From positions 1,036,374-1,100,373 of the forward strand of contig NZ_JAHSPD010000001.1 of assembly GCF_020141465.1 (NCBI RefSeq): DNA of 64,000 nt, written 5' to 3'. Origin of the DNA: Roseovarius carneus (lineage in GTDB: Bacteria > Pseudomonadota > Alphaproteobacteria > Rhodobacterales > Rhodobacteraceae). The notes below the pieces were generated by a model that ran no database searches, was not told the DNA's origin, and saw only the letters and a program-made list of their open reading frames with translations. Position numbers and translations under genes: made by a program. Positions 1-64,000 of this stretch are shown piece by piece. How positions within the stretch are numbered: position 1 is the stretch's first letter; each line of letters starts with the position of its first letter.

Positions 1-603
1 ACGTTGGGCACTCTGGCAGCCATCGGCCTCAGCCAGAGCCACGTCCCCTTCCGCCGCGCCATCATGGCGATCCTGATCTCGCCGATGATCGTGCCACTCA
101 TCATCTCGGCCACGGGCATGTTCTTTTTCTACTCCAAGATCGGGAATTTCATGGAAGGCACGATGGGTCTCGACAAGAATTTCGTGGGCTATGTGAAGGT
201 CATCCTTGCGCACTCGGTCCTCGGCATCCCGTTTGTGATCATCACGGTGACGGCCACGCTGGTGGGCTTTGACCGCTCACTGACCCGCGCTGCGGCGTCG
301 ATGGGGGCAAACCCGGTCAAGACATTCTTCAAGATCCAGATGCCCCTGATCCTGCCGGGCGTGATCTCAGGCGGGCTGTTCGCCTTCATCACATCCTTCG
401 ACGAGGTGGTCGTCGTGCTCTTCGTCGGCTCGGCCTCGCAAAAAACCCTGCCATGGCAGATGTTCACCGGCCTGCGCGAGCAAATCTCGCCGACAATCCT
501 GGCGGTGGCCACAATCCTCGTCGTGATCTCGATATTGCTGCTGACCACGGTCGAGCTGCTACGGCGGCGGTCCGAGAGATTGCGCGGGCTTAGTCCGGGG
601 TAG
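1..603 (+). CDS. ABC transporter inner-membrane permease, PotC (spermidine/putrescine) type, 5'-truncated
   Basis: The reading frame is open from base 1, so the gene starts upstream of the window and only its last 200 codons are seen. About four hydrophobic membrane segments remain. Between them lies the cytoplasmic EAA loop that contacts the ATPase, here reading AAASMGANPVKTFFKIQMPL. Sequence and length fit the second permease of polyamine-family (PotC/PotI) importers, which move substrate handed over by a periplasmic binding protein. The C-terminus is a short basic tail (RRRSERLRG). A good intrinsic terminator follows 22 bp after the stop, so this is the last gene of its operon. The true substrate (putrescine, spermidine or another cation or amino acid) cannot be told from this fragment. 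Confidence 0.85.
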   Translation, partial: TLGTLAAIGLSQSHVPFRRAIMAILISPMIVPLIISATGMFFFYSKIGNFMEGTMGLDKNFVGYVKVILAHSVLGIPFVIITVTATLVGFDRSLTRAAASMGANPVKTFFKIQMPLILPGVISGGLFAFITSFDEVVVVLFVGSASQKTLPWQMFTGLREQISPTILAVATILVVISILLLTTVELLRRRSERLRGLSPG

Positions 604-624
604 GGCTTTGAGGCGAAACAGATG

Positions 625-652
625 AAGGGCACCGATTAGGTGCCCTTTTTTT
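625..652 (+). terminator. Intrinsic terminator after the permease operon
   Basis: A perfect 9-bp stem (AAGGGCACC / GGTGCCCTT) with a five-base loop is followed by a run of seven T. It sits just behind the permease stop codon. Confidence 0.9.
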
Positions 653-731
653 GTTGAAAATCCCGACGACACTTTTGCCACCAGAAGCAGGCAATGAAAT
701 AGTGAATTGCAGCACGAGAATATAACGAGCG

Positions 732-1100
732 TTATGGGCTACAAGGTTTCGCTTTCTGTATTGAAGACTCCATATCTTGATAGAAACTGTCTAGGTAGCC
801 AGTGGTTCGATATTCATCAGCGACTTGATAAACGTGAGCTAGCGAAAATCCGTAGTCACGAAGGAACTGTAGACCTTCGCTATTTTCTTCACTGTCACGA
901 ACTTCTTTAAATTGATCAAGCCACCCGTTTGTTGGTCCAGCACTAGACCAACCGTATTTTTGGAATGCCATTCCAGTCTGAAAATAACCAACTTGCTCTA
1001 CGAGCCGAAATACTTGCGCTTCGTAATTGGAGCATTCTTCAGCGTTTCCAGCCGTGGGAAACAACATTATTGTACACGCTACGGAAGTTACTCTAATCAT
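732..1100 (-). CDS. Orphan secreted protein of unknown function (122 aa)
   Basis: I do not recognise a family. The protein opens with a plausible Sec signal peptide: a short basic start, the hydrophobic stretch VACTIMLFP, then AGNA followed by EE as the likely cleavage site. It should therefore be periplasmic or secreted, with about 100 mature residues. The mature part has only two cysteines, near its two ends (in EECSNY and KPCSP), which could form a disulphide. The gene lies alone in an AT-rich patch (about 660-1270) whose base composition differs clearly from the GC-rich genes on both sides, a sign of recent acquisition or relaxed selection. No partner gene is on its strand nearby. Confidence 0.55.
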   Translation of the reverse strand: MIRVTSVACTIMLFPTAGNAEECSNYEAQVFRLVEQVGYFQTGMAFQKYGWSSAGPTNGWLDQFKEVRDSEENSEGLQFLRDYGFSLAHVYQVADEYRTTGYLDSFYQDMESSIQKAKPCSP

Positions 1101-1289
1101 ACTTATTTCCCGTTTACATAGATTTTAAATGATAAACAAATACTGTGAGTTATATAAATTCTAGCGCCTACTTTTAAAAAGTAAACGAATGTTGATTAGT
1201 TAGAATAGCTACCTGCCCGATCCTTGTTACTGGAGTTGTTACTGCCCATTCTAATAAATGCCACGGCTCGTAAGGTCCCCAACCCGCGC

Positions 1290-2156
1290 CTAAATCCGCA
1301 CCAGCTGCTCATACGCTGCCGAGATATCGCGCGTCATCGCACCCACCTCGAACCGAAACTCGCCGATCTGCCCCACGGGTGTCACCTCGGCTGCGGTGCC
1401 GGTGAGCCAGCATTGCTCAAAGCCTTCCATCTCATCGGGCATGATGATCCGCTCATGCACAATCACGCCCTGCTCTTTAAGCATCCCGATCACTGTCTGC
1501 CGCGTGAGGCCGTTGAGAAAGCAATCGGCCAGTGGCGTATGCACTTCGCCATCCTTCACGAAGAAGATATTCGCCCCCGTCGCCTCGGCCACATAGCCGC
1601 GATAATCCATGAAGAGCGCATCTGAGCAGCCCTTGGCCTCTGCGGCGTGTTTGGACGTGGTGCAGATCATATAGAGCCCCGCCGCCTTGGCATGGACGGG
1701 GATCGTCTCGGGGCTGGGCCGTTTCCATTTGGAAATGTCGAGCTTTGCGCCCTTCAGTTTTGCATCACCATAATAGGCGCCCCATTCCCACGCTGCGATG
1801 GCCAGATGCACTGGGTTGCGTGCCGATGCGACACCCATATCTTCGCCCGCACCACGCCATGCCACGGCGCGCACATAGGCGTCTGAATGGCCATTCACGC
1901 TCAAGACTTCAGCCTTGGCCGCCTCGATTTCATCCACGGTCCAGGGCACTTGAAAATCCAGCTCTCCTGCGGAGAAATGCAGTCGCTCAGAATGCTGGCG
2001 GCTCTTGAATATTTTGCCGTTATAGGCGCGCTCGCCTTCAAAGACGGAGCTTGCATAATGCATCGCGTGGGTCAGGACGTGGACATTGGCCGAGCGCCAA
2101 TCCACCAGTTTGCCATCCATCCAGATCATGCCGTCGCGGTCATCATAGCCAGCCAT
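1290..2156 (-). CDS. ilvE: Branched-chain amino acid aminotransferase (288 aa)
   Basis: PLP-dependent class IV (BCAT) transaminase that interconverts leucine, isoleucine and valine with their 2-oxo acids, using glutamate/2-oxoglutarate. The PLP lysine is seen in HAKAAGLY, and the family block GYVAEATGANIFFVKDG follows, then GLTRQTVI. Length is normal for bacterial IlvE. An upstream in-frame ATG would add 39 unconserved residues. I chose the ATG of MAGYDDRDG because AGGGAG sits 8 nt before it and because the conserved N-terminal DGMIWMDGKLVDWR follows at once. The gene is divergent from petP. With leuCD at 4.0-6.0 kb it belongs to branched-chain amino acid synthesis. Confidence 0.93.
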   Translation of the reverse strand: MAGYDDRDGMIWMDGKLVDWRSANVHVLTHAMHYASSVFEGERAYNGKIFKSRQHSERLHFSAGELDFQVPWTVDEIEAAKAEVLSVNGHSDAYVRAVAWRGAGEDMGVASARNPVHLAIAAWEWGAYYGDAKLKGAKLDISKWKRPSPETIPVHAKAAGLYMICTTSKHAAEAKGCSDALFMDYRGYVAEATGANIFFVKDGEVHTPLADCFLNGLTRQTVIGMLKEQGVIVHERIIMPDEMEGFEQCWLTGTAAEVTPVGQIGEFRFEVGAMTRDISAAYEQLVRI

Positions 2157-2302
2157 TGTCATCGCTCCCTTAGGATCAGTATTTGCATTTGTTGCGTGAG
2201 TTACGTCCGATGCGGACATAAAATTACGACAAAACTGCGATTCGCTACCAGTTAGGGCTTGGAATGTCAACAAAGCTGACTTAAAATTTGGCAGGATCAG
2301 AC

Positions 2303-2818
2303 ATGCTCAAAGGCGGCCACATGCCAGAAAACCAGACCGGCGAAACGCTTTTGTTCCTGACCGATGAGCAGGTGCGCCAAGGGATCGAAGCGATGTTCTT
2401 TGCCTATCGCGGCTTCACGGCTGATCCAGACCGTATCCTGACCGATCTGGCCTATGGGCGCGCCCATCACCGCGCGCTGCATTTCATTGCGCGCAGCCCT
2501 GGCACCACGGTCAACAATCTGCTGAACATCCTCGGGGTGACAAAACAATCGCTCAATCGCGTCCTGCGCACCTTGGTGGAGGACGGTCTGGTCGAAAGCC
2601 GTGTGGGCACCTCGGACAAGCGCGAGCGCAATCTGGAGCTGACCGACACAGGCCACGCGCTTGAACGCCGCCTAAGTGATGCACAACGTGCCCGAATGCG
2701 CGCGGCTTACCGCGCAGCGGGGCCAGAGGCTGTGGCCGGGTTTCGGCAAGTGCTGGAAGCAATGATGGACCCGGACTCGCGCCGTCGGTATCATGCCCTC
2801 AGAGAGGTATCCCCATGA
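2303..2818 (+). CDS. petP: MarR-family winged-helix regulator, PetP type
   Basis: A MarR-like winged helix-turn-helix protein (171 aa from the chosen ATG). The DNA-binding part is recognisable in TTVNNLLNILGVTKQSLNR, followed by the wing residues ESRVGTSDKRERNLELT. The gene overlaps the next one by 4 nt (ATGA). In Rhodobacter capsulatus the same pair, petP-petR, lies upstream of the cytochrome bc1 genes, and PetP is a MarR-type protein rather than a sensor kinase. A TTG at 2288 and an ATG at 2321 are alternative starts. ATG 2303 has GCAGGA six nt upstream. The petABC genes are not in this window. Its ligand and targets are unknown. Confidence 0.75.
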   Translation: MLKGGHMPENQTGETLLFLTDEQVRQGIEAMFFAYRGFTADPDRILTDLAYGRAHHRALHFIARSPGTTVNNLLNILGVTKQSLNRVLRTLVEDGLVESRVGTSDKRERNLELTDTGHALERRLSDAQRARMRAAYRAAGPEAVAGFRQVLEAMMDPDSRRRYHALREVSP

Positions 2819-3516
2819 GTGCTCCTGCCCCCCATTTGCTGATTGTTGACGACGATGAGCGTATCCGCGGCCTCCTGCGCAAGTTTCTGGCGCGGCAGGG
2901 GTTTCTTGTGTCGGTCGCACGCGATGCGGCCCATACGCGGCGTGTGCTGGGGGGCTTGGAGTTTGACCTCATCGTGCTGGACGTGATGATGCCGGGTGAG
3001 GATGGCGTGGCCCTGACACGGGAGCTGCGCGAAACACTAACGACGCCTATTCTGCTGCTCACTGCCAAAGGCGAAACCGATGATCGGATTGCGGGGCTTG
3101 AGGCGGGGGCGGATGATTACCTCTCCAAGCCGTTTGAGCCGAAAGAGCTTTTACTCCGGATCAACGCAATTCTGCGCCGTATGCCCGAGCCACAGCCAGA
3201 AAACACCACGCCAAAAGTGCTGCAACTTGGCCCCATGCGATATGATATGGAGCGCGCCGAGCTGATGCGCGGCGAGGATGTCGTGCGCCTCACGGCGACC
3301 GAAACCCAACTGATGCGCATCTTCTCGGGCCATCTGCGCCAGCCGGTGAGCCGTGCCAAACTGGTCGAGGATCTGGGACGGGACCGGGGGCAAGCGCAAG
3401 AGCGAGCCGTGGATGTGCAGATCACCCGCCTGCGCCGCAAGATTGAGGCTGATCCCAAACAGCCCCGCTACCTGCAAACGGTGCGCGGCGAAGGCTATAT
3501 GCTCGCCCCCGACTAA
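2815..3516 (+). CDS. petR: OmpR-family response regulator, PetR type (233 aa)
   Basis: Two-domain transcription regulator. The receiver domain (residues ~7-120) has the acidic pocket DDD at 12-14, the phospho-acceptor Asp56 in VLDVMMP, Thr83 and Lys105 in LSKPF. The C-terminal winged helix (about 140-230) ends in the family sequence RYLQTVRGEGYML. It is translationally coupled to petP by an ATGA overlap. No histidine kinase gene is adjacent, so phosphorylation would have to come from elsewhere or be unnecessary. In R. capsulatus PetR is reported as needed for growth under all conditions tested. Regulatory targets cannot be read from the sequence. Confidence 0.85.
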   Translation: MSAPAPHLLIVDDDERIRGLLRKFLARQGFLVSVARDAAHTRRVLGGLEFDLIVLDVMMPGEDGVALTRELRETLTTPILLLTAKGETDDRIAGLEAGADDYLSKPFEPKELLLRINAILRRMPEPQPENTTPKVLQLGPMRYDMERAELMRGEDVVRLTATETQLMRIFSGHLRQPVSRAKLVEDLGRDRGQAQERAVDVQITRLRRKIEADPKQPRYLQTVRGEGYMLAPD

Positions 3517-4010
3517 GCCTGACTGATCCAAAGGAGCGCCTTCGGCGCACAGGGTTGGTTTTGCGTGCACGCAGCGGGGATGTTGCGCGTTAAGGCCCCG
3601 GCGCTTAACTACCTTGAAACGCTAGCAACGATTTCATCTGACGCAGCGTATCACAAAAAGCCGACAGCCTGAATTTTCGGGAAACGCATTCGGATATTTT
3701 TGGCAAGAAGAAGGGGAAGGCACTTGTGCTTCTTCTTGCTCTAAATATCCATAACCGCGGCCGCAGTCTAGGTGATCCGACCGAAAGGGAAGCGTGACAC
3801 TCTTTTGAAGCTGCGGATTGCGCCACTCTTGCGGGAAAGGTGGATCGGCTGTATCTCGGGGGCATGACACGGATTATTGACATGGATGATCGCGCGCGCC
3901 TGCCTTGGCGGTTTTTTGGTGCGGCGTGTAGTATACTAGCCCGGCTATGAGCTGCGCTGCCCTTTGTCACGTTTGAATTCCATCTGAAAACCAAAAACGG
4001 GAGAGGACCT
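3517..4010. other. Intergenic region petR-leuC (494 bp), probable leu leader
   Basis: No convincing long gene. It contains the inverted copy of the dispersed repeat (3692-3750). In its right arm is a possible 23-codon leader peptide starting at a GTG at 3726 with GGAAGG five nt upstream. That peptide opens with a Leu-rich run (GTG CTT CTT CTT GCT CTA) and ends at the TGA at 3795. A short CGCC/GGCG stem followed by six T (about 3897-3916) could be the matching attenuator. The leuC ribosome site GGGAGAGG ends the region. The attenuation reading is tentative because the CTT run is also simply the complement of the repeat. Confidence 0.4.
3692..3750. repeat. Inverted pair of a dispersed Rhodobacterales-type repeat
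   Basis: Left arm 3692-3713 begins GGATATTTTTGGCAAGAAG. Right arm 3729-3750 is its inverted copy, ending AAATATCC, with 19 of 22 positions complementary and a 15-base loop. Single copies of the left-arm sequence occur in three other intergenic regions of this window (near 17.68, 31.83 and 42.24 kb). As RNA the pair would form a long hairpin. Confidence 0.8.
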
Positions 4011-5414
4011 ATGTCCCCCAAAACGCTCTATGATAAAATCTGGGATGCGCATCTGGTGCACGAAGCCGATGACGGCACCTGCCTTTTGTATATTGATCGC
4101 CATCTTGTCCATGAGGTGACAAGCCCGCAAGCCTTTGAGGGGCTTCGTATGACGGGCCGCACCGTGCGCGCGCCCGACAAGACCATCGCTGTGCCGGATC
4201 ACAACGTGCCGACCACGCTGGACCGGGCCAACGCCGAGACCATGACCGAGGATAGCCGTATTCAAGTCGAGGCGCTTGATACCAACGCCAAGGAGTTCGG
4301 GCTGCATTATTACCCGGTCTCGGATATGCGTCAGGGGATCGTGCATATCGTCGGCCCCGAGCAGGGCTGGACCCTGCCCGGCATGACCGTTGTCTGCGGT
4401 GACAGCCACACGGCCACCCATGGCGCGTTTGGCGCTTTGGCCCACGGGATCGGCACGTCCGAGGTGGAGCATGTTCTGGCGACCCAGACGCTGATCCAGC
4501 GCAAGGGCAAGAACATGAAGGTCGAGATCACTGGCAAGCTCGCGCCGGGTGTCACGGCCAAGGACATAACGCTGTCGGTGATTGGTGTTACCGGCACTGC
4601 GGGGGGCACCGGCTATGTCATCGAATATTGCGGCGAGGCGATCCGCGATCTGAGCATGGAAGGTCGGATGACGGTCTGCAACATGGCGATCGAGGGTGGC
4701 GCGCGCGCGGGCCTGATTGCGCCTGACGAGAAAACCTTTGAGTATTGCAATGGTCGCCCCAATGCACCGAAAGGGGCGGATTGGGATGCGGCGCTGGCGT
4801 GGTGGAAGACGCTTTACAGCGATGATGACGCGCATTGGGACAAGGTCGTGACCCTGAGGGGGGAGGATATTGCCCCCGTCGTGACTTGGGGTACCAGCCC
4901 CGAGGATGTGCTGCCAGTCACCGCGTCGGTGCCTTCCGCGTCGGACTTTTCTGGTGGCAAGGTCGAAGCAGCGCAGCGTTCGCTTGATTATATGGGCCTG
5001 ACTGCTGGCACGCCTTTGCGAGATGTGGAGATTGATACGGTCTTCATCGGCTCCTGTACCAATGGCCGGATCGAGGATCTGCGCGCGGCGGCCGCGATCC
5101 TCAAGGGCAAGAAAATCGCGGTCAAGCGTGCGATGATCGTGCCCGGCTCGGGCCTTGTGCGCGCACAGGCCGAAGAAGAGGGGCTGGCTGATATCTTCAA
5201 GGAGGCCGGTTTCGAATGGCGCCTTGCCGGCTGCTCCATGTGCCTTGCGATGAACCCAGATCAACTCAGCCCCGGTGAGCGATGCGCGGCCACGTCCAAC
5301 CGCAATTTCGAGGGCCGTCAGGGCCGCGGCGGGCGCACCCATCTGATGAGCCCCGCCATGGCGGCGGCGGCGGCTGTGACCGGAAAACTCACTGACGTGC
5401 GGGAGATGATGTGA
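4011..5414 (+). CDS. leuC: 3-isopropylmalate dehydratase large subunit (467 aa)
   Basis: Aconitase-family [4Fe-4S] enzyme subunit that isomerises 2-isopropylmalate to 3-isopropylmalate in leucine synthesis, together with LeuD. The cluster cysteines are visible in [11 protein letters not shown] and in [12 protein letters not shown] near the C-terminus. The substrate-binding block [19 protein letters not shown] is near residue 130. Length is normal. GGGAGAGG lies 5-8 nt before the ATG. The stop codon overlaps the leuD start by one base (TGATG), so the two subunits are translationally coupled. leuA and leuB are not adjacent in this window. Confidence 0.97.
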
Positions 5415-6019
5415 TGGACAAATTCGACAAACTCAGCGGGATTGCGGCACCGATGCCGATGATCAACATCGACACGGACATGATCATCCCCAAGCAGTTC
5501 CTCAAGACGATCAAGCGCTCGGGGCTGGGTGTGAACCTCTTCGATGAGATGCGCTACGCCGATGACGGTAAGGAAATCCCGGAATTCGTGCTGAACCAGC
5601 CAGCCTACCGCGATGCGGAGATCCTTGTTGCGGGCGATAATTTTGGCTGTGGCTCATCGCGTGAGCACGCGCCTTGGGCGATCAAGGATTTCGGCATCCG
5701 CTGCGTCATTGCGCCCAGCTTTGCGGATATTTTCTACAACAACTGCTTCAAGAACGGCATTCTGCCAATCGCCCTGCCGCAAGAGCAGGTTGATCTCCTG
5801 ATGGCCGAGGCGCAGAAGGGATCGAACGCGCGGATTGAGGTCGATCTAGCAGCGCAGACTGTGACCACATCGGACGGCGCCACGATCAGCTTTGAGGTCG
5901 ATGCGTTCAAAAAGCATTGCCTTCTGGAAGGGCTCGACGATATCGGCCTGACCATGGAGAAGGCCGCCGCGATCGACACGTTTGAAGCCTCAGCAAGCAC
6001 AGCGCGCCCTTGGGTGTGA
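5414..6019 (+). CDS. leuD: 3-isopropylmalate dehydratase small subunit (201 aa)
   Basis: Swivel-domain partner of LeuC. The conserved [17 protein letters not shown] block is present around residue 70, and [14 protein letters not shown] marks the N-terminus, matching the usual length of about 200 aa. I chose the ATG at 5414 (TGATG overlap with leuC) over a GTG three bases earlier because GGGAG is 8 nt upstream of it. A strong hairpin follows the gene and ends the operon. Confidence 0.96.
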
Positions 6020-6320
6020 AAATACCAAAGCCTAAGACAAGCGGCCTGCCTCCTTGGTGGGCCGCTTGTGCCGCCTTTTGGCGTACCCGCCATATCTAGT
6101 GGACAGCCCAATTGGGATTAAGTGCATTGATGTAATCGCGCACCAGTTTCCTGCCCGTCTCGCTTAATTTCAATGCCCTGCACCCCCCCGTTCTTGAGCG
6201 CGGGACGCAAACAAGGCAAGAATGAGACTGAATTGAGGCATACCGCCATAACGCGCGGGATCAGTTTGGGACAACGCTTCGGCACCGTATCGAAGCAGGC
6301 CAAGTTGAAGGGATTGGGCA
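6020..6320. other. Intergenic region leuD to membrane-protein gene (301 bp)
   Basis: Holds the leuD terminator hairpin (6037-6069) and otherwise nothing I can support. Short open frames on both strands here have no ribosome site or recognisable sequence. Confidence 0.5.
6037..6069 (+). terminator. Hairpin terminator after leuCD
   Basis: Perfect 10-bp stem ACAAGCGGCC / GGCCGCTTGT with a 13-base loop. Only a short CTTTT stretch follows, so termination may be partial. Confidence 0.65.
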
Positions 6321-7157
6321 GTGGTTGCAAAACTTACTGGCGCTGTATTGCGTGCATTTTTGCTGGCGTTGCTTTTGGCAATGCCCTCTCTTTTGCTGCC
6401 GTCCGCTGCGTCTGACACCAATCAGATTGTCGTCCTGATCAGCGTGCTCGCCGGTGCCATGGTATTCATGGAATACACATCCCGCGCGCCCAGCATCGTT
6501 GAGTTCCGCTTTGCGGCCCCCTTTAACCGGATGAAGTTCGGCTTTGGCGCGGTGGCCCTTTTGGCGTGCTGTTTGATCATGCGGGGGGCGGAGACGCCCG
6601 GCTCGTGGAGCGTGCTTTTGACCCAGCTTTCGGGTGGCATGGCGGCGGCGCTCGATTTTCCATATTCCCCGGTGCGCCTTCTTTTGTCTGTGCTGCCCGC
6701 AAACCTGTCTGAGGGCGATACCCAGATCATCCGCCTTCTGGCCGCGCTTTGTTATGGTCTGTCGATGGTGATGGTGTTCGTGTTTCTGGCGCTGGTCCGG
6801 ATCTGGGGCTGGCCGGTTCGGCGCGGGGCATTCAACGTGTGGCTGAACCTGCCGCTCTTTGACCCGACGGGCGGCGGCGATGTGGTGGTGCGACTTCATC
6901 GCGACTCGGCCCTTAACCTTTCGTTAGGGTTTCTGCTGCCATTCTTGCTCCCGGCGCTTTTCGTGGTTTTGGTTAATTTCTTCGACCGCTCCGCGCTGCT
7001 GAGCCCGCAAACCGTGATCTGGATAATTGTGATATGGGCCTTCGTGCCAGCAGGAATGATCATGCGCGGCCTTGCCTTGCACCGCGTGGCCGAGCTGATC
7101 ACGGCCAAGCGTCGCCGGGCCTATGCCAAGGCCGAGGACGCGTTTCAAACAGTCTGA
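6321..7157 (+). CDS. Polytopic membrane protein of unknown function (278 aa)
   Basis: I do not recognise a named family. The protein has about six hydrophobic segments: residues ~8-28, ~35-50, ~72-90, ~138-165, ~198-222 and ~230-250. The loops and the C-terminus are basic (AKRRRAYAKAEDA). It starts with GTG, and AAGGGA is placed 7 nt upstream. It appears to form an operon with the following secreted endonuclease/phosphatase-fold gene, whose mature region begins right at this gene's stop codon. A role in the cell envelope is possible, but nothing in the sequence names a substrate. Confidence 0.75.
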   Translation: MVAKLTGAVLRAFLLALLLAMPSLLLPSAASDTNQIVVLISVLAGAMVFMEYTSRAPSIVEFRFAAPFNRMKFGFGAVALLACCLIMRGAETPGSWSVLLTQLSGGMAAALDFPYSPVRLLLSVLPANLSEGDTQIIRLLAALCYGLSMVMVFVFLALVRIWGWPVRRGAFNVWLNLPLFDPTGGGDVVVRLHRDSALNLSLGFLLPFLLPALFVVLVNFFDRSALLSPQTVIWIIVIWAFVPAGMIMRGLALHRVAELITAKRRRAYAKAEDAFQTV

Positions 7158-8179
7158 CCCTCTTCTGTGCGGCGCTGTTTTTTGCCAGTGCGGCTGCGGC
7201 CGATACGCTCCGCATCGCGACCTTCAACACCGAGCTTAAACGCGATGGGCCGGGCCTTTTGCTGCGCGATATCTTGCGCGGGCAGGACGCTCAGGTGGAC
7301 GCCGTTGTGCGGATGATTGCAGAGGTAGCCCCCGATATCATCTTGTTGCAAAACGTCGATTATGATCTCGGACTGGCTGCGCTGACGGCGCTGCGCGACC
7401 AGATTTCCGAGGCTGGCCCGCTCTACACGGAAGTCTTCGCGCTGCGCCCAAACACCGGCATGACGACGAGGCTCGATATGGACGGCGATGGGCGGCTGGG
7501 TGAGCCAGAAGATGCGCAAGGCTATGGCGAGTTTTCGGGGCAGGGGGGTATGGCGCTGCTGTCACGCTATCCGGTGGAGGGTGAGGGCGTGCGTGATTTT
7601 TCGCAGATTTTGTGGCGCGAGGTGCCGAATGCGCTCTTGCCCACCGTCAACGGCCTACCCTTCCCGTCTGAAGCTGCACAAGCCGCCTTGCGCTTGTCCA
7701 CAACCGCGCATTGGGTCGTGCCAATCCGGCATCCGTCTGGCCCGCTCACCCTCATGGCCTTCCACGCAGGTGCCCCGGTTTTTGATGGGGTCGAGGATCG
7801 CAACGGGCGGCGCAACCATGATCAGATCGTGTTCTGGCAGCATTATATGGACGGTGCGTTCGGCCCCGCCCCCGCCCCCGACTCGCGCTTTGTCCTGCTG
7901 GGCCATAGCAATCAGGACTCCGTGAAGGGTGAAGGGATCAAATCCGCCATTACAGGTCTGCTGGCCGATCCGCGCCTGCAAGACCCACGGCCTGCGCGGC
8001 CAAACGGGGGCCTTGAGACCGTGGATTGGAGTGGGATTGAGCTGGGCGAGCTACGGGTCAGCTATGTCCTGCCCTCGCGCGATTGGCAGGTGGTGGGTGC
8101 CGGCGTCCACTGGCCCGTAGGGTCTGATGTGGCGGGCCGGCACCGCATTGTTTGGGTCGATCTGGCGTTAGGCGGCTAG
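7034..8179 (+). CDS. Secreted endonuclease/exonuclease/phosphatase-fold protein
   Basis: EEP-fold metal-dependent hydrolase. The family opening LRIATFNTELKRDGPG is seen, then DIILLQNVDYD, the GGMALLSRYPV strand, and a late NGGLETVDWSGIELGELRVSYVLPS, which corresponds to the usual catalytic Asp-His region. The expected final SDH appears altered to GSDVAGRH. A signal-peptide-like stretch (TLFCAALFFASAAAA) lies just before LRIATFN. The only standard in-frame start is ATG 7034, deep inside the preceding gene. The true start is probably close to 7154, where a CTG overlaps the upstream TGA, so coordinates at the 5' end are uncertain. The substrate (nucleic acid, phospholipid or inositol phosphate) is not determinable. 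The 3' end overlaps hemF tail to tail by 4 nt. Confidence 0.75.
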   Translation: MGLRASRNDHARPCLAPRGRADHGQASPGLCQGRGRVSNSLTLFCAALFFASAAAADTLRIATFNTELKRDGPGLLLRDILRGQDAQVDAVVRMIAEVAPDIILLQNVDYDLGLAALTALRDQISEAGPLYTEVFALRPNTGMTTRLDMDGDGRLGEPEDAQGYGEFSGQGGMALLSRYPVEGEGVRDFSQILWREVPNALLPTVNGLPFPSEAAQAALRLSTTAHWVVPIRHPSGPLTLMAFHAGAPVFDGVEDRNGRRNHDQIVFWQHYMDGAFGPAPAPDSRFVLLGHSNQDSVKGEGIKSAITGLLADPRLQDPRPARPNGGLETVDWSGIELGELRVSYVLPSRDWQVVGAGVHWPVGSDVAGRHRIVWVDLALGG

Positions 8180-9066
8180 ACCCATTTCGCAAAAGGCGGC
8201 AGCGACATCAGCACCGCATTGGCGTCATGCCCGGTGGCGAGGCCAAACTTCGTGCCGCGATCATAGACAAGGTTGTATTCCGCATAGAGGCCACGATGGA
8301 TCAACTGCGCATCCTTGTCGGCATCGGTCCAATCCTGCACGCGCCGCTTCTCGATCAAGGGCGTGAAGGCGGGCAGAAACGCGCGGCCAATATCTTGGGT
8401 CAGCGCAAAATCCGCCTCCCAATCGCCGGTGTTGCGATCATCCATGAAAATGCCACCCACGCCGCGCGCCCGGCCCCGGTGCGGGATGAAGAAATACTCA
8501 TCCGCCCAAGCCTTCAACTCGGGGTAAAGCGCCTCACCATGCGGGTCGAGATGGGCTTTCTGAGCTGCATGAAAATGCGCGGTGTCCTCGGCATATTCAA
8601 GACAGGGGTTCAGGTCCGATCCGCCGCCGAACCACCACGCATGCGGGGTCCAGAACATCCGCGTGTTCATATGCACGGCGGGGCAATGCGGGTTCTGCAT
8701 ATGCGCCACGAGGGAGATGCCGCTGGCCCAGAAGCTTGGATCGTCCTCCATACCGGGCACACCCCGCGCGGCCATCGCCTTTTGCGCCGAGGCACCCAGC
8801 GTGCCGTAAACCTCGGACACGTTCACGCCGACTTTCTCGAACACCCGGCCTTCGCGCATCACGCTCATCAGGCCGCCGCCCGCATCGCTGCCATCCTCGG
8901 CGCTGCGGGTTGTCTCGCTGACCTCAAAGCGCGCAGGGGGGGCATCGGACATGGGCCCGTCTGCGTGGCTGTCTTCCAACCCCTCGAAGGCGGACACAAT
9001 CTGGTCACGCAGATCGCGGAACCATGCCGCCGCGCGGCGCTTTTCAGTGTCAAAATCAGCGGTCAT
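8176..9066 (-). CDS. hemF: Oxygen-dependent coproporphyrinogen III oxidase (296 aa)
   Basis: Converts coproporphyrinogen III to protoporphyrinogen IX with O2 in haem synthesis. The family signatures are clear: HMNTRMFWTP, WWFGGGSDLNPC, then the long block around EYFFIPHRGRARGVGGIFMDD (expected pattern H-R-x-x-R-G-x-G-G). The N-terminal extension in the open frame is not conserved. The chosen ATG (MTADFDTEKRR) has AAGGA five nt upstream. It is the last of four same-strand genes (clpS, rsmC-like, SDR, hemF). Its stop codon is shared tail to tail with the EEP-fold gene (CTAG). Confidence 0.96.
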   Translation of the reverse strand: MTADFDTEKRRAAAWFRDLRDQIVSAFEGLEDSHADGPMSDAPPARFEVSETTRSAEDGSDAGGGLMSVMREGRVFEKVGVNVSEVYGTLGASAQKAMAARGVPGMEDDPSFWASGISLVAHMQNPHCPAVHMNTRMFWTPHAWWFGGGSDLNPCLEYAEDTAHFHAAQKAHLDPHGEALYPELKAWADEYFFIPHRGRARGVGGIFMDDRNTGDWEADFALTQDIGRAFLPAFTPLIEKRRVQDWTDADKDAQLIHRGLYAEYNLVYDRGTKFGLATGHDANAVLMSLPPFAKWV

Positions 9067-9118
9067 TTGAGTCCTTTCCAAAGGCGAAGACGCCCATGCA
9101 GGGCGCAGGAGCGCGCAT

Positions 9119-9922
9119 TTAATGCGCGGGGGCTGCGACAGGATCCACAAGGGAGCGCCCGCCGTCCAGTGTCAAGATTTGCCCGGTCATGAAATCGGCG
9201 CTGTCGCTGGCCAAAAACTGTACCGCCTCGGCAAGCTCTCCGGGCGAGGCAATGCGCCCCATCGGTGTGTGCTGCTCGATATCCTTGCGGTAATCGGCAT
9301 TTTCCTTGAGCGTCGTTTGTAGGGATGCGCTCATCACCGAGCCGAACGCGACCGCGTTCACCCGGATCCGGTGCGGCGCCAGCGTGACCGCAAGCGAGCG
9401 TGTCATCTGGTCAAGCGCTGCCGTGGACACTGAATAAGCCAGAAGATCGGGATGCGTGCGTCGCGCGGCAATCGACGAGAGGTTGATGATGGAGCCGACG
9501 CAATTGGCCTCGTCATTCTCCTCGCCCTGCTTGATCATCCGTTTCGCCACAAGCTGGCTGAGGCGCAGTGAGGTCATCAGGTTTTGTTGCAAGAGCATCT
9601 CCACCCCATCATCATCGGGGTTGAGCGGGTCCGACTTGACCATCTGCCGCGATGCGTTGACCAGAATATCGACCGAATCGAACGCATCAAGCGTGGCCGA
9701 CAGCAGGTTGGTGAGCGTCAGCTTCTCGCGCAGGTCGCCCGCAAAATAGCGGATCGTGTCACCCTCCCCACGTTCGCCCAGTTGCTCTACCAGCCCTTCT
9801 TCGTCCATATCGGCGAACATCACATTCGCGCCCTTGTCCGCAAAATGCCGCCCAATGGCGAGGCCGATACCGTTTGCACCACCCGTGACGATGGCGGTCT
9901 TGCCAGAGATCGAAAGAGACAT
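9119..9922 (-). CDS. Short-chain dehydrogenase/reductase-fold protein lacking the catalytic lysine (267 aa)
   Basis: Classical SDR Rossmann fold: the cofactor motif TGGANGIGLAIG at residues ~13-24, an acidic residue after strand 2 (FADMDEEG) suggesting NAD rather than NADP, and the C-terminal FMTGQILTLDGG. The active-site serine (INLSSIA) and tyrosine (AYSVSTAAL) are present. However, the YxxxK lysine is replaced by threonine, and the NNAG motif reads VNAS. The protein may therefore be a weak enzyme or a non-catalytic relative. It sits 52 bp upstream of hemF and 51 bp downstream of the methyltransferase gene on the same strand, consistent with one transcript. Confidence 0.85.
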   Translation of the reverse strand: MSLSISGKTAIVTGGANGIGLAIGRHFADKGANVMFADMDEEGLVEQLGERGEGDTIRYFAGDLREKLTLTNLLSATLDAFDSVDILVNASRQMVKSDPLNPDDDGVEMLLQQNLMTSLRLSQLVAKRMIKQGEENDEANCVGSIINLSSIAARRTHPDLLAYSVSTAALDQMTRSLAVTLAPHRIRVNAVAFGSVMSASLQTTLKENADYRKDIEQHTPMGRIASPGELAEAVQFLASDSADFMTGQILTLDGGRSLVDPVAAPAH

Positions 9923-9973
9923 GGGGGATCAGATCCTTGCGACAGGGTGAGTCGGGGGCAAGCTTAGGATAGT

Positions 9974-10963
9974 TCAGCGCCGGGCGCGAGACGGACGGCG
10001 CGCATGGAGCACTTTGAACCGATTGTCGCCTGCAACCTCGCGCAGCTCGCCAAAGGCTTCGCTGAGCACGCTCTCGTATGGCAGGTGGCGGTTGGCAACC
10101 ATCCAGAGGTGCCCTGCGGGCTTCAACATCCCGGCGGCTGCGCGAATAAAAGCCTGCCCCAGCTTGGGATCGGCGGTGCGTCCGCTGTGGAAAGGCGGGT
10201 TCATCAACACGATATCGGCCAGTGCCTCGGGCCGCCAGCGCAGCGCGTCGTCCCAGTGGAACCGCGCCCGCGCATCCGCCACGTTGTGGCGCGCGCAGTC
10301 CAACGCGGTATGGTCGGCCTCCACAAGGTCGATCTGGCTGATCTTCTCGCGGCTCAGCGCCATGGCACTCAGATAGCCCCAGCCCGCGCCCAGGTCGATC
10401 ACATGCCCGCCGATTGTCTCTGGCAGCTCCGCCATCAGCGCCTCTGATGCGCCATCCACGGCGTCGGCCGAGAAAACGCCGGGCGCGGTGACGAACCCGC
10501 CCTCGATCTCGCTTTGGCCCGCCGACATCCATGTGGAGAGGTCCGGCGCGGGGTCCATCCAGAAGAGCTTGCCATGGGCCTTGTTGATCGGCCCCGCCAC
10601 GCCATCGGCGGCCTTGCGGCAGGATTTGAGCACCGATTCGATCCCGTCGGTCTTGAGCCCGTCGATGATCACCGGACCATCCGTCACCGATGCGGCCTCC
10701 GCGATCAGGGCGCGGGCCAGTTCCTTGGCGCGGGGGATGCAGACCACGGACGCGCCATAACGCCCCTCGGGCACGGTGTTGCAGGCGTAGCCCAGCCCCG
10801 CGAAGTAATCATGATCCGGTTTGGCCGTGGTGATCACATGCACCGGCGCATCCCCGAGCGCGCTCAGATCATCCCCGACGCGGGGTGCGAACACCGCGAT
10901 ACGCCCACCCTCGGGCAACGCAAGGCCACTTTCCAGCGCCAGAGGCAAACGAAGCGCGGTCAA
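9974..10963 (-). CDS. Class I SAM-dependent methyltransferase, RsmC-like (329 aa)
   Basis: The C-terminal half has a SAM-binding motif (HVIDLGAGWGYLSAMAL) and MNPPFHSGR, the NPPF motif of N-methyltransferases acting on bases. It ends RFKVLHARRPS, as RsmC/RlmG-type 16S/23S rRNA guanine-N2 methyltransferases do. The N-terminal half looks like the degenerate duplicated methyltransferase domain of that family. Length is close to E. coli RsmC (about 340 aa). The likely role is modification of 16S rRNA G1207, but the exact target is inferred. It is 7 bp downstream of clpS on the same strand. Confidence 0.85.
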   Translation of the reverse strand: MTALRLPLALESGLALPEGGRIAVFAPRVGDDLSALGDAPVHVITTAKPDHDYFAGLGYACNTVPEGRYGASVVCIPRAKELARALIAEAASVTDGPVIIDGLKTDGIESVLKSCRKAADGVAGPINKAHGKLFWMDPAPDLSTWMSAGQSEIEGGFVTAPGVFSADAVDGASEALMAELPETIGGHVIDLGAGWGYLSAMALSREKISQIDLVEADHTALDCARHNVADARARFHWDDALRWRPEALADIVLMNPPFHSGRTADPKLGQAFIRAAAGMLKPAGHLWMVANRHLPYESVLSEAFGELREVAGDNRFKVLHARRPSRARR

Positions 10964-10970
10964 ACCGGGC

Positions 10971-11339
10971 CTATTCCTTTTCCATTGTGCATTGCAGCGG
11001 GTGCTGATGCTGGCGGGCGAAATCCATCACCTGCGCCACTTTGGTCTCCGCAATCTCATGGCTGAAGACGCCGACAACGGCCAGACCTTTCTTGTGCACA
11101 GTCAGCATGATCTCAAACGCCTGCGCATGATTCAGCCCGAAGAACCGCTCAAGCACGGCCACCACGAATTCCATCGGGGTGTAATCGTCATTGAGCAACA
11201 TCACCTTGTAAAGCGGCGGGCGCTTTGTCTTTGGCCGCGTGGCGACCACGACGGATGCATCGCTGTCATCGTCATTATCTGGACCGGCAAAAATAAGGGG
11301 CATGGGAAGCGGAATCTCGTGCGGTTTGGCTGTTGTCAT
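10971..11339 (-). CDS. clpS: ATP-dependent Clp protease adaptor (122 aa)
   Basis: Adaptor that delivers N-degron substrates to ClpA-ClpP. The ClpS core is unmistakable: [20 protein letters not shown], then [28 protein letters not shown], and the terminal [10 protein letters not shown]. The NDDYTPM segment forms the N-degron pocket. A variable acidic N-terminal tail (DNDDDSD) of about 40 residues precedes the core, as usual. clpA is not adjacent. The gene is divergent from the HAD gene across a 55-bp gap. Confidence 0.96.
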
Positions 11340-11394
11340 GGTGTGACGTCTATATAGCTTGGAGGGTAGGGCTGAAAAGGGGGTGTGGGGTGCA

Positions 11395-12099
11395 ATGACG
11401 TGTCTAAGGGACGCAAATCTGCGATGTATCGCCTTTGATGCGGATGATACGCTCTGGCGGAATGAGGAATTCTATCGTGGGGCGCATGCGAGATTCGCGG
11501 ACCTTCTGGCGGATTACGCGCCGCCCGAGGGCATGCGCGCGCGCCTTGTGGCCGCAGAGGCGCGCAATCTGGGGCGCTATGGGTTTGGCATCAAGGGCTT
11601 TACCCTGTCGATGATCGAGACGGCGATCGAGGTAACGCAGGGTGCCGTGCCCGCATCGGTAATCTCGCAGATCATCGCCGAAGGGCAGGAGATGCTGGCC
11701 CATCCAGTGCAATTGCTGCCGCATGTGGCTGAGGTTCTGGACACGCTTGCGGCGCAGAGGCCGCTGATCCTCATCACCAAGGGAGAGCTTCTGGATCAAG
11801 AGCGCAAGCTGGCCGCCTCGGGCCTTGGGGATCATTTCCGCGCCGTGCATATCGTGAGTGACAAGACCGAGGCCGTTTATGCTCGCATCCTGTCCGGCGA
11901 GGGTGTCGCGCCGGAGGAGGCGTTGATGGTGGGCAATTCGCTGCGCTCTGATATATTGCCGATGCTGGGTGTGGGCAGCTGGGCGGTGCATGTGCCCGCC
12001 GCCTTGACGTGGGAGTATGAGCAGGCCGAGGCCCCCGATCATCCGCGCTTCATTCAGATCGCGGATTTTGGGGCCTTGCCTGCACAGTTGGGGTTTTAG
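11395..12099 (+). CDS. HAD-superfamily hydrolase (234 aa)
   Basis: Haloacid-dehalogenase-type phosphatase. Motif I is [12 protein letters not shown] (nucleophile and acid Asp pair), motif II ILITKGE, motif III lysine within SDKTEAVY, and motif [11 protein letters not shown]. An alpha-helical cap lies between motifs I and II. The substrate is probably a small phosphorylated metabolite, but it is not identifiable. Upstream start codons exist in the frame. ATG 11395 was chosen because a G-rich site (GTGGGG) is 4 nt upstream and the motif I strand follows shortly. Its stop overlaps the convergent zapE stop by 4 nt (TTAG). Confidence 0.85.
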
Positions 12100-13142
12100 C
12101 CCGCCCACTCCTCTGATTGCATTTCGCGCAGGCGCGACGCCGTGCGCTCAAACTCAAACGTGCCTTCACCCTCGACATAGAGCATCTCGGGCTCCGCCGC
12201 CGCCGAGCAGATGAGCTGCACTTTAGCCTCATAAAGCGCGTCGATCAGCGTGACGAACCTCTTGGCCTCATTAAAATTCTGACGGCTAAGCTGCGGGATG
12301 TTCTCCACCACCAAAACCCGAACTGCCTCGGCCAGTGCGAGGTAATCGGCAGGGCCAAGGGGCTTGCCACAAAGGTCATAAAAGCTGGCCCGTGCCACGC
12401 CATTGTGAAAGCCGGGGATCTCAACGCTGCGTTTCTGGACGGTCAGGGTATGGGGGGCGGCCTGTCCTTCGGTGAGGTTCTCCCAAAGGGTGCTGATCTC
12501 CGCCTGCGCCTCGGGGCCAAGGGGTGTGAAATAGGTTTTGCTGCCCGCGATCCGGTCCTGACGGTAATCGGTAGGTGAGGCCAGATGATGGACCACCATC
12601 CGTTCCTTCAAAAGGGCGATGAAGGGCAGGAAAAGCTGCCGGTTCAGCCCGTGCAGATACAGATCATCCGGCACGCGGTTGGAGGTGGTCACGACCACGA
12701 CCCCGGCGGCGAAAAGCGCCTCAAAGAGCCGCCCGACGATCATCGCATCGGTGATGTCGGTGATCTGCATTTCGTCAAACGCCAACAGGCGCACATCCTG
12801 CGCCACCTTTGCCGCAACAGGGGCCAGCGCATCCTCCACCCCCTCTTGCCGCGCGGCGTGCAGCCCGGCGTGGATTTCCTGCATGAAGGCGTGAAAATGC
12901 ACCCGCCTGTTGGGCACGGTGAGCGAGGCTGCGAACATATCCATCAACATGGACTTGCCCCGCCCCACCCCGCCCCAAAGATAGAGGCCCTTGGGCGGCT
13001 CAGGGGTCTTGCGGAACCATCCCGTGCGCACAGGCTCACTCAGCGCCGCGCGCATCCGCTCAAACTCGGGCATCACGGCCTCTTGCGCCGGGTCCGCGGT
13101 GAGGGTGCCGTCGGCGCAGAGGCGGGCGTAAATCTCGGGCAT
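12096..13142 (-). CDS. zapE: AFG1-family ATPase / cell division protein ZapE (348 aa)
   Basis: P-loop ATPase of the ZapE/AFG1 (LACE1) family, associated with the Z-ring in E. coli and with mitochondrial-type protein quality control in eukaryotes. Walker A is GGVGRGKSMLMD, Walker B LLAFDEMQITD, sensor-like VTTSNRVPDDLYLHGL, and the family region FYDLCGKPLGPADYLAL follows. The C-terminal RFVTLIDALYEAKV is also characteristic. The frame is open upstream, but those residues are unconserved. I chose the ATG of MPEIYARL as giving the family's usual length, and a second ATG nine bases earlier is equally possible. Confidence 0.93.
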   Translation of the reverse strand: MPEIYARLCADGTLTADPAQEAVMPEFERMRAALSEPVRTGWFRKTPEPPKGLYLWGGVGRGKSMLMDMFAASLTVPNRRVHFHAFMQEIHAGLHAARQEGVEDALAPVAAKVAQDVRLLAFDEMQITDITDAMIVGRLFEALFAAGVVVVTTSNRVPDDLYLHGLNRQLFLPFIALLKERMVVHHLASPTDYRQDRIAGSKTYFTPLGPEAQAEISTLWENLTEGQAAPHTLTVQKRSVEIPGFHNGVARASFYDLCGKPLGPADYLALAEAVRVLVVENIPQLSRQNFNEAKRFVTLIDALYEAKVQLICSAAAEPEMLYVEGEGTFEFERTASRLREMQSEEWAG

Positions 13143-13355
13143 GGTTTCCATCCGCGTTGGGATAACGCGCGCGTCGGGCGCTGAAAAGCGGTTTAGGCGC
13201 GCAGGTTGCAGAGAGACGCCCGCGCGATATTGCCCATCCGCGCGCCGCGTGTCAGGGTCTGCCCCACCCGTGCGCATGAGCCGCGCGGGAGACAAGGCCA
13301 TCTCAGGGACCCCCGATATGCAAATTCAGCCCTGCCTCCAAGCCATGCCGCGCCC

Positions 13356-13958
13356 ATGACATTCGAGATTTACACAGCGCTTTTCACCTTCGCCCTCGTC
13401 ACCGTGATCACACCGGGGCCGAACAATCTGATGCTCATGGCGTCGGGGGCCAATTTCGGGTTCCGCCGGACGGTGCCGCATATGTTCGGCATTGGCATCG
13501 GGATGCCGGTTCTCACATTCATGGTGGGGATCGGGATCATGCAGGTCTTCGAGATGTTCCCGATCATCGACACCGTGCTCAAGGTATTGAGTGTGGTCTA
13601 CCTGCTCTATCTGGCGTGGAAAATCGCAAATGCGGCCCCTCCGCAAGCCGCCAAGGCCGAGGGCCGCCCGCTGACGTTTCTACAAGCCGCCGCCTTCCAA
13701 TGGGTAAACCCCAAAGCGTGGACCATGGCCCTCTCGGCGATCACGCTTTACGCCACGGCGCGGGACCTCACGGCGCTTTTGTGGGTGGCGGGGACCTATC
13801 TTCTGGTCTCGCTGGTCTCCACGACAAGCTGGACGGCGCTGGGCCTTCAGATGCGCCGCGTGCTGAGCAGCCCCAAGCGGCTGCGTGTCTTCAACATCAC
13901 CATGGCAATCTTGCTGGTCGCGACCCTTATTCCGGTGCTATGGCCCCCGACAAGCTAG
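13356..13958 (+). CDS. LysE-family amino acid exporter (200 aa)
   Basis: Small inner-membrane exporter of the LysE/RhtB family with about six membrane segments. The family motif TPGPNNLMLMASGANFG follows the first helix, and QWVNPKAWTMAL (the QFxNPKxW motif) lies near residue 115. Such proteins export amino acids or their derivatives by proton exchange, but the substrate is unknown here. The ATG of MTFEIYTALF was chosen because upstream residues of the open frame are not membrane-protein-like. It lies 14 bp before the next gene. Confidence 0.9.
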   Translation: MTFEIYTALFTFALVTVITPGPNNLMLMASGANFGFRRTVPHMFGIGIGMPVLTFMVGIGIMQVFEMFPIIDTVLKVLSVVYLLYLAWKIANAAPPQAAKAEGRPLTFLQAAAFQWVNPKAWTMALSAITLYATARDLTALLWVAGTYLLVSLVSTTSWTALGLQMRRVLSSPKRLRVFNITMAILLVATLIPVLWPPTS

Positions 13959-13972
13959 CCGGAGAGACTGAC

Positions 13973-14602
13973 ATGACCCTGACACTTTTGCATACCGCCG
14001 AGGTTCACCGCGCCGCTTTTGACGCGCTGGCCGCACGTATCGCGCCCGAGGCAAAGCTGACCCATCATGTACGCGCAGATTGGCTGGAGCGGGCGCAGGA
14101 TGGTGTGGACGACACCCTCAGGGCCGAGATTGCAAAGGCCATAGCTGCCGCCCCCGGCCCCGTGCTCTGCACGTGCACCACGCTAGGGCCTCAGGCCGTT
14201 GAGGCGGGCGCGATCCGAATTGACGCGCCGATGATGCAGGCCGCCGCAAAGATCGCGGCAAAGGCCCAAGGCAGCATCGTCATGGCCTATTGCCTGCCCA
14301 GTACGCTTGCCCCGTCAGCCGCCCTTCTGGACGCGGCGCTGGAGGCTGAGGGCCACAAGGCCAAAGTTCATGCGCTGAGCCTTGCGCAGTTCTGGCCCCT
14401 TTTTGAGGCGGGCGAGGATGAGGCCTTTGCCGCCGTCATCGCCACCGCCATCCGCGAGAACCTGAGCGCGGTGCCTGGGGCCGCCTGCGTCGTGCTGGCC
14501 CAAGCCTCCATGGCCAGGGCCGCACCGATGCTGAGCGGCCTTCCCATCCCGGTTCTTGCCTCACCCGAGATGGCCCTGCGCGCGGCGCTCAGCCAAGCCT
14601 GA
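13973..14602 (+). CDS. Uncharacterised protein distantly resembling Asp/Glu racemases (209 aa)
   Basis: The Shine-Dalgarno GGAGAG lies 5-6 nt before the ATG. The sequence is Ala-rich and alpha/beta in character. A cysteine-containing loop ([16 protein letters not shown]) and a later strand-loop ([15 protein letters not shown]) are placed like the two active-site loops of the aspartate/glutamate racemase superfamily. The second catalytic cysteine is missing, so racemase activity is doubtful. It follows the LysE gene by 14 bp, probably in the same transcript, and precedes accA. Function is not assigned. Confidence 0.7.
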
Positions 14603-14658
14603 TTGCATTCCCCGCCCGGCGCGGCCATATAGTTTGCAGCACTTTTAGAGGGCGCATC

Positions 14659-15621
14659 ATGACCAACTACCTCGATTTTGAAAAACCGCTGGCGGAGATT
14701 GAAGGCAAGGCAGCCGAGCTGCGCGCCATGGCTCTTGCGGGCGAAGGTGTGGATGTCGACGCTGAGGCGGGCGCGCTCGATACCAAAGCGGCGCAAATGC
14801 TGCGCGACCTCTACAAGGACCTCACGCCCTGGCGCAAATGTCAGGTTGCGCGCCACCCCGAGAGGCCGCATTGCCGCGATTACATTAGTGCGCTTTTCAC
14901 CGAATACACACCGCTGGCGGGGGATCGGAACTTTGCCGATGATCACGCCGTGATGGGGGGGCTCGCCCGTCTGGGTGACCGGCCCGTGATGGTGATCGGC
15001 CACGAGAAGGGCAACGACACCAAATCCCGGATTGAGCGGAATTTCGGCATGGCCCGCCCTGAAGGATATCGCAAGGCAATCCGGCTGATGGAGATGGCGG
15101 GCAAGTTTGGCCTGCCTGTGGTCACGCTTGTGGACACGCCCGGCGCCTATCCCGGCAAGGGCGCCGAGGAGCGCGGCCAGTCCGAGGCGATTGCCCGCTC
15201 GACCGAGGCGTGTCTGAGCATCGGTGTGCCGCTGGTTAGCGTCATCATCGGCGAGGGCGGATCGGGCGGGGCCGTGGCCTTTGCCACCGCCAACCGGATC
15301 GCGATGCTGGAGCATTCAGTCTATTCCGTGATCAGCCCTGAGGGCTGTGCGTCGATCCTGTGGAAGGATGCGGAAAAAATGCGCGAGGCGGCAGAGGCGC
15401 TGCGCCTGACGGCCCAGGATTTGATCAAGCTGGGCGTGGCGGACCGGATCATTGAGGAGCCGATGGGCGGCGCGCATCGAGCCCCGTCCGAGGCGATCGC
15501 TTCTGTGGGTCGCGCGATCACCTCCATGCTGGCCGAGCTCGACGGCAAATCACCCAAGGTGCTGATCCGCACCCGGCGCGAGAAATTCCTTAACATTGGC
15601 GCCAAAGGGCTGGCAGCCTAG
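14659..15621 (+). CDS. accA: Acetyl-CoA carboxylase carboxyltransferase subunit alpha (320 aa)
   Basis: Alpha half of the carboxyltransferase that moves CO2 from biotin-BCCP to acetyl-CoA, the first step of fatty acid synthesis. The crotonase-like fold signature [20 protein letters not shown] is present, followed by [17 protein letters not shown] and [12 protein letters not shown]. Length matches the family (about 315-320). AGAGGG lies just upstream of the ATG. accD and accBC are not in the window, which is typical of bacteria that scatter acc genes. Its stop codon is shared tail to tail with the GntR gene (CTAG). Confidence 0.97.
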
Positions 15622-16265
15622 CTCGTCAACATTCTCAGCCCTTGCGTCACGTCCGAGCGAACGGCGAGGCGCAGCCCCGGCTCATCGCCTGCTTTGAGGG
15701 CTGCGATCATCAAGCGGTGATAAGGCGGCGGCTCCTTCGCGCGTAGGCGGCCATAGAGCGCCCGCATGGTGGGTCCAAGCTGTAGCCACACCGTCTCGGC
15801 CATGGCCAGCATCGCAGGCGCTTGAGCGCGCAGATAGAGCGTGCGGTGAAATTCCAGATTGCGGCGAATATAGGCGACGGCATCCTGGCGCGCGATATCC
15901 TCGGCGATGCGCCCGTTGATCTGGGTCAGCCGATCAATCAGCGCCATATGCGCGCGCGGCAACGCACGGCTGGCCAGCTCCACCTCGATGAGCGCGCGCA
16001 AGGCGGCCAGCTCTTCGATCCGGTCATTGCTCAGCTCGGGCGTGGAGACGCGGCCCGAATTACTCAGGCTTAGCGCGCCCTCGGCGACAAGGCGACGCAG
16101 CGCCTCGCGGGCCGGGGTCATGGAGACGTCGAACTCCTTGCCGATGCCGCGCAGGGTCAGCGACGCGCCCGGCGCGATCTCGCCATGCAGGATGCGGGTG
16201 CGCAGACCGCGATAGACGCGGTCATGGGCGGCGGGGGTCGGATCTGGGCGGGGTGCTTCTAGCAT
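15618..16265 (-). CDS. FCD-type GntR-family regulator, candidate TCA-cycle regulator (215 aa)
   Basis: The N-terminal GntR winged helix includes [18 protein letters not shown] and the recognition helix in [16 protein letters not shown]. The C-terminal all-helical FCD ligand domain includes [14 protein letters not shown] and FHRTLYLRA. Such regulators bind small acids and dissociate from TNGT..ACNA-type palindromes. A perfect palindrome GTTTGTGATCACAAAC lies 5 bp in front of the chosen ATG (MLEAPRPDP), where a ribosome site would be. The mRNA may therefore start at or near the ATG, with expression blocked by its own product. The same palindrome occurs in tandem before sucC and sdhC, making this protein the best local candidate for their regulator (inference). 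An upstream extension of the frame would run through the palindrome and is less likely. Confidence 0.85.
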
Positions 16266-16270
16266 GAGGC

Positions 16271-16286
16271 GTTTGTGATCACAAAC
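16271..16286. promoter_or_regulatory. Perfect palindrome GTTTGTGATCACAAAC, presumed autoregulatory operator
   Basis: A 16-bp perfect inverted repeat occupying the 31-bp gap between the metalloprotease gene and the GntR gene. The core TTGTGATCACAA is shared with the two tandem operator pairs at 25.57 and 31.89 kb. TTGT-N4-ACAA symmetry is typical of FCD-GntR operators. Confidence 0.75.
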
Positions 16287-16296
16287 TGCGCCCCGG

Positions 16297-16980
16297 TCAA
16301 TCCCCGAAGCGGTAGCGGTGCAGCGCGGTGCCGTGGGTCTTGAGCCAGAGGCGGTGTGCGTCATAGCCGGGGCAGAGCCGCGCCACGATATCCCAGAAGG
16401 CCTGTGAGTGGTTCATCTCGGCCAGATGCGCGACCTCATGGGCGGCCACGTAATCAAGCACGTCAGGCGGGGCCATGATCAGCCGCCAGGAATAATTGAG
16501 CGCGCCCGTGGACGAGCATGACGCCCAGCGCGAGCGCGTATCACGCAGGGTGATGCGGCTGTAGGGCCGCCCCAAAACACCCGAATAGTGATCCGATGCG
16601 GCCACCAGACGCTCGCGCGCCAGTGTTTTGAGCCATGCCTGCACCCGAGGCGCGACAGGGCCGGGCACGTAAAGTGCGCCGCCCTCGCGGTGCACCCGCC
16701 GCCCGGACCCGGTGCGAAGCTCCAGCGTCTCACCCTCCACCGGCAGGGACGCGCCAGGCGCAATGGTCACATCGTCGGGCTGTCGTGCCAGATGCCCTGC
16801 GAGCCATGCCTGCTTTTGCCGCGCAAAACTGAGTGCCTCTGCCTCGGGCAATCCGGGCGGTAGGGTCAGTGTGACCCGCCCGTCAAGGGCGCTTACCCGA
16901 AGTGATATGCGCCGTGCCTGAGCCGACCTTCGCAACGTGATCGCAATGGGGGGGTTGCCGGGAAGGATGTGCTGGCCCAT
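16297..16980 (-). CDS. YgjP-type (DUF45) metallopeptidase (227 aa)
   Basis: Zinc peptidase-like protein with the motif VAAHEVAHLAEMNHSQAFW: HExxH plus a downstream histidine and glutamate region, as in YgjP/SprT-related proteins. The preceding TRSRWASCSSTGALNYSWRL is the conserved block of the family. Two starts are possible. The ATG at 16980 has GGGAG five nt upstream and was preferred over the ATG at 16992. The substrate and role are not established for this family. It lies 31 bp upstream of the GntR gene on the same strand. Confidence 0.88.
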   Translation of the reverse strand: MGQHILPGNPPIAITLRRSAQARRISLRVSALDGRVTLTLPPGLPEAEALSFARQKQAWLAGHLARQPDDVTIAPGASLPVEGETLELRTGSGRRVHREGGALYVPGPVAPRVQAWLKTLARERLVAASDHYSGVLGRPYSRITLRDTRSRWASCSSTGALNYSWRLIMAPPDVLDYVAAHEVAHLAEMNHSQAFWDIVARLCPGYDAHRLWLKTHGTALHRYRFGD

Positions 16981-17096
16981 ATGCTCTCCCATAGGTCGCG
17001 CCGCTTGGCGGGAGTCAAAGCCTTTGACACCCCTGCGCCGTTATGGCAGTTGGCGCTGATCGTTCACAAGACCCATGATGCGGAAGGGAAGCACCC

Positions 17097-17426
17097 ATGC
17101 CCAAAGAAGAATGGGGCGTCAAACGCCTTTGCCCGACCACAGGTCAGCGCTTTTATGATCTGAACAAGACCCCGATCATCAGCCCCTACACGGGCGAGGT
17201 TGTCGAGCTTGCGACCGGCAAGAGCCGCTCGATCAAGGCCGATGCCGAAGATGCCGAGACCAAGAAGATGAAAGACGCCGACGCCGATGATGTGGTGCTC
17301 GACGATGATGATGATGACGATGATGTCGACGTCGATCTGGGCGATGATGTGCTCGAAGACGATGACGACGACGATACCGTCCCGCTGGACGAGATCGCGG
17401 ATGTCGCGGCTGACGACGACGATTGA
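17097..17426 (+). CDS. FYDLN acid protein, TIGR02300 family (109 aa)
   Basis: Alphaproteobacterial protein of unknown function. The conserved head is KRLCPTTGQRFYDLNKTPI followed by SPYTGEVVEL. The tail (residues ~55-109) is almost all Asp/Glu with poly-Asp runs (DDDDDDDD). The head resembles a rubredoxin-like knuckle that has lost most metal cysteines, since only one Cys remains. AAGGGAAG is 5-7 nt upstream of the ATG. The gene is followed by a hairpin and then tRNA-Ala. The extreme acidity suggests interaction with a basic partner, but that is only a guess. Confidence 0.9.
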   Translation: MPKEEWGVKRLCPTTGQRFYDLNKTPIISPYTGEVVELATGKSRSIKADAEDAETKKMKDADADDVVLDDDDDDDDVDVDLGDDVLEDDDDDDTVPLDEIADVAADDDD

Positions 17427-17435
17427 GGATTGCCC

Positions 17436-17474
17436 AAAGCGCGGGATTTTGGGCTTGAACCCACCCCGCGCTTT
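17436..17474 (+). terminator. Hairpin after the FYDLN gene
   Basis: Perfect 10-bp arms AAAGCGCGGG / CCCGCGCTTT with a 19-base loop. An alternative shorter stem GCCCAAA / TTTGGGC overlaps it. No T run follows, so it may be a weak or Rho-assisted terminator. Confidence 0.55.
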
Positions 17475-17490
17475 GACTAACTAGCGGCCA

Positions 17491-17508
17491 GCAGGGATAC
17501 GTCCCTGC
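17491..17508 (+). other. Tight hairpin directly upstream of the tRNA
   Basis: GCAGGGA / TCCCTGC with a TACG tetraloop, 6 bp before the tRNA 5' end. It could be a processing or termination element between the FYDLN transcript and the tRNA. Confidence 0.5.
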
Positions 17509-17514
17509 ACCGAT

Positions 17515-17590
17515 GGGGCCTTAGCTCAGCTGGGAGAGCGCCTGCATGGCATGCAGGAGGTCAGCGGTTCGATCCCGCTAGGCTCCACCA
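17515..17590 (+). tRNA. tRNA-Ala, anticodon GGC
   Basis: Full cloverleaf: acceptor GGGGCCT / AGGCTCC (one G-T pair), D arm GCTCAGCTGGGAGAGC, anticodon arm CCTGC-ATGGCAT-GCAGG with anticodon GGC, T arm AGCGG-TTCGATC-CCGCT, discriminator A and an encoded CCA. It reads GCC codons, which are frequent in this GC-rich genome. Confidence 0.96.
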
Positions 17591-17675
17591 AACCCTTCTC
17601 GTGATGAGGGGTTATTTTCAGAGCGTTTTTGGTTGCTTTCGGATGCGGTTTGCCGCGTCTTTTGGCGTTGTTTTT

Positions 17676-17697
17676 GAGTATTTTCGCCAAGAAGAAA
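17676..17697 (+). repeat. Dispersed intergenic repeat, copy 2
   Basis: GAGTATTTTCGCCAAGAAGA and two more bases: 17 of 22 positions match the copy at 3692. It lies between tRNA-Ala and the 3' end of the MAPEG gene. Confidence 0.6.
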
Positions 17698-17701
17698 GCC
17701 C

Positions 17702-18100
17702 TTAGAGCAGGGCTGCGATCAGCATGGTTGTTGTGGCACCGAAGCCTATGGCCCAGATGAGGGAGCGCCATGGGGCGAGGCCGAACGCGTAGGCCGGGAC
17801 GTAGGCGATGCGGGCGGTGAGGTAGATATAGGCGCAGGCGGCGGTGAGGGGGGTGGATTGGTTTGTTAGCGTGATCACGAGGCAGGCGATGGTGAAGAGG
17901 ATAAGGCCCTCGAAATGGTTGTTGAGGGCGCGGGCGAGGCGGGCCGTCTTGGGGCTCAGTTGTTCTTGGAGAGTGCCCTTGTCACGCGGGGACATGGTTT
18001 TGGCGGGGCCAAGTTCCATGTTGGCGGGGATCGCCATGAGGGCGAATTGTGCGACTTGGAGGAGGGCGGCGAGGGTGAGGGCTGTGAGTTCGGGGGTCAT
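17702..18100 (-). CDS. MAPEG-family membrane protein (132 aa)
   Basis: Four-helix inner-membrane protein of the MAPEG (membrane-associated eicosanoid/glutathione metabolism) superfamily. The family's conserved arginine-rich segment is seen in TARLARALNNHFEGLILF (consensus RAxxNxxE), followed by ARIAYVPAYAFG and LRSLIW-like WRSLIWAIG. Bacterial members are of unknown function and may have glutathione transferase-like activity. Its ATG directly abuts the stop codon of the upstream membrane-protein gene, so the two are probably translated together. Confidence 0.85.
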   Translation of the reverse strand: MTPELTALTLAALLQVAQFALMAIPANMELGPAKTMSPRDKGTLQEQLSPKTARLARALNNHFEGLILFTIACLVITLTNQSTPLTAACAYIYLTARIAYVPAYAFGLAPWRSLIWAIGFGATTTMLIAALL

Positions 18101-18484
18101 TTATGTTGGAACTCCAGCGCCTAGTATGAGCCAAATCACGCCCGCAACGAACCCGAACAATGAAAGCGCTCCAAGGAACGAGTTAACGCGGACAATGTTT
18201 TCGCTCCAAAATCGACTGTAGCTGCTTTCGGTTGGCATCGCATCGTATGAGTAAGACACTAACAGAGCCACTAACATACTCGAAATTCCAACCAGAAAGC
18301 ACAGAAGTGCAAGTTTGATGCTTTGCAATTCGAATTGCACCAGTGCGTCTTGGCTGGCGTTTCCAAGAAACGATAGCAGAGCTAGGATGGCTCCTCCGTT
18401 TAGTAGAACAGTGGTCCTGACATAAGACAGGCCAAGTTCATGCGCGCGGTCTCTTCTGGAGATTTCTGAAGGCTCCGATTCCAT
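18101..18484 (-). CDS. Small membrane protein of unknown function (127 aa)
   Basis: I do not recognise a family. There are three to four hydrophobic segments (about residues 25-41, 55-78 and 98-122), with a charged N-terminus (SEISRRDRAHEL). Base composition is visibly more AT-rich than sucB and the MAPEG gene around it, suggesting acquisition. In related genomes lpd often follows sucB. Here this gene and MAPEG occupy that position instead. Confidence 0.6.
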   Translation of the reverse strand: MESEPSEISRRDRAHELGLSYVRTTVLLNGGAILALLSFLGNASQDALVQFELQSIKLALLCFLVGISSMLVALLVSYSYDAMPTESSYSRFWSENIVRVNSFLGALSLFGFVAGVIWLILGAGVPT

Positions 18485-18557
18485 TTTACCAATACCTGTC
18501 GATGAGCGGGTAAGTTTTGACGCAGCGTAGGGTAGAGCTCAGCCCCATCGCAATACC

Positions 18558-20066
18558 TCACAAATCCATCAACAACCGTCTTGGATCCTCCAGGGCCTCT
18601 TTCACCCGCACCAAGAACGTCACAGCGCCTTTGCCGTCCACGATGCGGTGGTCGTAGCTCAGCGCGAGATACATCATGGGGCGGATGACCACCTCTCCGC
18701 CCACTGCCATGGGGCGGTCCTGGATTTTGTGCATCCCGAGGATGCCCGATTGCGGCGGGTTGAGGATGGGTGAGGACATGAGTGAGCCGTAGACGCCGCC
18801 GTTGGAGATGGTGAATGTGCCGCCCTGCATTTCGGCCATGGAGAGCTTGCCATCGCGGGCGCGCGCGCCTTTTTCGGCGATGGCTTTCTCGATGCTGGCA
18901 AAGCTCATCGCGTCCGCGTCACGGATCACCGGGACCACGAGGCCTGTGGGCGTGCCGGCGGCGATGCCCATATGGACGAAGTTCTTGTAGACGATATCGG
19001 TGCCGTCGATCTCGGCGTTGACCTCGGGGACCTCTTTCAGTGCATGCACGCAGGCCTTGGTGAAGAAGGACATGAAGCCGAGTTTCACGCCGTGTTTTTT
19101 GAAGAATTGGTCCTTGTAGGCGTTTCGCAGCGCCATCACCTCGGTCATATCCACCTCGTTATAGGTGGTGAGCATGGCGGCGGTGTTCTGGCTGTCTTTC
19201 AGGCGGCGCGCGATGGTCTGGCGCAGGCGCGTCATCTTCACACGCTCCTCGCGGGCGGCGTCATCGGCGGAGACGGGCGCGCGGGGGGCAGTGGCGGCGG
19301 GCGCGGGGGCCGCTGGAGTCATAGCGCGTGGGGCGCTGGCCGCCTTTGCCACGTCCTCTTTCATGATGCGGCCATCCTTTCCGGTGCCGGTGATCTGGTC
19401 GGCGTTCAGCCCAGCCTCGGCCATTGCTTTCTTGGCCGATGGGGCGTTCTCGATATCCTTGGCCGGTGCGGCGGCGGGTGCCGCCGCAGGAGCGCTGGCT
19501 GGGGCGGAGGAGGCGCTTGCGCTGCCCGCGCTCAGCACGGCGAGCTTGCCGCTGGCCTGCACCGTGTCACCTTCGGCGGCGAGGATTTCGGTGATCACAC
19601 CTGCGGAGGGCGAAGGAACCTCGACCGAGACCTTGTCGGTCTCCAGCTCGCAGAGCATTTCGTCGGCGGCGACGGTATCGCCCACGGCCTTGAACCATGT
19701 GGAGACTGTCGCCTCGGTCACACTCTCGCCCAAGGTCGGGACCATCACGTCAACAGACGCGCCACCTGAGGCAGGTGTCTCAGTGGCTGCGGGCGCCGCC
19801 TTTTCAGCCTTTGCAGAGGCATCGCCCGCGCCTTCCGAGATGACAGCCAGAAGCGCGTTCACGCCGACAGTTTCACCTTCGGCGGCAACGATCTCGCCCA
19901 TCATTCCTGCGGCGGGGGCAGGCACTTCGACGGTGACCTTGTCGGTCTCCAATTCGCAGAGCATTTCATCGGCCTCGACCGTATCACCGGGTTTCTTGAA
20001 CCATGTGGCAACGGTGGCCTCGGACACGGATTCGCCCAAGGTGGGCACGCGGACTTCTGTGGACAT
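18558..20066 (-). CDS. sucB: 2-oxoglutarate dehydrogenase E2, dihydrolipoyl succinyltransferase (502 aa)
   Basis: Core of the OGDH complex, which transfers the succinyl group to CoA. Two complete lipoyl domains are seen, each with the ETDKV lipoylation motif (Lys43 and Lys145), joined by Ala/Pro-rich linkers. The E1/E3-binding domain follows ([20 protein letters not shown], residues ~210-245), then the catalytic domain ending with [18 protein letters not shown] (active-site His and Asp). Two lipoyl domains are more than the single one found in E. coli SucB, which explains the extra length. It is 3 bp downstream of sucA in the sucCDAB operon. Confidence 0.96.
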
Positions 20067-20069
20067 GGC

Positions 20070-23027
20070 TCAGTTTCCTTTGATGGTCAGCGCGTCATCG
20101 ATGAGCGCTTCTTGTTGTGTTTTGTGCTGGCTGGCCAGACCCGTGGCGGGGGAGGCGGAAGCGGCGCGTCCTGCATAGGTCGCGCGCGGGTGTTTGGCGT
20201 CGATACGGCCCAGAACCCACTCGATATTCGGCTCGATGAAGTTCCATGCGCCTTGGTTCTTAGGCTCTTCCTGACACCAGACCATTTCGGCACCTTTGAA
20301 CCGTTCCAGCTCACCCACCATGGAGATTGCCGGGAAGGGGTAGAACTGCTCAATCCGCAGCAGATAGACATCGGTGATGCCGCGCGCATCGCGTTCCTCC
20401 AGCAGGTCGAAATAGACCTTGCCCGAGCACATGACGACGCGTTTGATCTTGTCATCGGCCACAAGTTTGGTGTCGGAATTGCCGTATTGCGCATCGTCCC
20501 AGAGCACGCGGTGGAAGCTGGACCCGATGGTAAACTCCTCGGCCCGGCTGACGGCCATCTTGTTACGCAGCAGCGACTTGGGCGTCATCAGGATCAGCGG
20601 TTTGCGGAAGGTGCGGTGCAATTGGCGGCGCAGCAGGTGGAAGTAATTCGCAGGCGTCGTGCAATTGGCCACGATCCAGTTGTCGCCGCCGCACATGGTC
20701 AGGAAGCGCTCCAACCGGGCAGAGCTGTGCTCGGGGCCTTGGCCCTCATACCCGTGCGGCAGCAGGCAGACGAGGCCGGACATGCGCAGCCATTTGCTCT
20801 CGCCGCTTGAGATGAACTGATCAAACATGATCTGTGCGCCATTGGCGAAATCACCAAATTGCGCCTCCCAGAGCGTCAGGGCATTGGGCTCGGCCAACGT
20901 GTAGCCATACTCGAACCCAAGCACCGCGTATTCCGAAAGCATCGAATCGATGACCTCATAGCGGGCCTGCCCCTCGCGGATGTTGTTGAGCGGATAATAC
21001 CGATCCTCGTTATCTTGGTTGATATAGGCCGAGTGGCGCTGGCTGAATGTGCCGCGCGCGCTGTCCTGACCCGACAGGCGCACCGGGAAGCCCTCGACGG
21101 CGAGCGAGCCGAACGCAAGCGCCTCGCCCGTGGCCCAGTCGAACCCCTCGCCGGTCTCGAACATCTTGCGCTTGGCCTCCATTAGACGGCCAATGGTCTT
21201 GTGGATTGGGAAATTTTCAGGCGCAGTGGTCAGCGCGCGGCCGATCTCGTGAAACGTCTCTTCCTCGATCGCCGTCTGGCCGCGCTGATAGTCGTCCTTG
21301 TGACGGTTCAGATGTGACCACTTCCCATCGAGCCAATCGGCCTTGTTGGGCTTGTAGGTCGTGCCTGCCTCAAACTCATCCGCGAGATGGGCCTGAAACG
21401 CAGTTTTCATATCCTCGACCTCGCCCTCGGGGATGAGGCCGTCCCGGACCAAACGCTCGGTATAGAGGCTGAGCGTGGTCTTCTGAGTCTTGATCTTTTT
21501 ATACATCACCGGGTTGGTAAACATGGGCTCATCGCCCTCGTTATGACCAAAGCGGCGGTAGCAGATGATATCGACAACCACGTCTTTCTGGAATTTCTGC
21601 CGGAACTCGGTGGCGACCTTGGCGGCATGCACCACCGCTTCCGGGTCATCGCCGTTCACGTGGAAAATCGGCGCCTCCACCATCAGGGCGATATCCGTAG
21701 GGTAGGGCGAGGAGCGCGAGAAATGCGGCGCGGTGGTAAAGCCGATCTGGTTGTTCACCACGATATGGATCGTGCCGCCCGTCTTGTGGCCCTTGAGGCC
21801 CGAGAGACCAAAACACTCGGCCACGACGCCTTGCCCCGCAAAGGCCGCGTCGCCATGCAGCAAAATGGGCAGAACAGTCTTCCGCTCGGTATCGCCGAAC
21901 TGGTCCTGCTTGGCGCGGACCTTGCCCAGAACAACGGGGTTCACCGCCTCAAGGTGGCTGGGGTTTGGTGTGAGGCTGAGATGGACGGTATTGCCGTCAA
22001 ACTCGCGGTCGGACGAGGTGCCGAGGTGATATTTCACATCGCCTGAGCCTTCCACATCCTCGGGTTTAAAGCTGCCACCCTGAAATTCGTTGAAGATTGC
22101 GCGGTAGGGCTTGCCCATCACATTGGCCAGCACCGAAAGCCGCCCGCGGTGGGGCATGCCGACGACGATATCTTTCACGCCAAGGTTGCCGCCGCGTTTG
22201 ATGATCTGCTCCATCGCAGGGATCAGCGACTCCCCACCATCAAGCCCGAAGCGCTTGGTGCCCATGTATTTGACGTGCAGGTATTTCTCAAAGCCCTCGG
22301 CTTCGACCATCTTCTTGAGGATCGCCTTGCGCCCTTCACGGGTGAAGCTGATTTCCTTGCCATAGCCTTCGATCCGCTCCTTGAGCCAATTGGCCTGCTC
22401 GGGGTCGGAGATATGCATGTATTGCAGCGCGAATGTGCCACAATAGGTGCGCCGTACGATCCCGAGGATCTCGCGGATCGACGCGATTTGCAGGCCCAGC
22501 ACATTGTCGATGAAAATTGGCCGGTCCATGTCCTCGGGCGTGAAGCCGTAGGATTTCGGATCAAGCTCGGGGCGGTGAGGCTGTTCGCGCAGGCCAAGCG
22601 GGTCAAGATCGGCGATGAGGTGGCCCCGGATCCGGTAGGCGCGGATCAGCATCAGCGCGCGGACCGAGTCCAGCACCGCGCGCTGGATCGCCTTGTCGGA
22701 AATCTCGGCACCTGCATCGCTGGCTTTGGCGGCAATCTTGCGGCCTGCATCTTTTGCCTCTTCGGTGGGCCATTCCCCGGTCAGCGCCGCGGTCAAGTCA
22801 TCATTGGGCACAGGCGGCCAATCGGCGCGCGCCCATGATGGCCCTTGCGCCTCGGCCTTCACATCTAGATCGGCATCCCCAAGCTCGGCAAAGAAAGCCT
22901 GCCACGCTTCGTCCACGGCACCCGGATCGGCGGCGTAGCGTGCATAGAGCTGCTCCAGATACTCGGCATTGTGGCCTTGCATGAAGGAAGAGGCGTGGAA
23001 CTGATCGTTGGCGGGATGGTCGGTCAT
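20070..23027 (-). CDS. sucA: 2-oxoglutarate dehydrogenase E1 component (985 aa)
   Basis: Thiamine-diphosphate enzyme that decarboxylates 2-oxoglutarate and succinylates lipoyl-SucB. Recognisable are the N-terminal FMQGHNAEYLEQLYARY that binds the complex, the substrate region GMPHRGRLSVLANVMGKP, the ThDP motif GDAAFAGQG...NNQIGFTT, and LLPHGYEGQGPEHSSARLER. Length is standard. The start MTDHPAND has AGAGG seven nt upstream. The 60 extra codons of the open frame above it are unconserved and overlap a separate small ORF. Confidence 0.98.
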   Translation of the reverse strand: MTDHPANDQFHASSFMQGHNAEYLEQLYARYAADPGAVDEAWQAFFAELGDADLDVKAEAQGPSWARADWPPVPNDDLTAALTGEWPTEEAKDAGRKIAAKASDAGAEISDKAIQRAVLDSVRALMLIRAYRIRGHLIADLDPLGLREQPHRPELDPKSYGFTPEDMDRPIFIDNVLGLQIASIREILGIVRRTYCGTFALQYMHISDPEQANWLKERIEGYGKEISFTREGRKAILKKMVEAEGFEKYLHVKYMGTKRFGLDGGESLIPAMEQIIKRGGNLGVKDIVVGMPHRGRLSVLANVMGKPYRAIFNEFQGGSFKPEDVEGSGDVKYHLGTSSDREFDGNTVHLSLTPNPSHLEAVNPVVLGKVRAKQDQFGDTERKTVLPILLHGDAAFAGQGVVAECFGLSGLKGHKTGGTIHIVVNNQIGFTTAPHFSRSSPYPTDIALMVEAPIFHVNGDDPEAVVHAAKVATEFRQKFQKDVVVDIICYRRFGHNEGDEPMFTNPVMYKKIKTQKTTLSLYTERLVRDGLIPEGEVEDMKTAFQAHLADEFEAGTTYKPNKADWLDGKWSHLNRHKDDYQRGQTAIEEETFHEIGRALTTAPENFPIHKTIGRLMEAKRKMFETGEGFDWATGEALAFGSLAVEGFPVRLSGQDSARGTFSQRHSAYINQDNEDRYYPLNNIREGQARYEVIDSMLSEYAVLGFEYGYTLAEPNALTLWEAQFGDFANGAQIMFDQFISSGESKWLRMSGLVCLLPHGYEGQGPEHSSARLERFLTMCGGDNWIVANCTTPANYFHLLRRQLHRTFRKPLILMTPKSLLRNKMAVSRAEEFTIGSSFHRVLWDDAQYGNSDTKLVADDKIKRVVMCSGKVYFDLLEERDARGITDVYLLRIEQFYPFPAISMVGELERFKGAEMVWCQEEPKNQGAWNFIEPNIEWVLGRIDAKHPRATYAGRAASASPATGLASQHKTQQEALIDDALTIKGN

Positions 23028-23073
23028 TGGGGGACCTCTTTTTGGGGTTGGCGCGGTCTGATTAGAGATGAGG

Positions 23074-23253
23074 CTAGGGTTGTAGCGCGAGGTATTCAGC
23101 GGCTGTGATCGAGACCCAGCTGCCGTCTTGCCATGCGTAATAGACCCGCTGATCCGAGCCGCGGGCTGCAAGTGTCGTACAGGCAAGGGCTGCGAGGGTG
23201 TAGGCACGGGCGGGGCGCGTGCCCGCCCGCATCAAGGGCGCAATGCGGCGCAT
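23074..23253 (-). CDS. Small ORF between sucD and sucA (59 aa), possibly exported
   Basis: The ATG immediately follows the sucD stop (TAAATG), a strong sign of translational coupling. The product begins MRRIAPLMRAGTRPARAYTL, continues with a short hydrophobic stretch (LAALACTTLAA), and then has a mature-like segment rich in aromatics: YYAWQDGSWVSITAAEYLAL. The basic-hydrophobic beginning could be a signal peptide, with a Cys at its end. It is in a different frame from sucA and ends 46 bp before it. I know of no function. It could also be chance open frame, though position and start context argue for a gene. Confidence 0.5.
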   Translation of the reverse strand: MRRIAPLMRAGTRPARAYTLAALACTTLAARGSDQRVYYAWQDGSWVSITAAEYLALQP

Positions 23254-24135
23254 TTACCCAATCGCTTCCATCACCGCCTCACCCAGTTGGGCAGGGCTGT
23301 CGGCGACGATAATCCCGGCGGCGCGCATGGCGTCGATCTTGTCCTCGGCGCCGCCCTTGCCGCCTGCAACGATGGCACCTGCGTGGCCCATGCGGCGGCC
23401 CGGAGGGGCGGTGCGCCCGGCGATGAACCCGGCGGTGGGCTTCCAGCGGCCCTTTTTCTTCTCATCAATCAGGAACTGCGCGGCCTCTTCTTCCGCGCTG
23501 CCGCCAATCTCGCCAATCATGATGATGCTCTGCGTCTCGTCATCGGCGAGGAACCATTCGAGCACGTCAATATGCTCGGTCCCTTTGATGGGATCGCCGC
23601 CAATGCCCACGGCCGTGGACTGGCCCAGCCCCAGATCGGTGGTTTGTTTCACGGCCTCATAGGTCAGCGTGCCGGAGCGCGACAGCACCCCGCAGGAGCC
23701 GCGTTTGTGGATATGGCCGGGCATGATGCCAATTTTGCACGCGCCGGGCGTGATCACACCGGGGCAGTTGGGCCCCACAAGGCGGGATTTGGAGCCTTCC
23801 AACGCGCGTTTGACGCGCATCATGTCCAGCACGGGAATGCCTTCGGTGATGCAGATGATCACCTCCATCTCGGCGTCGATCGCCTCAAGAATGGAATCAG
23901 CGGCGAAGGGGGGCGGCACGTAGATCACCGACGCGTTCGCGTCCGTCACATGCTTGGCCTCGTGGACCGAGTTGAAGACCGGCAGGTCCAGATGCGTTTG
24001 CCCGCCTTTGCCGGGGGTCACGCCGCCGACCATCTTGGTGCCATAAGCAATAGCCTGTTCGGTGTGGAACGTGCCCTGAGAGCCGGTGAGGCCCTGACAG
24101 ATTACGCGTGTGTGCTCATTGATGAGGACTGCCAT
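23254..24135 (-). CDS. sucD: Succinyl-CoA synthetase subunit alpha (293 aa)
   Basis: CoA-binding alpha subunit of the ATP/GDP-forming succinyl-CoA ligase. The N-terminal CoA-binding Rossmann domain starts [20 protein letters not shown], followed by [14 protein letters not shown]. The phosphorylated active-site histidine is in [18 protein letters not shown]. The acidic CoA-ligase loop [12 protein letters not shown] is present. Length is normal. It is 132 bp downstream of sucC in the same operon. Confidence 0.97.
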
Positions 24136-24267
24136 GTTGTGGCTCCTTAGTTAATCACTATGCGGCGAGCGTCGTGGCGATGGCGCATTTGGCTGCACCT
24201 GCACGAATTTGGGCTCGCCCTATGGAAAGGGTGGGTTTGGTCCGGTGTAGCATGGGGTTTGTGGCCC

Positions 24268-25461
24268 TCACCCCTTTACCGCTTTCACGATCTTCTCGGC
24301 GCCATCTTTCAGGTTGTCCGCCGCGATCACGTCGAGGCCGGAGGTCGATATGATCTCCTTGCCCTTCTCCACGTTTGTCCCCTCAAGCCGCACGACCAGT
24401 GGCACCTTGAGGCCCACTTCTTTCACCGCAGCGATCACGCCCTCGGCGATCACATCGCAGCGCATGATGCCGCCGAAGATGTTCACGAGGATGCCTTTGA
24501 CCTGTGGATCGGAGGTGATGATCTTGAACGCCTCGGTCACCTTTTCCTTGGTCGCCCCGCCGCCGACGTCGAGGAAGTTTGCAGGCTCGGCCCCGTAGAG
24601 CTTGATGATGTCCATCGTCGCCATGGCCAGACCCGCGCCGTTGACCATGCAGCCAATCTCGCCATCGAGTGCGATATAGTTCAGGTCATACTTAGAGGCT
24701 TCCAGCTCCTTGGGGTCCTCCTCGGTGGTGTCGCGCAGCTCGGCGATGTCGGCGTGGCGGTAGATCGCGTTGCCATCAAAGCTGATCTTGGCGTCCAGCA
24801 CCTTGAGATCGCCCGCATCGGTCACGATGAGCGGATTGATCTCCAGCATCTCCATGTCCTTCTCCTCGAAGGCTTTGTAGAGCAGCCCCATAAGGCCTAC
24901 GCATTGCTTCACCTGCTTGCCCGAAAGGCCCAGTTCAAATGCGATGCGGCGGCCATGATAAGGCTGATACCCGGTGGCGGGATCGACGGAGAAGCTGAGG
25001 ATTTTCTCAGGCGTGGCCTCGGCCACCTCCTCGATATCCATACCGCCTTCAGTCGAGGCGACAAAGCTGATGCGGCTGGTTTGGCGATCCACCAAAAGGG
25101 CCAGATACATCTCCGTCTCGATGCCGGAACCATCCTCGATATAGATGCGGTTGACCTGCTTGCCCGCAGGACCCGTCTGCTTCGTCACGAGGGTGCGGCC
25201 CAGCATCTTGCGCGCCTCATCGGCGGCCTCCTGCACGGATTTGGTAAGGCGCACGCCGCCTGCCTCGCCTGCACCAGCCTCTTTGAATGTGCCCTTGCCG
25301 CGCCCACCTGCGTGGATCTGCGCCTTGACCACCCAGAGGGGTCCGTCCATCTCGCCCGCGGCGGTTTTTGCCTCTTCAGCGCGCAACACGACGCGCCCGT
25401 CGGACACTGGCGCGCCATAGGAGCGCAGAAGCGCCTTGGCCTGATACTCGTGGATGTTCAT
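24268..25461 (-). CDS. sucC: Succinyl-CoA synthetase subunit beta (397 aa)
   Basis: ATP-grasp subunit that binds nucleotide and succinate. The N-terminus [19 protein letters not shown] is the family start and fixes the ATG. The extra 14 residues of the open frame are unconserved. The ATP-grasp lysine region [15 protein letters not shown] and the C-terminal domain blocks [17 protein letters not shown] and [13 protein letters not shown] follow. It is the first gene of sucC-sucD-ORF-sucA-sucB. Two TGTGATCACA palindromes lie about 107-141 bp upstream of its start. Confidence 0.97.
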
Positions 25462-25567
25462 GAAGCTGTCCCGTTTTGCTTTAATTGGCATGGTTATAGC
25501 CATAATAATTGAGGGGGACTAAACGGTTTTCTACCTGTTAGCGCCAAACTGACTCAGATTTGATCTA

Positions 25568-25602
25568 TTTGTGATCACACGTTTTCATGCTGTGATCACA
25601 AA
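25568..25602. promoter_or_regulatory. Tandem TTGTGATCACAA-type operators upstream of sucCDAB
   Basis: Site 1, TTTGTGATCACACG (25568-25581), and site 2, GCTGTGATCACAAA (25589-25602), have centres 21 bp apart, two helical turns, so two dimers would sit on the same face. They match the palindrome in front of the GntR gene at 16271. The leftward sucC gene starts 107 bp away, and the rightward glycosyltransferase gene starts at 25702. Confidence 0.75.
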
Positions 25603-25701
25603 TATGCAATAGCTTCGCCCTTGGCATGGAATCAAGCGCTCGTTACGCTGGCGGCAAGCGGCCTCAGGCGGGCCCGCAAAGAACCAAGGAGAGGCTTAGG
25701 T

Positions 25702-26733
25702 GTGACACCTGCAACACCATGCGCAACATGGGGCATCGTCATGACCGTGCGCGAGCCCGCGCAGTTGGTTCTGGCCAATCTGGGCTGGCATCTGGGCACG
25801 GGTGCGTCCGAAATTCACGTCTATTTCGACGATCCGGATGATATGGCTGTTCCGATGACAGCCCCCTTGGCCGAAGTGCGCGCAATCCGCTGCGACCCGG
25901 CCCATTGGGCCGAGGTTGCCCCCTCGGGCAAACGCCCCCCCACCCATCGCCGCCGCCAGGGCCTCAATGCAAACCATGCGCTGGCACGGTGCGAGGTGGA
26001 TTGGCTCATCCATCTGGATGCCGACGAATTCCTCGTCCAATCCCGCCCCTTGGGCGCCGAAATGGCCGCCGTGCGCGACCTCGAATGCGAACTCTACTTC
26101 CCCGTCGCCGAGCGTGTGTTTCACGCCGATACCCCTGCGCAGACCATCTTCGACGGCGCATTCCGTCTTTGCACCCGCACCATGCTGCGCCGGGGCGATG
26201 GGATCGACAATGAGGCGGTGATCTTTGGCGATCAGAACCGCTTTTTCGATTACGGCATGCTTGGCCATTCGGCGGGAAAATGCGCTGTGCCGTGGGATGG
26301 TGGTTTCCGCCTTGGCATCCACTGGGCGCATCTGGGCAAAACCCGCACGCGGGCCGAGAGGTTTCGCAGCACCTCCACCCGGCTTTTGCATTTCGATGGG
26401 CTGACGCGGCTGCATTGGCTGGCCAAGCTGCGCCGCTATGCGATGTATGACCCGGCTGAGTTCAACACCGCCGCGCACCGCCAAGCGCAGGTCGATCTCG
26501 CGCGCGAGATGGCCGATGTGCCGGGCGGGTACGAGCGTATCCACGCGGATCTGAAGGAAGCGAGCGCCGCAGAGCTGGACCGCCTGCGCGCCTTTGGGCT
26601 GCTTGATGACACGGTCTTCGATCCCGCACCTGTGCTGCAAGATGTGCTGGGCCAAGTGCCTGATCTGAGCGTGCAAGCGTTTGACAAAGCACTGCGCGAG
26701 GTGATGCCGGAGCGCACCGAAGGGCTCAGTTAA
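25702..26733 (+). CDS. Glycosyltransferase family 2-type protein (343 aa)
   Basis: Inverting GT-A-fold glycosyltransferase of the Glyco_tranf_2_4 kind. The opening TPATPCATWGIVMTVREPAQ leads into the nucleotide-sugar site, and the metal-binding DxD motif is in WLIHLDADEFLVQ. Later sequence AVPWDGGFRLGIHWAHLG is typical of the family. GTG 25702 was chosen because AAGGAGAGG ends 7 nt upstream, an excellent match. The acceptor (polysaccharide, LPS or glycoprotein) is unknown. Its promoter region overlaps the operator pair of sucC. Confidence 0.85.
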   Translation: MTPATPCATWGIVMTVREPAQLVLANLGWHLGTGASEIHVYFDDPDDMAVPMTAPLAEVRAIRCDPAHWAEVAPSGKRPPTHRRRQGLNANHALARCEVDWLIHLDADEFLVQSRPLGAEMAAVRDLECELYFPVAERVFHADTPAQTIFDGAFRLCTRTMLRRGDGIDNEAVIFGDQNRFFDYGMLGHSAGKCAVPWDGGFRLGIHWAHLGKTRTRAERFRSTSTRLLHFDGLTRLHWLAKLRRYAMYDPAEFNTAAHRQAQVDLAREMADVPGGYERIHADLKEASAAELDRLRAFGLLDDTVFDPAPVLQDVLGQVPDLSVQAFDKALREVMPERTEGLS

Positions 26734-26796
26734 GCGCGATTGACCGGCTGGGTGCGGCACGCTTAAAGTGGCAAAAGATCAAAAGGATCACAGCCC

Positions 26797-27427
26797 ATGC
26801 CGTTTGACACCTATCTGATCTATCTCGCTGCCGTTGCCGTGTTCTTCGCCACCTCCCCCCGACACCAGCCAGCTTTTGATCATCTCCAACAGCATCTGCC
26901 ATGGCCTGCGCAAAAGCGCCTTCACCATTGCCGGGGACCTCACCGCGAACTCCCTTCAGATGACAGCTGCCGCCTTCGGCCTTGCCGCAATCATCGCAAC
27001 CTCGGCCACGGCTTTTGTCTGGATCAAATGGCTGGGTGTGGCCTATCTCGTGTGGATAGGGGTGCAGCTTATCCGCTCCAAGGCGCAGGCGGGCGAGATT
27101 GAAGCGGCGGCGTCTGGCACGCGGTTTCGCCTTTTTCGGCAGGGGTTTTTCACCTCCATGGCGAACCCGTTCGCGGTGGTGTTTTTCGGCGCGCTCTTCC
27201 CGCAATTCATCGATCCGAACGCTGCCGTGCTCCCACAGCTTTTGGTGCTGGGGGTGACCTATCTTGTGGTGGACGGGGCGATCTTGCTGCTCTGGGGTTG
27301 GCTGGGCCTGAGGGCCGCCACGGCGCTCAAGCGGTTTTCCTTCGTCAGGGTCAATAAGGTCTGCGGCAGTTTGATGATCGCCGCCGCCGCCCTTCTGGCC
27401 ACCAAGGATTTTGAGCCTCAGCGCTGA
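26797..27427 (+). pseudogene. LysE-family exporter interrupted by a +1 frameshift in a C6 run
   Basis: The first 20 codons (MPFDTYLIYLAAVAVFFATS) are in one frame, and the rest (DTSQLLIISNSICHGLRKSA through LLATKDFEPQR) is in the frame one base later. The switch falls on six consecutive C at 26855-26860. Removing one C restores an unbroken LysE protein of about 209 aa with the family motif FATSPDTSQLLIIS and the later MANPFAVVFFGALFPQFID. It is therefore either a recent pseudogene, a phase-variable tract, or a sequencing or assembly error in a homopolymer. It is followed by a shared terminator and convergent mdh. Confidence 0.85.
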
Positions 27428-27435
27428 GGCATAAA

Positions 27436-27467
27436 AAAGCCCCGCGCGCAGAGTGCGGCGGGGCTTT
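27436..27467. terminator. Bidirectional terminator between LysE pseudogene and mdh
   Basis: Perfect 10-bp stem AAAGCCCCGC / GCGGGGCTTT. Read leftward it is followed by a six-T run (AAAAAA at 27433-27438 on the plus strand), making a canonical terminator for mdh. Confidence 0.85.
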
Positions 27468-27486
27468 GTCGCGCTTTGATACAGGC

Positions 27487-28557
<1,071 letters not shown>

Positions 28558-28571
28558 TCACGCAAATACCC

Positions 28572-28880
28572 TCAGGTGTCGCGCCCCTTGGTCGGGAGCG
28601 CTTCTGCCAGGGTCTCAAACGCAAGGCCGCTTGCCATCAGGCAGGTGAGCCCAGAAGCGGTCGTGACGATGATCGTCCATGTCCTGGAACTTTCTGAGGC
28701 AAAGATCTCCATTACTGCATTATTGGCCCCAAGGCCGATGGATTGTCGCGATTCGCCGTATTCCGTGGCCAGATGCTCCACCACCACCTCACGGGGCGCG
28801 CAGCGTGGACCCGATTGCGCGCTGATCTGTGTGGCGCAAAGGCTTGCCATGGCGAGGGCGGCACTCAGTCCTTTCATCAT
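28572..28880 (-). CDS. Periplasmic protein of unknown function (102 aa)
   Basis: Signal peptide MKGLSAALAMASLCATQISA, then a mature domain of about 80 residues with two cysteines (PRCAPRE and LTCLMAS), probably disulphide-linked. The conserved-looking centre is EYGESRQSIGLGANNAVMEI. Small exported proteins like this are common and uncharacterised in Rhodobacterales. The ATG has GAAAGGG six nt upstream. It lies between mdh and mcl2, transcribed away from mcl2. Confidence 0.7.
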   Translation of the reverse strand: MMKGLSAALAMASLCATQISAQSGPRCAPREVVVEHLATEYGESRQSIGLGANNAVMEIFASESSRTWTIIVTTASGLTCLMASGLAFETLAEALPTKGRDT

Positions 28881-29080
28881 GTCATACCCTTTCTGGTTAA
28901 AATGTCCCTGACGCTGAAGTGCCTTTAACCCTGCCTCAGGAAGTCCCAAAACGTGGTTAACGCGCCGTGCGATTGCCACCCAAAACCGAGCGCCTCTGCG
29001 CTGCGGCGCGAATCCGCTTGCCGCATGGGCGCAAAAAATGGCATCCCGGCGCATGCAATACCCTAGCTCAGGAGAGGCGC

Positions 29081-29941
29081 ATGGACGCAGCAACCCATCC
29101 CTATCGCTCGGTGCTCTATATCCCCGGCTCGAAGGAGCGGGCGCTCGACAAGGCGCGCAGCCTGCCTGCCGATGCGATCATCTTTGATTTGGAGGACGCG
29201 GTCGCCCCCGATGCCAAGGCCGAGGCGCGCGAAACGCTGGCCGAGGCGCTGCGCATCGGTGGGTATGGCAAACGCGCCAAAATCGTTCGGATCAACGCGC
29301 TGACCACGGCATGGGGGCTGGAAGACGTGCGGGTCTTGGGCGACGCAGGCGCGGATGCGATCCTCTTGCCCAAGGTGAATACACCTTCGGATGTGGATAA
29401 TCTGGTCGATCTCCTGCCTGCAACGATGCCTATTTGGGTGATGATGGAGACGCCCACCAGCGTTTTCAACGCGCGCGAGATTGCTGCCCATGGTCGGGTG
29501 ACGGGGCTGGTGACGGGCACGAATGATCTGACCAAAGAGCTTGGCTGCCGCGTGCGCGCCGACCGGATGCCGCTCATGAACGCGCTGCAACGCATCATCA
29601 TGGCCGCCCGCGCAGCCCGGATCGTGGCGATTGACGGGGTCTACAACCGGTTCCGCGATGGTGATGGGCTTTTGGCGGAATGTGAGCAGGGGCGCGATCT
29701 GGGCTTTGACGGCAAAACCTTGATTCACCCACTTCAGATTGAGGGCGCAAACCGGGCGTTTGCGCCCACCGCGTCGGAGATTGATCTGGCCGAGCGGCAA
29801 ATCGAAGCATTTGAACAAAGCAAGGCGTCGGGGCAGGGGGTTGCGGTCGTGGACGGTATGATCGTGGAGAACCTGCATGTGGTGGCCGCCAAGAGGATCC
29901 TCGCAAAAGCGCAGGCCGTGGCAGAAATGGAGAATGTGTGA
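29081..29941 (+). CDS. mcl2: (3S)-malyl-CoA thioesterase / CoA ester lyase family, Mcl2-like (286 aa)
   Basis: HpcH/HpaI (citrate lyase beta) superfamily TIM barrel: RSVLYIPGSKERALDKARSL opens the fold, IIFDLEDAVAPDAK carries metal ligands, and MMETPTSVFNAREIA plus GTNDLTKELG complete the site. In Rhodobacter sphaeroides the matching gene, close to mdh, mch and sdh, is mcl2, which hydrolyses malyl-CoA to malate and CoA in the ethylmalonyl-CoA pathway of acetate assimilation. Same length and neighbourhood support the call. A malyl- or citramalyl-CoA lyase cannot be excluded. GGAG lies 6 nt before the ATG. Its TGA overlaps the nnrU-like ATG. Confidence 0.8.
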   Translation: MDAATHPYRSVLYIPGSKERALDKARSLPADAIIFDLEDAVAPDAKAEARETLAEALRIGGYGKRAKIVRINALTTAWGLEDVRVLGDAGADAILLPKVNTPSDVDNLVDLLPATMPIWVMMETPTSVFNAREIAAHGRVTGLVTGTNDLTKELGCRVRADRMPLMNALQRIIMAARAARIVAIDGVYNRFRDGDGLLAECEQGRDLGFDGKTLIHPLQIEGANRAFAPTASEIDLAERQIEAFEQSKASGQGVAVVDGMIVENLHVVAAKRILAKAQAVAEMENV

Positions 29942-30492
29942 TGGGATTTCTGGTGCTGATTGCGGGGCTCGCGCTTTGGACGCTGGCGCATCTTTTCAAA
30001 CGGCTGGCACCTGAGCGGCGCGCGGCGATGGGGGCCAAGGGGCGTCTGCCGCTGACGGTGGCGATCTTGGGCAGTATCGTGCTGATGGTGATCGGATACC
30101 GCATGGCCGATGGTGCGGTGCTCTGGGGGCGGATGCCTGCCATGGTAGGCATCAACAACCTGCTGATGTTGTTTGCCATCTACCTCTTTGCAGTCTCCGG
30201 TGCCAAATCCGCGCTCGCGCGCAAGATCCGGCATCCACAGCTTACGGCCGTAAAGGTCTGGGCGCTGGCGCATATCTTGGTGAACGGCAATGTGGAATCG
30301 CTCCTGCTCTTTGGTGGGTTGCTGGCTTGGGCCGTGGTGGAAGTCATCGTGATCAACCGCGCACAGCGTGAGTGGACGCGGCCCGCCCCTGCGCCGATGC
30401 GCAAAGAAATCAGCGCGGTTGTGATCACTTTGGTCGTCTATGGGCTGGTCGTCGCGGTGCATTACGCGCTGGGCTACCCGGCGTTTGGGTGA
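29941..30492 (+). CDS. NnrU-family membrane protein (183 aa)
   Basis: Five to six membrane segments (for example FLVLIAGLALWTLAHLF and LLMLFAIYLFAVSG). The family-specific histidine segment RHPQLTAVKVWALAHILVNG is present. NnrU proteins were named from denitrification clusters but are widespread, and their function is unknown. It is translationally coupled to mcl2 (TGATG overlap), so it belongs to the mcl2-mch operon. Confidence 0.85.
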   Translation: MGFLVLIAGLALWTLAHLFKRLAPERRAAMGAKGRLPLTVAILGSIVLMVIGYRMADGAVLWGRMPAMVGINNLLMLFAIYLFAVSGAKSALARKIRHPQLTAVKVWALAHILVNGNVESLLLFGGLLAWAVVEVIVINRAQREWTRPAPAPMRKEISAVVITLVVYGLVVAVHYALGYPAFG

Positions 30493-30495
30493 GCC

Positions 30496-30699
30496 ATGAA
30501 ACTCTACCGTTTTCTCACCGCCGACGACACGTCCGCCTTTTGCCACAAGGTGACCGAGGCGCTCAACAAGGGTTGGGTGCTCTATGGTGACCCGACCTAT
30601 GGCTATGACCATGCCAATGGCGTCATGCGATGTGGGCAGGCGGTGACCAAGGATGCAGAGGGAACCTATACCCCCGACACAAAGCTAGGGGAGCAATAA
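30496..30699 (+). CDS. DUF1737 protein (67 aa)
   Basis: Small soluble protein with the family's YRFLTADDTSAFCHKVTEAL head and NKGWVLYGDPTYGYD centre. Function is unknown. It starts 3 bp after the NnrU-like gene and ends 2 bp before mch, so it is embedded in the ethylmalonyl-CoA operon. Confidence 0.85.
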   Translation: MKLYRFLTADDTSAFCHKVTEALNKGWVLYGDPTYGYDHANGVMRCGQAVTKDAEGTYTPDTKLGEQ

Positions 30700-30701
30700 A
30701 C

Positions 30702-31733
30702 ATGGCCAAGACCAATCCAGGGCGCTTTTTCGAGGACTACACCGTGGGCGAGACGATCTACCACGCGGTGCCGCGCACCGTGTCGGGCGGAGAACGCGCG
30801 CTTTATCATGCGTTCTACCCGGCGCGACATGCGCTTTACTCGTCGGATGAGTTCGCGCGTTCCTGCGGCCTACCAAGCGCGCCGCTGGACGATATCGAGG
30901 CCTTTCATGTGGTCTTTGGTAAGACGGTGCCGGATATCTCGCTCAATGCGCTGGCCAATCTGGGATATGCGGAGGGGCGCTGGCTCAAGCCGGTCTATGC
31001 GGGCGACACGATCCATTCCACATCCGAGGTGATCGGCCTCAAGCAGAACTCAAGCGGCAAGTCCGGTGTTGTCTGGGTGCGCACGCGGGGGATGAACCAA
31101 TGCAGCGAGGTGGTGCTGGATTATGTGCGCTGGGCGATGGTGCGCAAACGCGACCCTGAGAGCCCCGCTCCCGAGGTCGTTATCCCTGAGTTGAAGCCTG
31201 CTTTGGAGGCTGCTGATCTGGTGATCCCAGACGAGCTTGATTTCACCAATTATGATTTCACTCTCGCGGGGGAGCCGCATCGCTGGGGCGATTACCGCGT
31301 GGGTGAGCAGATTGATCATGTGGACGGTGTGACCGTCGAGGAAGCCGAGCATATGATGGCCACGCGCCTCTGGCAGAACACGGCCAAGGTGCATTTCGAC
31401 GTAGGCGCGCGGCCCGACGGGCGGCGGCTTATCTATGGCGGCCACGTGATTTCCATGGCCCGCGCACTGAGCTTCAACGGCCTGGCCAATGCGCAGATCG
31501 TGGCGGGGCTGAACGGTGGGGCGCACGCGAACCCCTGCTATGCGGGCGACACGATCAAGGCCTGGTCTGAGGTATTGGATAAGGCCGAGACGTCAGCGCC
31601 GGGCGTGGGCGCGCTGCGCCTGCGGCTTGTGGCGACGAAGGGTGGCGAGGCCTTTGCGCTTAGGGGTACGGATGGCAAATATCTGCCTGAGGTGATGCTG
31701 GATCTGGATTACTGGGTTTTGATGCCTGTCTAA
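30702..31733 (+). CDS. mch: Mesaconyl-CoA hydratase (343 aa)
   Basis: Double hot-dog (MaoC-like) enzyme that interconverts mesaconyl-CoA and beta-methylmalyl-CoA in the ethylmalonyl-CoA pathway. N-terminal PGRFFEDYTVGETIYHAVPR and the later paired half RWGDYRVGEQIDHVDGVTVE mark the two hot-dog repeats. GNG-type substrate segments YAGDTIHSTSEVIG and YAGDTIKAWSEVL occur in each half. Length equals the characterised Rhodobacter enzyme. Context with mcl2 supports the role. Confidence 0.92.
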   Translation: MAKTNPGRFFEDYTVGETIYHAVPRTVSGGERALYHAFYPARHALYSSDEFARSCGLPSAPLDDIEAFHVVFGKTVPDISLNALANLGYAEGRWLKPVYAGDTIHSTSEVIGLKQNSSGKSGVVWVRTRGMNQCSEVVLDYVRWAMVRKRDPESPAPEVVIPELKPALEAADLVIPDELDFTNYDFTLAGEPHRWGDYRVGEQIDHVDGVTVEEAEHMMATRLWQNTAKVHFDVGARPDGRRLIYGGHVISMARALSFNGLANAQIVAGLNGGAHANPCYAGDTIKAWSEVLDKAETSAPGVGALRLRLVATKGGEAFALRGTDGKYLPEVMLDLDYWVLMPV

Positions 31734-31829
31734 AACGCAAAACGCGCGCACCCTTGTAAACCGTGTGGGCGATTTGCATCCAATCTGTGCCTCAGATTAA
31801 ATGCACATCGCTTTAGAGAGGTGGATTTT

Positions 31830-31851
31830 GAGTATTTTGACTGAGAAGAAG
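31830..31851 (+). repeat. Dispersed intergenic repeat, copy 3 (degenerate)
   Basis: GAGTATTTTGACTGAGAAGA and two more bases: 15 of 22 positions match the copy at 3692, with the TATTTT and GAAGAAG ends kept. It lies between mch and the sdh operators. Confidence 0.45.
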
Positions 31852-31888
31852 CGGTGTGTGGGCCTGATTCTAGGGAAGGCGTGCAATT

Positions 31889-31922
31889 TTTGTGATCACA
31901 GAGAAATATGTGTGATCACAAA
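31889..31922. promoter_or_regulatory. Tandem TTGTGATCACAA-type operators upstream of sdhCDAB
   Basis: Two copies of TGTGATCACA at 31891-31900 and 31911-31920, flanked by T and A rich arms (TTTTTGTGATCACA; TGTGATCACAAAA). Centres are 20 bp apart, the same spacing class as the pair at sucC. They lie 167-196 bp before the sdhC start. Confidence 0.75.
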
Positions 31923-32086
31923 ATTGGTTTCGGCCCCATTTCTTTCGTAGTATGGAGAGAAATTGCAGGATAATGGGCTGTGCAAGGCGGCGCATGTCGC
32001 TAAAACAATACTCAAACGTAAGAAGACAAACGAAGAAAGATGGTGCGCCTTAGCCCGGCGGGCCGAGCATTGAAGGACCTCACTTT

Positions 32087-32470
32087 ATGGCCGATGTGAA
32101 CCGGGGAAAGCGCCCCCTCTCACCCCATTTGACGATTTACCGACCGCAGCTGACATCGATCACCTCTATCCTCACGCGGATTACGGGCAATGCCTTGATC
32201 CTCGCGATGTTGTTGATCGTCTGGTGGTTTCTTGCGGCGGCCTCATCGCCAGACTATTTCGCGATTGCTGACGGCGTTTTGCGCAGCTGGTTCGGTGATC
32301 TTGTGCTGGTCCTGTCGCTCTGGGCGCTGTGGTATCACACGCTGGCGGGTGTGCGGCATCTGATCTGGGACAGCGGTGCGATGCTTGAGATTGAAAAGGC
32401 AGAGATGCTGGGCAAGCTTGTCATTGGCGGCTCGGTGCTGTTGACGCTTTTGACCGTCGCGATCGTCTGA
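32087..32470 (+). CDS. sdhC: Succinate dehydrogenase cytochrome b556 subunit (127 aa)
   Basis: Membrane anchor of complex II. The family start RPLSPHLTIYRPQLTSITSI (quinone-site serine region) is followed by three membrane helices. The haem-ligand histidine lies in LWYHTLAGVRHLIWD in helix two. Length is normal. It is the first gene of sdhC-sdhD-sdhA-lipoprotein-sdhB. Confidence 0.96.
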   Translation: MADVNRGKRPLSPHLTIYRPQLTSITSILTRITGNALILAMLLIVWWFLAAASSPDYFAIADGVLRSWFGDLVLVLSLWALWYHTLAGVRHLIWDSGAMLEIEKAEMLGKLVIGGSVLLTLLTVAIV

Positions 32471-32484
32471 GGGGGCTTTAGATC

Positions 32485-32856
32485 ATGGGATATATGACAG
32501 ACCGCAAACGCGCGGTGGGACTTGGATCGGCCAAATCGGGCGTGCATCATTTTTGGGCCATGAAGGTCAGCTCGGTTGCACTTTTGATCCTCATACCGCT
32601 TTTCGTTTTCACATTCGGGCCGATCCTTGGCTCCGAGCATGCCGAGGTCGTGGCCTATTTCGCGCGGCCTTTCCCCGCCATCGTGGCCGGGCTCACGATC
32701 ATCGTGGGGTTCAAGCACTTCAATGATGGTGTGCAAACCTTGATCGAGGACTATGTCCATGGGGGACCGCAGAAAATCGCTCTGATTGGTGCGACCTGCC
32801 TATCCTATGCCGCGATGGCGACCGGGCTTTTTGCCATCGCCAAGATCGCCCTTTGA
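32485..32856 (+). CDS. sdhD: Succinate dehydrogenase hydrophobic anchor subunit (123 aa)
   Basis: Second membrane anchor of complex II. It has three hydrophobic segments, with a basic N-terminus ending in GVHHFWAMKVSSVALLI. The FKHFNDGVQTLIEDYVHGG segment after helix two includes the conserved Asp-Tyr near the quinone site. It lies 14 bp after sdhC and 18 bp before sdhA. Confidence 0.93.
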   Translation: MGYMTDRKRAVGLGSAKSGVHHFWAMKVSSVALLILIPLFVFTFGPILGSEHAEVVAYFARPFPAIVAGLTIIVGFKHFNDGVQTLIEDYVHGGPQKIALIGATCLSYAAMATGLFAIAKIAL

Positions 32857-32874
32857 AGTTGGAGTAAACGAGAC

Positions 32875-34680
32875 ATGGCTGCATACGAATACGAGACGCA
32901 TGATTATGACGTCGTGGTCGTGGGTGCGGGGGGTGCTGGTTTGCGCGCCACGCTGGGCATGGCGGAGCAGGGTCTGCGCACCGCCTGCATCACCAAGGTG
33001 TTTCCCACCCGCTCGCACACCGTTGCGGCGCAAGGTGGGATTGCCGCGTCCTTGAGCAATATGGGCCCGGATCATTGGCAGTGGCATATGTATGACACGG
33101 TCAAAGGCTCGGACTGGCTCGGGGATACGGACGCGATGGAGTATCTGGCGCGTGAGGCGCCCAAGGCTGTTTATGAGCTTGAGCATTACGGCGTGCCGTT
33201 TTCGCGCACGGAAGAGGGCAAGATCTATCAGCGCCCCTTTGGCGGCCACACGACCGAGTTTGGCGAGGGGCCCGCGGTGCAACGCACATGCGCCGCCGCC
33301 GACCGGACGGGACATGCGATTCTGCACACGCTTTATGGCCAATCTCTCAAGAATAACGCCGAGTTCTATATTGAGTATTTCGCCATTGATTTGCAGATGT
33401 CCGACGATGGCCAATGTACCGGCGTTGTGTGCTGGAAGCTGGATGACGGCACGATGCATGTGTTCAACGCCAAGACGGTTGTGTTGGCCACGGGCGGCTA
33501 TGGTCGTGCGTATTTCTCGGCCACATCGGCGCATACCTGCACCGGCGATGGCGGCGGGATGGTCGCGCGGGCGGGGCTGCCGCTTCAGGATATGGAGTTT
33601 GTGCAGTTTCACCCCACCGGGATTTACGGCGCGGGGTGCCTTATCACCGAAGGCGCGCGCGGCGAGGGTGGATACCTCACCAATTCCGAGGGCGAGCGGT
33701 TCATGGAGCGTTATGCGCCCAATTATAAGGACCTCGCGCCGCGCGATTATGTCTCGCGCTGTATGACGATGGAGATCCGCGAAGGCCGCGGTGTGGGCGC
33801 TGAGGGCGATCATATTCACCTCAACCTCAGCCACCTGCCCCCCGAGGCGCTGAACCTGCGCCTGCCGGGTATTTCCGAGAGTGCGAAGGTCTTTGCAGGC
33901 GTTGACGTCACCAAGGAGCCGATCCCGGTTCTGCCGACCGTGCATTACAATATGGGCGGTATCCCCACGAATTACTGGGGCGAGGTTGTGAACCCAACCA
34001 AGGATGATCCGCATGCGATCGTGCCCGGCCTGATGGCTGTGGGCGAGGCCGGCTGTGCGTCGGTGCATGGGGCGAACAGGCTTGGGTCCAATTCGCTGAT
34101 CGATCTGGTCGTGTTTGGCCGGGCTGCGGCGATCCGCGCGGGCAAGGTTGTGGACCGCGAAAGCGCTGTGCCCGCCACCAACGCGGGGCAAGTCGACAAG
34201 GCGTTTGACCGTTTCGATGCGCTGCGCCATGCGGATGGGGCCATGCCCACTGCCGCCCTGCGCCTTGAGATGCAGCGCACCATGCAAGCCGACGCTGCCG
34301 TTTTCCGTGCGTCGAAGACGATGAAGGATGGCGTGGACAAGATGGACGCCATCGCCCGCAAGATGCCAGATATCAAGGTCACGGACCGCAGCCTGATCTG
34401 GAACAGTGATCTGATGGAAACGCTTGAGCTGACCAATCTCATGCCGAACGCGCTGGCCACCATCGCGGGCGCCGAGGCGCGCCATGAGAGCCGGGGGGCG
34501 CATGCGCATGAGGATTTCAGCGCGCGTGACGACAAGAAATGGCGTGTTCACTCGATTGCGCGGGTGGACGGGCCAGATGTGACGTTGAGCTACCGGCCCA
34601 TCATCGAGACGCCTTTGACAGACGAGGATGCAGGCGGGATCAGCCTGAAGCGGATCGCGCCGAAAGAGCGCACGTTTTGA
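32875..34680 (+). CDS. sdhA: Succinate dehydrogenase flavoprotein subunit (601 aa)
   Basis: FAD subunit oxidising succinate to fumarate. The dinucleotide-binding [20 protein letters not shown] is at residues ~13-33. The covalent-FAD histidine is His48 in [11 protein letters not shown]. Catalytic segments [20 protein letters not shown] and [17 protein letters not shown] follow, as does [19 protein letters not shown]. Length is normal. The TGA overlaps the next ATG by one base. Confidence 0.98.
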
Positions 34681-34997
34681 TGCGTCGCGCGGTGCTCATT
34701 CTGGCGGCATTCGGGCTGAGCGCCTGTGCGGCAGCCAATGATGCCGCCGGCACGATTGCGCGCGAGCGGGCCAAGGGGGTAGTCAACGCCGTCGTGGCCG
34801 AGCGGTTTCCGGGGTTGAACGCGGCCCCCATCACCGATTGCGTGATCGACGCCGCCTCTGCATCCGAGATCATCAGCATCGCCGGGGCGTCTGTCACCGG
34901 CGTGACCCAATCCACGGCAGGGGAGGTGCTGACAATCGCACAGCGCCCCGAGGCCGTTCAGTGCATTGCCCAAAACAGCATCACGCTGCTGGGCTGA
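34680..34997 (+). CDS. Small lipoprotein embedded in the sdh operon (105 aa)
   Basis: The N-terminus [20 protein letters not shown] is a lipoprotein signal with lipobox LSAC (Cys16). The mature 90 residues have two further cysteines (ITDCVIDAA, VQCIAQN), likely disulphide-bonded, and no known domain. Translation is coupled to sdhA (TGATG) and sdhB follows 24 bp later, so it is made with complex II. Whether it acts on complex II from the periplasmic side or merely shares regulation is unknown. Confidence 0.8.
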   Translation: MRRAVLILAAFGLSACAAANDAAGTIARERAKGVVNAVVAERFPGLNAAPITDCVIDAASASEIISIAGASVTGVTQSTAGEVLTIAQRPEAVQCIAQNSITLLG

Positions 34998-35021
34998 TTC
35001 AAGGCTTAAAAGGAGTAGATC

Positions 35022-35801
35022 ATGGTTCAACTCACACTCCCTAAAAACTCGCGGATGACGGCGGGCAAGACATGGCCCAAACCCGAGGGCGCGACCAATC
35101 TGCGCAAGTTCCAGATCTATCGCTGGACGCCCGACGATGGGGCAAACCCCCGCGTGGATACATATTTCGTGGATATGGACACGTGCGGGCCGATGGTTCT
35201 GGACGCGCTGATCAAGATCAAGACCGATATTGACCCTACGCTGACCTTCCGGCGGTCCTGCCGCGAGGGGATTTGCGGCTCCTGCGCGATGAATATCGAC
35301 GGGATCAACACGCTAGCCTGTATCTATGGCATGGATGAGATCAAGGGCGATGTGAAAATCTACCCCCTGCCGCACATGCCCATCGTGCGCGATCTGATCC
35401 CGGACCTCACGCATTTCTATGCCCAGCACGCCTCCATCATGCCGTGGCTTGAGACCAAGACGAACAAGCCCGCCAAAGAGTGGAAGCAATCCATCGAGGA
35501 TCGCGAAAAGCTCGATGGGCTCTACGAATGTGTGATGTGCGCGTGCTGCTCGACCTCCTGCCCCAGCTATTGGTGGAATGGCGACAAGTATCTCGGGCCT
35601 GCAGCCTTGCTGCACGCATATCGTTGGATCATCGACAGCCGCGATGAAGCCACGGGCGAGCGTCTGGACGAGCTTGAGGACCCCTTCAAGCTCTACCGCT
35701 GCCACACGATCATGAATTGCACGAAAACCTGCCCCAAAGGCCTCAATCCGGCCAAGGCTATTGCGCATATCAAAAAGATGATGGTCGAACGCACCGTCTA
35801 A
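35022..35801 (+). CDS. sdhB: Succinate dehydrogenase iron-sulfur subunit (259 aa)
   Basis: Electron-transfer subunit of complex II. The [2Fe-2S] ligands are in [15 protein letters not shown] plus the later Cys in TLACIYG. The [4Fe-4S] and [3Fe-4S] ligands lie in [16 protein letters not shown] and [17 protein letters not shown]. The tryptophan-rich SYWWNGD near the quinone site is present. AAGGAG lies 6 nt before the ATG. A hairpin follows the stop. Confidence 0.98.
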
Positions 35802-35824
35802 ATTCCTATCGGAAACACGCAGAG

Positions 35825-35843
35825 CCGGTTGTGTCGCAACCGG
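35825..35843 (+). terminator. Hairpin after sdhB
   Basis: CCGGTTG / CAACCGG with a TGTCG loop, 23 bp after the sdhB stop. No T run follows, so termination may be incomplete. Confidence 0.5.
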
Positions 35844-35881
35844 TGCGATTTCCGGCGCAAATTTGCTGCATACTCTCGAAT

Positions 35882-35918
35882 CCAATGTTGACTGGTAGGA
35901 AAATAAGTTAAACATTGG
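35882..35918. promoter_or_regulatory. Inverted repeat upstream of fdhBA
   Basis: CCAATGTT at 35882-35889 and its exact inverse AACATTGG at 35911-35918, 29 bp between corresponding points, ending 21 bp before the fdhB ATG. The arms bracket a possible promoter (TTGACT at 35888). It could be an operator for the formate dehydrogenase operon, but no regulator gene is adjacent. Confidence 0.4.
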
Positions 35919-35939
35919 GAATAATGAGGGAGGTGCGCC

Positions 35940-37640
35940 ATGAATGCTCAGCAGGGATCAGGTGTCTGGAAACAGGGCCGTGGTAAGGGCCGTACGACGC
36001 CCAAGGGACGCCAGCTCGAAGATGGGGCGTGGGGCGAGGTGCAGGCTCTGCTTGAGGGTCGCGCGCGCAGCGCTGACCTGCTGATTGAGCATCTTCATTT
36101 GATTCAAGACGCTTACGGGTGTTTGAGCGCAGATCATCTGCGCGCTTTGGCCGAAGAAATGCGTCTGAGCATGGCCGAAGTTTACGAGGTCGCGACCTTC
36201 TATGCGCATTTCGATGTGGTGCGTGAGGGCGAGACACCGCCCCCCGCCCTGACCATCCGCGTCTGTGATTCGCTAAGCTGTGAGCTTGCGGGCGCGCAGG
36301 CGCTGAAAGCAGCGCTTGAGGATGGTTTGGATGCGTCCGAAGTGCGCGTGTTACGCGCGCCCTGCATGGGCCGCTGTGATACGGCCCCGGTGCTTGAAAT
36401 TGGGCACAACCATATCGACCACGCCACACCCGAGAAGGTGAACGCGGCAATCGCCGCCGGGGACACGCATGCGCACGTGCCGAATTATGAGCGTTTGGAC
36501 GCGTATGTCGCGGCGGGCGGGTACGACATTCTCAAGCGGTTGCGCGCAGGCGGCAATGGCGATGCGGCGTTTGAGGCTGTGCAGCAAACGCTGCTGGATG
36601 CGGGCCTGCGCGGGCTTGGCGGGGCCGGCTTCCCGTCGGGGCGCAAATGGGGCTTTGTGCGCGCGGCCAAAGGTCCGCGTTATCTCGCCGTGAACGGCGA
36701 TGAGGGCGAGCCGGGCACCTTCAAAGACCGCTATTATCTTGAGCGTGTGCCGCATCTCTTTCTTGAGGGCATGTTGATCGCCGCTTGGGCGGTGGAGGCA
36801 GAACGCTGCTATATCTACATGCGCGATGAATACCCCGCCGTGCTGCAAATCCTCGCCGATGAGATTGCGGCGATTGAGGCCGCAGGCCTCGCGCCCGCGG
36901 GCTATATCGAGGTCCGTCGCGGCGCAGGCGCCTATATCTGCGGCGAAGAAAGCGCGATGATCGAAAGCATTGAGGGCAAGCGCGGATTGCCCCGGCACCG
37001 CCCGCCCTTCGTGGCGCAGGTAGGCCTTTTCGGCCAGCCCACGCTGGTGAATAACGTGGAGACGCTGCACTGGGTCACACGGATCATGCGCGAAGGCGGT
37101 GAGATCCTGTCGGGGGTAGAGCGTAACGGGCGTAAAGGTCTGCGCAGCTATTCCGTGTCGGGGCGTGTGAAAAACCCCGGCATCCATCTTCTGCCTGCGG
37201 GCTCGACCATCACCGATATCATTGCGGCGGCGGGCGGGATGCTCGGCGGTCACAGCTTCAAGGCCTATCAGCCGGGCGGACCGTCCTCGGGGCTTTTGCC
37301 CGCGTCGATGCACGACATCCCTCTCGATTTCGATACGCTTCAGCCGCATGGCACCTTCATTGGATCGGCGGCTGTGGTTGTCCTGTCGGATCATGACAAG
37401 GCACGTGATGCCGCGCTCAATATGCTGAGGTTCTTTGAGGATGAAAGCTGTGGTCAATGCACGCCCTGCCGCGTGGGCTGTGAGAAAGCTGTGAAACTGA
37501 TGCAGGCCGATACGTGGGATGCGCCGCTCTTGGAGGAGCTTTGCACCGCGATGGGCGACGCCTCCATCTGCGGCCTCGGACAGGCCGCGCCAAACCCGAT
37601 CAGGTCAACCATGAAACACTTCCCGGAGGAAATCTCATGA
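35940..37640 (+). CDS. fdhB: NAD-dependent formate dehydrogenase beta subunit, NuoE-NuoF fusion (566 aa)
   Basis: Diaphorase subunit passing electrons from the alpha subunit to NAD+. The N-terminal third is a NuoE/FdsG-like thioredoxin-fold [2Fe-2S] domain with Cys in IRVCDSLSCELAG and RAPCMGRCDTAP. The rest is NuoF/FdsB-like: FMN/NADH site GLRGLGGAGFPSGRKWGF and AVNGDEGEPGTFKDRYY, and [4Fe-4S] ligands ESCGQCTPCRVGCEK. Such one-gene fusions resemble Fdh1B of Methylobacterium. The stop overlaps fdhA by 4 nt (ATGA). Confidence 0.93.
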   Translation: MNAQQGSGVWKQGRGKGRTTPKGRQLEDGAWGEVQALLEGRARSADLLIEHLHLIQDAYGCLSADHLRALAEEMRLSMAEVYEVATFYAHFDVVREGETPPPALTIRVCDSLSCELAGAQALKAALEDGLDASEVRVLRAPCMGRCDTAPVLEIGHNHIDHATPEKVNAAIAAGDTHAHVPNYERLDAYVAAGGYDILKRLRAGGNGDAAFEAVQQTLLDAGLRGLGGAGFPSGRKWGFVRAAKGPRYLAVNGDEGEPGTFKDRYYLERVPHLFLEGMLIAAWAVEAERCYIYMRDEYPAVLQILADEIAAIEAAGLAPAGYIEVRRGAGAYICGEESAMIESIEGKRGLPRHRPPFVAQVGLFGQPTLVNNVETLHWVTRIMREGGEILSGVERNGRKGLRSYSVSGRVKNPGIHLLPAGSTITDIIAAAGGMLGGHSFKAYQPGGPSSGLLPASMHDIPLDFDTLQPHGTFIGSAAVVVLSDHDKARDAALNMLRFFEDESCGQCTPCRVGCEKAVKLMQADTWDAPLLEELCTAMGDASICGLGQAAPNPIRSTMKHFPEEIS

Positions 37641-40402
37641 CTGATGCAGTGAGCATAACTCTTGACGGTGAGACGGTCAGCGTCGCGCCGGGTATGACCC
37701 TTTGGGAGGCGGCCAACGGGCGCGGCCTCGTGATCCCGCATCTGTGCCACAAACCGGCACCCGGATATCGCCCTGACGGCAATTGCCGGGCCTGCATGGT
37801 CGAGATCGAAGGCGAACGTGTGCTGGCCGCGTCCTGCATCCGTGAGGCCGAAGAGGGCATGGTTGTGCATACGGCCAGCGCGCGGGCGGTTGCGGCGCGC
37901 AAGATGGTGATGGAGATGCTGGTCGCGGATCAGCCCGTGCGCGAAGAAGCGCATGATAAATCCAGCCACCTGTGGGATATGGCCGAAGCGAATGGCGTGG
38001 TCACAAGCCGCCTGCCACAGCTTGAGAAAGAGCGTATTCCGCTTCTGGATTCCAGCCACGTCGCGATGAGCGTGAACCTTGATGCCTGTATCCAATGCGG
38101 CCTGTGCGTGCGCGCCTGCCGTGAGGTTCAGGTGAACGATGTGATCGGCATGGCCGGGCGCGGGCATGACAGCTATCCGGTGTTCGATTTTGCCGACCCG
38201 ATGGGCGAGAGCACCTGTGTCGCTTGTGGCGAATGTGTGCAGGCCTGCCCCACGGGAGCCTTGATGCCCGCGAGCGTCACGGACGCAGAACAGCGCGGCG
38301 ACAGCGCGGATTTCGACAGCGAGACCAAGAGCATCTGCCCCTTCTGCGGTGTTGGCTGTCAGATCAGCCTGAAGGTCAAAGACAACAAGGTGAAATACGT
38401 GGAGGGGATCAATGGCCCCGCAAACGAAGGCCGTCTGTGCGTCAAAGGTCGGTTCGGCTTTGACTATATCCACCACGATCACCGCCTCACCAAGCCCTTA
38501 ATCCGGCGCGATGATGCACCCGCCAAGGGACTCAACGTCGATCCGGGCAATGTCCTGACGCATTTCCGCGAAGCGACATGGGACGAAGCGCTTGATGCAG
38601 CCGCCAAGGGCCTCAAAGGGCGCGGGCGCGAAGTTGCGGGCTTCGGCTCGGCCAAATGCACCAATGAGGAGGCGTATCTCTTCCAGAAACTGATCCGTCA
38701 GGGCTTTGGCCACAACAATGTCGATCACTGCACGCGGCTGTGTCACGCAAGCTCGGTCGCAGCGCTCATTGAGAATGTCGGATCGGGCGCTGTGACGGCC
38801 ACGTTCAACGAGATCGAGAACGCCGATGTGGCCATCGTGATCGGGGCCAACCCGATTGAGAACCACCCGGTCGCCGCGACCTATTTCAAGCAGTTCACCA
38901 AACGCGGTGGCAAGCTCATTGTGATGGACCCGCGCGGTCAGGCGCTCAAACGGTTCGCCACGCATATGTTGCAATTCCGGCCCGGCGCGGATGTGTCCAT
39001 GCTGAACGCGATCATGCACACCATCGTTGAAGAAGAGCTTTACGACACCCAATACATTCAGGCGATGACCGAGAACTGGGAGGCCGAGAAGGCGCATCTG
39101 GCCGATTTCTCGCCCGAGAAGATGGCGGGCATTTGCGGCATTGAGGCGGAGGAGCTGCGCGCCGTAGCCCGGACCTTTGCGGGTGCTAAATCTGCGATGA
39201 TTTTCTGGGGCATGGGCATCAGTCAGCATATTCACGGCACCGATAATTCGCGCTGCCTGATCTCGCTCGCGTTGATGACGGGGCAGGTGGGCCGTCCGGG
39301 CGCGGGTCTGCATCCGCTGCGCGGCCAGAACAACGTGCAGGGCGCGTCCGATGCGGGGCTCGTGCCGATGTTTCTGCCGGATTACCAAAGTGTGACCGAT
39401 GACGGCGTTCGCCGCGCGTTCACCGAAGTGTGGGGTACGGAAGATTTCAGCTCTGAGAAGGGCCTGACCGTGACCGAAATCATGGATGCGGTCCATGATG
39501 GCAACATCAAGGCGATGTATATCTTGGGCGAAAACCCGGCCATGTCGGACCCCGATGTGGAGCATGCACGCGACGCGCTGGCCAAGCTCGATTGTCTGGT
39601 GGTGCAGGACATCTTCCTGACGGAGACAGCAAACTATGCCGATATCATCCTTCCCGCGAGCGCGTTTGCCGAGAAGAACGGCACTGTGACGAACACCAAC
39701 CGGCAGGTGCAGATGGGCCGCGCGGCGCTCAGCCCACCCGGCGAGGCGCGCGAGGATTGGGCGATCACCACAGCACTGGCGAACCGCCTTGGGCTTGACT
39801 GGCGCTATGACAGCCCCGCCGATGTGTTCGCTGAGATGAAGCAGAACATGGCGTCGCTTAACAATATCACATGGGATCGCCTGGAGCATGAGGGCGCGGT
39901 GACCTACCCCTCGCTCAGCCCCGAAGATCCGGGCCAGCCAATCGTCTTTGGCGATGGCTTCCCACGCCCTTCGGGCCGGGCACGGTTCACACCCGCCTCG
40001 GTGATTGCCCCTGACGATGTGCCGGATGCAGAGTATCCGATGATCCTGACCACGGGGCGGCAATTGGAGCATTGGCACACAGGGTCCATGACCCGGCGCG
40101 CCACGGTGCTTGATGCGGTGGAGCCGGAGGCAAACTGTTCCTTGCACCCGTCCACCTTGCGCAAACTGGGTATTGAGCCCGGCGGCACAGTGCGCCTGAC
40201 CACGAAGCGTGGCACGATTGACATCATGGCCCGCGCTGACCGCGCTGTGTCCCCTGATATGGTGTTCTTGCCCTTCGCCTTTGTTGAGGCGGCGGCCAAT
40301 ATCCTGACCAACCCAGCCATCGACCCTTATGGGAAAATCCCTGAGTTCAAATTCTCCGCTGTAAAGGTCGAAAAACCAAAAGAATCTGTCGCGGCGGAAT
40401 AA
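37637..40402 (+). CDS. fdhA: NAD-dependent formate dehydrogenase alpha subunit, Mo/W-bis-MGD (921 aa)
   Basis: Catalytic subunit oxidising formate to CO2. The N-terminal [2Fe-2S] domain has [18 protein letters not shown]. Next come ferredoxin-type clusters [14 protein letters not shown] and [14 protein letters not shown], then the MGD-domain cluster CPFCGVGCQ. The active-site metal ligand is Cys369 in [10 protein letters not shown] (Cys, not selenocysteine). C-terminal [16 protein letters not shown] binds the cofactor. GGAGGA is six nt upstream of the ATG. The metal may be Mo or W. The Fdh1 relatives with a fused beta subunit use W. fdhD and other maturation genes are not in the window. Confidence 0.95.
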
Positions 40403-40476
40403 CGCGCCGCGACACCCCTCTGATAACACCTCAAATCACCCTGCCACCTAAGGCGAAACACCGGGAGACCCTACCT

Positions 40477-42153
40477 ATGGCCTACAAATCCGATATCGAA
40501 ATTGCGCGCGCCGCGCAGAAGCGTCCTATTTCAGAGATTGGCGATAAGCTTGGGATTCCGGGCGAGCATCTTCTGCCCTACGGGCACGACAAGGCGAAAG
40601 TGTCTCAGGCGTTCATCGACTCTGTTCAGAGCAACAAAAGCGGCAAGCTGATCCTTGTGACCGCGATCAATCCGACGCCCGCGGGCGAAGGCAAGACGAC
40701 GACGACCGTGGGTCTGGGCGATGGCCTGAACCGGATCGGCAAAAAGGCGATGGTCTGTATCCGCGAGGCGAGCCTTGGCCCGAACTTCGGGATGAAAGGT
40801 GGCGCGGCCGGTGGCGGTTATGCGCAAGTCGTGCCGATGGAGGATATGAACCTCCACTTCACCGGCGATTTCCACGCGATCACCTCGGCCCATGCGCTTC
40901 TGAGCGCGATGCTCGACAACCACATCTATTGGGGCAATGCGCTCGATATCGACACGCGGCGGGTCGTGTGGCGGCGTGTTGTGGACATGAACGACCGCTC
41001 CTTGCGTCAGATCACATCGTCGCTGGGCGGTGTCTCGAACGGGTTTGCCCGCGAGGACGGGTTCGACATTACCGTGGCTTCCGAGGTCATGGCGATCTTG
41101 TGTCTGGCCAGTGGCCTGAAAGATCTTGAGAAACGCTTGGGCGACATGATCGTGGCCTATCGCCGCGACCGCAGCCCGGTCTTCTGCCGCGATATCAAGG
41201 CGGCTGGGGCGATGACGGTTCTCTTGAAGGATGCGATGCAGCCCAATCTGGTGCAGACGCTGGAAAACAACCCGGCATTCGTGCATGGCGGCCCGTTTGC
41301 CAATATCGCGCATGGTTGTAACTCGGTCACGGCGACGACGACGGCGCTGAAGATCGCGGATTTCGTTGTGACCGAAGCCGGGTTTGGCGCGGATCTTGGC
41401 GCTGAGAAATTCATGAACATCAAATGCCGCAAAGCCGGGATTGCGCCTGACTGCGTGGTTTTGGTGGCGACTGTGCGTGCGATGAAAATGAACGGCGGCG
41501 TGGCAAAAGCCGATCTTGGCCCCGAGAATGTGGCCGCTGTGAAGGAAGGCTGTGCCAACCTCGGGCGTCACATTGGCAATATCAAGTCATTCGGCGTGCC
41601 GGTGGTTGTGGCGATCAACCACTTCGTGACCGATACTGATGCGGAAGTTGAGGCGGTGAAGGACTACGTGGTGAGCCAAGGCTCCGAAGCGGTCCTGTCG
41701 CGGCACTGGGAGCTTGGCTCGGAAGGGTCCGAGGCGCTGGCCACCCGCGTGGCCGCGATTGCCGAAAGCGGCAAGGCGCAGTTCGCGCCGATCTATCCCG
41801 ATGAAATGTCTCTTTGGGACAAGATCAACCGCATTGCGAAGTCGATCTACCATGCCGATGAGGTTCTGGCGGACAAGAAAATCCGTGATCAGTTGAAACT
41901 GTGGGAAGAGCAGGGCTATGGCCATCTGCCGATCTGCATGGCCAAGACGCAATACAGCTTCTCGACCGATCCCAACCTGCGCGGCGCGCCAACGGGCCAT
42001 TCTGTGCCGGTGCGCGAAGTGCGTCTGAGCGCAGGTGCGGGGTTTGTCGTGGTGGTCTGCGGCGAAATCATGACGATGCCGGGCCTGCCACGCACGCCTG
42101 CGGCGGAGACGATTTGTCTGAACGCTGCGGGTGAGATCGAAGGTTTGTTCTGA
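40477..42153 (+). CDS. fhs: Formate-tetrahydrofolate ligase (558 aa)
   Basis: ATP-dependent synthesis of 10-formyl-THF from formate, or the reverse reaction yielding ATP and formate when C1 units are oxidised. The P-loop is [18 protein letters not shown] at residues ~65-82, followed by [39 protein letters not shown] is the C-terminal family end. It stands between fdhBA and folD, where it would connect methylene-THF oxidation to formate dehydrogenase and conserve one ATP. Confidence 0.98.
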
Positions 42154-42238
42154 TCGAGGGGGCGGGGCTTGGGGGGCATTGAACCCCCCGCGCCCCGGTC
42201 GCCGCCCCTTTGGGGAGGCTTCCTTGCGCTCCGCGCGG

Positions 42239-42260
42239 GGATACTTTTGGCAAGAAGATG
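42239..42260 (+). repeat. Dispersed intergenic repeat, copy 4
   Basis: GGATACTTTTGGCAAGAAGA and two more bases: 20 of 22 positions identical to the 3692 copy. It is preceded by a GC-rich run (GCGCTCCGCGCGG) and lies between fhs and folD. Confidence 0.7.
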
Positions 42261-42319
42261 ATGGGTGGGATAAGTAATCTTACACCATCCGTGAAATCAG
42301 AGACATGAAGGAGCGCGTG

Positions 42320-43210
42320 ATGATGGCGCAAGTGATTGATGGCAAGGCTTTTGCGGGCCGGGTGCGGGCACAAGTGGGCGAGCATGTTGGGCGTCTGAAA
42401 GCGGAGCATGGGCTTGTTCCCGGCCTCGCCGTTGTGCTTGTGGGGGAAGACCCTGCGAGCCAGGTTTATGTCCGCTCCAAGGGCAAGCAGACTGTTGAAG
42501 TCGGTATGAAGAGTGTCGAGCATCGGCTTGAGGTGGATACGTCGGAGGCGGATTTGCTGGCGCTGATCAAGGCGCTTAATGCTGATGAGAGTATCCACGG
42601 GATTCTGGTACAGCTGCCCCTGCCGAAGCATTTGAATGAGGAGTTGGTTATCGGCTCCATCGACCCGGCGAAGGATGTGGACGGGTTTCATATCTCGAAT
42701 GTCGGCCTGCTTGGCACCGGGCAAAAGAGCATGGTGCCCTGCACGCCCTTGGGTTGTTTGATGATGCTGCGGGATCATCACGGGAGCCTGTCGGGGATGG
42801 ATGCGGTCGTGATCGGGCGCAGCAATATCGTGGGCAAACCGATGGCGCAGCTTTTGCTGGGTGACAGCTGCACCGTGACGATTGCGCATAGTCGGACCAA
42901 AGACTTGGCGGACGTGGTGCGGCGCGCCGATATCGTGGTGGCGGCGGTGGGCCGTCCCGAGATGGTGCCCGGTGACTGGATCAAGCCGGGTGCGACGGTG
43001 ATTGATGTAGGGATCAACCGGGTGCCAAACGGCGAGAAGACGCGGCTTGTGGGGGATGTGGATTATGACAGCTGTGCGGCTGTGGCGGGGGCGATTACGC
43101 CCGTGCCGGGCGGCGTGGGGCCGATGACCATAGCGTGTCTTTTGGCCAATACGCTGACCGCGTGTTGCCGGGCAAATGGCCTGCCGGAGCCTGAAGGTCT
43201 GACGGCCTAA
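42320..43210 (+). CDS. folD: Bifunctional methylene-THF dehydrogenase / methenyl-THF cyclohydrolase (296 aa)
   Basis: Interconverts 5,10-methylene-, methenyl- and 10-formyl-THF with NADP. The catalytic YxxxK motif is in [17 protein letters not shown], the [14 protein letters not shown] loop and the dinucleotide motif [18 protein letters not shown] follow, and [18 protein letters not shown] ends the fold. ATG 42320 has AAGGAG six nt upstream. A neighbouring ATG three bases on is equally good. Together with fhs and fdhBA it oxidises C1 units released from methylated amines. The stop overlaps the convergent EamA gene by 4 nt (CTAA). Confidence 0.97.
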
Positions 43211-44052
43211 ATCAGAGCCAGATAGCCGATTGAGGCGAAGGCAAGCGCGACCCCGGCCCATTGGCCGGGGGTGACGCGCTCCTTCAGGAAGACCCACGCA
43301 AGCAGGATGGTGATCATCCCGAAGGTGGAGGCCGCGACGGCCGCAAATTCGGGCCGTGGCAGTCCGCCTGCATAGATAACGATCCCCAACGCCACGCAGT
43401 CCAAAAGCCCCATCAGAGCGAGCAGTGGCCATGCCGATCGCGCCGGTATCTGCCGCTGCCCCGAAGCCAAGAGCAGCACCAAAACGGTGCCGACCGCCAT
43501 AAGGCGTGTGACCAGAATAACTGGGAATTCGCTGCCTGCCTGACTTGCGGATTGGCCCAGAGCGAAGGCCATGAAAAACCCGACCGCGCCTGCCAAGGCC
43601 CAGAGCATGGCGGCGCGTTTTCTGCCGCCGACATCCTCGTCATCGGTCAGGATACCCACGATGCCGACCCCGGCGATAACGCAAAAGACAGCCAGCCATT
43701 GATCCCAGCTGACCGCTTGGCCCGAGGCTGCGGCCCACGCGATCGACAGCGCTGGGTAGGAGCCGACGATGGGCGCCACCAGCCGGACCGGACCGATCCC
43801 GAAGGACTTGTAGAGCCCGACGCAAGCGAGGATAAAGGCCAGCCCGCTTGCCGCACTTAGCCCGTAGGCGCGCGCGCCCATTTGCGACCAGTCGCCAAGG
43901 CCAAACGCCACAGGCCCCATGATCAGCGAGCCCACGATCAAAACCGTGGTGAGTGCGGGTAAAATACCGCTGCGCTGTGAGACGTAGCGGACGCAGATAT
44001 CGTGAATACCCCAGCACAGGGCCGCGATGAGGCCAACGCCAAGCGTGAGCAT
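43207..44052 (-). CDS. DMT-superfamily (EamA) transporter (281 aa)
   Basis: Ten hydrophobic helices arranged as two EamA repeats, the first starting [20 protein letters not shown] and the second near [20 protein letters not shown]. The C-terminal half ends in the family-like [19 protein letters not shown]. The substrate is unknown. It directly follows the 54-aa membrane protein gene (TGA then ATG), indicating coupled translation. Confidence 0.88.
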
Positions 44053-44217
44053 TCAGCGACCTTTCCTGAAAAACGGGATCATGAAGACGAAGCAAGCCAC
44101 CAAAAAGAAGGCAGAGCCGAACATGGCCCAGAAATGCCCGATGCTTGCGATGCAAAATCCAATTGCCGAGATGATGAAAAGCACCCAGCCCAGAAAATTA
44201 ATTTGATGATTCGTCAT
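44053..44217 (-). CDS. Two-helix small membrane protein (54 aa)
   Basis: MTNHQINFLGWVLFIISAIG starts a protein of two hydrophobic segments (about residues 8-24 and 30-48) ending in the basic FFRKGR. It is transcribed with the EamA transporter, whose ATG abuts its stop codon. The longer open frame upstream is unlikely to be translated. No family is recognised. Confidence 0.6.
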   Translation of the reverse strand: MTNHQINFLGWVLFIISAIGFCIASIGHFWAMFGSAFFLVACFVFMIPFFRKGR

Positions 44218-44333
44218 GCGCGTTGCATCGTCCAGCTTGCGAGGTGCGCCACTTGGCGATATTCTTAGTGTTAAATAATTTTTCCACAGATGCAACAAGG
44301 CCTCTTGGCCGCGGCATCAGGGAGGACGACGAA

Positions 44334-46703
44334 ATGCTTGATGATCCATACCCCAAAGTTCAGCCTGGCCCGCCGCGTCCCAGCGAAATCATTCAGCCGC
44401 GCGTTTTCTCGCTCCCCCAAGGGGTTGAGCGATATGTGGTCGAAGGCGGCGGCGCGATCCTGATCCCTGTGGAGGCAGGTGACAAATTCAGTGTGAGCAA
44501 TGATGAGGGCGGACAACCCTGCGAGATTGTGGCCGCCGATTCGGCTGGGTCCATCGACACAGGAATCATCGGCGCGCCCGCCAATTGCGATGCGGACGGC
44601 TTGAAGAGCCTTCTGGCGGGGCCAATTGGTTCTTTGCGAAGCCTTCGTTTGGGTCTTGAGGCGCGGGGCCTCGATCTGGCAAAGGCGCGCGCTGTGCGTA
44701 TGTTCGACGCAGGCACGCCCGCCAAAACGGAAGAGCATTTCACCGTGCAGCGTGACGGCATCGTGATCATCTCTGCCCCCGGCGGCGCGATGGATTTCGA
44801 GGTTCAAAACACGCTGACCCCGCTCACGGTGATGGTGACCCGCGCGGTGATCAAATCCCACACCAAGTTTGAGCTGCCCGACCCGCTGGCGGAACCACAA
44901 CAAAGCATCCGCATCGAGAATGCCACGGCTGAAGCCTATTTCGTGAAAGCAGGCGACTATATCCAGATCATTGATGTGGATGGCCGCCAATGCACGGATT
45001 TCGAGTGTTTCTCGGCCCGTAAACTGGACAAGGGGATCGAGCATGCGCTGGACGTGACCACGACGCGCACATTGATGGGCCATGCCTATCCGATGCCCGG
45101 CCTGCACGCGAAATACTATGATCAGGAGATGCTGCCGCTGGTTGAGGTGGTGCAGGATACCTGTGGGCGCCACGATGCCTTCGCGCTGGCCTGCTCGGCT
45201 AAATACTATGATGATATAGGCTATCCTGGCCATGTGAATTGCTCGGAGAATTTCAACAAGGCGCTGGCGCAGTATAATGTTGGCGGGCGCCCCGGTTGGA
45301 TGGCGATCAACTTCTTCTTCAACACGTTCCTTGATGATCACGGTGTCATGTATCTTGATGAGCCATGGTCGCGCCCCGGCGATTACGTTCTTTTGCGCGC
45401 GCTGACCGATCTGGTCTGCGTAAGCTCTGCCTGTCCCGACGATACCAGCGCCGCCAACGGCTGGAACCCCACCGATATTCACATTCGGACCTATAGCGGG
45501 TCCGAAACATTCCAAAAGTCGGTCGCCTATCGCCCGACGCCAGATTCCGAGGCAAAGATGACAAAACAGACCGGTTTCCACGACAGCTTTGCCAAACACA
45601 CCCGTAACTTCATCGAGTATAATGGCTATTGGCTGGCCAGTTGCTTTGCCGAGGCGGGGCCGATTGAAGAATACTGGGCCTGCCGCAAAGAGGCGGTGAT
45701 CATGGATCTCAGCCCGCTGCGCAAGTTTGAGATCACCGGACCGGACGCCGAGGCGCTGTGCCAGTATATCTTCACGCGCAACATGAAGACGCTGGCTGTG
45801 GGCGGGGTGGTTTATACCTCCATGTGCTATCCGCACGGTGGCATGATCGACGATGGCACGGTGTTCCGTCTGGACAAGGACAATTTCCGCTGGATCGGTG
45901 GCAGCGACTACGGCGGAGAATGGATCCGTGAGCAGGCAGAGAAACTTGGGCTCAAAGTGCTTGTGCGGTCCTCCACGGATCAGCTGCATAACGTGGCCGT
46001 CCAAGGGCCAAACTCCCGCGACCTCCTGCGTGAGCTTGTCTGGACTGCGCCGCACAACCCCGAGTTCGATCAGCTGGGATGGTTCCGTCACACGCCCGCG
46101 CGGCTGCGCAGCGAGACAGGCACGCCCTTCGTTGTCTCGCGCACCGGCTATACTGGCGAGCTTGGCTACGAGGTGATGTGCCATCCCAAGGATTGTGCCG
46201 AGATTTTTGACGCGATCTGGGAGGTTGGAAAGAACTATGGCCTGAAGCCTATGGGGCTTGAGGCGCTGGATATGGTGCGCATCGAGGCCGGTTTGATCTT
46301 TGCGGGCTATGATTTCTCCGACCAGACGGATCCGTTTGAGGCGGGTGTGGGCTTTACCGTGCCGCTCAAATCCAAAGAAGATGACTTCATTGGGCGCGAC
46401 GCGCTGATCCGGCGCAAGGAGCATCCTGTGCGCCGCATGGTTGGCCTTGAGATCGACAGCAACGTCGGCGTGGATCACGGAGATTGCATCCATATCGGCC
46501 GCGCGCAGATTGGCGAGGTCACGTCCTCCATGCGCTCTCCCCTCTTGGGCAAGAATATCGCGCTCGCGCGGATTGATGTGACCCATGCGGAGTTCGGCAC
46601 AGCGGTGGAAGTGGGCAAACTCGACGGCCACCAAAAGCGTCTGCCCGCCACGATCGTGCCTTTCGCGGCCTATGATCCCAAGAAAGAACGCCCACGCTCA
46701 TGA
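44334..46703 (+). CDS. tdm: Trimethylamine-N-oxide demethylase (789 aa)
   Basis: Splits TMAO into dimethylamine and formaldehyde, with tetrahydrofolate as C1 acceptor. An N-terminal DUF1989 half (to about residue 400) holds a cysteine/histidine-rich metal site, seen in GRQCTDFECFS and GYPGHVNCSENF. The C-terminal half (about 420-789) is a GcvT-like THF-binding domain with SRTGYTGELGYEV and the GLEALDMVRIEAG block. This domain order matches characterised Tdm. The ATG of MLDDPYPKV has GGGAGG eight nt upstream. The gene is coupled to the truncated haemoglobin by ATGA and lies close to tmm. Confidence 0.92.
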   Translation: MLDDPYPKVQPGPPRPSEIIQPRVFSLPQGVERYVVEGGGAILIPVEAGDKFSVSNDEGGQPCEIVAADSAGSIDTGIIGAPANCDADGLKSLLAGPIGSLRSLRLGLEARGLDLAKARAVRMFDAGTPAKTEEHFTVQRDGIVIISAPGGAMDFEVQNTLTPLTVMVTRAVIKSHTKFELPDPLAEPQQSIRIENATAEAYFVKAGDYIQIIDVDGRQCTDFECFSARKLDKGIEHALDVTTTRTLMGHAYPMPGLHAKYYDQEMLPLVEVVQDTCGRHDAFALACSAKYYDDIGYPGHVNCSENFNKALAQYNVGGRPGWMAINFFFNTFLDDHGVMYLDEPWSRPGDYVLLRALTDLVCVSSACPDDTSAANGWNPTDIHIRTYSGSETFQKSVAYRPTPDSEAKMTKQTGFHDSFAKHTRNFIEYNGYWLASCFAEAGPIEEYWACRKEAVIMDLSPLRKFEITGPDAEALCQYIFTRNMKTLAVGGVVYTSMCYPHGGMIDDGTVFRLDKDNFRWIGGSDYGGEWIREQAEKLGLKVLVRSSTDQLHNVAVQGPNSRDLLRELVWTAPHNPEFDQLGWFRHTPARLRSETGTPFVVSRTGYTGELGYEVMCHPKDCAEIFDAIWEVGKNYGLKPMGLEALDMVRIEAGLIFAGYDFSDQTDPFEAGVGFTVPLKSKEDDFIGRDALIRRKEHPVRRMVGLEIDSNVGVDHGDCIHIGRAQIGEVTSSMRSPLLGKNIALARIDVTHAEFGTAVEVGKLDGHQKRLPATIVPFAAYDPKKERPRS

Positions 46704-47101
46704 GCGTTCTGGACGATATCGGTGGCGAGCCGTCCCTCAAGGAGTTGGTCGAGCATTTCTACGATTTGGTCGAGGCGCTGCCCGAGGGACAGAGAATCGT
46801 TGATCTGCATCGTGATGGTCATGGCCTTGCGCATACACGCGAAGAGCAGTTCAACTTCCTTTGCGGCTTCATGGGCGGGCGGCCTTACTATATGGAAACG
46901 CACCGCCATATGAATGTGAAGCAGATCCACGAGCATGTGCCGATTTTTACCAAGGATGCCGAGGATTGGCTGAGCATCATGGATAAAACGCTGGACGATC
47001 TGGGCCATGCGGGTGCGCATGTGGACCGCTTGCGCGCGACCCTGCGGCGGGTGGCGATGATCCTCGTGAATGACGGTGAGGTTGTGGGCGAAACGCCCTA
47101 G
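46700..47101 (+). CDS. Truncated haemoglobin, group II type (133 aa)
   Basis: Small 2-on-2 globin. EPSLKELVEHFYDLVEALPE is helix A-B, and FMGGRPYYMETHRHMNVKQI holds the distal-to-proximal region, with a His near residue 77 likely the haem ligand. Such proteins bind O2, NO or sulfide. It is translationally coupled to tdm, so it is co-made with TMAO demethylase. A role protecting or supplying that enzyme or its oxygenase partners is inference only. It ends tail to tail with the amidotransferase gene (CTAG). Confidence 0.85.
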   Translation: MSVLDDIGGEPSLKELVEHFYDLVEALPEGQRIVDLHRDGHGLAHTREEQFNFLCGFMGGRPYYMETHRHMNVKQIHEHVPIFTKDAEDWLSIMDKTLDDLGHAGAHVDRLRATLRRVAMILVNDGEVVGETP

Positions 47102-47808
47102 ACCGCGCCCCGCAGCCGGGCGTAAAGCGCTGCCGATTGCTGCGCCGCCAGAGGCACGTGGGCGGCGCTATCGGACGCGAACTGATCCGCGGCCTTGGCT
47201 GAACCAAGCCACTCTATCGCCGCCGCCCGATTGCCAGGATCGCCCATCCAATAGCCGACAAGGCCTTCGTCAATCTCTGGGTGAAATTGCACGCCCCACG
47301 CGCGATTGCCGACGCGGATCGCCTGTGCATGGCAGGCGGGGTTGCTTGCCAGAAGGGTCGTGCCCTCGGGCAGCGTCTCGGCCTCAACCCCGTGCCACTG
47401 CATTACGCGCAGCGGATCTGGCAGGCCGGCCAGAAGCCCGTCCGCGCGACCTTCCTTGGTCAGACCAACCGGGCTCACGCCAATCTCTGGAATGACCATC
47501 TTAGCACAGCGCCCGCCCATCGCCTCCACCAGAAGTTGGTGCCCAAGGCACACGCCCAGATAGGCCCGCCCCGCCCCGACCCACTCGGCTATTGCCGCCT
47601 TCTCGGGGCGCAGCCATGGGTGCGCGTTCTCTTCCCAAACATCCATTGGGCCGCCCATGACCAGCATGGCATCGAACGCTGCGAGGTCAGGGATATCGTC
47701 CCCTTCCCAAAGACGCACGGTATGCGCAGAATCACCGGCCTCTGCGATGAGGCTGGTGAAACAGGCCGGATGCTCTCCGGCGGTGTGTTGAAACACCAAT
47801 ACGCGCAT
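47098..47808 (-). CDS. Class-I glutamine amidotransferase-like protein (236 aa)
   Basis: Stand-alone GATase1 domain with the nucleophile elbow YLGVCLGHQLLVEAMGG and the His-Glu pair in WGVQFHPEIDE, so the triad Cys-His-Glu is complete. The relatives include PuuD/GuaA-like hydrolases of glutamine or gamma-glutamyl amides. The start ATG overlaps the tmm stop by one base (TGATG), so it is translated with trimethylamine monooxygenase. A gamma-glutamyl amide substrate would fit the methylamine pathway, but this is a guess. Confidence 0.85.
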   Translation of the reverse strand: MRVLVFQHTAGEHPACFTSLIAEAGDSAHTVRLWEGDDIPDLAAFDAMLVMGGPMDVWEENAHPWLRPEKAAIAEWVGAGRAYLGVCLGHQLLVEAMGGRCAKMVIPEIGVSPVGLTKEGRADGLLAGLPDPLRVMQWHGVEAETLPEGTTLLASNPACHAQAIRVGNRAWGVQFHPEIDEGLVGYWMGDPGNRAAAIEWLGSAKAADQFASDSAAHVPLAAQQSAALYARLRGAV

Positions 47809-49145
47809 CAGTTTTCCAGATAGACCTCAAGACTATCGTCCAGCGCATCCTTCCACGGGGTGTGATGGACGGGCGCTTTGGTGCCTGTGATGACGGAGGT
47901 GTAGCTGTTATTGCGGAAGGTCATGATGTCTTTCTTCTTGTGACCTTTCCATTCCTTGAATGCCTTGCAGGCCCCTTCGACATCAAAGCTGGGATAATCC
48001 GTCTCAGCGATCAGTTCCTTGATGTAATCGCCCTGATACCAGATCGCGTCATAATCGTCCTCGCCCTTATCCTCGCGCGCAATACGATCCTCCACATCGG
48101 CCATCAAAGCGGCTTTGTCGGTTGGAATCTTGATCTTGCCCATGATCGCATCACGGACCCACCAGGCCTGTGCGTCGAACATGTTGAACGTGAACCACTG
48201 GTCCTGCATCCCAAGATAGAACAGGTCCGTGTTGGGCACGAAGGCCACGCCCTTGTAGAGGTCGGCGGTGGCCAAGCGGTTGGCCGTGCGCAGGTTCAGC
48301 TTTTCGTCCATGAAGGGGAAATGGTGCTGGTATCCGGTGCAGAGCAGCACCGCATCGACCTCGCGGCTGGTCCCATCTTTGAAATATGCGGTCTTGCCGT
48401 CAACCTTGGTCAGAAGCGGCACCTCGGCCCAGTTGTCGGGCCATTTATAGCCCATCGGCGCTGTGCGGTGGCTCACGGTGATGGATTTTGCACCATATTT
48501 CCAAAGCTGCGAGCCGATATCCTCAGCAGAATAGGATGTGCCAACGATCAAGATATCCTGCCCTTTAAACTCCAAGGCATCGCGGAAATCATGGGCGTGC
48601 AATACGCGTCCCTCGAAGTGATCGAACCCCTCGAACTCGGGCACATTGGGCGTTGAGAAATGGCCCGTGGCGCAAATCACATGGTCGAACTCTTCAGTGT
48701 ATTCCTCGCCCTTTGGCAGGTCGCAAACGGTGACTTTGAAGCCATTGTCGGTTTCCTCGACCCGGCGCACGGCGGTCTCGAACCGGATCCAGTCGCGCAC
48801 GCCCGCCTTCTTCACGCGGCCCTCGATATAGTCAAAGAGAACGGCGCGCGGCGGATAGCTCGCGATCTGTTTACCGAAATGTTCCTCGAAGGAATAATCT
48901 GCAAATTCCAAGCCCTCTTTTGGCCCGTTCGACCACAGGTAGCGATACATGGAGCCGTGCACAGGCTCGCCGTATTGGTCCACGCCCGTGCGCCATGTGT
49001 AATTCCAAAGTCCGCCCCAATTGGCCTGCTTCTCGAAACAGACGATCTCGGGGATATCCTCGCCATTTTGCTTGGCCGATTGAAAGGCGCGTAACTGTGC
49101 AAGGCCGGAGGGGCCTGCGCCGAGGATTGCGATACGTTTTGTCAT
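47808..49145 (-). CDS. tmm: Trimethylamine monooxygenase (445 aa)
   Basis: Flavin-containing monooxygenase oxidising trimethylamine to TMAO with NADPH and O2. The FAD motif [17 protein letters not shown] is at the N-terminus, the NADPH motif [18 protein letters not shown] is near residue 205, and the late FMO block is [19 protein letters not shown]. Length equals characterised bacterial Tmm (about 445). AGGAG is eight nt before the ATG. The promoter region carries two TGGT-N4-ACCA inverted repeats and is shared with the divergent solute-binding-fold gene. Confidence 0.95.
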
Positions 49146-49160
49146 TGATTGGTCTCCTGT

Positions 49161-49215
49161 TGGTTCAGACCATTTGAAGAATTGGTCTTGTTGTTCTATG
49201 GTGTGGTTTATACCA
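49161..49215. promoter_or_regulatory. Paired TGGT-N4-ACCA inverted repeats in the tmm promoter region
   Basis: TGGTTCAGACCA (49161-49172) and TGGTTTATACCA (49204-49215), centres 43 bp apart (about four helical turns). TTGGTCT half-sites flank them at 49149 and 49182. The pattern resembles FCD-GntR operators (TGGT...ACCA), and a GntR gene of that class lies 1.4 kb away at 50655-51377. Confidence 0.5.
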
Positions 49216-49317
49216 ATTGAAACCGCTTTGTTTCCTCTGTGTCAAGTCACATCACCACTGGGAAACGTATCACGGCCCAAGCCCGTGCATATCAGAGCGG
49301 CAAAACGAGGCGGCACC

Positions 49318-50595
49318 ATGCCACAAAGCAGTTTTGCACAGTTCTTGTCGGTCTCGGGGCGTCTGCCACGGCTGGACCAGATGGCGCGTGAACCTGTGCG
49401 AATCGGCTTTCTCGCCCCGCTGAGCGGTGTGGCCGAAGGCTGGGGGCGGCCGGGCCTCAACGGCTGCCACATCTGGGTGGATCAGGTGAATGCGGCTGGT
49501 GGTCTGCGCATCGGGGCGGAGCGGAAGCGGGTGGAGCTTTTACCATTCGATTGCGGGGATGACCCGGCACGTGCGCAGGTGGGTGCCGCGCAGCTGGTGG
49601 ATGAGGGTCAAGCACAACTCATCCTCACCCTGGGCGGCGCGGGCCCGCGCGCGGCGCAGCCCTTTCTCAATGCGCGCCGGGTGCTCACCTCGACCCTTTT
49701 GCCAAGTGATCTGTCGCCTGACACTCCCTATCTGATCGCGCCTAGCGAGGTGCATCCGGTCTATGCGGTCACCGGGGTCTCCTATCTCTGCCGGGGCCGC
49801 GCGCCGCGCCGGGTGGCGCTCTGTGCGCAGGTCGATGCGATGGGCTTGCCATCGCTTGCGACCTATCGCGCGGCCTTCTCCGCCGAGGGGGCGGAGGTGA
49901 CGGCAGAGGTTCAATACCCAGCCGAGGGCGGCGATGCGCGCGCGATCGTAGCCGAGATGATGGCGGATGGGCCGGATATGCTCTGCTGGTGCACCTCCTA
50001 TCCGCCCATGGTGCAGGCGCTGACTGAGGCGGCGTTCGCGGCGGGCTTCACAGGCCAAATCCTGTCCTGCACACTTGATAATTACGCGCGGCTCATCGCC
50101 CGCACTTCGCCCGAGTTCATGGAGGGCGTGACGTTTCAATTCCCGGATTTCGATGATCCGGCGCTGGCCAATAAGGCGTTCTTCTTCAACCGCCCCAAGG
50201 CGTTCTACACCGAATACAACGCCCGCTTCCCCGGAGACTGGAGCGCTGTGAGCTGGGAATACGCCGCCATTCTCGACATCTGGGGCGAGGCGGTGACCCA
50301 TGCTGCCTCCACCGCATCAGGCGCGGTGATGGCCTCGCTCAAGCAAAAGGGGCAGGTGATGCACGCGTTTGGGGCTGCGGAGTGGTGGGGGCGCGGCCTT
50401 TTCGGCGTGGACAATGCGCTGGTGGGTGACTGGCCCGTGGTGCAGATCCGGCGCGGCAAGGCGCGCATCGTCAGCTTCGAATCCGTGCCCGCGTGGCTGG
50501 GTCAGCACGAGGCGGCGCTGCGTCGAGAAATGGAGGCGCTTGGGCAGATGTGGTATCAACGCCGCGCGGGGCTTGAGACCTTGGTGGCGCGCTGA
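49318..50595 (+). CDS. Type 1 periplasmic-binding-fold protein (ABC solute-binding or AmiC-like), no signal peptide (425 aa)
   Basis: Leu/Ile/Val-binding-protein-like fold: VRIGFLAPLSGVAEGWGRPG starts the first lobe, VNAAGGLRIGAERKRVELL follows, and the second lobe includes the hinge region and TASGAVMASLKQKGQ. The start at ATG 49318 has GAGG seven nt upstream. From there the N-terminus (MPQSSFAQFLSVSGRLPRL) is not a signal peptide, so the protein may stay in the cytoplasm as a ligand sensor, as AmiC and FmdD-type proteins do. It is divergent from tmm. No ABC permease or ATPase genes accompany it. Confidence 0.8.
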   Translation: MPQSSFAQFLSVSGRLPRLDQMAREPVRIGFLAPLSGVAEGWGRPGLNGCHIWVDQVNAAGGLRIGAERKRVELLPFDCGDDPARAQVGAAQLVDEGQAQLILTLGGAGPRAAQPFLNARRVLTSTLLPSDLSPDTPYLIAPSEVHPVYAVTGVSYLCRGRAPRRVALCAQVDAMGLPSLATYRAAFSAEGAEVTAEVQYPAEGGDARAIVAEMMADGPDMLCWCTSYPPMVQALTEAAFAAGFTGQILSCTLDNYARLIARTSPEFMEGVTFQFPDFDDPALANKAFFFNRPKAFYTEYNARFPGDWSAVSWEYAAILDIWGEAVTHAASTASGAVMASLKQKGQVMHAFGAAEWWGRGLFGVDNALVGDWPVVQIRRGKARIVSFESVPAWLGQHEAALRREMEALGQMWYQRRAGLETLVAR

Positions 50596-50615
50596 CCTTT
50601 ATATGTCGCGAGCAT

Positions 50616-50649
50616 TTCGAGAAAAGCAGCGCCTCAGGGTTTTCTCGAA
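50616..50649. terminator. Inverted repeat between convergent solute-binding and GntR genes
   Basis: Perfect 10-bp arms TTCGAGAAAA / TTTTCTCGAA with a 14-base loop. It probably ends both transcripts. Confidence 0.6.
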
Positions 50650-50654
50650 GCGCT

Positions 50655-51377
50655 TTAGCCGTCTTGCAATAAGAGGCGCTGTTCCTCGATCAGGTGCAGC
50701 TTGATGAACTCCACTGCGGCTTCCGTGTCGCGCGCGGCGATGGCGTTGAACAGGCTGTTATAGCGCTTCTGGTAATCCTCGATCCGGGCCGGTGTGAGGT
50801 GGCGCCGGAGCTGTGCCGCGCGAAAACTTTGACGACACGCATCAATCACCAGATCATAGCAACCGGCGATCAAAGGATTGCCCGTCCCGGCGGCGATCTT
50901 GCGGTAAAACGCCTCCTCCAAACGCACGAACGCGTCTGCATCGGTGGTGATCGCTTCCATCTCGCTCAACGTCTCACCAAGGGCCTCGATCGCGCGTGGC
51001 GGCATGTTGACCACGGCAAGGCGCACCATATCAGGCTCAAGGATGCCGCGCACCACTTGTAAATCAAGCGGGCTTGAGGATGCGGCAATCTCGCTATGGG
51101 GGTTGGCGGGCTCTGGTGTGCCGGGAGGGTTCACGAAGCTGCCAGAGCCTGCGCGCCGCCGGATCAGGCCGTGCCCCTCCAACGCATCCAGCGCCTCGCG
51201 CACCGTATTGCGTGCGACATGAAGCTCGCTGGCCAGCTGTCGCTCGGACGGCAGGCGCGCATCCACGCCGTAATCGCCGCTGCGGATGCGGGCATAGATC
51301 GTGTTGACCACGGTCTGCACCGTTGCGCTAAGAGGCGCGTCATTTGGCAGGGCGGAGAGGACTGGGGCAAGAGACAT
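50655..51377 (-). CDS. FCD-type GntR-family regulator of the methylamine cluster (240 aa)
   Basis: The GntR winged helix is in ARLPSERQLASELHVARNT with VREALDALEGHGLIRRR. The FCD ligand-binding domain starts LQVVRGILEPDMVRLAV and includes FYRKIAAGTGNPLIAGCYD. This is the FadR/PdhR-like subclass. It lies between the solute-binding gene and gmaS, on the gmaS strand but separated from it by a terminator, so it has its own promoter. Candidate targets are the TGGT-N4-ACCA sites at tmm (inference). The open frame upstream of MSLAPVLSALP is unconserved. Confidence 0.88.
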   Translation of the reverse strand: MSLAPVLSALPNDAPLSATVQTVVNTIYARIRSGDYGVDARLPSERQLASELHVARNTVREALDALEGHGLIRRRAGSGSFVNPPGTPEPANPHSEIAASSSPLDLQVVRGILEPDMVRLAVVNMPPRAIEALGETLSEMEAITTDADAFVRLEEAFYRKIAAGTGNPLIAGCYDLVIDACRQSFRAAQLRRHLTPARIEDYQKRYNSLFNAIAARDTEAAVEFIKLHLIEEQRLLLQDG

Positions 51378-51459
51378 GGGCGGGGCCTTGGTTGAGCGGG
51401 TCGTCCGTAGTTTACCGCGATCCGCAGGGCGGCGGAAGGACCATGCGCCAGATGCAAAA

Positions 51460-51492
51460 ACGCCGCGCCGAGGGATGCCCCCGGCGCGGCGT
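51460..51492 (-). terminator. Intrinsic terminator of the mgsABC-gmaS operon
   Basis: Perfect 11-bp stem ACGCCGCGCCG / CGGCGCGGCGT. On the minus strand it is followed by TTTTT. It lies 20 bp after the gmaS stop. Confidence 0.9.
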
Positions 51493-51511
51493 CGAGTAAG
51501 TGTTGCTCGGA

Positions 51512-52840
51512 TCAGATATCGAGCGTGTTGGCCTTCTCCCAGCTGGAGAAATGCGAGACGAATTGGTTCCATTCCTGATGCTTCAGCTTCAGGTAGGCGG
51601 CGGAGAACTCCTCGCCCATGGAAGCTTTCAGGCCTTTGTCTTTCTCATACTCGCGCAGCGCGTCCAGCATGTTGAGTGGCAGCTTGGGCGCGCCGCGCAC
51701 TTTATGACCTTCGGCATACATGTCGATGTCATGGCGCTTGCCAGGATCGGCCTTGGAGCGGATGCCCGAGAGACCCGCCGCAATGATGACCGCCTGCAAG
51801 AGATAGGGGTTCACCGCGCCATCGGGCAGGCGCAGCTCAAACCGGCCGGGGCCGGGCACACGCACCATATGTGTGCGGTTGTTGCCAGTCCATGTGACGG
51901 TGTTGGGTGCCCATGTGGCCCCCGACATGGTGCGCGGCGCGTTGATCCGCTTGTAGCTGTTCACAGTAGGGTTTGTGATCGCCGCAAGCGCGCTTGCATG
52001 TTTCATGATCCCGCCGAGGAAATGCTTGCCGCGCTCGGAAAGCCCCAACTCGCCGGTCTGGCCTTCGCCTTTGCCCGCAAAGACGTTGACCTTGCTGTCC
52101 TTGCCCGGTGCGTCCCAGACGGAGATATGCGCGTGACAGCCATTGCCGGTCAGACCCTCGATGGGCTTGGGCATGAAGGTGGCGCGGAAACCATGTTTTT
52201 CGGCCACGGATTTCGTCATGAACTTGAAGAAGCTGTGCTTGTCCGCCGTGACCAAGGCATCGTCGAAATCCCAGTTCATCTCCCACTGGCCGTTCGCGTC
52301 CTCATGGTCGTTCTGGTAGGGGCCCCAGCCCATATCGAGCATGTAATCAGCGATCTCGCGGATCACCTCATAGCGGCGCATCATCGCCTGCTGGTCATAG
52401 CAAGGCTTTGATGCGGTATCAAACTCGTCCGAGATTTCATCGCCCTCGGGGGTCAGCAGGAAAAATTCGGCCTCGATGCCGGTTTTGACATGCATGCCCT
52501 CTTCGGCGGCTTCGGCAATCAGACGGCGCAACACGTTGCGCGGCGCCTGCGCCAGATCTTCGTTGTTCATCACGCAGTTGGCCGCGACCCATGCGATCTC
52601 GGGCTTCCACGGAAGCTGAATAACCGATGCCGGGTCCGGCACGGCCAGCATATCGGGATGTGCGGGCGTGAGATCGAGATAGGTCGCGAAGCCTGCAAAG
52701 CCCGCGCCGTCCTCTTGCATGTCCGCAATCGCTTGCGCGGGGACCAGCTTGGCGCGCTGGGCGCCAAAGAGGTCGGTGAAGGAGATCATGAAATATTTGA
52801 CGCCATTGTCCTTGGCGAATTTGGCCAGATCGGTGGTCAT
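51512..52840 (-). CDS. gmaS: Gamma-glutamylmethylamide synthetase (442 aa)
   Basis: Glutamine-synthetase-like enzyme that ligates methylamine to glutamate with ATP. GS-fold landmarks: MISFTDLFGAQRAKLVP near the N-terminus, the metal-site block GIEAEFFLLTPEGDEI, the ATP site GNGCHAHISVWDAPG, and RVPGPGRFELRLPDGAVNPY. Position downstream of mgsABC and homology to the roseobacter marker gene gmaS support this over a plain glutamine synthetase. Length is typical (about 440). It is the last gene of its operon. Confidence 0.93.
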   Translation of the reverse strand: MTTDLAKFAKDNGVKYFMISFTDLFGAQRAKLVPAQAIADMQEDGAGFAGFATYLDLTPAHPDMLAVPDPASVIQLPWKPEIAWVAANCVMNNEDLAQAPRNVLRRLIAEAAEEGMHVKTGIEAEFFLLTPEGDEISDEFDTASKPCYDQQAMMRRYEVIREIADYMLDMGWGPYQNDHEDANGQWEMNWDFDDALVTADKHSFFKFMTKSVAEKHGFRATFMPKPIEGLTGNGCHAHISVWDAPGKDSKVNVFAGKGEGQTGELGLSERGKHFLGGIMKHASALAAITNPTVNSYKRINAPRTMSGATWAPNTVTWTGNNRTHMVRVPGPGRFELRLPDGAVNPYLLQAVIIAAGLSGIRSKADPGKRHDIDMYAEGHKVRGAPKLPLNMLDALREYEKDKGLKASMGEEFSAAYLKLKHQEWNQFVSHFSSWEKANTLDI

Positions 52841-52944
52841 TTTTTTGGTGTTCCCTGTCGGTGCTGCGTCTGTGAGACGACCCTATTGCGTCGGTGTTGA
52901 AACGAACAGGGCGCGAGCCGTTCTGGCCGCGCCCTGCGGGGGGT

Positions 52945-54288
52945 TCAGAAACTGGTGCCCGGTTTGCCGGGATACCAATCGGTGCCTGCCAGAGGGACGC
53001 GTGCCATGGCGGCGGCCTCCATGGTCAGCGCGCACAGATCCTCGGGTTCGAGGTTGTGCAGGTGGTTCTTGCCACAGGCCCGCGCGATGGTCTGCGCCTC
53101 CAGGGCCATCACCTTGAGATAGTTGTTGAGATGCCGCCCGCCCTCGATGGGGTCGAAACGTTTCATCAACTCAGGATCCTGGGTGGTGATGCCCGCAGGG
53201 TCCTTTCCCTCATGCCAGTCGTCATAGGCGCCAGCGGTCGTGCCAAGCGCGTTATACTCCGCCTCCCAGCGTGGATCATTGTCGCCCAGCGCAATCAGCG
53301 CCGCCGTGCCGATGGCAACCGCATCCGCGCCCATGGCCAGCGCCTTGGCCGTGTCCGCGCCGCCGCGAATGCCGCCCGACACGATCAGTTGCACCTCGCG
53401 GTGCAGCCCCTGATCCTCCAGCGCGCGCACCGCTTCGCGGATACACGCCAGAATGGGCAGGCCGACATGCTCGATGAACACATCCTGCGTGGCCGCCGTG
53501 CCGCCCTGCATCCCGTCGAGCACGACACAATCCGCCCCCGCCTTGATCGCGAGCGTGGTGTCGTAATAGGGGCGCGTGCCGCCCACCTTGACGTAAATGG
53601 GCTTTTCCCAGTTGGTGATCTCACGCAGCTCAAGGATCTTGATCTCCAGATCATCCGGGCCGGTCCAATCGGGGTGACGGCACGCAGAGCGTTGGTCGAT
53701 CCCCTTGGGCAGGTTGCGCATTTCGGCCACGCGGTCCGAGATTTTCTGACCCAGAAGCATCCCGCCGCCACCGGGTTTCGCGCCTTGGCCCACGACAACC
53801 TCGATCGCATCACAGCGGCGCAGGTCATCGGGGTTCATGCCATAGCGTGACGGCAAAAGCTGATAGACCAGCTTGTTGGAATGGCCGCGCTCTTCTTCGG
53901 TCATGCCGCCGTCGCCGGTGGTGGTGGAGGTGCCCGCAAGCGTCGCACCCCGGCCCAGAGCCTCTTTCGCAGGCCCCGAAAGGGCGCCAAAGGACATGCC
54001 CGCGATGGTGATCGGAATATCAAGCTCAATCGGCTTCTTGGCAAAGCGCGTGCCCAGAACAACACTGGTGTCGCATTTCTCACGGTAGCCTTCGAGCGGG
54101 TAGCGCGAGATGGAGGCCCCGAGAAACAGAAGGTCGTCGAAATGCGGCACTTTGCGCTTCGACCCACCGCCCCGGATGTCATAGATGCCCGTCGCCGCCG
54201 CGCGGCGGATTTCGGCATTTGTCGGGTTGGAGAAGGTTGCCGACTGGATCGGCACGGTGCGCGGTGCGCCGTTATGGTCGTCTTTCAT
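52945..54288 (-). CDS. mgsC: N-methylglutamate synthase subunit C, glutamate-synthase-like FMN domain (447 aa)
   Basis: FMN/iron-sulfur domain related to the central part of glutamate synthase. SKRKVPHFDDLLFLGASISR, PITIAGMSFGALSGPAKEAL, VGQGAKPGGGGMLLGQKI and IVSGGIRGGADTAKALAMGA are the typical blocks. With MgsA and MgsB it makes N-methylglutamate from gamma-glutamylmethylamide or methylamine. The ATG of MKDDHNGAP has AAGGGGG in front. Frame extension upstream overlaps mgsB and is not used. It lies 10 bp after mgsB. Confidence 0.92.
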   Translation of the reverse strand: MKDDHNGAPRTVPIQSATFSNPTNAEIRRAAATGIYDIRGGGSKRKVPHFDDLLFLGASISRYPLEGYREKCDTSVVLGTRFAKKPIELDIPITIAGMSFGALSGPAKEALGRGATLAGTSTTTGDGGMTEEERGHSNKLVYQLLPSRYGMNPDDLRRCDAIEVVVGQGAKPGGGGMLLGQKISDRVAEMRNLPKGIDQRSACRHPDWTGPDDLEIKILELREITNWEKPIYVKVGGTRPYYDTTLAIKAGADCVVLDGMQGGTAATQDVFIEHVGLPILACIREAVRALEDQGLHREVQLIVSGGIRGGADTAKALAMGADAVAIGTAALIALGDNDPRWEAEYNALGTTAGAYDDWHEGKDPAGITTQDPELMKRFDPIEGGRHLNNYLKVMALEAQTIARACGKNHLHNLEPEDLCALTMEAAAMARVPLAGTDWYPGKPGTSF

Positions 54289-54298
54289 GGCAGCCCCC

Positions 54299-54976
54299 TT
54301 AGTAAGCGTTGTCGATATTGAAGTTATAGAGCTTGCGGGCCGAGCCATAGCGCTTGAACTCTTCCGGCTTGGCGTCGCAGCCACCACGCTCCAGCAGGTC
54401 CTTCAGGATCTCGATATGTTCTGGACGCATCTCCTTTTCGACGCAATCCGCGCCCAGCGATTTGACCGAGCCGCGCACGAAAAGGCGCGCCTCGTAAAGG
54501 CTGTCGCCCAGCGCATCGCCGGCATCGCCACACACGACCAGGTTGCCCGATTGCGCCATGAACGCGCTCATATGGCCGATATTGCCATGCACGATGATGT
54601 CGATCCCCTTCATGGAGATGCCGCAGCGCGACGAGGCATTGCCCTTGATCACAAGCGTGCCGCCCCGGCCCGTGGCCCCGGCATATTGGCTGGCGTCACC
54701 CTCGATCACGATAGTGCCGCTCATCATGTTCTCGGCCACGCCCGGTCCGGCAGAGCCTGCGACATTGATCGTCGCCTGCTTGTTCATGCCGCCGCAGTAA
54801 TAGCCGGTATGGCCTTTGACGTTCACCTCGATGGGGGCATCAAGACCCACGGCGATGGCGTGGCTGCCCTTGGGGTTGATCACCTCCCAGACGGTCTGGT
54901 TGGTGTTGGCCGATTGCGCGTGCAGCGCGGAATTCAGATTGCGCAGGCCCTGGGCCTCAAGATCGAATGTTTGCAT
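54299..54976 (-). CDS. mgsB: N-methylglutamate synthase subunit B, GXGXG domain (225 aa)
   Basis: Right-handed beta-helix domain corresponding to the C-terminal GXGXG domain of glutamate synthase (GlxC-like). Repeating glycine turns are seen in GHTGYYCGGMNKQATINVAG, TIVIEGDASQYAGATGRGG and IIVHGNIGHMSAFMAQSG. Its ATG abuts the mgsA stop (TAAATG), so the subunits are translated together. Confidence 0.92.
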   Translation of the reverse strand: MQTFDLEAQGLRNLNSALHAQSANTNQTVWEVINPKGSHAIAVGLDAPIEVNVKGHTGYYCGGMNKQATINVAGSAGPGVAENMMSGTIVIEGDASQYAGATGRGGTLVIKGNASSRCGISMKGIDIIVHGNIGHMSAFMAQSGNLVVCGDAGDALGDSLYEARLFVRGSVKSLGADCVEKEMRPEHIEILKDLLERGGCDAKPEEFKRYGSARKLYNFNIDNAY

Positions 54977-55906
54977 TTACGCGGCCTTCTCATGTGCTGT
55001 TGGGGCCCCTTTGTGGCTCCAGAAATAGACGGTGGCGGGCTCGGGCTCCCACACGCGGGCATGATCGATACCCGGCAGGTTCACCAGCGCGCGATATTCC
55101 GAGCCGAACGCCACATATTGGTCGGTTTCGGCCAGAACGGCGGGCTTGCACGCAATGGGATCGCGGACCACGCCGAAGCCGTCCTTGGTGCCCACCACGA
55201 AGGTGAAGAACCCGTCGAGATCATCAAGGCTGCTTTCCAGCGCCTCGCCCAGCGTGGCACCGTTCATCATCCGCCACGTGAGATAGGCCGCGCCCACTTC
55301 GGTGTCGTTCTCGGTCTCGATATGCACCCCCTGGCGGCGCAACTTGCGACGCAGGCTTGCGTGGTTGCTGAGCGAGCCATTGTGCACGAGACACTGATCC
55401 GAGCCGGTGTTGAACGGGTGCGCACCCATCGTCGTCACGGCTGATTCGGTCGCCATGCGGGTGTGACCGATGCCGTGGCTGCCTGACATTTGGGCAATAT
55501 CGAACCGGGCTGCCACATCTTTGGGCAGGCCGACCTCTTTGTAGATTTCAAGATTTTCACCGCGGCTCATCATCCGAACGCGGGGATTGACCTCGCTCAG
55601 GCGGCTGCGCGCGACTTCCAAAAGCTCTGCACCCATTTCCAGAACGGCGTGGGTATCATTCACCCGGATCGACACCGGCCCGCCAAGGCTTTGGGCCATG
55701 GCGATATCCAGTCCGGGGAAGTCCTGTTCAGGCACGTCCGATTGGACGACCAGCTTGGCCTTACCCTTTGTATCTGCACCATAAATCGCGATGCCCGCAC
55801 TGTCGGGGCCGCGATCCGTCATGGTGATCAACATATCCGTCAGCATCTCGCCCAATTTGGGTTCCAACGCTTTGTCTTTTAGAAACAGCCCCACGATACC
55901 GCACAT
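54977..55906 (-). CDS. mgsA: N-methylglutamate synthase subunit A, class-II glutamine amidotransferase (309 aa)
   Basis: Ntn-hydrolase amidotransferase domain like the N-terminus of glutamate synthase. The chosen start gives MCGIVGLFLKD, exposing the catalytic Cys2 after Met removal. GGGAGG lies nine nt upstream of this ATG, whereas the ATG nine bases earlier would abut the same site and is unusable. Further landmarks are SHGIGHTRMATESAVTTMGAH and LVHNGSLSNHASLRR. It is first in mgsABC-gmaS and divergent from amt. Confidence 0.93.
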   Translation of the reverse strand: MCGIVGLFLKDKALEPKLGEMLTDMLITMTDRGPDSAGIAIYGADTKGKAKLVVQSDVPEQDFPGLDIAMAQSLGGPVSIRVNDTHAVLEMGAELLEVARSRLSEVNPRVRMMSRGENLEIYKEVGLPKDVAARFDIAQMSGSHGIGHTRMATESAVTTMGAHPFNTGSDQCLVHNGSLSNHASLRRKLRRQGVHIETENDTEVGAAYLTWRMMNGATLGEALESSLDDLDGFFTFVVGTKDGFGVVRDPIACKPAVLAETDQYVAFGSEYRALVNLPGIDHARVWEPEPATVYFWSHKGAPTAHEKAA

Positions 55907-56107
55907 AGCACGCATCCTCCCTCAGGTTTGGAAACTTTCGAATCAAAAGCTAGCATCAAAGCTTCATCCGCTCAACTACTGGTAAAATAAATTTCCTCTG
56001 AGGCAAAAAAGACTGGCCGGATCGGGAGTCACGTGTTTTCTTAAACTCCTCACGCGCGTATGCGCACCAACGATAATGTCAAACGACAGAGAAACAGGGG
56101 AATAATT

Positions 56108-57505
56108 GTGGAAGAACAGATTGCCGAACTGGCGGCGCAGGTCGCCGCACTTCAATCGTCGGCGGCAACGACGAACACGACATTTGCCGAGACGTTTTAC
56201 TATCTGACAATCCCGCTTATGATCATCATCCATGCGGGATTTCTTGCCTATGAGATGGGGGCATCCCGGCTCAAGAACGTGCTGAGCTCGGGTGTGAAAA
56301 ACATCCTCGCCTTCGCGTTCATGATCCCGACCTTCTATTTCTTCGGCTGGTGGGTCTATTGGGGCTTCCCCACGGGACTGCCCGGCGCACCGGGGCCTGC
56401 TGGCATTTCTGGTATTGAATACGCCAATGCGATCGCATGGGGTTGGGGCGACAGTGCGCAATATATGGGGCCGAACATTGCTGATCAGGCATCGGGCGTC
56501 TTCTTTGGCGCGTTTGCTCTGTTTGCCGCCACAACAGCCTCGATCATGTCGGGCGCCGTTATCGAGCGGATTCAGACTGTCGGCTTTGTCATCCTCGCGG
56601 TTGTCCTCGGCTCCTTCGCTTGGGTCGTGGCTGCGGCTTGGGGCTGGCACGCTGATGGCTGGCTGGTCACGCAATGGGGTCTGCATGACTTCGGTGCGGC
56701 GGGGCTTGTCCACGCGGTTGCCGGCTTCTTTGCGCTGGGCGTTTTGATCAACCTTGGCCCGCGCATCGGCAAGTTCAACGCCGATGGCACTGCAAACCAC
56801 ATCGCAGGGCACAACATGCCTCTGACGGTTGTGGGTCTGATGCTGATCATCGTTGGCTTCTGGGGCTTCCTCATGGCCTGCGTTATCGTGCCGGGCGAGG
56901 CATGGTCATGGTTCGCGGACAAGCCTTCGACCATTTACGGCACACCGATTACCCTTTCGGCCTTGTCGTTCAACATCCTCATGGGGATCGCGGGCGGGAT
57001 CATCGGCTCCTGGGTGCTTACACGTGATCCGTTCTGGATGATGTCGGGCGCTCTGGCGGGGATCATTTCGGTCGCGTCGGGCATGGATATCTATTATCCG
57101 GCCATGGCGTTTGTCATCGCCTTCTCTGCGGGGATCATCCTCAAGCCGTGTGCAAACTGGCTTGAAAACCGCGGCATCGACGATGCTGTGGGCGCGGTCA
57201 CCGTGCACGGCACGATCGGCCTTTATGGTCTGATCATGTTGGGCGTGTTTGGCGCAGGCACTCCGGCGCTTCAAGGCGAAGGCGCTCCAACGATCTCTCT
57301 CATCGGCCAATTGGTGGGGGCAGGCGTGTTCTTCCTGCTGGGCTTTGTGCCGGGCTACGTGGTTTCGCTTATCCTCAAGATGCTGGGTATGCTCCGTATC
57401 CCCGAGGGTGCCGAGGTTGCCGGTATGGACGAAGTCAAAGTGCCGACGCATGGCTATCCCGAGGGCATCCCTGCTCCCGGTGTAAACCTCGCGCCCGGCG
57501 AATAA
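56108..57505 (+). CDS. amt: Amt/MEP-family ammonium (possibly methylammonium) transporter (465 aa)
   Basis: Eleven-helix ammonium channel. The twin pore histidines are seen in HDFGAAGLVHAVAGFFALG and AVTVHGTIGLYGLIML, with the conserved Asp in the former. The first 25 residues (EEQIAELAAQVAALQSS) are a heptad-like amphipathic stretch before helix one, not a typical signal peptide. GTG 56108 was chosen because GGGGA is six nt upstream. Position opposite mgsABC-gmaS suggests uptake of methylammonium or recapture of released ammonium. No glnK is adjacent. A 58-aa membrane protein follows in the same transcript. Confidence 0.9.
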   Translation: MEEQIAELAAQVAALQSSAATTNTTFAETFYYLTIPLMIIIHAGFLAYEMGASRLKNVLSSGVKNILAFAFMIPTFYFFGWWVYWGFPTGLPGAPGPAGISGIEYANAIAWGWGDSAQYMGPNIADQASGVFFGAFALFAATTASIMSGAVIERIQTVGFVILAVVLGSFAWVVAAAWGWHADGWLVTQWGLHDFGAAGLVHAVAGFFALGVLINLGPRIGKFNADGTANHIAGHNMPLTVVGLMLIIVGFWGFLMACVIVPGEAWSWFADKPSTIYGTPITLSALSFNILMGIAGGIIGSWVLTRDPFWMMSGALAGIISVASGMDIYYPAMAFVIAFSAGIILKPCANWLENRGIDDAVGAVTVHGTIGLYGLIMLGVFGAGTPALQGEGAPTISLIGQLVGAGVFFLLGFVPGYVVSLILKMLGMLRIPEGAEVAGMDEVKVPTHGYPEGIPAPGVNLAPGE

Positions 57506-57526
57506 CCAAAGGACAAGGAGAGACTT

Positions 57527-57703
57527 ATGTTCGGTTTTCCATATGATACCGCAGATTGGGCCGTCGTTGACGGGGCACAGTTCATCGGCTGGGGCTCTGC
57601 CCTGCCGGGCCTCGCCACTGCGATTGCCGCCATTTTGTGTGTCGCCGTCCTTGTCTACGGGCAGGCGACGGAAGCAAAGAAAACATCGCGCTTTACCAAG
57701 TAA
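57527..57703 (+). CDS. Single-span small membrane protein paired with Amt (58 aa)
   Basis: MFGFPYDTADWAVVDGAQFI leads into one clear membrane helix (LPGLATAIAAILCVAVLVYG) and a basic C-terminal tail (QATEAKKTSRFTK), predicting the tail in the cytoplasm. AAGGAG is six nt before the ATG, a textbook start. It begins 21 bp after the amt stop and is followed by a strong terminator, so amt and this gene form a closed two-gene unit. No family is recognised. A small accessory subunit or regulator of this Amt is the obvious hypothesis. Confidence 0.8.
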   Translation: MFGFPYDTADWAVVDGAQFIGWGSALPGLATAIAAILCVAVLVYGQATEAKKTSRFTK

Positions 57704-57720
57704 GCGCCACATGATGTGAT

Positions 57721-57756
57721 GAAAGGGCCGCCATATGTGCGGCCCTTTCTATTTTT
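57721..57756 (+). terminator. Intrinsic terminator after amt and the 58-aa gene
   Basis: Perfect 11-bp stem GAAAGGGCCGC / GCGGCCCTTTC followed by TATTTTT. Confidence 0.93.
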
Positions 57757-57866
57757 CAGGCATATTGCCTGCCAGTGAAAAAAGTTGCACCATATTCTTG
57801 CTTTTTGGTTTTGCCTGAGGCTCAATGTTCGGCGACACTCAACAACAAAACCAACAGGGGGAATCG

Positions 57867-59015
57867 ATGGCCATCATCTGGAGAACATCCGCACTCGCAA
57901 AGCGTCATGAAGCAATTGGGGGGGAGCTTGAGGATTGGAACGGCATGGGGACCGCTTGGTTCTATGACCACACGCCCGAGCGCGCGAAGGCCGATTATGA
58001 GGCCGTACGCACCAAGGCGGGCCTGATGGATGTGTCGGGCCTCAAGAAAATGCACCTCACCGGGCCACACGCCGCCGCCGTGATCGACCGCGTGACCACA
58101 CGCAACGTGGACAAGATCATGCCGGGCCGCTCGGTCTATGCCTGCATGCTCAGCCCCGAGGGCAAGTTTGTCGACGATTGCGTGATCTACCGCCTGTCGG
58201 TCAATCACTGGATGGTTGTGCATGGCACCGGGACGGGCATGGAGCAGTTGATGGAGGCCGCCGCCGGCAAGAACGTCGCGGTGATCTTTGATGATGATCT
58301 GCACGATATGTCGCTGCAAGGCCCCGTGGCCGTGGATTTTCTGGCCGAGCATGTGCCGGGCATCCGCGATCTGGCCTATTTTGGGATCATGCAGACAAAG
58401 CTCTTTGATCGCCCTGTCATGATCTCGCGCACCGGATATACTGGTGAGCGGGGCTATGAGATTTTCTGTCAGGGTCGTCACGCGGTGCACATCTGGGACA
58501 ACATCCTTGAGCATGGCAAAGGCATGGGCATCCGCCCAGTGCAGTTCAGCACGCTCGATCTTCTGCGCACGGAGAGCTATTTGCTCTTCTTCCCCGGTGA
58601 CAATTCCGAGACCTATCCGTTCGAGGATGGCTCACCCTGCGGCGATACGCTTTGGGAGCTGGGTCTGGAGTTCACCGTCTCTCCTGGCAAGACCGGCTTT
58701 GTCGGCGCTGAGAACCACTATGCGCTGGAAGGCCGCGAGCGGTTCAAGATCTACGGTGTGCTGCTTGAGGGCAAAACACCTGCCGATGAGGGCGCGGCCT
58801 TGCTGCAAGACGGTAAGCAGGTTGGTCACGTGACTTATGGCATGTATTCCGAGCTGAACGGGCATAATGTGGGCATCGCGCGCATGCCGGTTGCTGCGGC
58901 CAAGCCGGGCACGAAGCTGACGGTGCGCAACGCGGATGGCACCGAGATTGCCGCCACCGCACAAGAGATGCCATTCTACGACAAGGACAAGAAGGTCCGC
59001 ACCGCCAAAGGCTGA
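57867..59015 (+). CDS. dmmD: Dimethylamine demethylation THF-binding protein, GcvT family (382 aa)
   Basis: Aminomethyltransferase-like protein that likely captures the C1 unit from dimethylamine oxidation on tetrahydrofolate. GcvT blocks are present: AGLMDVSGLKKMHLTGPHAA, SRTGYTGERGYEIF, and the C-terminal barrel VGHVTYGMYSELNGHNVGIA. The ATG of MAIIWRTSAL has GGGGGA four nt upstream, and an ATG 42 bases earlier lacks conservation. It is first in dmmDABC, the arrangement known from roseobacters. Confidence 0.9.
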   Translation: MAIIWRTSALAKRHEAIGGELEDWNGMGTAWFYDHTPERAKADYEAVRTKAGLMDVSGLKKMHLTGPHAAAVIDRVTTRNVDKIMPGRSVYACMLSPEGKFVDDCVIYRLSVNHWMVVHGTGTGMEQLMEAAAGKNVAVIFDDDLHDMSLQGPVAVDFLAEHVPGIRDLAYFGIMQTKLFDRPVMISRTGYTGERGYEIFCQGRHAVHIWDNILEHGKGMGIRPVQFSTLDLLRTESYLLFFPGDNSETYPFEDGSPCGDTLWELGLEFTVSPGKTGFVGAENHYALEGRERFKIYGVLLEGKTPADEGAALLQDGKQVGHVTYGMYSELNGHNVGIARMPVAAAKPGTKLTVRNADGTEIAATAQEMPFYDKDKKVRTAKG

Positions 59016-59102
59016 GCCCCGAAGCGACACATCCGGGGCGGCCCGCGTGCGGCCCCGGATTTAAACCGCCCCGATGCCACCTGCAGGAGATGTTAAACGC
59101 GC

Positions 59103-59699
59103 ATGTCGAAATTCGAATTCCCGCCATCCATCAAAAGCCGCCCCGTCTGGGGCAATCTGGAGCCGCGCCCGGGCAAGCATCATCTGATGATCGCCGAGGC
59201 CGAGGGCGCCGAGGCCATTCTGGAGATCGCCACCCCTGATCTCATGGCCAAGACCCACCTCATTTTTATCGCCAAGGGCACCGATTATGGCCCAAAGCTC
59301 GAAGCGCTGAAGCCGCTGCAATACCGCGAAACACCCACCTATGGCGCAACCGTGCAGCGGATCGAGCGCGTGCTGAGTGATGCCGCGATGGGCCTTCAGC
59401 TTTACCTCACAGGCACCGAAGGCATGATGGGGCAGGTGATGCAGATCGCTGTTACCCACGGTATCCCGCACACCGCTATTCAGACCGAACATCGCGGATC
59501 GACCGCGCGCCGGATGCAATGCGTGCATTGCAAAGGCATTACCGAGGACGTTGAGATTGATCCATTTGTCTGCTCCCATTGCGGGTTGAATCTGTTTGTG
59601 CGTGATCACTATTCGCGCCGCATTGCCGCCTATCAGGGCGTGTGCATCGACGCCGAAGACCCGGGCAATGTGCCCGCACCAAAGGGGATTTACGAATGA
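59103..59699 (+). CDS. dmmA: Dimethylamine monooxygenase subunit DmmA (198 aa)
   Basis: Soluble subunit of the iron/NAD(P)H-dependent dimethylamine monooxygenase. The first 140 residues form an alpha/beta domain (VWGNLEPRPGKHHLMIAEAE). A C-terminal four-cysteine knuckle, MQCVHCKGITE...FVCSHCGLNL, is a rubredoxin/zinc-ribbon-like metal site. It overlaps dmmB by 4 nt (ATGA), fixing operon order. Confidence 0.9.
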   Translation: MSKFEFPPSIKSRPVWGNLEPRPGKHHLMIAEAEGAEAILEIATPDLMAKTHLIFIAKGTDYGPKLEALKPLQYRETPTYGATVQRIERVLSDAAMGLQLYLTGTEGMMGQVMQIAVTHGIPHTAIQTEHRGSTARRMQCVHCKGITEDVEIDPFVCSHCGLNLFVRDHYSRRIAAYQGVCIDAEDPGNVPAPKGIYE

Positions 59700-60658
59700 G
59701 CGGCGCCGAGAAAATTGCCGTGCGCGTGACAGAAGTCACGCCGCTGAACGAGCTGATCACCCGCTTCCGGTTCGAGCGGACGGATGGTGGCCCGATGCCG
59801 ATGTTTTCAGGCGGGGCGCATACCGTGGTCGAGATGAAGGATGGCGACGTGACCCGCCTCAACCCCTATTCCCTGATGTCCGACCCGATGGACCAAAGCG
59901 CCTACACGATTTCTGTGCGGCGCGATGATGAGGGGCGGGGCGGGTCGCTCTTTTTGCACAACAACGTCTCTGTTGGCGATGAGATGGTGATCAGCTATCC
60001 GGTCAACCTCTTCCCCCTCGATCTGCGCGCCAAGAAACACCTCTTTTTCGCAGGTGGTATCGGCATCACGCCCTTCCTGTCGCAGATCAAGCAGATGGAG
60101 CGCACAGGCGGCAAATGGGAGCTGCATTTCGCGGCGCGCAATGCAGGTCTTGCAGCCTACGCGGACACGTTGACCGAGCAATATCCGCACCATGTGCATG
60201 TCTATTACGACGATGATAATCAACGCATCGCGCTGGAAAGCCTTCTGGATGGGCAGCCCTTGGGCACACATATCTATGTCTGCGGTCCCAAAGGCATGAT
60301 CGACTGGGTGCGCAAGACGGCCGACGATCTGGGATGGCCGCGCGAAGCCGTACATCACGAAGAATTCCTCGCCCCCAAACCCGGCAAACCCTTTGAAGTG
60401 AAGCTCGCGGTGTCGAACAAGGTCGTGCAGGTGGGCGAACATGAGAGCCTTCTGGAGGCGATCGAGCGGGCGGGCGTCGATGCGCCATATCTCTGCCGTG
60501 GCGGGGCCTGCGGGCAATGCGAAACGGACGTGATCGACTATGATGGCACTTTCATTCACCACGATCACTGGCTCACCGAGGCCGAGCACGCCTCTGGTGA
60601 CAAGATCATGCCCTGCGTCAGCCGATTTCAGGGCAAGACGCTTGTTCTGGACCGATAG
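59696..60658 (+). CDS. dmmB: Dimethylamine monooxygenase reductase subunit DmmB (320 aa)
   Basis: Phthalate-dioxygenase-reductase-like electron donor. The FMN/FAD-binding barrel includes LMSDPMDQSAYTISVRRDDE, the NAD(P) domain starts HLFFAGGIGITPFLSQIKQM, and a C-terminal plant-type [2Fe-2S] ferredoxin has CRGGACGQCETDV plus a later Cys in IMPCVSRFQG. The ATG is fixed by the 4-nt overlap with dmmA. It passes electrons to DmmC/DmmA. Confidence 0.92.
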   Translation: MSGAEKIAVRVTEVTPLNELITRFRFERTDGGPMPMFSGGAHTVVEMKDGDVTRLNPYSLMSDPMDQSAYTISVRRDDEGRGGSLFLHNNVSVGDEMVISYPVNLFPLDLRAKKHLFFAGGIGITPFLSQIKQMERTGGKWELHFAARNAGLAAYADTLTEQYPHHVHVYYDDDNQRIALESLLDGQPLGTHIYVCGPKGMIDWVRKTADDLGWPREAVHHEEFLAPKPGKPFEVKLAVSNKVVQVGEHESLLEAIERAGVDAPYLCRGGACGQCETDVIDYDGTFIHHDHWLTEAEHASGDKIMPCVSRFQGKTLVLDR

Positions 60659-60667
60659 GAGACGAAC

Positions 60668-61735
60668 ATGACCATTCAGTTCAACGATGAGACCTTTCGC
60701 GAGGATTACTCCTTCAAAAATTCGCCCTGGGCGATCAAGCGCTTCCCGTTTCCGTTCGACAAGGACGATTACATGTATTCGGTCAACATGGAGCCGCACC
60801 GGGGCGGGCGCGAGGGCTCGGTCTTTCAAAACCGATTTGATGTGGATGAGCATTACGTCTCGGAGATGCGCGACCGGGCGCTGGTGTTGGACAATGATCC
60901 GCTGCGCTGTCAGTCCTTGCCGCATATGACGCTGGCGGGCTGGGACCTGCTTGAGTTGATCATGGTGGCCAAATCCGAGGATTACCCGGACCTCTTTGAG
61001 TTGCACCGCGACGGCAACCAATGGCGTTGGATCAACAAGCCGATGGGGATCGATGACACGTTCACCTTCCTTGATGAGGCCACGCTGCCTTATGGCCCGA
61101 TGGAGTATATCACCCGGCAGGCCCAAGGCGATTGGGCCGTGCTGGATCAGCGCGACGACAACCTTTGGATGGATGCGGGCATGATCACCACGCAGGCCGA
61201 TTGGTCGCTCGATTTCGACATCGGGATGAATTTTTTCGAGTGGCACGCGCCGGTGCCCTTGGCCCATGAAAAGGGTATCTTCGTGCGCGCGCTGAAATTT
61301 CTTTTGAACATTCAGCAAGGCGCGCCCGCGCGGCGGCTCAACTGGACCATGACGGTCAATCCGCTCCTTGATACTTCACCCGAGAACTATCACAAATGGG
61401 GTATCCAGAAGACCGAGCTGACGCCCGAGAACCTTGGCGCAAAACAGCATCTACGGGTGGAGCTTCAGACGTTCTACCGCCTGCCGCGCTCCAACGCGAT
61501 GGTGTTCCCGATCCGCTGCTATCTCTGTGCGTTTCAGGACCTGATGAGCGTGCCAAAATGGGGTCGCCGCCTGCACCGGGTGATCCGGGATCTGCCCGAG
61601 GAATTGGCGACCTATAAAGGCTTCATCGACAATCGGCCCATGATGCTGGACTATCTGAGTAAGTTCGATGACGGCCTGCCAACATCGCCCGGTATATGGC
61701 CTGATCTGGACACCGAGCCACCGTTGCAAAAGTAA
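60668..61735 (+). CDS. dmmC: Dimethylamine monooxygenase subunit DmmC, DUF3445 (355 aa)
   Basis: Haem-dependent oxidative N-demethylase family. Landmarks are NSPWAIKRFPFPFDKDDYMY-like N-terminus, PVPLAHEKGIFVRALKFLLN, NWTMTVNPLLDTSPENYHKW with LRVELQTFYRLPRSNAMVFP, all typical of DUF3445. It catalyses the oxygen-dependent demethylation of dimethylamine to methylamine with DmmA and DmmB. AGGAG is six nt before the ATG. A bidirectional hairpin follows. Confidence 0.92.
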   Translation: MTIQFNDETFREDYSFKNSPWAIKRFPFPFDKDDYMYSVNMEPHRGGREGSVFQNRFDVDEHYVSEMRDRALVLDNDPLRCQSLPHMTLAGWDLLELIMVAKSEDYPDLFELHRDGNQWRWINKPMGIDDTFTFLDEATLPYGPMEYITRQAQGDWAVLDQRDDNLWMDAGMITTQADWSLDFDIGMNFFEWHAPVPLAHEKGIFVRALKFLLNIQQGAPARRLNWTMTVNPLLDTSPENYHKWGIQKTELTPENLGAKQHLRVELQTFYRLPRSNAMVFPIRCYLCAFQDLMSVPKWGRRLHRVIRDLPEELATYKGFIDNRPMMLDYLSKFDDGLPTSPGIWPDLDTEPPLQK

Positions 61736-61753
61736 GGCTTGGAAAGCGGTGCC

Positions 61754-63778
<2,025 letters not shown>

Positions 63779-64000
63779 GCTCCGGCGTCATGTTGCCGGA
63801 GATGCCCCGCCGGGAGACCCTTGGCGGGGCATTTGCCCGCAAACTGGGTATTTGTCTCTGTGGGGGCGTAATTACTTTCGCGAAAATCTGCATTTTTTCC
63901 CAATTATCGCCATCGTGCTGATAATATTATTCCAGAGGGGAAACAAAACTCCGATTCGTTGCTGGTGCAAATGGCCATTGAGCCGCCCTTCCGGGGGAAC
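63779..64000. other. Region downstream of tmoX to the window edge (222 bp)
   Basis: Two hairpins follow tmoX (63781-63800 and 63803-63831). Beyond them is an AT-rich stretch (63841-63960) that looks like a spacer or promoter. A reading frame beginning at ATG 63971 or slightly upstream stays open to the edge, but too little is present to call a gene. Confidence 0.4.
63803..63831 (+). terminator. Hairpin downstream of tmoX, possible partial terminator
   Basis: TGCCCCGCC / GGCGGGGCA, preceded at 63781-63800 by a second small hairpin TCCGGC / GCCGGA. Only a short TTT follows, so it may instead be a stabiliser that lowers expression of downstream tmo genes relative to tmoX, as seen for many binding-protein genes. 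Confidence 0.5.

Follow-up and report, generated by a model that had tools for sequence, protein, structure and literature searches.

An AkgR-type GntR regulator of Roseovarius carneus with a predicted single operator at its own gene and predicted tandem operators upstream of suc and sdh

AkgR of R. sphaeroides is presumably the product of gene RSP_0981, and RSP_1663 of the same organism is presumably CceR. Excerpts of PMC4344238 predict that the GntR regulator RSP_0981 controls RSP_0967-6 (succinyl-CoA synthetase), RSP_0974-6 (succinate dehydrogenase) and RSP_0965-62 (alpha-ketoglutarate dehydrogenase). They also predict that mdh and sdh of R. sphaeroides are regulated by RSP_1663, which, however, belongs to the LacI family and is assigned the motif GTT-N6-8-AAC (PMC4344238). 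In the available parts of PMC6365646, AkgR is termed a transcriptional activator and GTGATCAC is found among the AkgR sites. According to the same parts, this palindrome is also present upstream of the GntR regulator PS417_07240 from the deoxyribonate cluster of Pseudomonas simiae; this regulator is 32% identical to AkgR but has been proposed for deoxyribonate catabolism rather than for the TCA cycle (PMC6365646). In the accessible sections of PMC11323563, PMC5507952, PMC4419725 and PMC7471390, AkgR is named in the reference lists only, and PMC6546801, judged by its accessible sections, deals with a PdhR homologue and is without bearing on AkgR.

Here, we compare these systems with a 64,000-nucleotide stretch of the R. 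carneus genome (the window). For this stretch an initial annotation had proposed a regulon in which a GntR protein controls its own gene together with the suc and sdh operons, and had known of no described regulator for the motif in this group. The latter remark does not stand, since AkgR is such a regulator (PMC6365646 and PMC4344238, both in excerpt). The idea of the regulon was right but not new, the regulator having been described in R. sphaeroides together with its motif and targets; the idea is supported by the genome-wide exclusivity of the motif, its conservation in the family, its co-occurrence with the regulator and the statements on R. sphaeroides in these excerpts.

The regulator gene and its surroundings comprise the following features:

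15618..16265, minus strand: akgR orthologue encoding a protein of 215 aa with GntR helix-turn-helix and FCD domains (Pfam)
16271..16286, no strand assigned: putative akgR operator, perfect 16-bp palindrome GTTTGTGATCACAAAC, 5 bases from the akgR ATG
16295..16300, minus strand: -35-like TTGACC of the presumed akgR promoter; its TGA is the stop codon of the upstream YgjP-like gene
16297-16992: YgjP-like metallopeptidase gene adjoining akgR

The ATG of akgR is located at 16265-16263 on the minus strand, and the encoded protein matches the Pfam families FCD (E 1.4e-16) and GntR (E 3.8e-14). The closest solved FCD-GntR protein by sequence is PDB 4p9f (E 6.5e-20) and the best NCBIfam model is PRK11414, both of which we take to represent E. 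coli McbR. The regulon of McbR differs from that of AkgR. As the score against PRK11414 reached 81.9 bits at a cut-off of 225, assignment of the window protein to the McbR equivalog was rejected. A second FCD-GntR protein, 39% identical to the window protein, is encoded in the same genome about 6 kb before the window (G000:C1:1029472-1030077).

Cereibacter johrii, which we assume to be the sister species of R. sphaeroides, was used as a stand-in for the latter, its genome having been reached by way of a malyl-CoA lyase fragment. In C. johrii, the protein most similar to that of the window shares 77% identity with it and the next FCD-GntR protein 33%. The genes are arranged there in the order sucB, sucA, sucD, sucC, mdh, sdhC, sdhD, sdhA, sdhB, regulator, with the regulator gene sitting between a YgjP-like gene and sdhB. 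This arrangement agrees with the order implied by the RSP numbers (PMC4344238, in excerpt). In the window, GTGATCAC-type sites are present before sucCD and sdh, matching the AkgR motif in the available parts of PMC6365646. Judged by the 77% identity and by the matching gene order, the window gene looks like the orthologue of RSP_0981. The YgjP-like gene adjoins akgR both in the window and in C. johrii, although the two genes lie on the sucB side of the suc-sdh cluster in the former and on the sdhB side in the latter. A further difference concerns the akgR operator, which is carried by the window gene but absent from the C. johrii gene.

The perfect palindrome directly before the gntR gene had already been pointed out, and its position as listed above bears this out. 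When 44 akgR-type loci were compared, the operator core was present upstream of the gene with at most one mismatch in 36. At this threshold it was missing from the remaining 8 loci, which include that of C. johrii and that of C. changlensis, the latter being cut by a contig edge. Autoregulation is therefore not shared by all of them. Of the 36 loci with the core, 34 have a TTGAC that begins 16-17 bp ahead of it, and the distance from the first T of this TTGAC to the ATG amounts to 34-36 nt in 31 of these 34. The TGA of this element terminates an upstream frame of at least 90 codons in 16/34 loci but not in the other 18, and the stop codon alone is thus insufficient to explain conservation of TTGAC. 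Assuming the usual spacer of 17 bp, the +1 position would coincide with the akgR ATG and the operator would extend across the spacer and the -10 region; in the window the corresponding hexamer is CACAAA, which matches TATAAT poorly. Placed between TTGAC and the ATG, the akgR operator occupies the position of a repressor site, which predicts autorepression and a near-leaderless akgR messenger.

The putative target operons and their upstream sites are located at higher coordinates in the window:

18558..20066, minus strand: sucB, E2 (NF004309, 766 bits, cut-off 449)
20070..23027, minus strand: sucA, 2-oxoglutarate dehydrogenase E1, start codon assumed (NF006914, 1377.8 bits, cut-off 764)
23254..24135, minus strand: sucD (NF004230, 456 bits, cut-off 336)
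24268..25461, minus strand: sucC, succinate-CoA ligase beta, first gene of the suc operon (NF001913, 582 bits, cut-off 370)
25569..25601, minus strand: predicted suc tandem operators, two TGTGATCACA cores 21 bp apart
31890..31921, plus strand: predicted sdh tandem operators, two TGTGATCACA cores 20 bp apart
32087..32470, plus strand: sdhC (TIGR02970, 125 bits, cut-off 52.3)
32485..32856, plus strand: sdhD, named by operon position
32875..34680, plus strand: sdhA (TIGR01816, 915 bits, cut-off 727)
35022..35801, plus strand: sdhB (NF004616, 384 bits, cut-off 228)

The assignment of mdh likewise passes the curated cut-off. For sdhD no NCBIfam match was found at 1e-20; its product is 44% identical to that of the C. 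johrii frame between sdhC and sdhA. Two genes, one glycosyltransferase-like (25693-26733) and one of the LysE type (26834-27427), separate sucC from mdh. The first of these and sucC point away from each other on either side of the operator region, and AkgR could affect this glycosyltransferase-like gene as well. Genes for an HpcH/HpaI-type lyase (28967-29941) and a mesaconyl-CoA hydratase-like protein (30702-31733) are found between mdh and sdh, as in C. johrii.

According to the initial annotation, the gntR palindrome and the tandem pairs before the two operons share one core. The tandem pairs before sucC and sdhC were recovered, but the 12-base sequence TTGTGATCACAA occurs in exact form only once in the window, namely before gntR, each tandem half-site deviating from it at one position; what all five sites have in common is the 10-mer TGTGATCACA. 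The suc sites (25569-25580 and 25590-25601) start 139 and 118 bp upstream of the ATG of sucC, and the sdh sites (31890-31901 and 31910-31921) start 196 and 176 bp upstream of the ATG of sdhC. Across the examined suc and sdh loci the first site of the pair starts 126-202 bp before the start codon, and several further sucC pairs start at -166 to -197. At sdh, a -35-like GTGAC begins 57-58 bp downstream of the second site in 16/20 loci, which would place the sdh pair near -97 and -118. The sdh promoter of the window is one of the four exceptions, the conserved GTGAC not being found there, and for suc the motif search yielded no clear core promoter.

These positions bear on the direction of regulation. 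The link between regulator and sites could be real and AkgR could nevertheless act as a repressor of suc and sdh, as many FCD-GntR proteins are repressors and the akgR operator itself is placed like a repressor site. We consider this unlikely, given the considerable distance of the suc and sdh pairs upstream of the start codon and given that the -35-like element at sdh mostly follows them at the distance given above. The upstream position fits the label of an activator that AkgR bears in the available parts of PMC6365646. With regard to suc and sdh, the sign of regulation is the main point of doubt.

In the whole genome of 3,050,628 bp, exact TGTGATCACA occurs 5 times, each time at akgR, sucCDAB or sdhCDAB, as against about 1.5 copies expected in the whole genome from the base composition of the window; the reversed pattern does not occur in the genome (0 copies). 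With up to two mismatches, the window contains 9 matches to the motif versus 1.68 expected, and none of 100 shuffles reached 9. As judged from the exact genomic copies, which are all located there, the three promoters are probably the main regulon.

The arrangement is widespread in the family. The order sample comprised 195 genomes, all of one family, and the window protein has a match at E 2.3e-76 or better in 192 of them. At least one exact TGTGATCACA is present in 192/195 genomes, while the reversed control occurs 0 or 1 times per genome. Exact pairs separated by 0-30 bases were detected in 144/195 genomes, representing 66 of 87 genera. Among the pairs listed (n=75), the spacing is 21 bp in 69 and 20 bp in 4 cases, with 30 and 39 bp observed once each, and all 30 tandem loci that were fetched precede either sucC (22) or sdhC (8). 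In a second sample of 289 Alphaproteobacteria, 4/5 family genomes carry the exact pair versus 1/284 of the others, and the best match to the window protein among these 284 reaches 145 bits, as compared to at least 330 bits for family members among the matches listed. Three genomes stand apart in the number of TGTGATCACA copies (G011, G064 and G095 with 35, 36 and 23, versus 0-19 in the other 192). A tandem TGTGATCACA pair with 22 bp spacing is also present in a genome from outside the family, about 2.5 kb from another FCD-GntR gene (G206:C1:1130807-1130838); here the same operator design may have come into use independently.

The initial annotation had further suggested testing whether the motif tracks the gntR orthologue. 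This was addressed in a family set of 395 genomes, 30 of which have no match to the window protein better than 1e-60; lack of the orthologue is thus defined by a score threshold, and G109 and G675 (E about 1e-57) may possess diverged orthologues. Two of the 30 (G572, G608) were dropped, their SucC being unmatched. The remaining 28 were compared with 40 orthologue-bearing genomes picked by hand at rough steps down the same list of matches, from which G625 was dropped with sucC at a contig edge, and with 14 additional, non-randomly chosen ones. Of the latter, 8 came from the malyl-CoA lyase search and one is the genome of the window itself; G059 and G178 were included for zero exact motif, G011 and G064 for many copies, and G020 as the sister of G023. 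Scored at up to 4 mismatches in 20 bases, the pair before sucC was present in 53/53 genomes with the orthologue (spacing of 21 bp in 51 and 20 bp in 2) but in only 3/28 genomes without it (Fisher p 6e-18, kinship ignored). The three latter genomes (G502, G571, G658), in which the pair is present and the orthologue undetected, are drafts of 210 to 320 contigs; absences here rest on draft assemblies, in which gaps are possible. G023, considered as a counter-example with sites but no akgR, was discarded, as part of its assembly reads N and the absence of akgR is thus uninformative; it is omitted from the 3/28 (4/29 with G023).

At sdhC, the pair was found in 11/14 orthologue-bearing genomes, the exceptions being G059, G178 and G011, and it is absent from G140 and G109. 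The regulator of G109 is a diverged relative, 50% identical, which carries its own operator, and this genome has no pair at either sucC or sdhC. On a SucC tree of 80 genomes, in which 38/77 inner branches are open, G023 is labelled akgR-less and G582 and G509 are not included owing to partial SucC matches although they count among the 53, a minimum of 9 changes is needed for the orthologue label and of 5 for the pair. The well-supported branches provided five independent comparisons, of which about 2 were concordant, none was opposite and 3 showed no difference (p 0.5). Taken together, the counts give a strong association between orthologue and site, but one that does not reach significance when shared ancestry is taken into account.

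This lack of significance speaks for sites that are chance sequence, or neutral sequence retained through common descent. Such an explanation is, however, extremely improbable, and a chance origin can be excluded for practical purposes: the five exact copies in the genome all fall at three promoters, none of 340 shuffled upstream regions contained a pair within 4 mismatches, and cores and pair spacing are kept across the family while the spacer and the flanks have diverged.

A motif owned by another regulator, for instance the second FCD-GntR protein or a CRP-like protein, would reduce akgR to a mere target. An FCD-GntR paralogue is indeed encoded near the suc-sdh cluster, and the half-site TGTGA resembles that of CRP. 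CRP sites, however, hold six bases between the half-sites, whereas there are none between them here. Upstream of the paralogue-type genes, 8/9 loci are devoid of TGTGATCACA within 420 bp at up to one mismatch, the ninth (L194 in G481) has a single TTTGATCACA, and the exact core is found in 0/9. Moreover, the pairs before suc and sdh are retained in C. johrii, G020 and G486 even though the next FCD-GntR proteins of these genomes score only 72, 58 and 45 bits. With cores nearly absent upstream of its own gene and pairs kept without a close copy of it, the FCD paralogue was rejected as the owner of the motif, and we regard ownership by another regulator as highly improbable.

Thus, the AkgR orthologue is very probably an autorepressor that in addition acts as an activator of suc and sdh in the form of paired dimers. 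One AkgR dimer would bind to each TGTGATCACA palindrome. At its own gene, binding within the promoter core would block RNA polymerase and lead to self-repression, the akgR message being probably near-leaderless. At suc and sdh, the two cores are separated by two helical turns and lie about 105-200 bp ahead of the start codon; owing to this separation two dimers can share one face of the DNA, and they would be positioned there side by side upstream of the core promoter. The ensuing activation would raise transcription of the genes for succinyl-CoA synthetase, 2-oxoglutarate dehydrogenase and succinate dehydrogenase, and the activity of AkgR is probably set by a small carboxylate bound in the FCD domain, as deduced from the family.

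With respect to the FCD domain, residues Asn136, His140, His183 and Asp205 are invariant in 44/44 akgR rows, corresponding to 43 genes, and are also kept in 6-7 of 8 paralogue rows. These columns may be the metal ligands, the usual FCD set consisting of Asp, His, His and His. A more far-reaching reading, which we put forward tentatively and hold to be rather doubtful, combines two operator geometries throughout the Rhodobacteraceae with joint loss of gene and platform and with an altered Asn-His-His-Asp pocket, unlike the ligand modes of other FCD proteins. A single operator within its own promoter, together with a leaderless messenger, would then provide tight negative feedback, and two dimers positioned far upstream of suc and sdh would form a rigid activating platform spanning two helical turns.

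What is added here to the description of AkgR is the rule of the 20-21-bp pair, the operator embedded in the akgR promoter and the co-occurrence counts. In the literature on AkgR and RSP_0981, as far as it was accessible, neither the rule of the 21-bp spacing nor the operator within the promoter nor the co-occurrence test was encountered; all three may nonetheless be in print. As the exact pair is present in 66/87 genera, the description from R. sphaeroides seems to apply broadly. Pairs with a spacing of 20-21 bp are specific enough for annotation of the AkgR regulon by sequence. If true, the lower half of the TCA cycle, from 2-oxoglutarate to fumarate, would be tied to one regulator in a large bacterial family.
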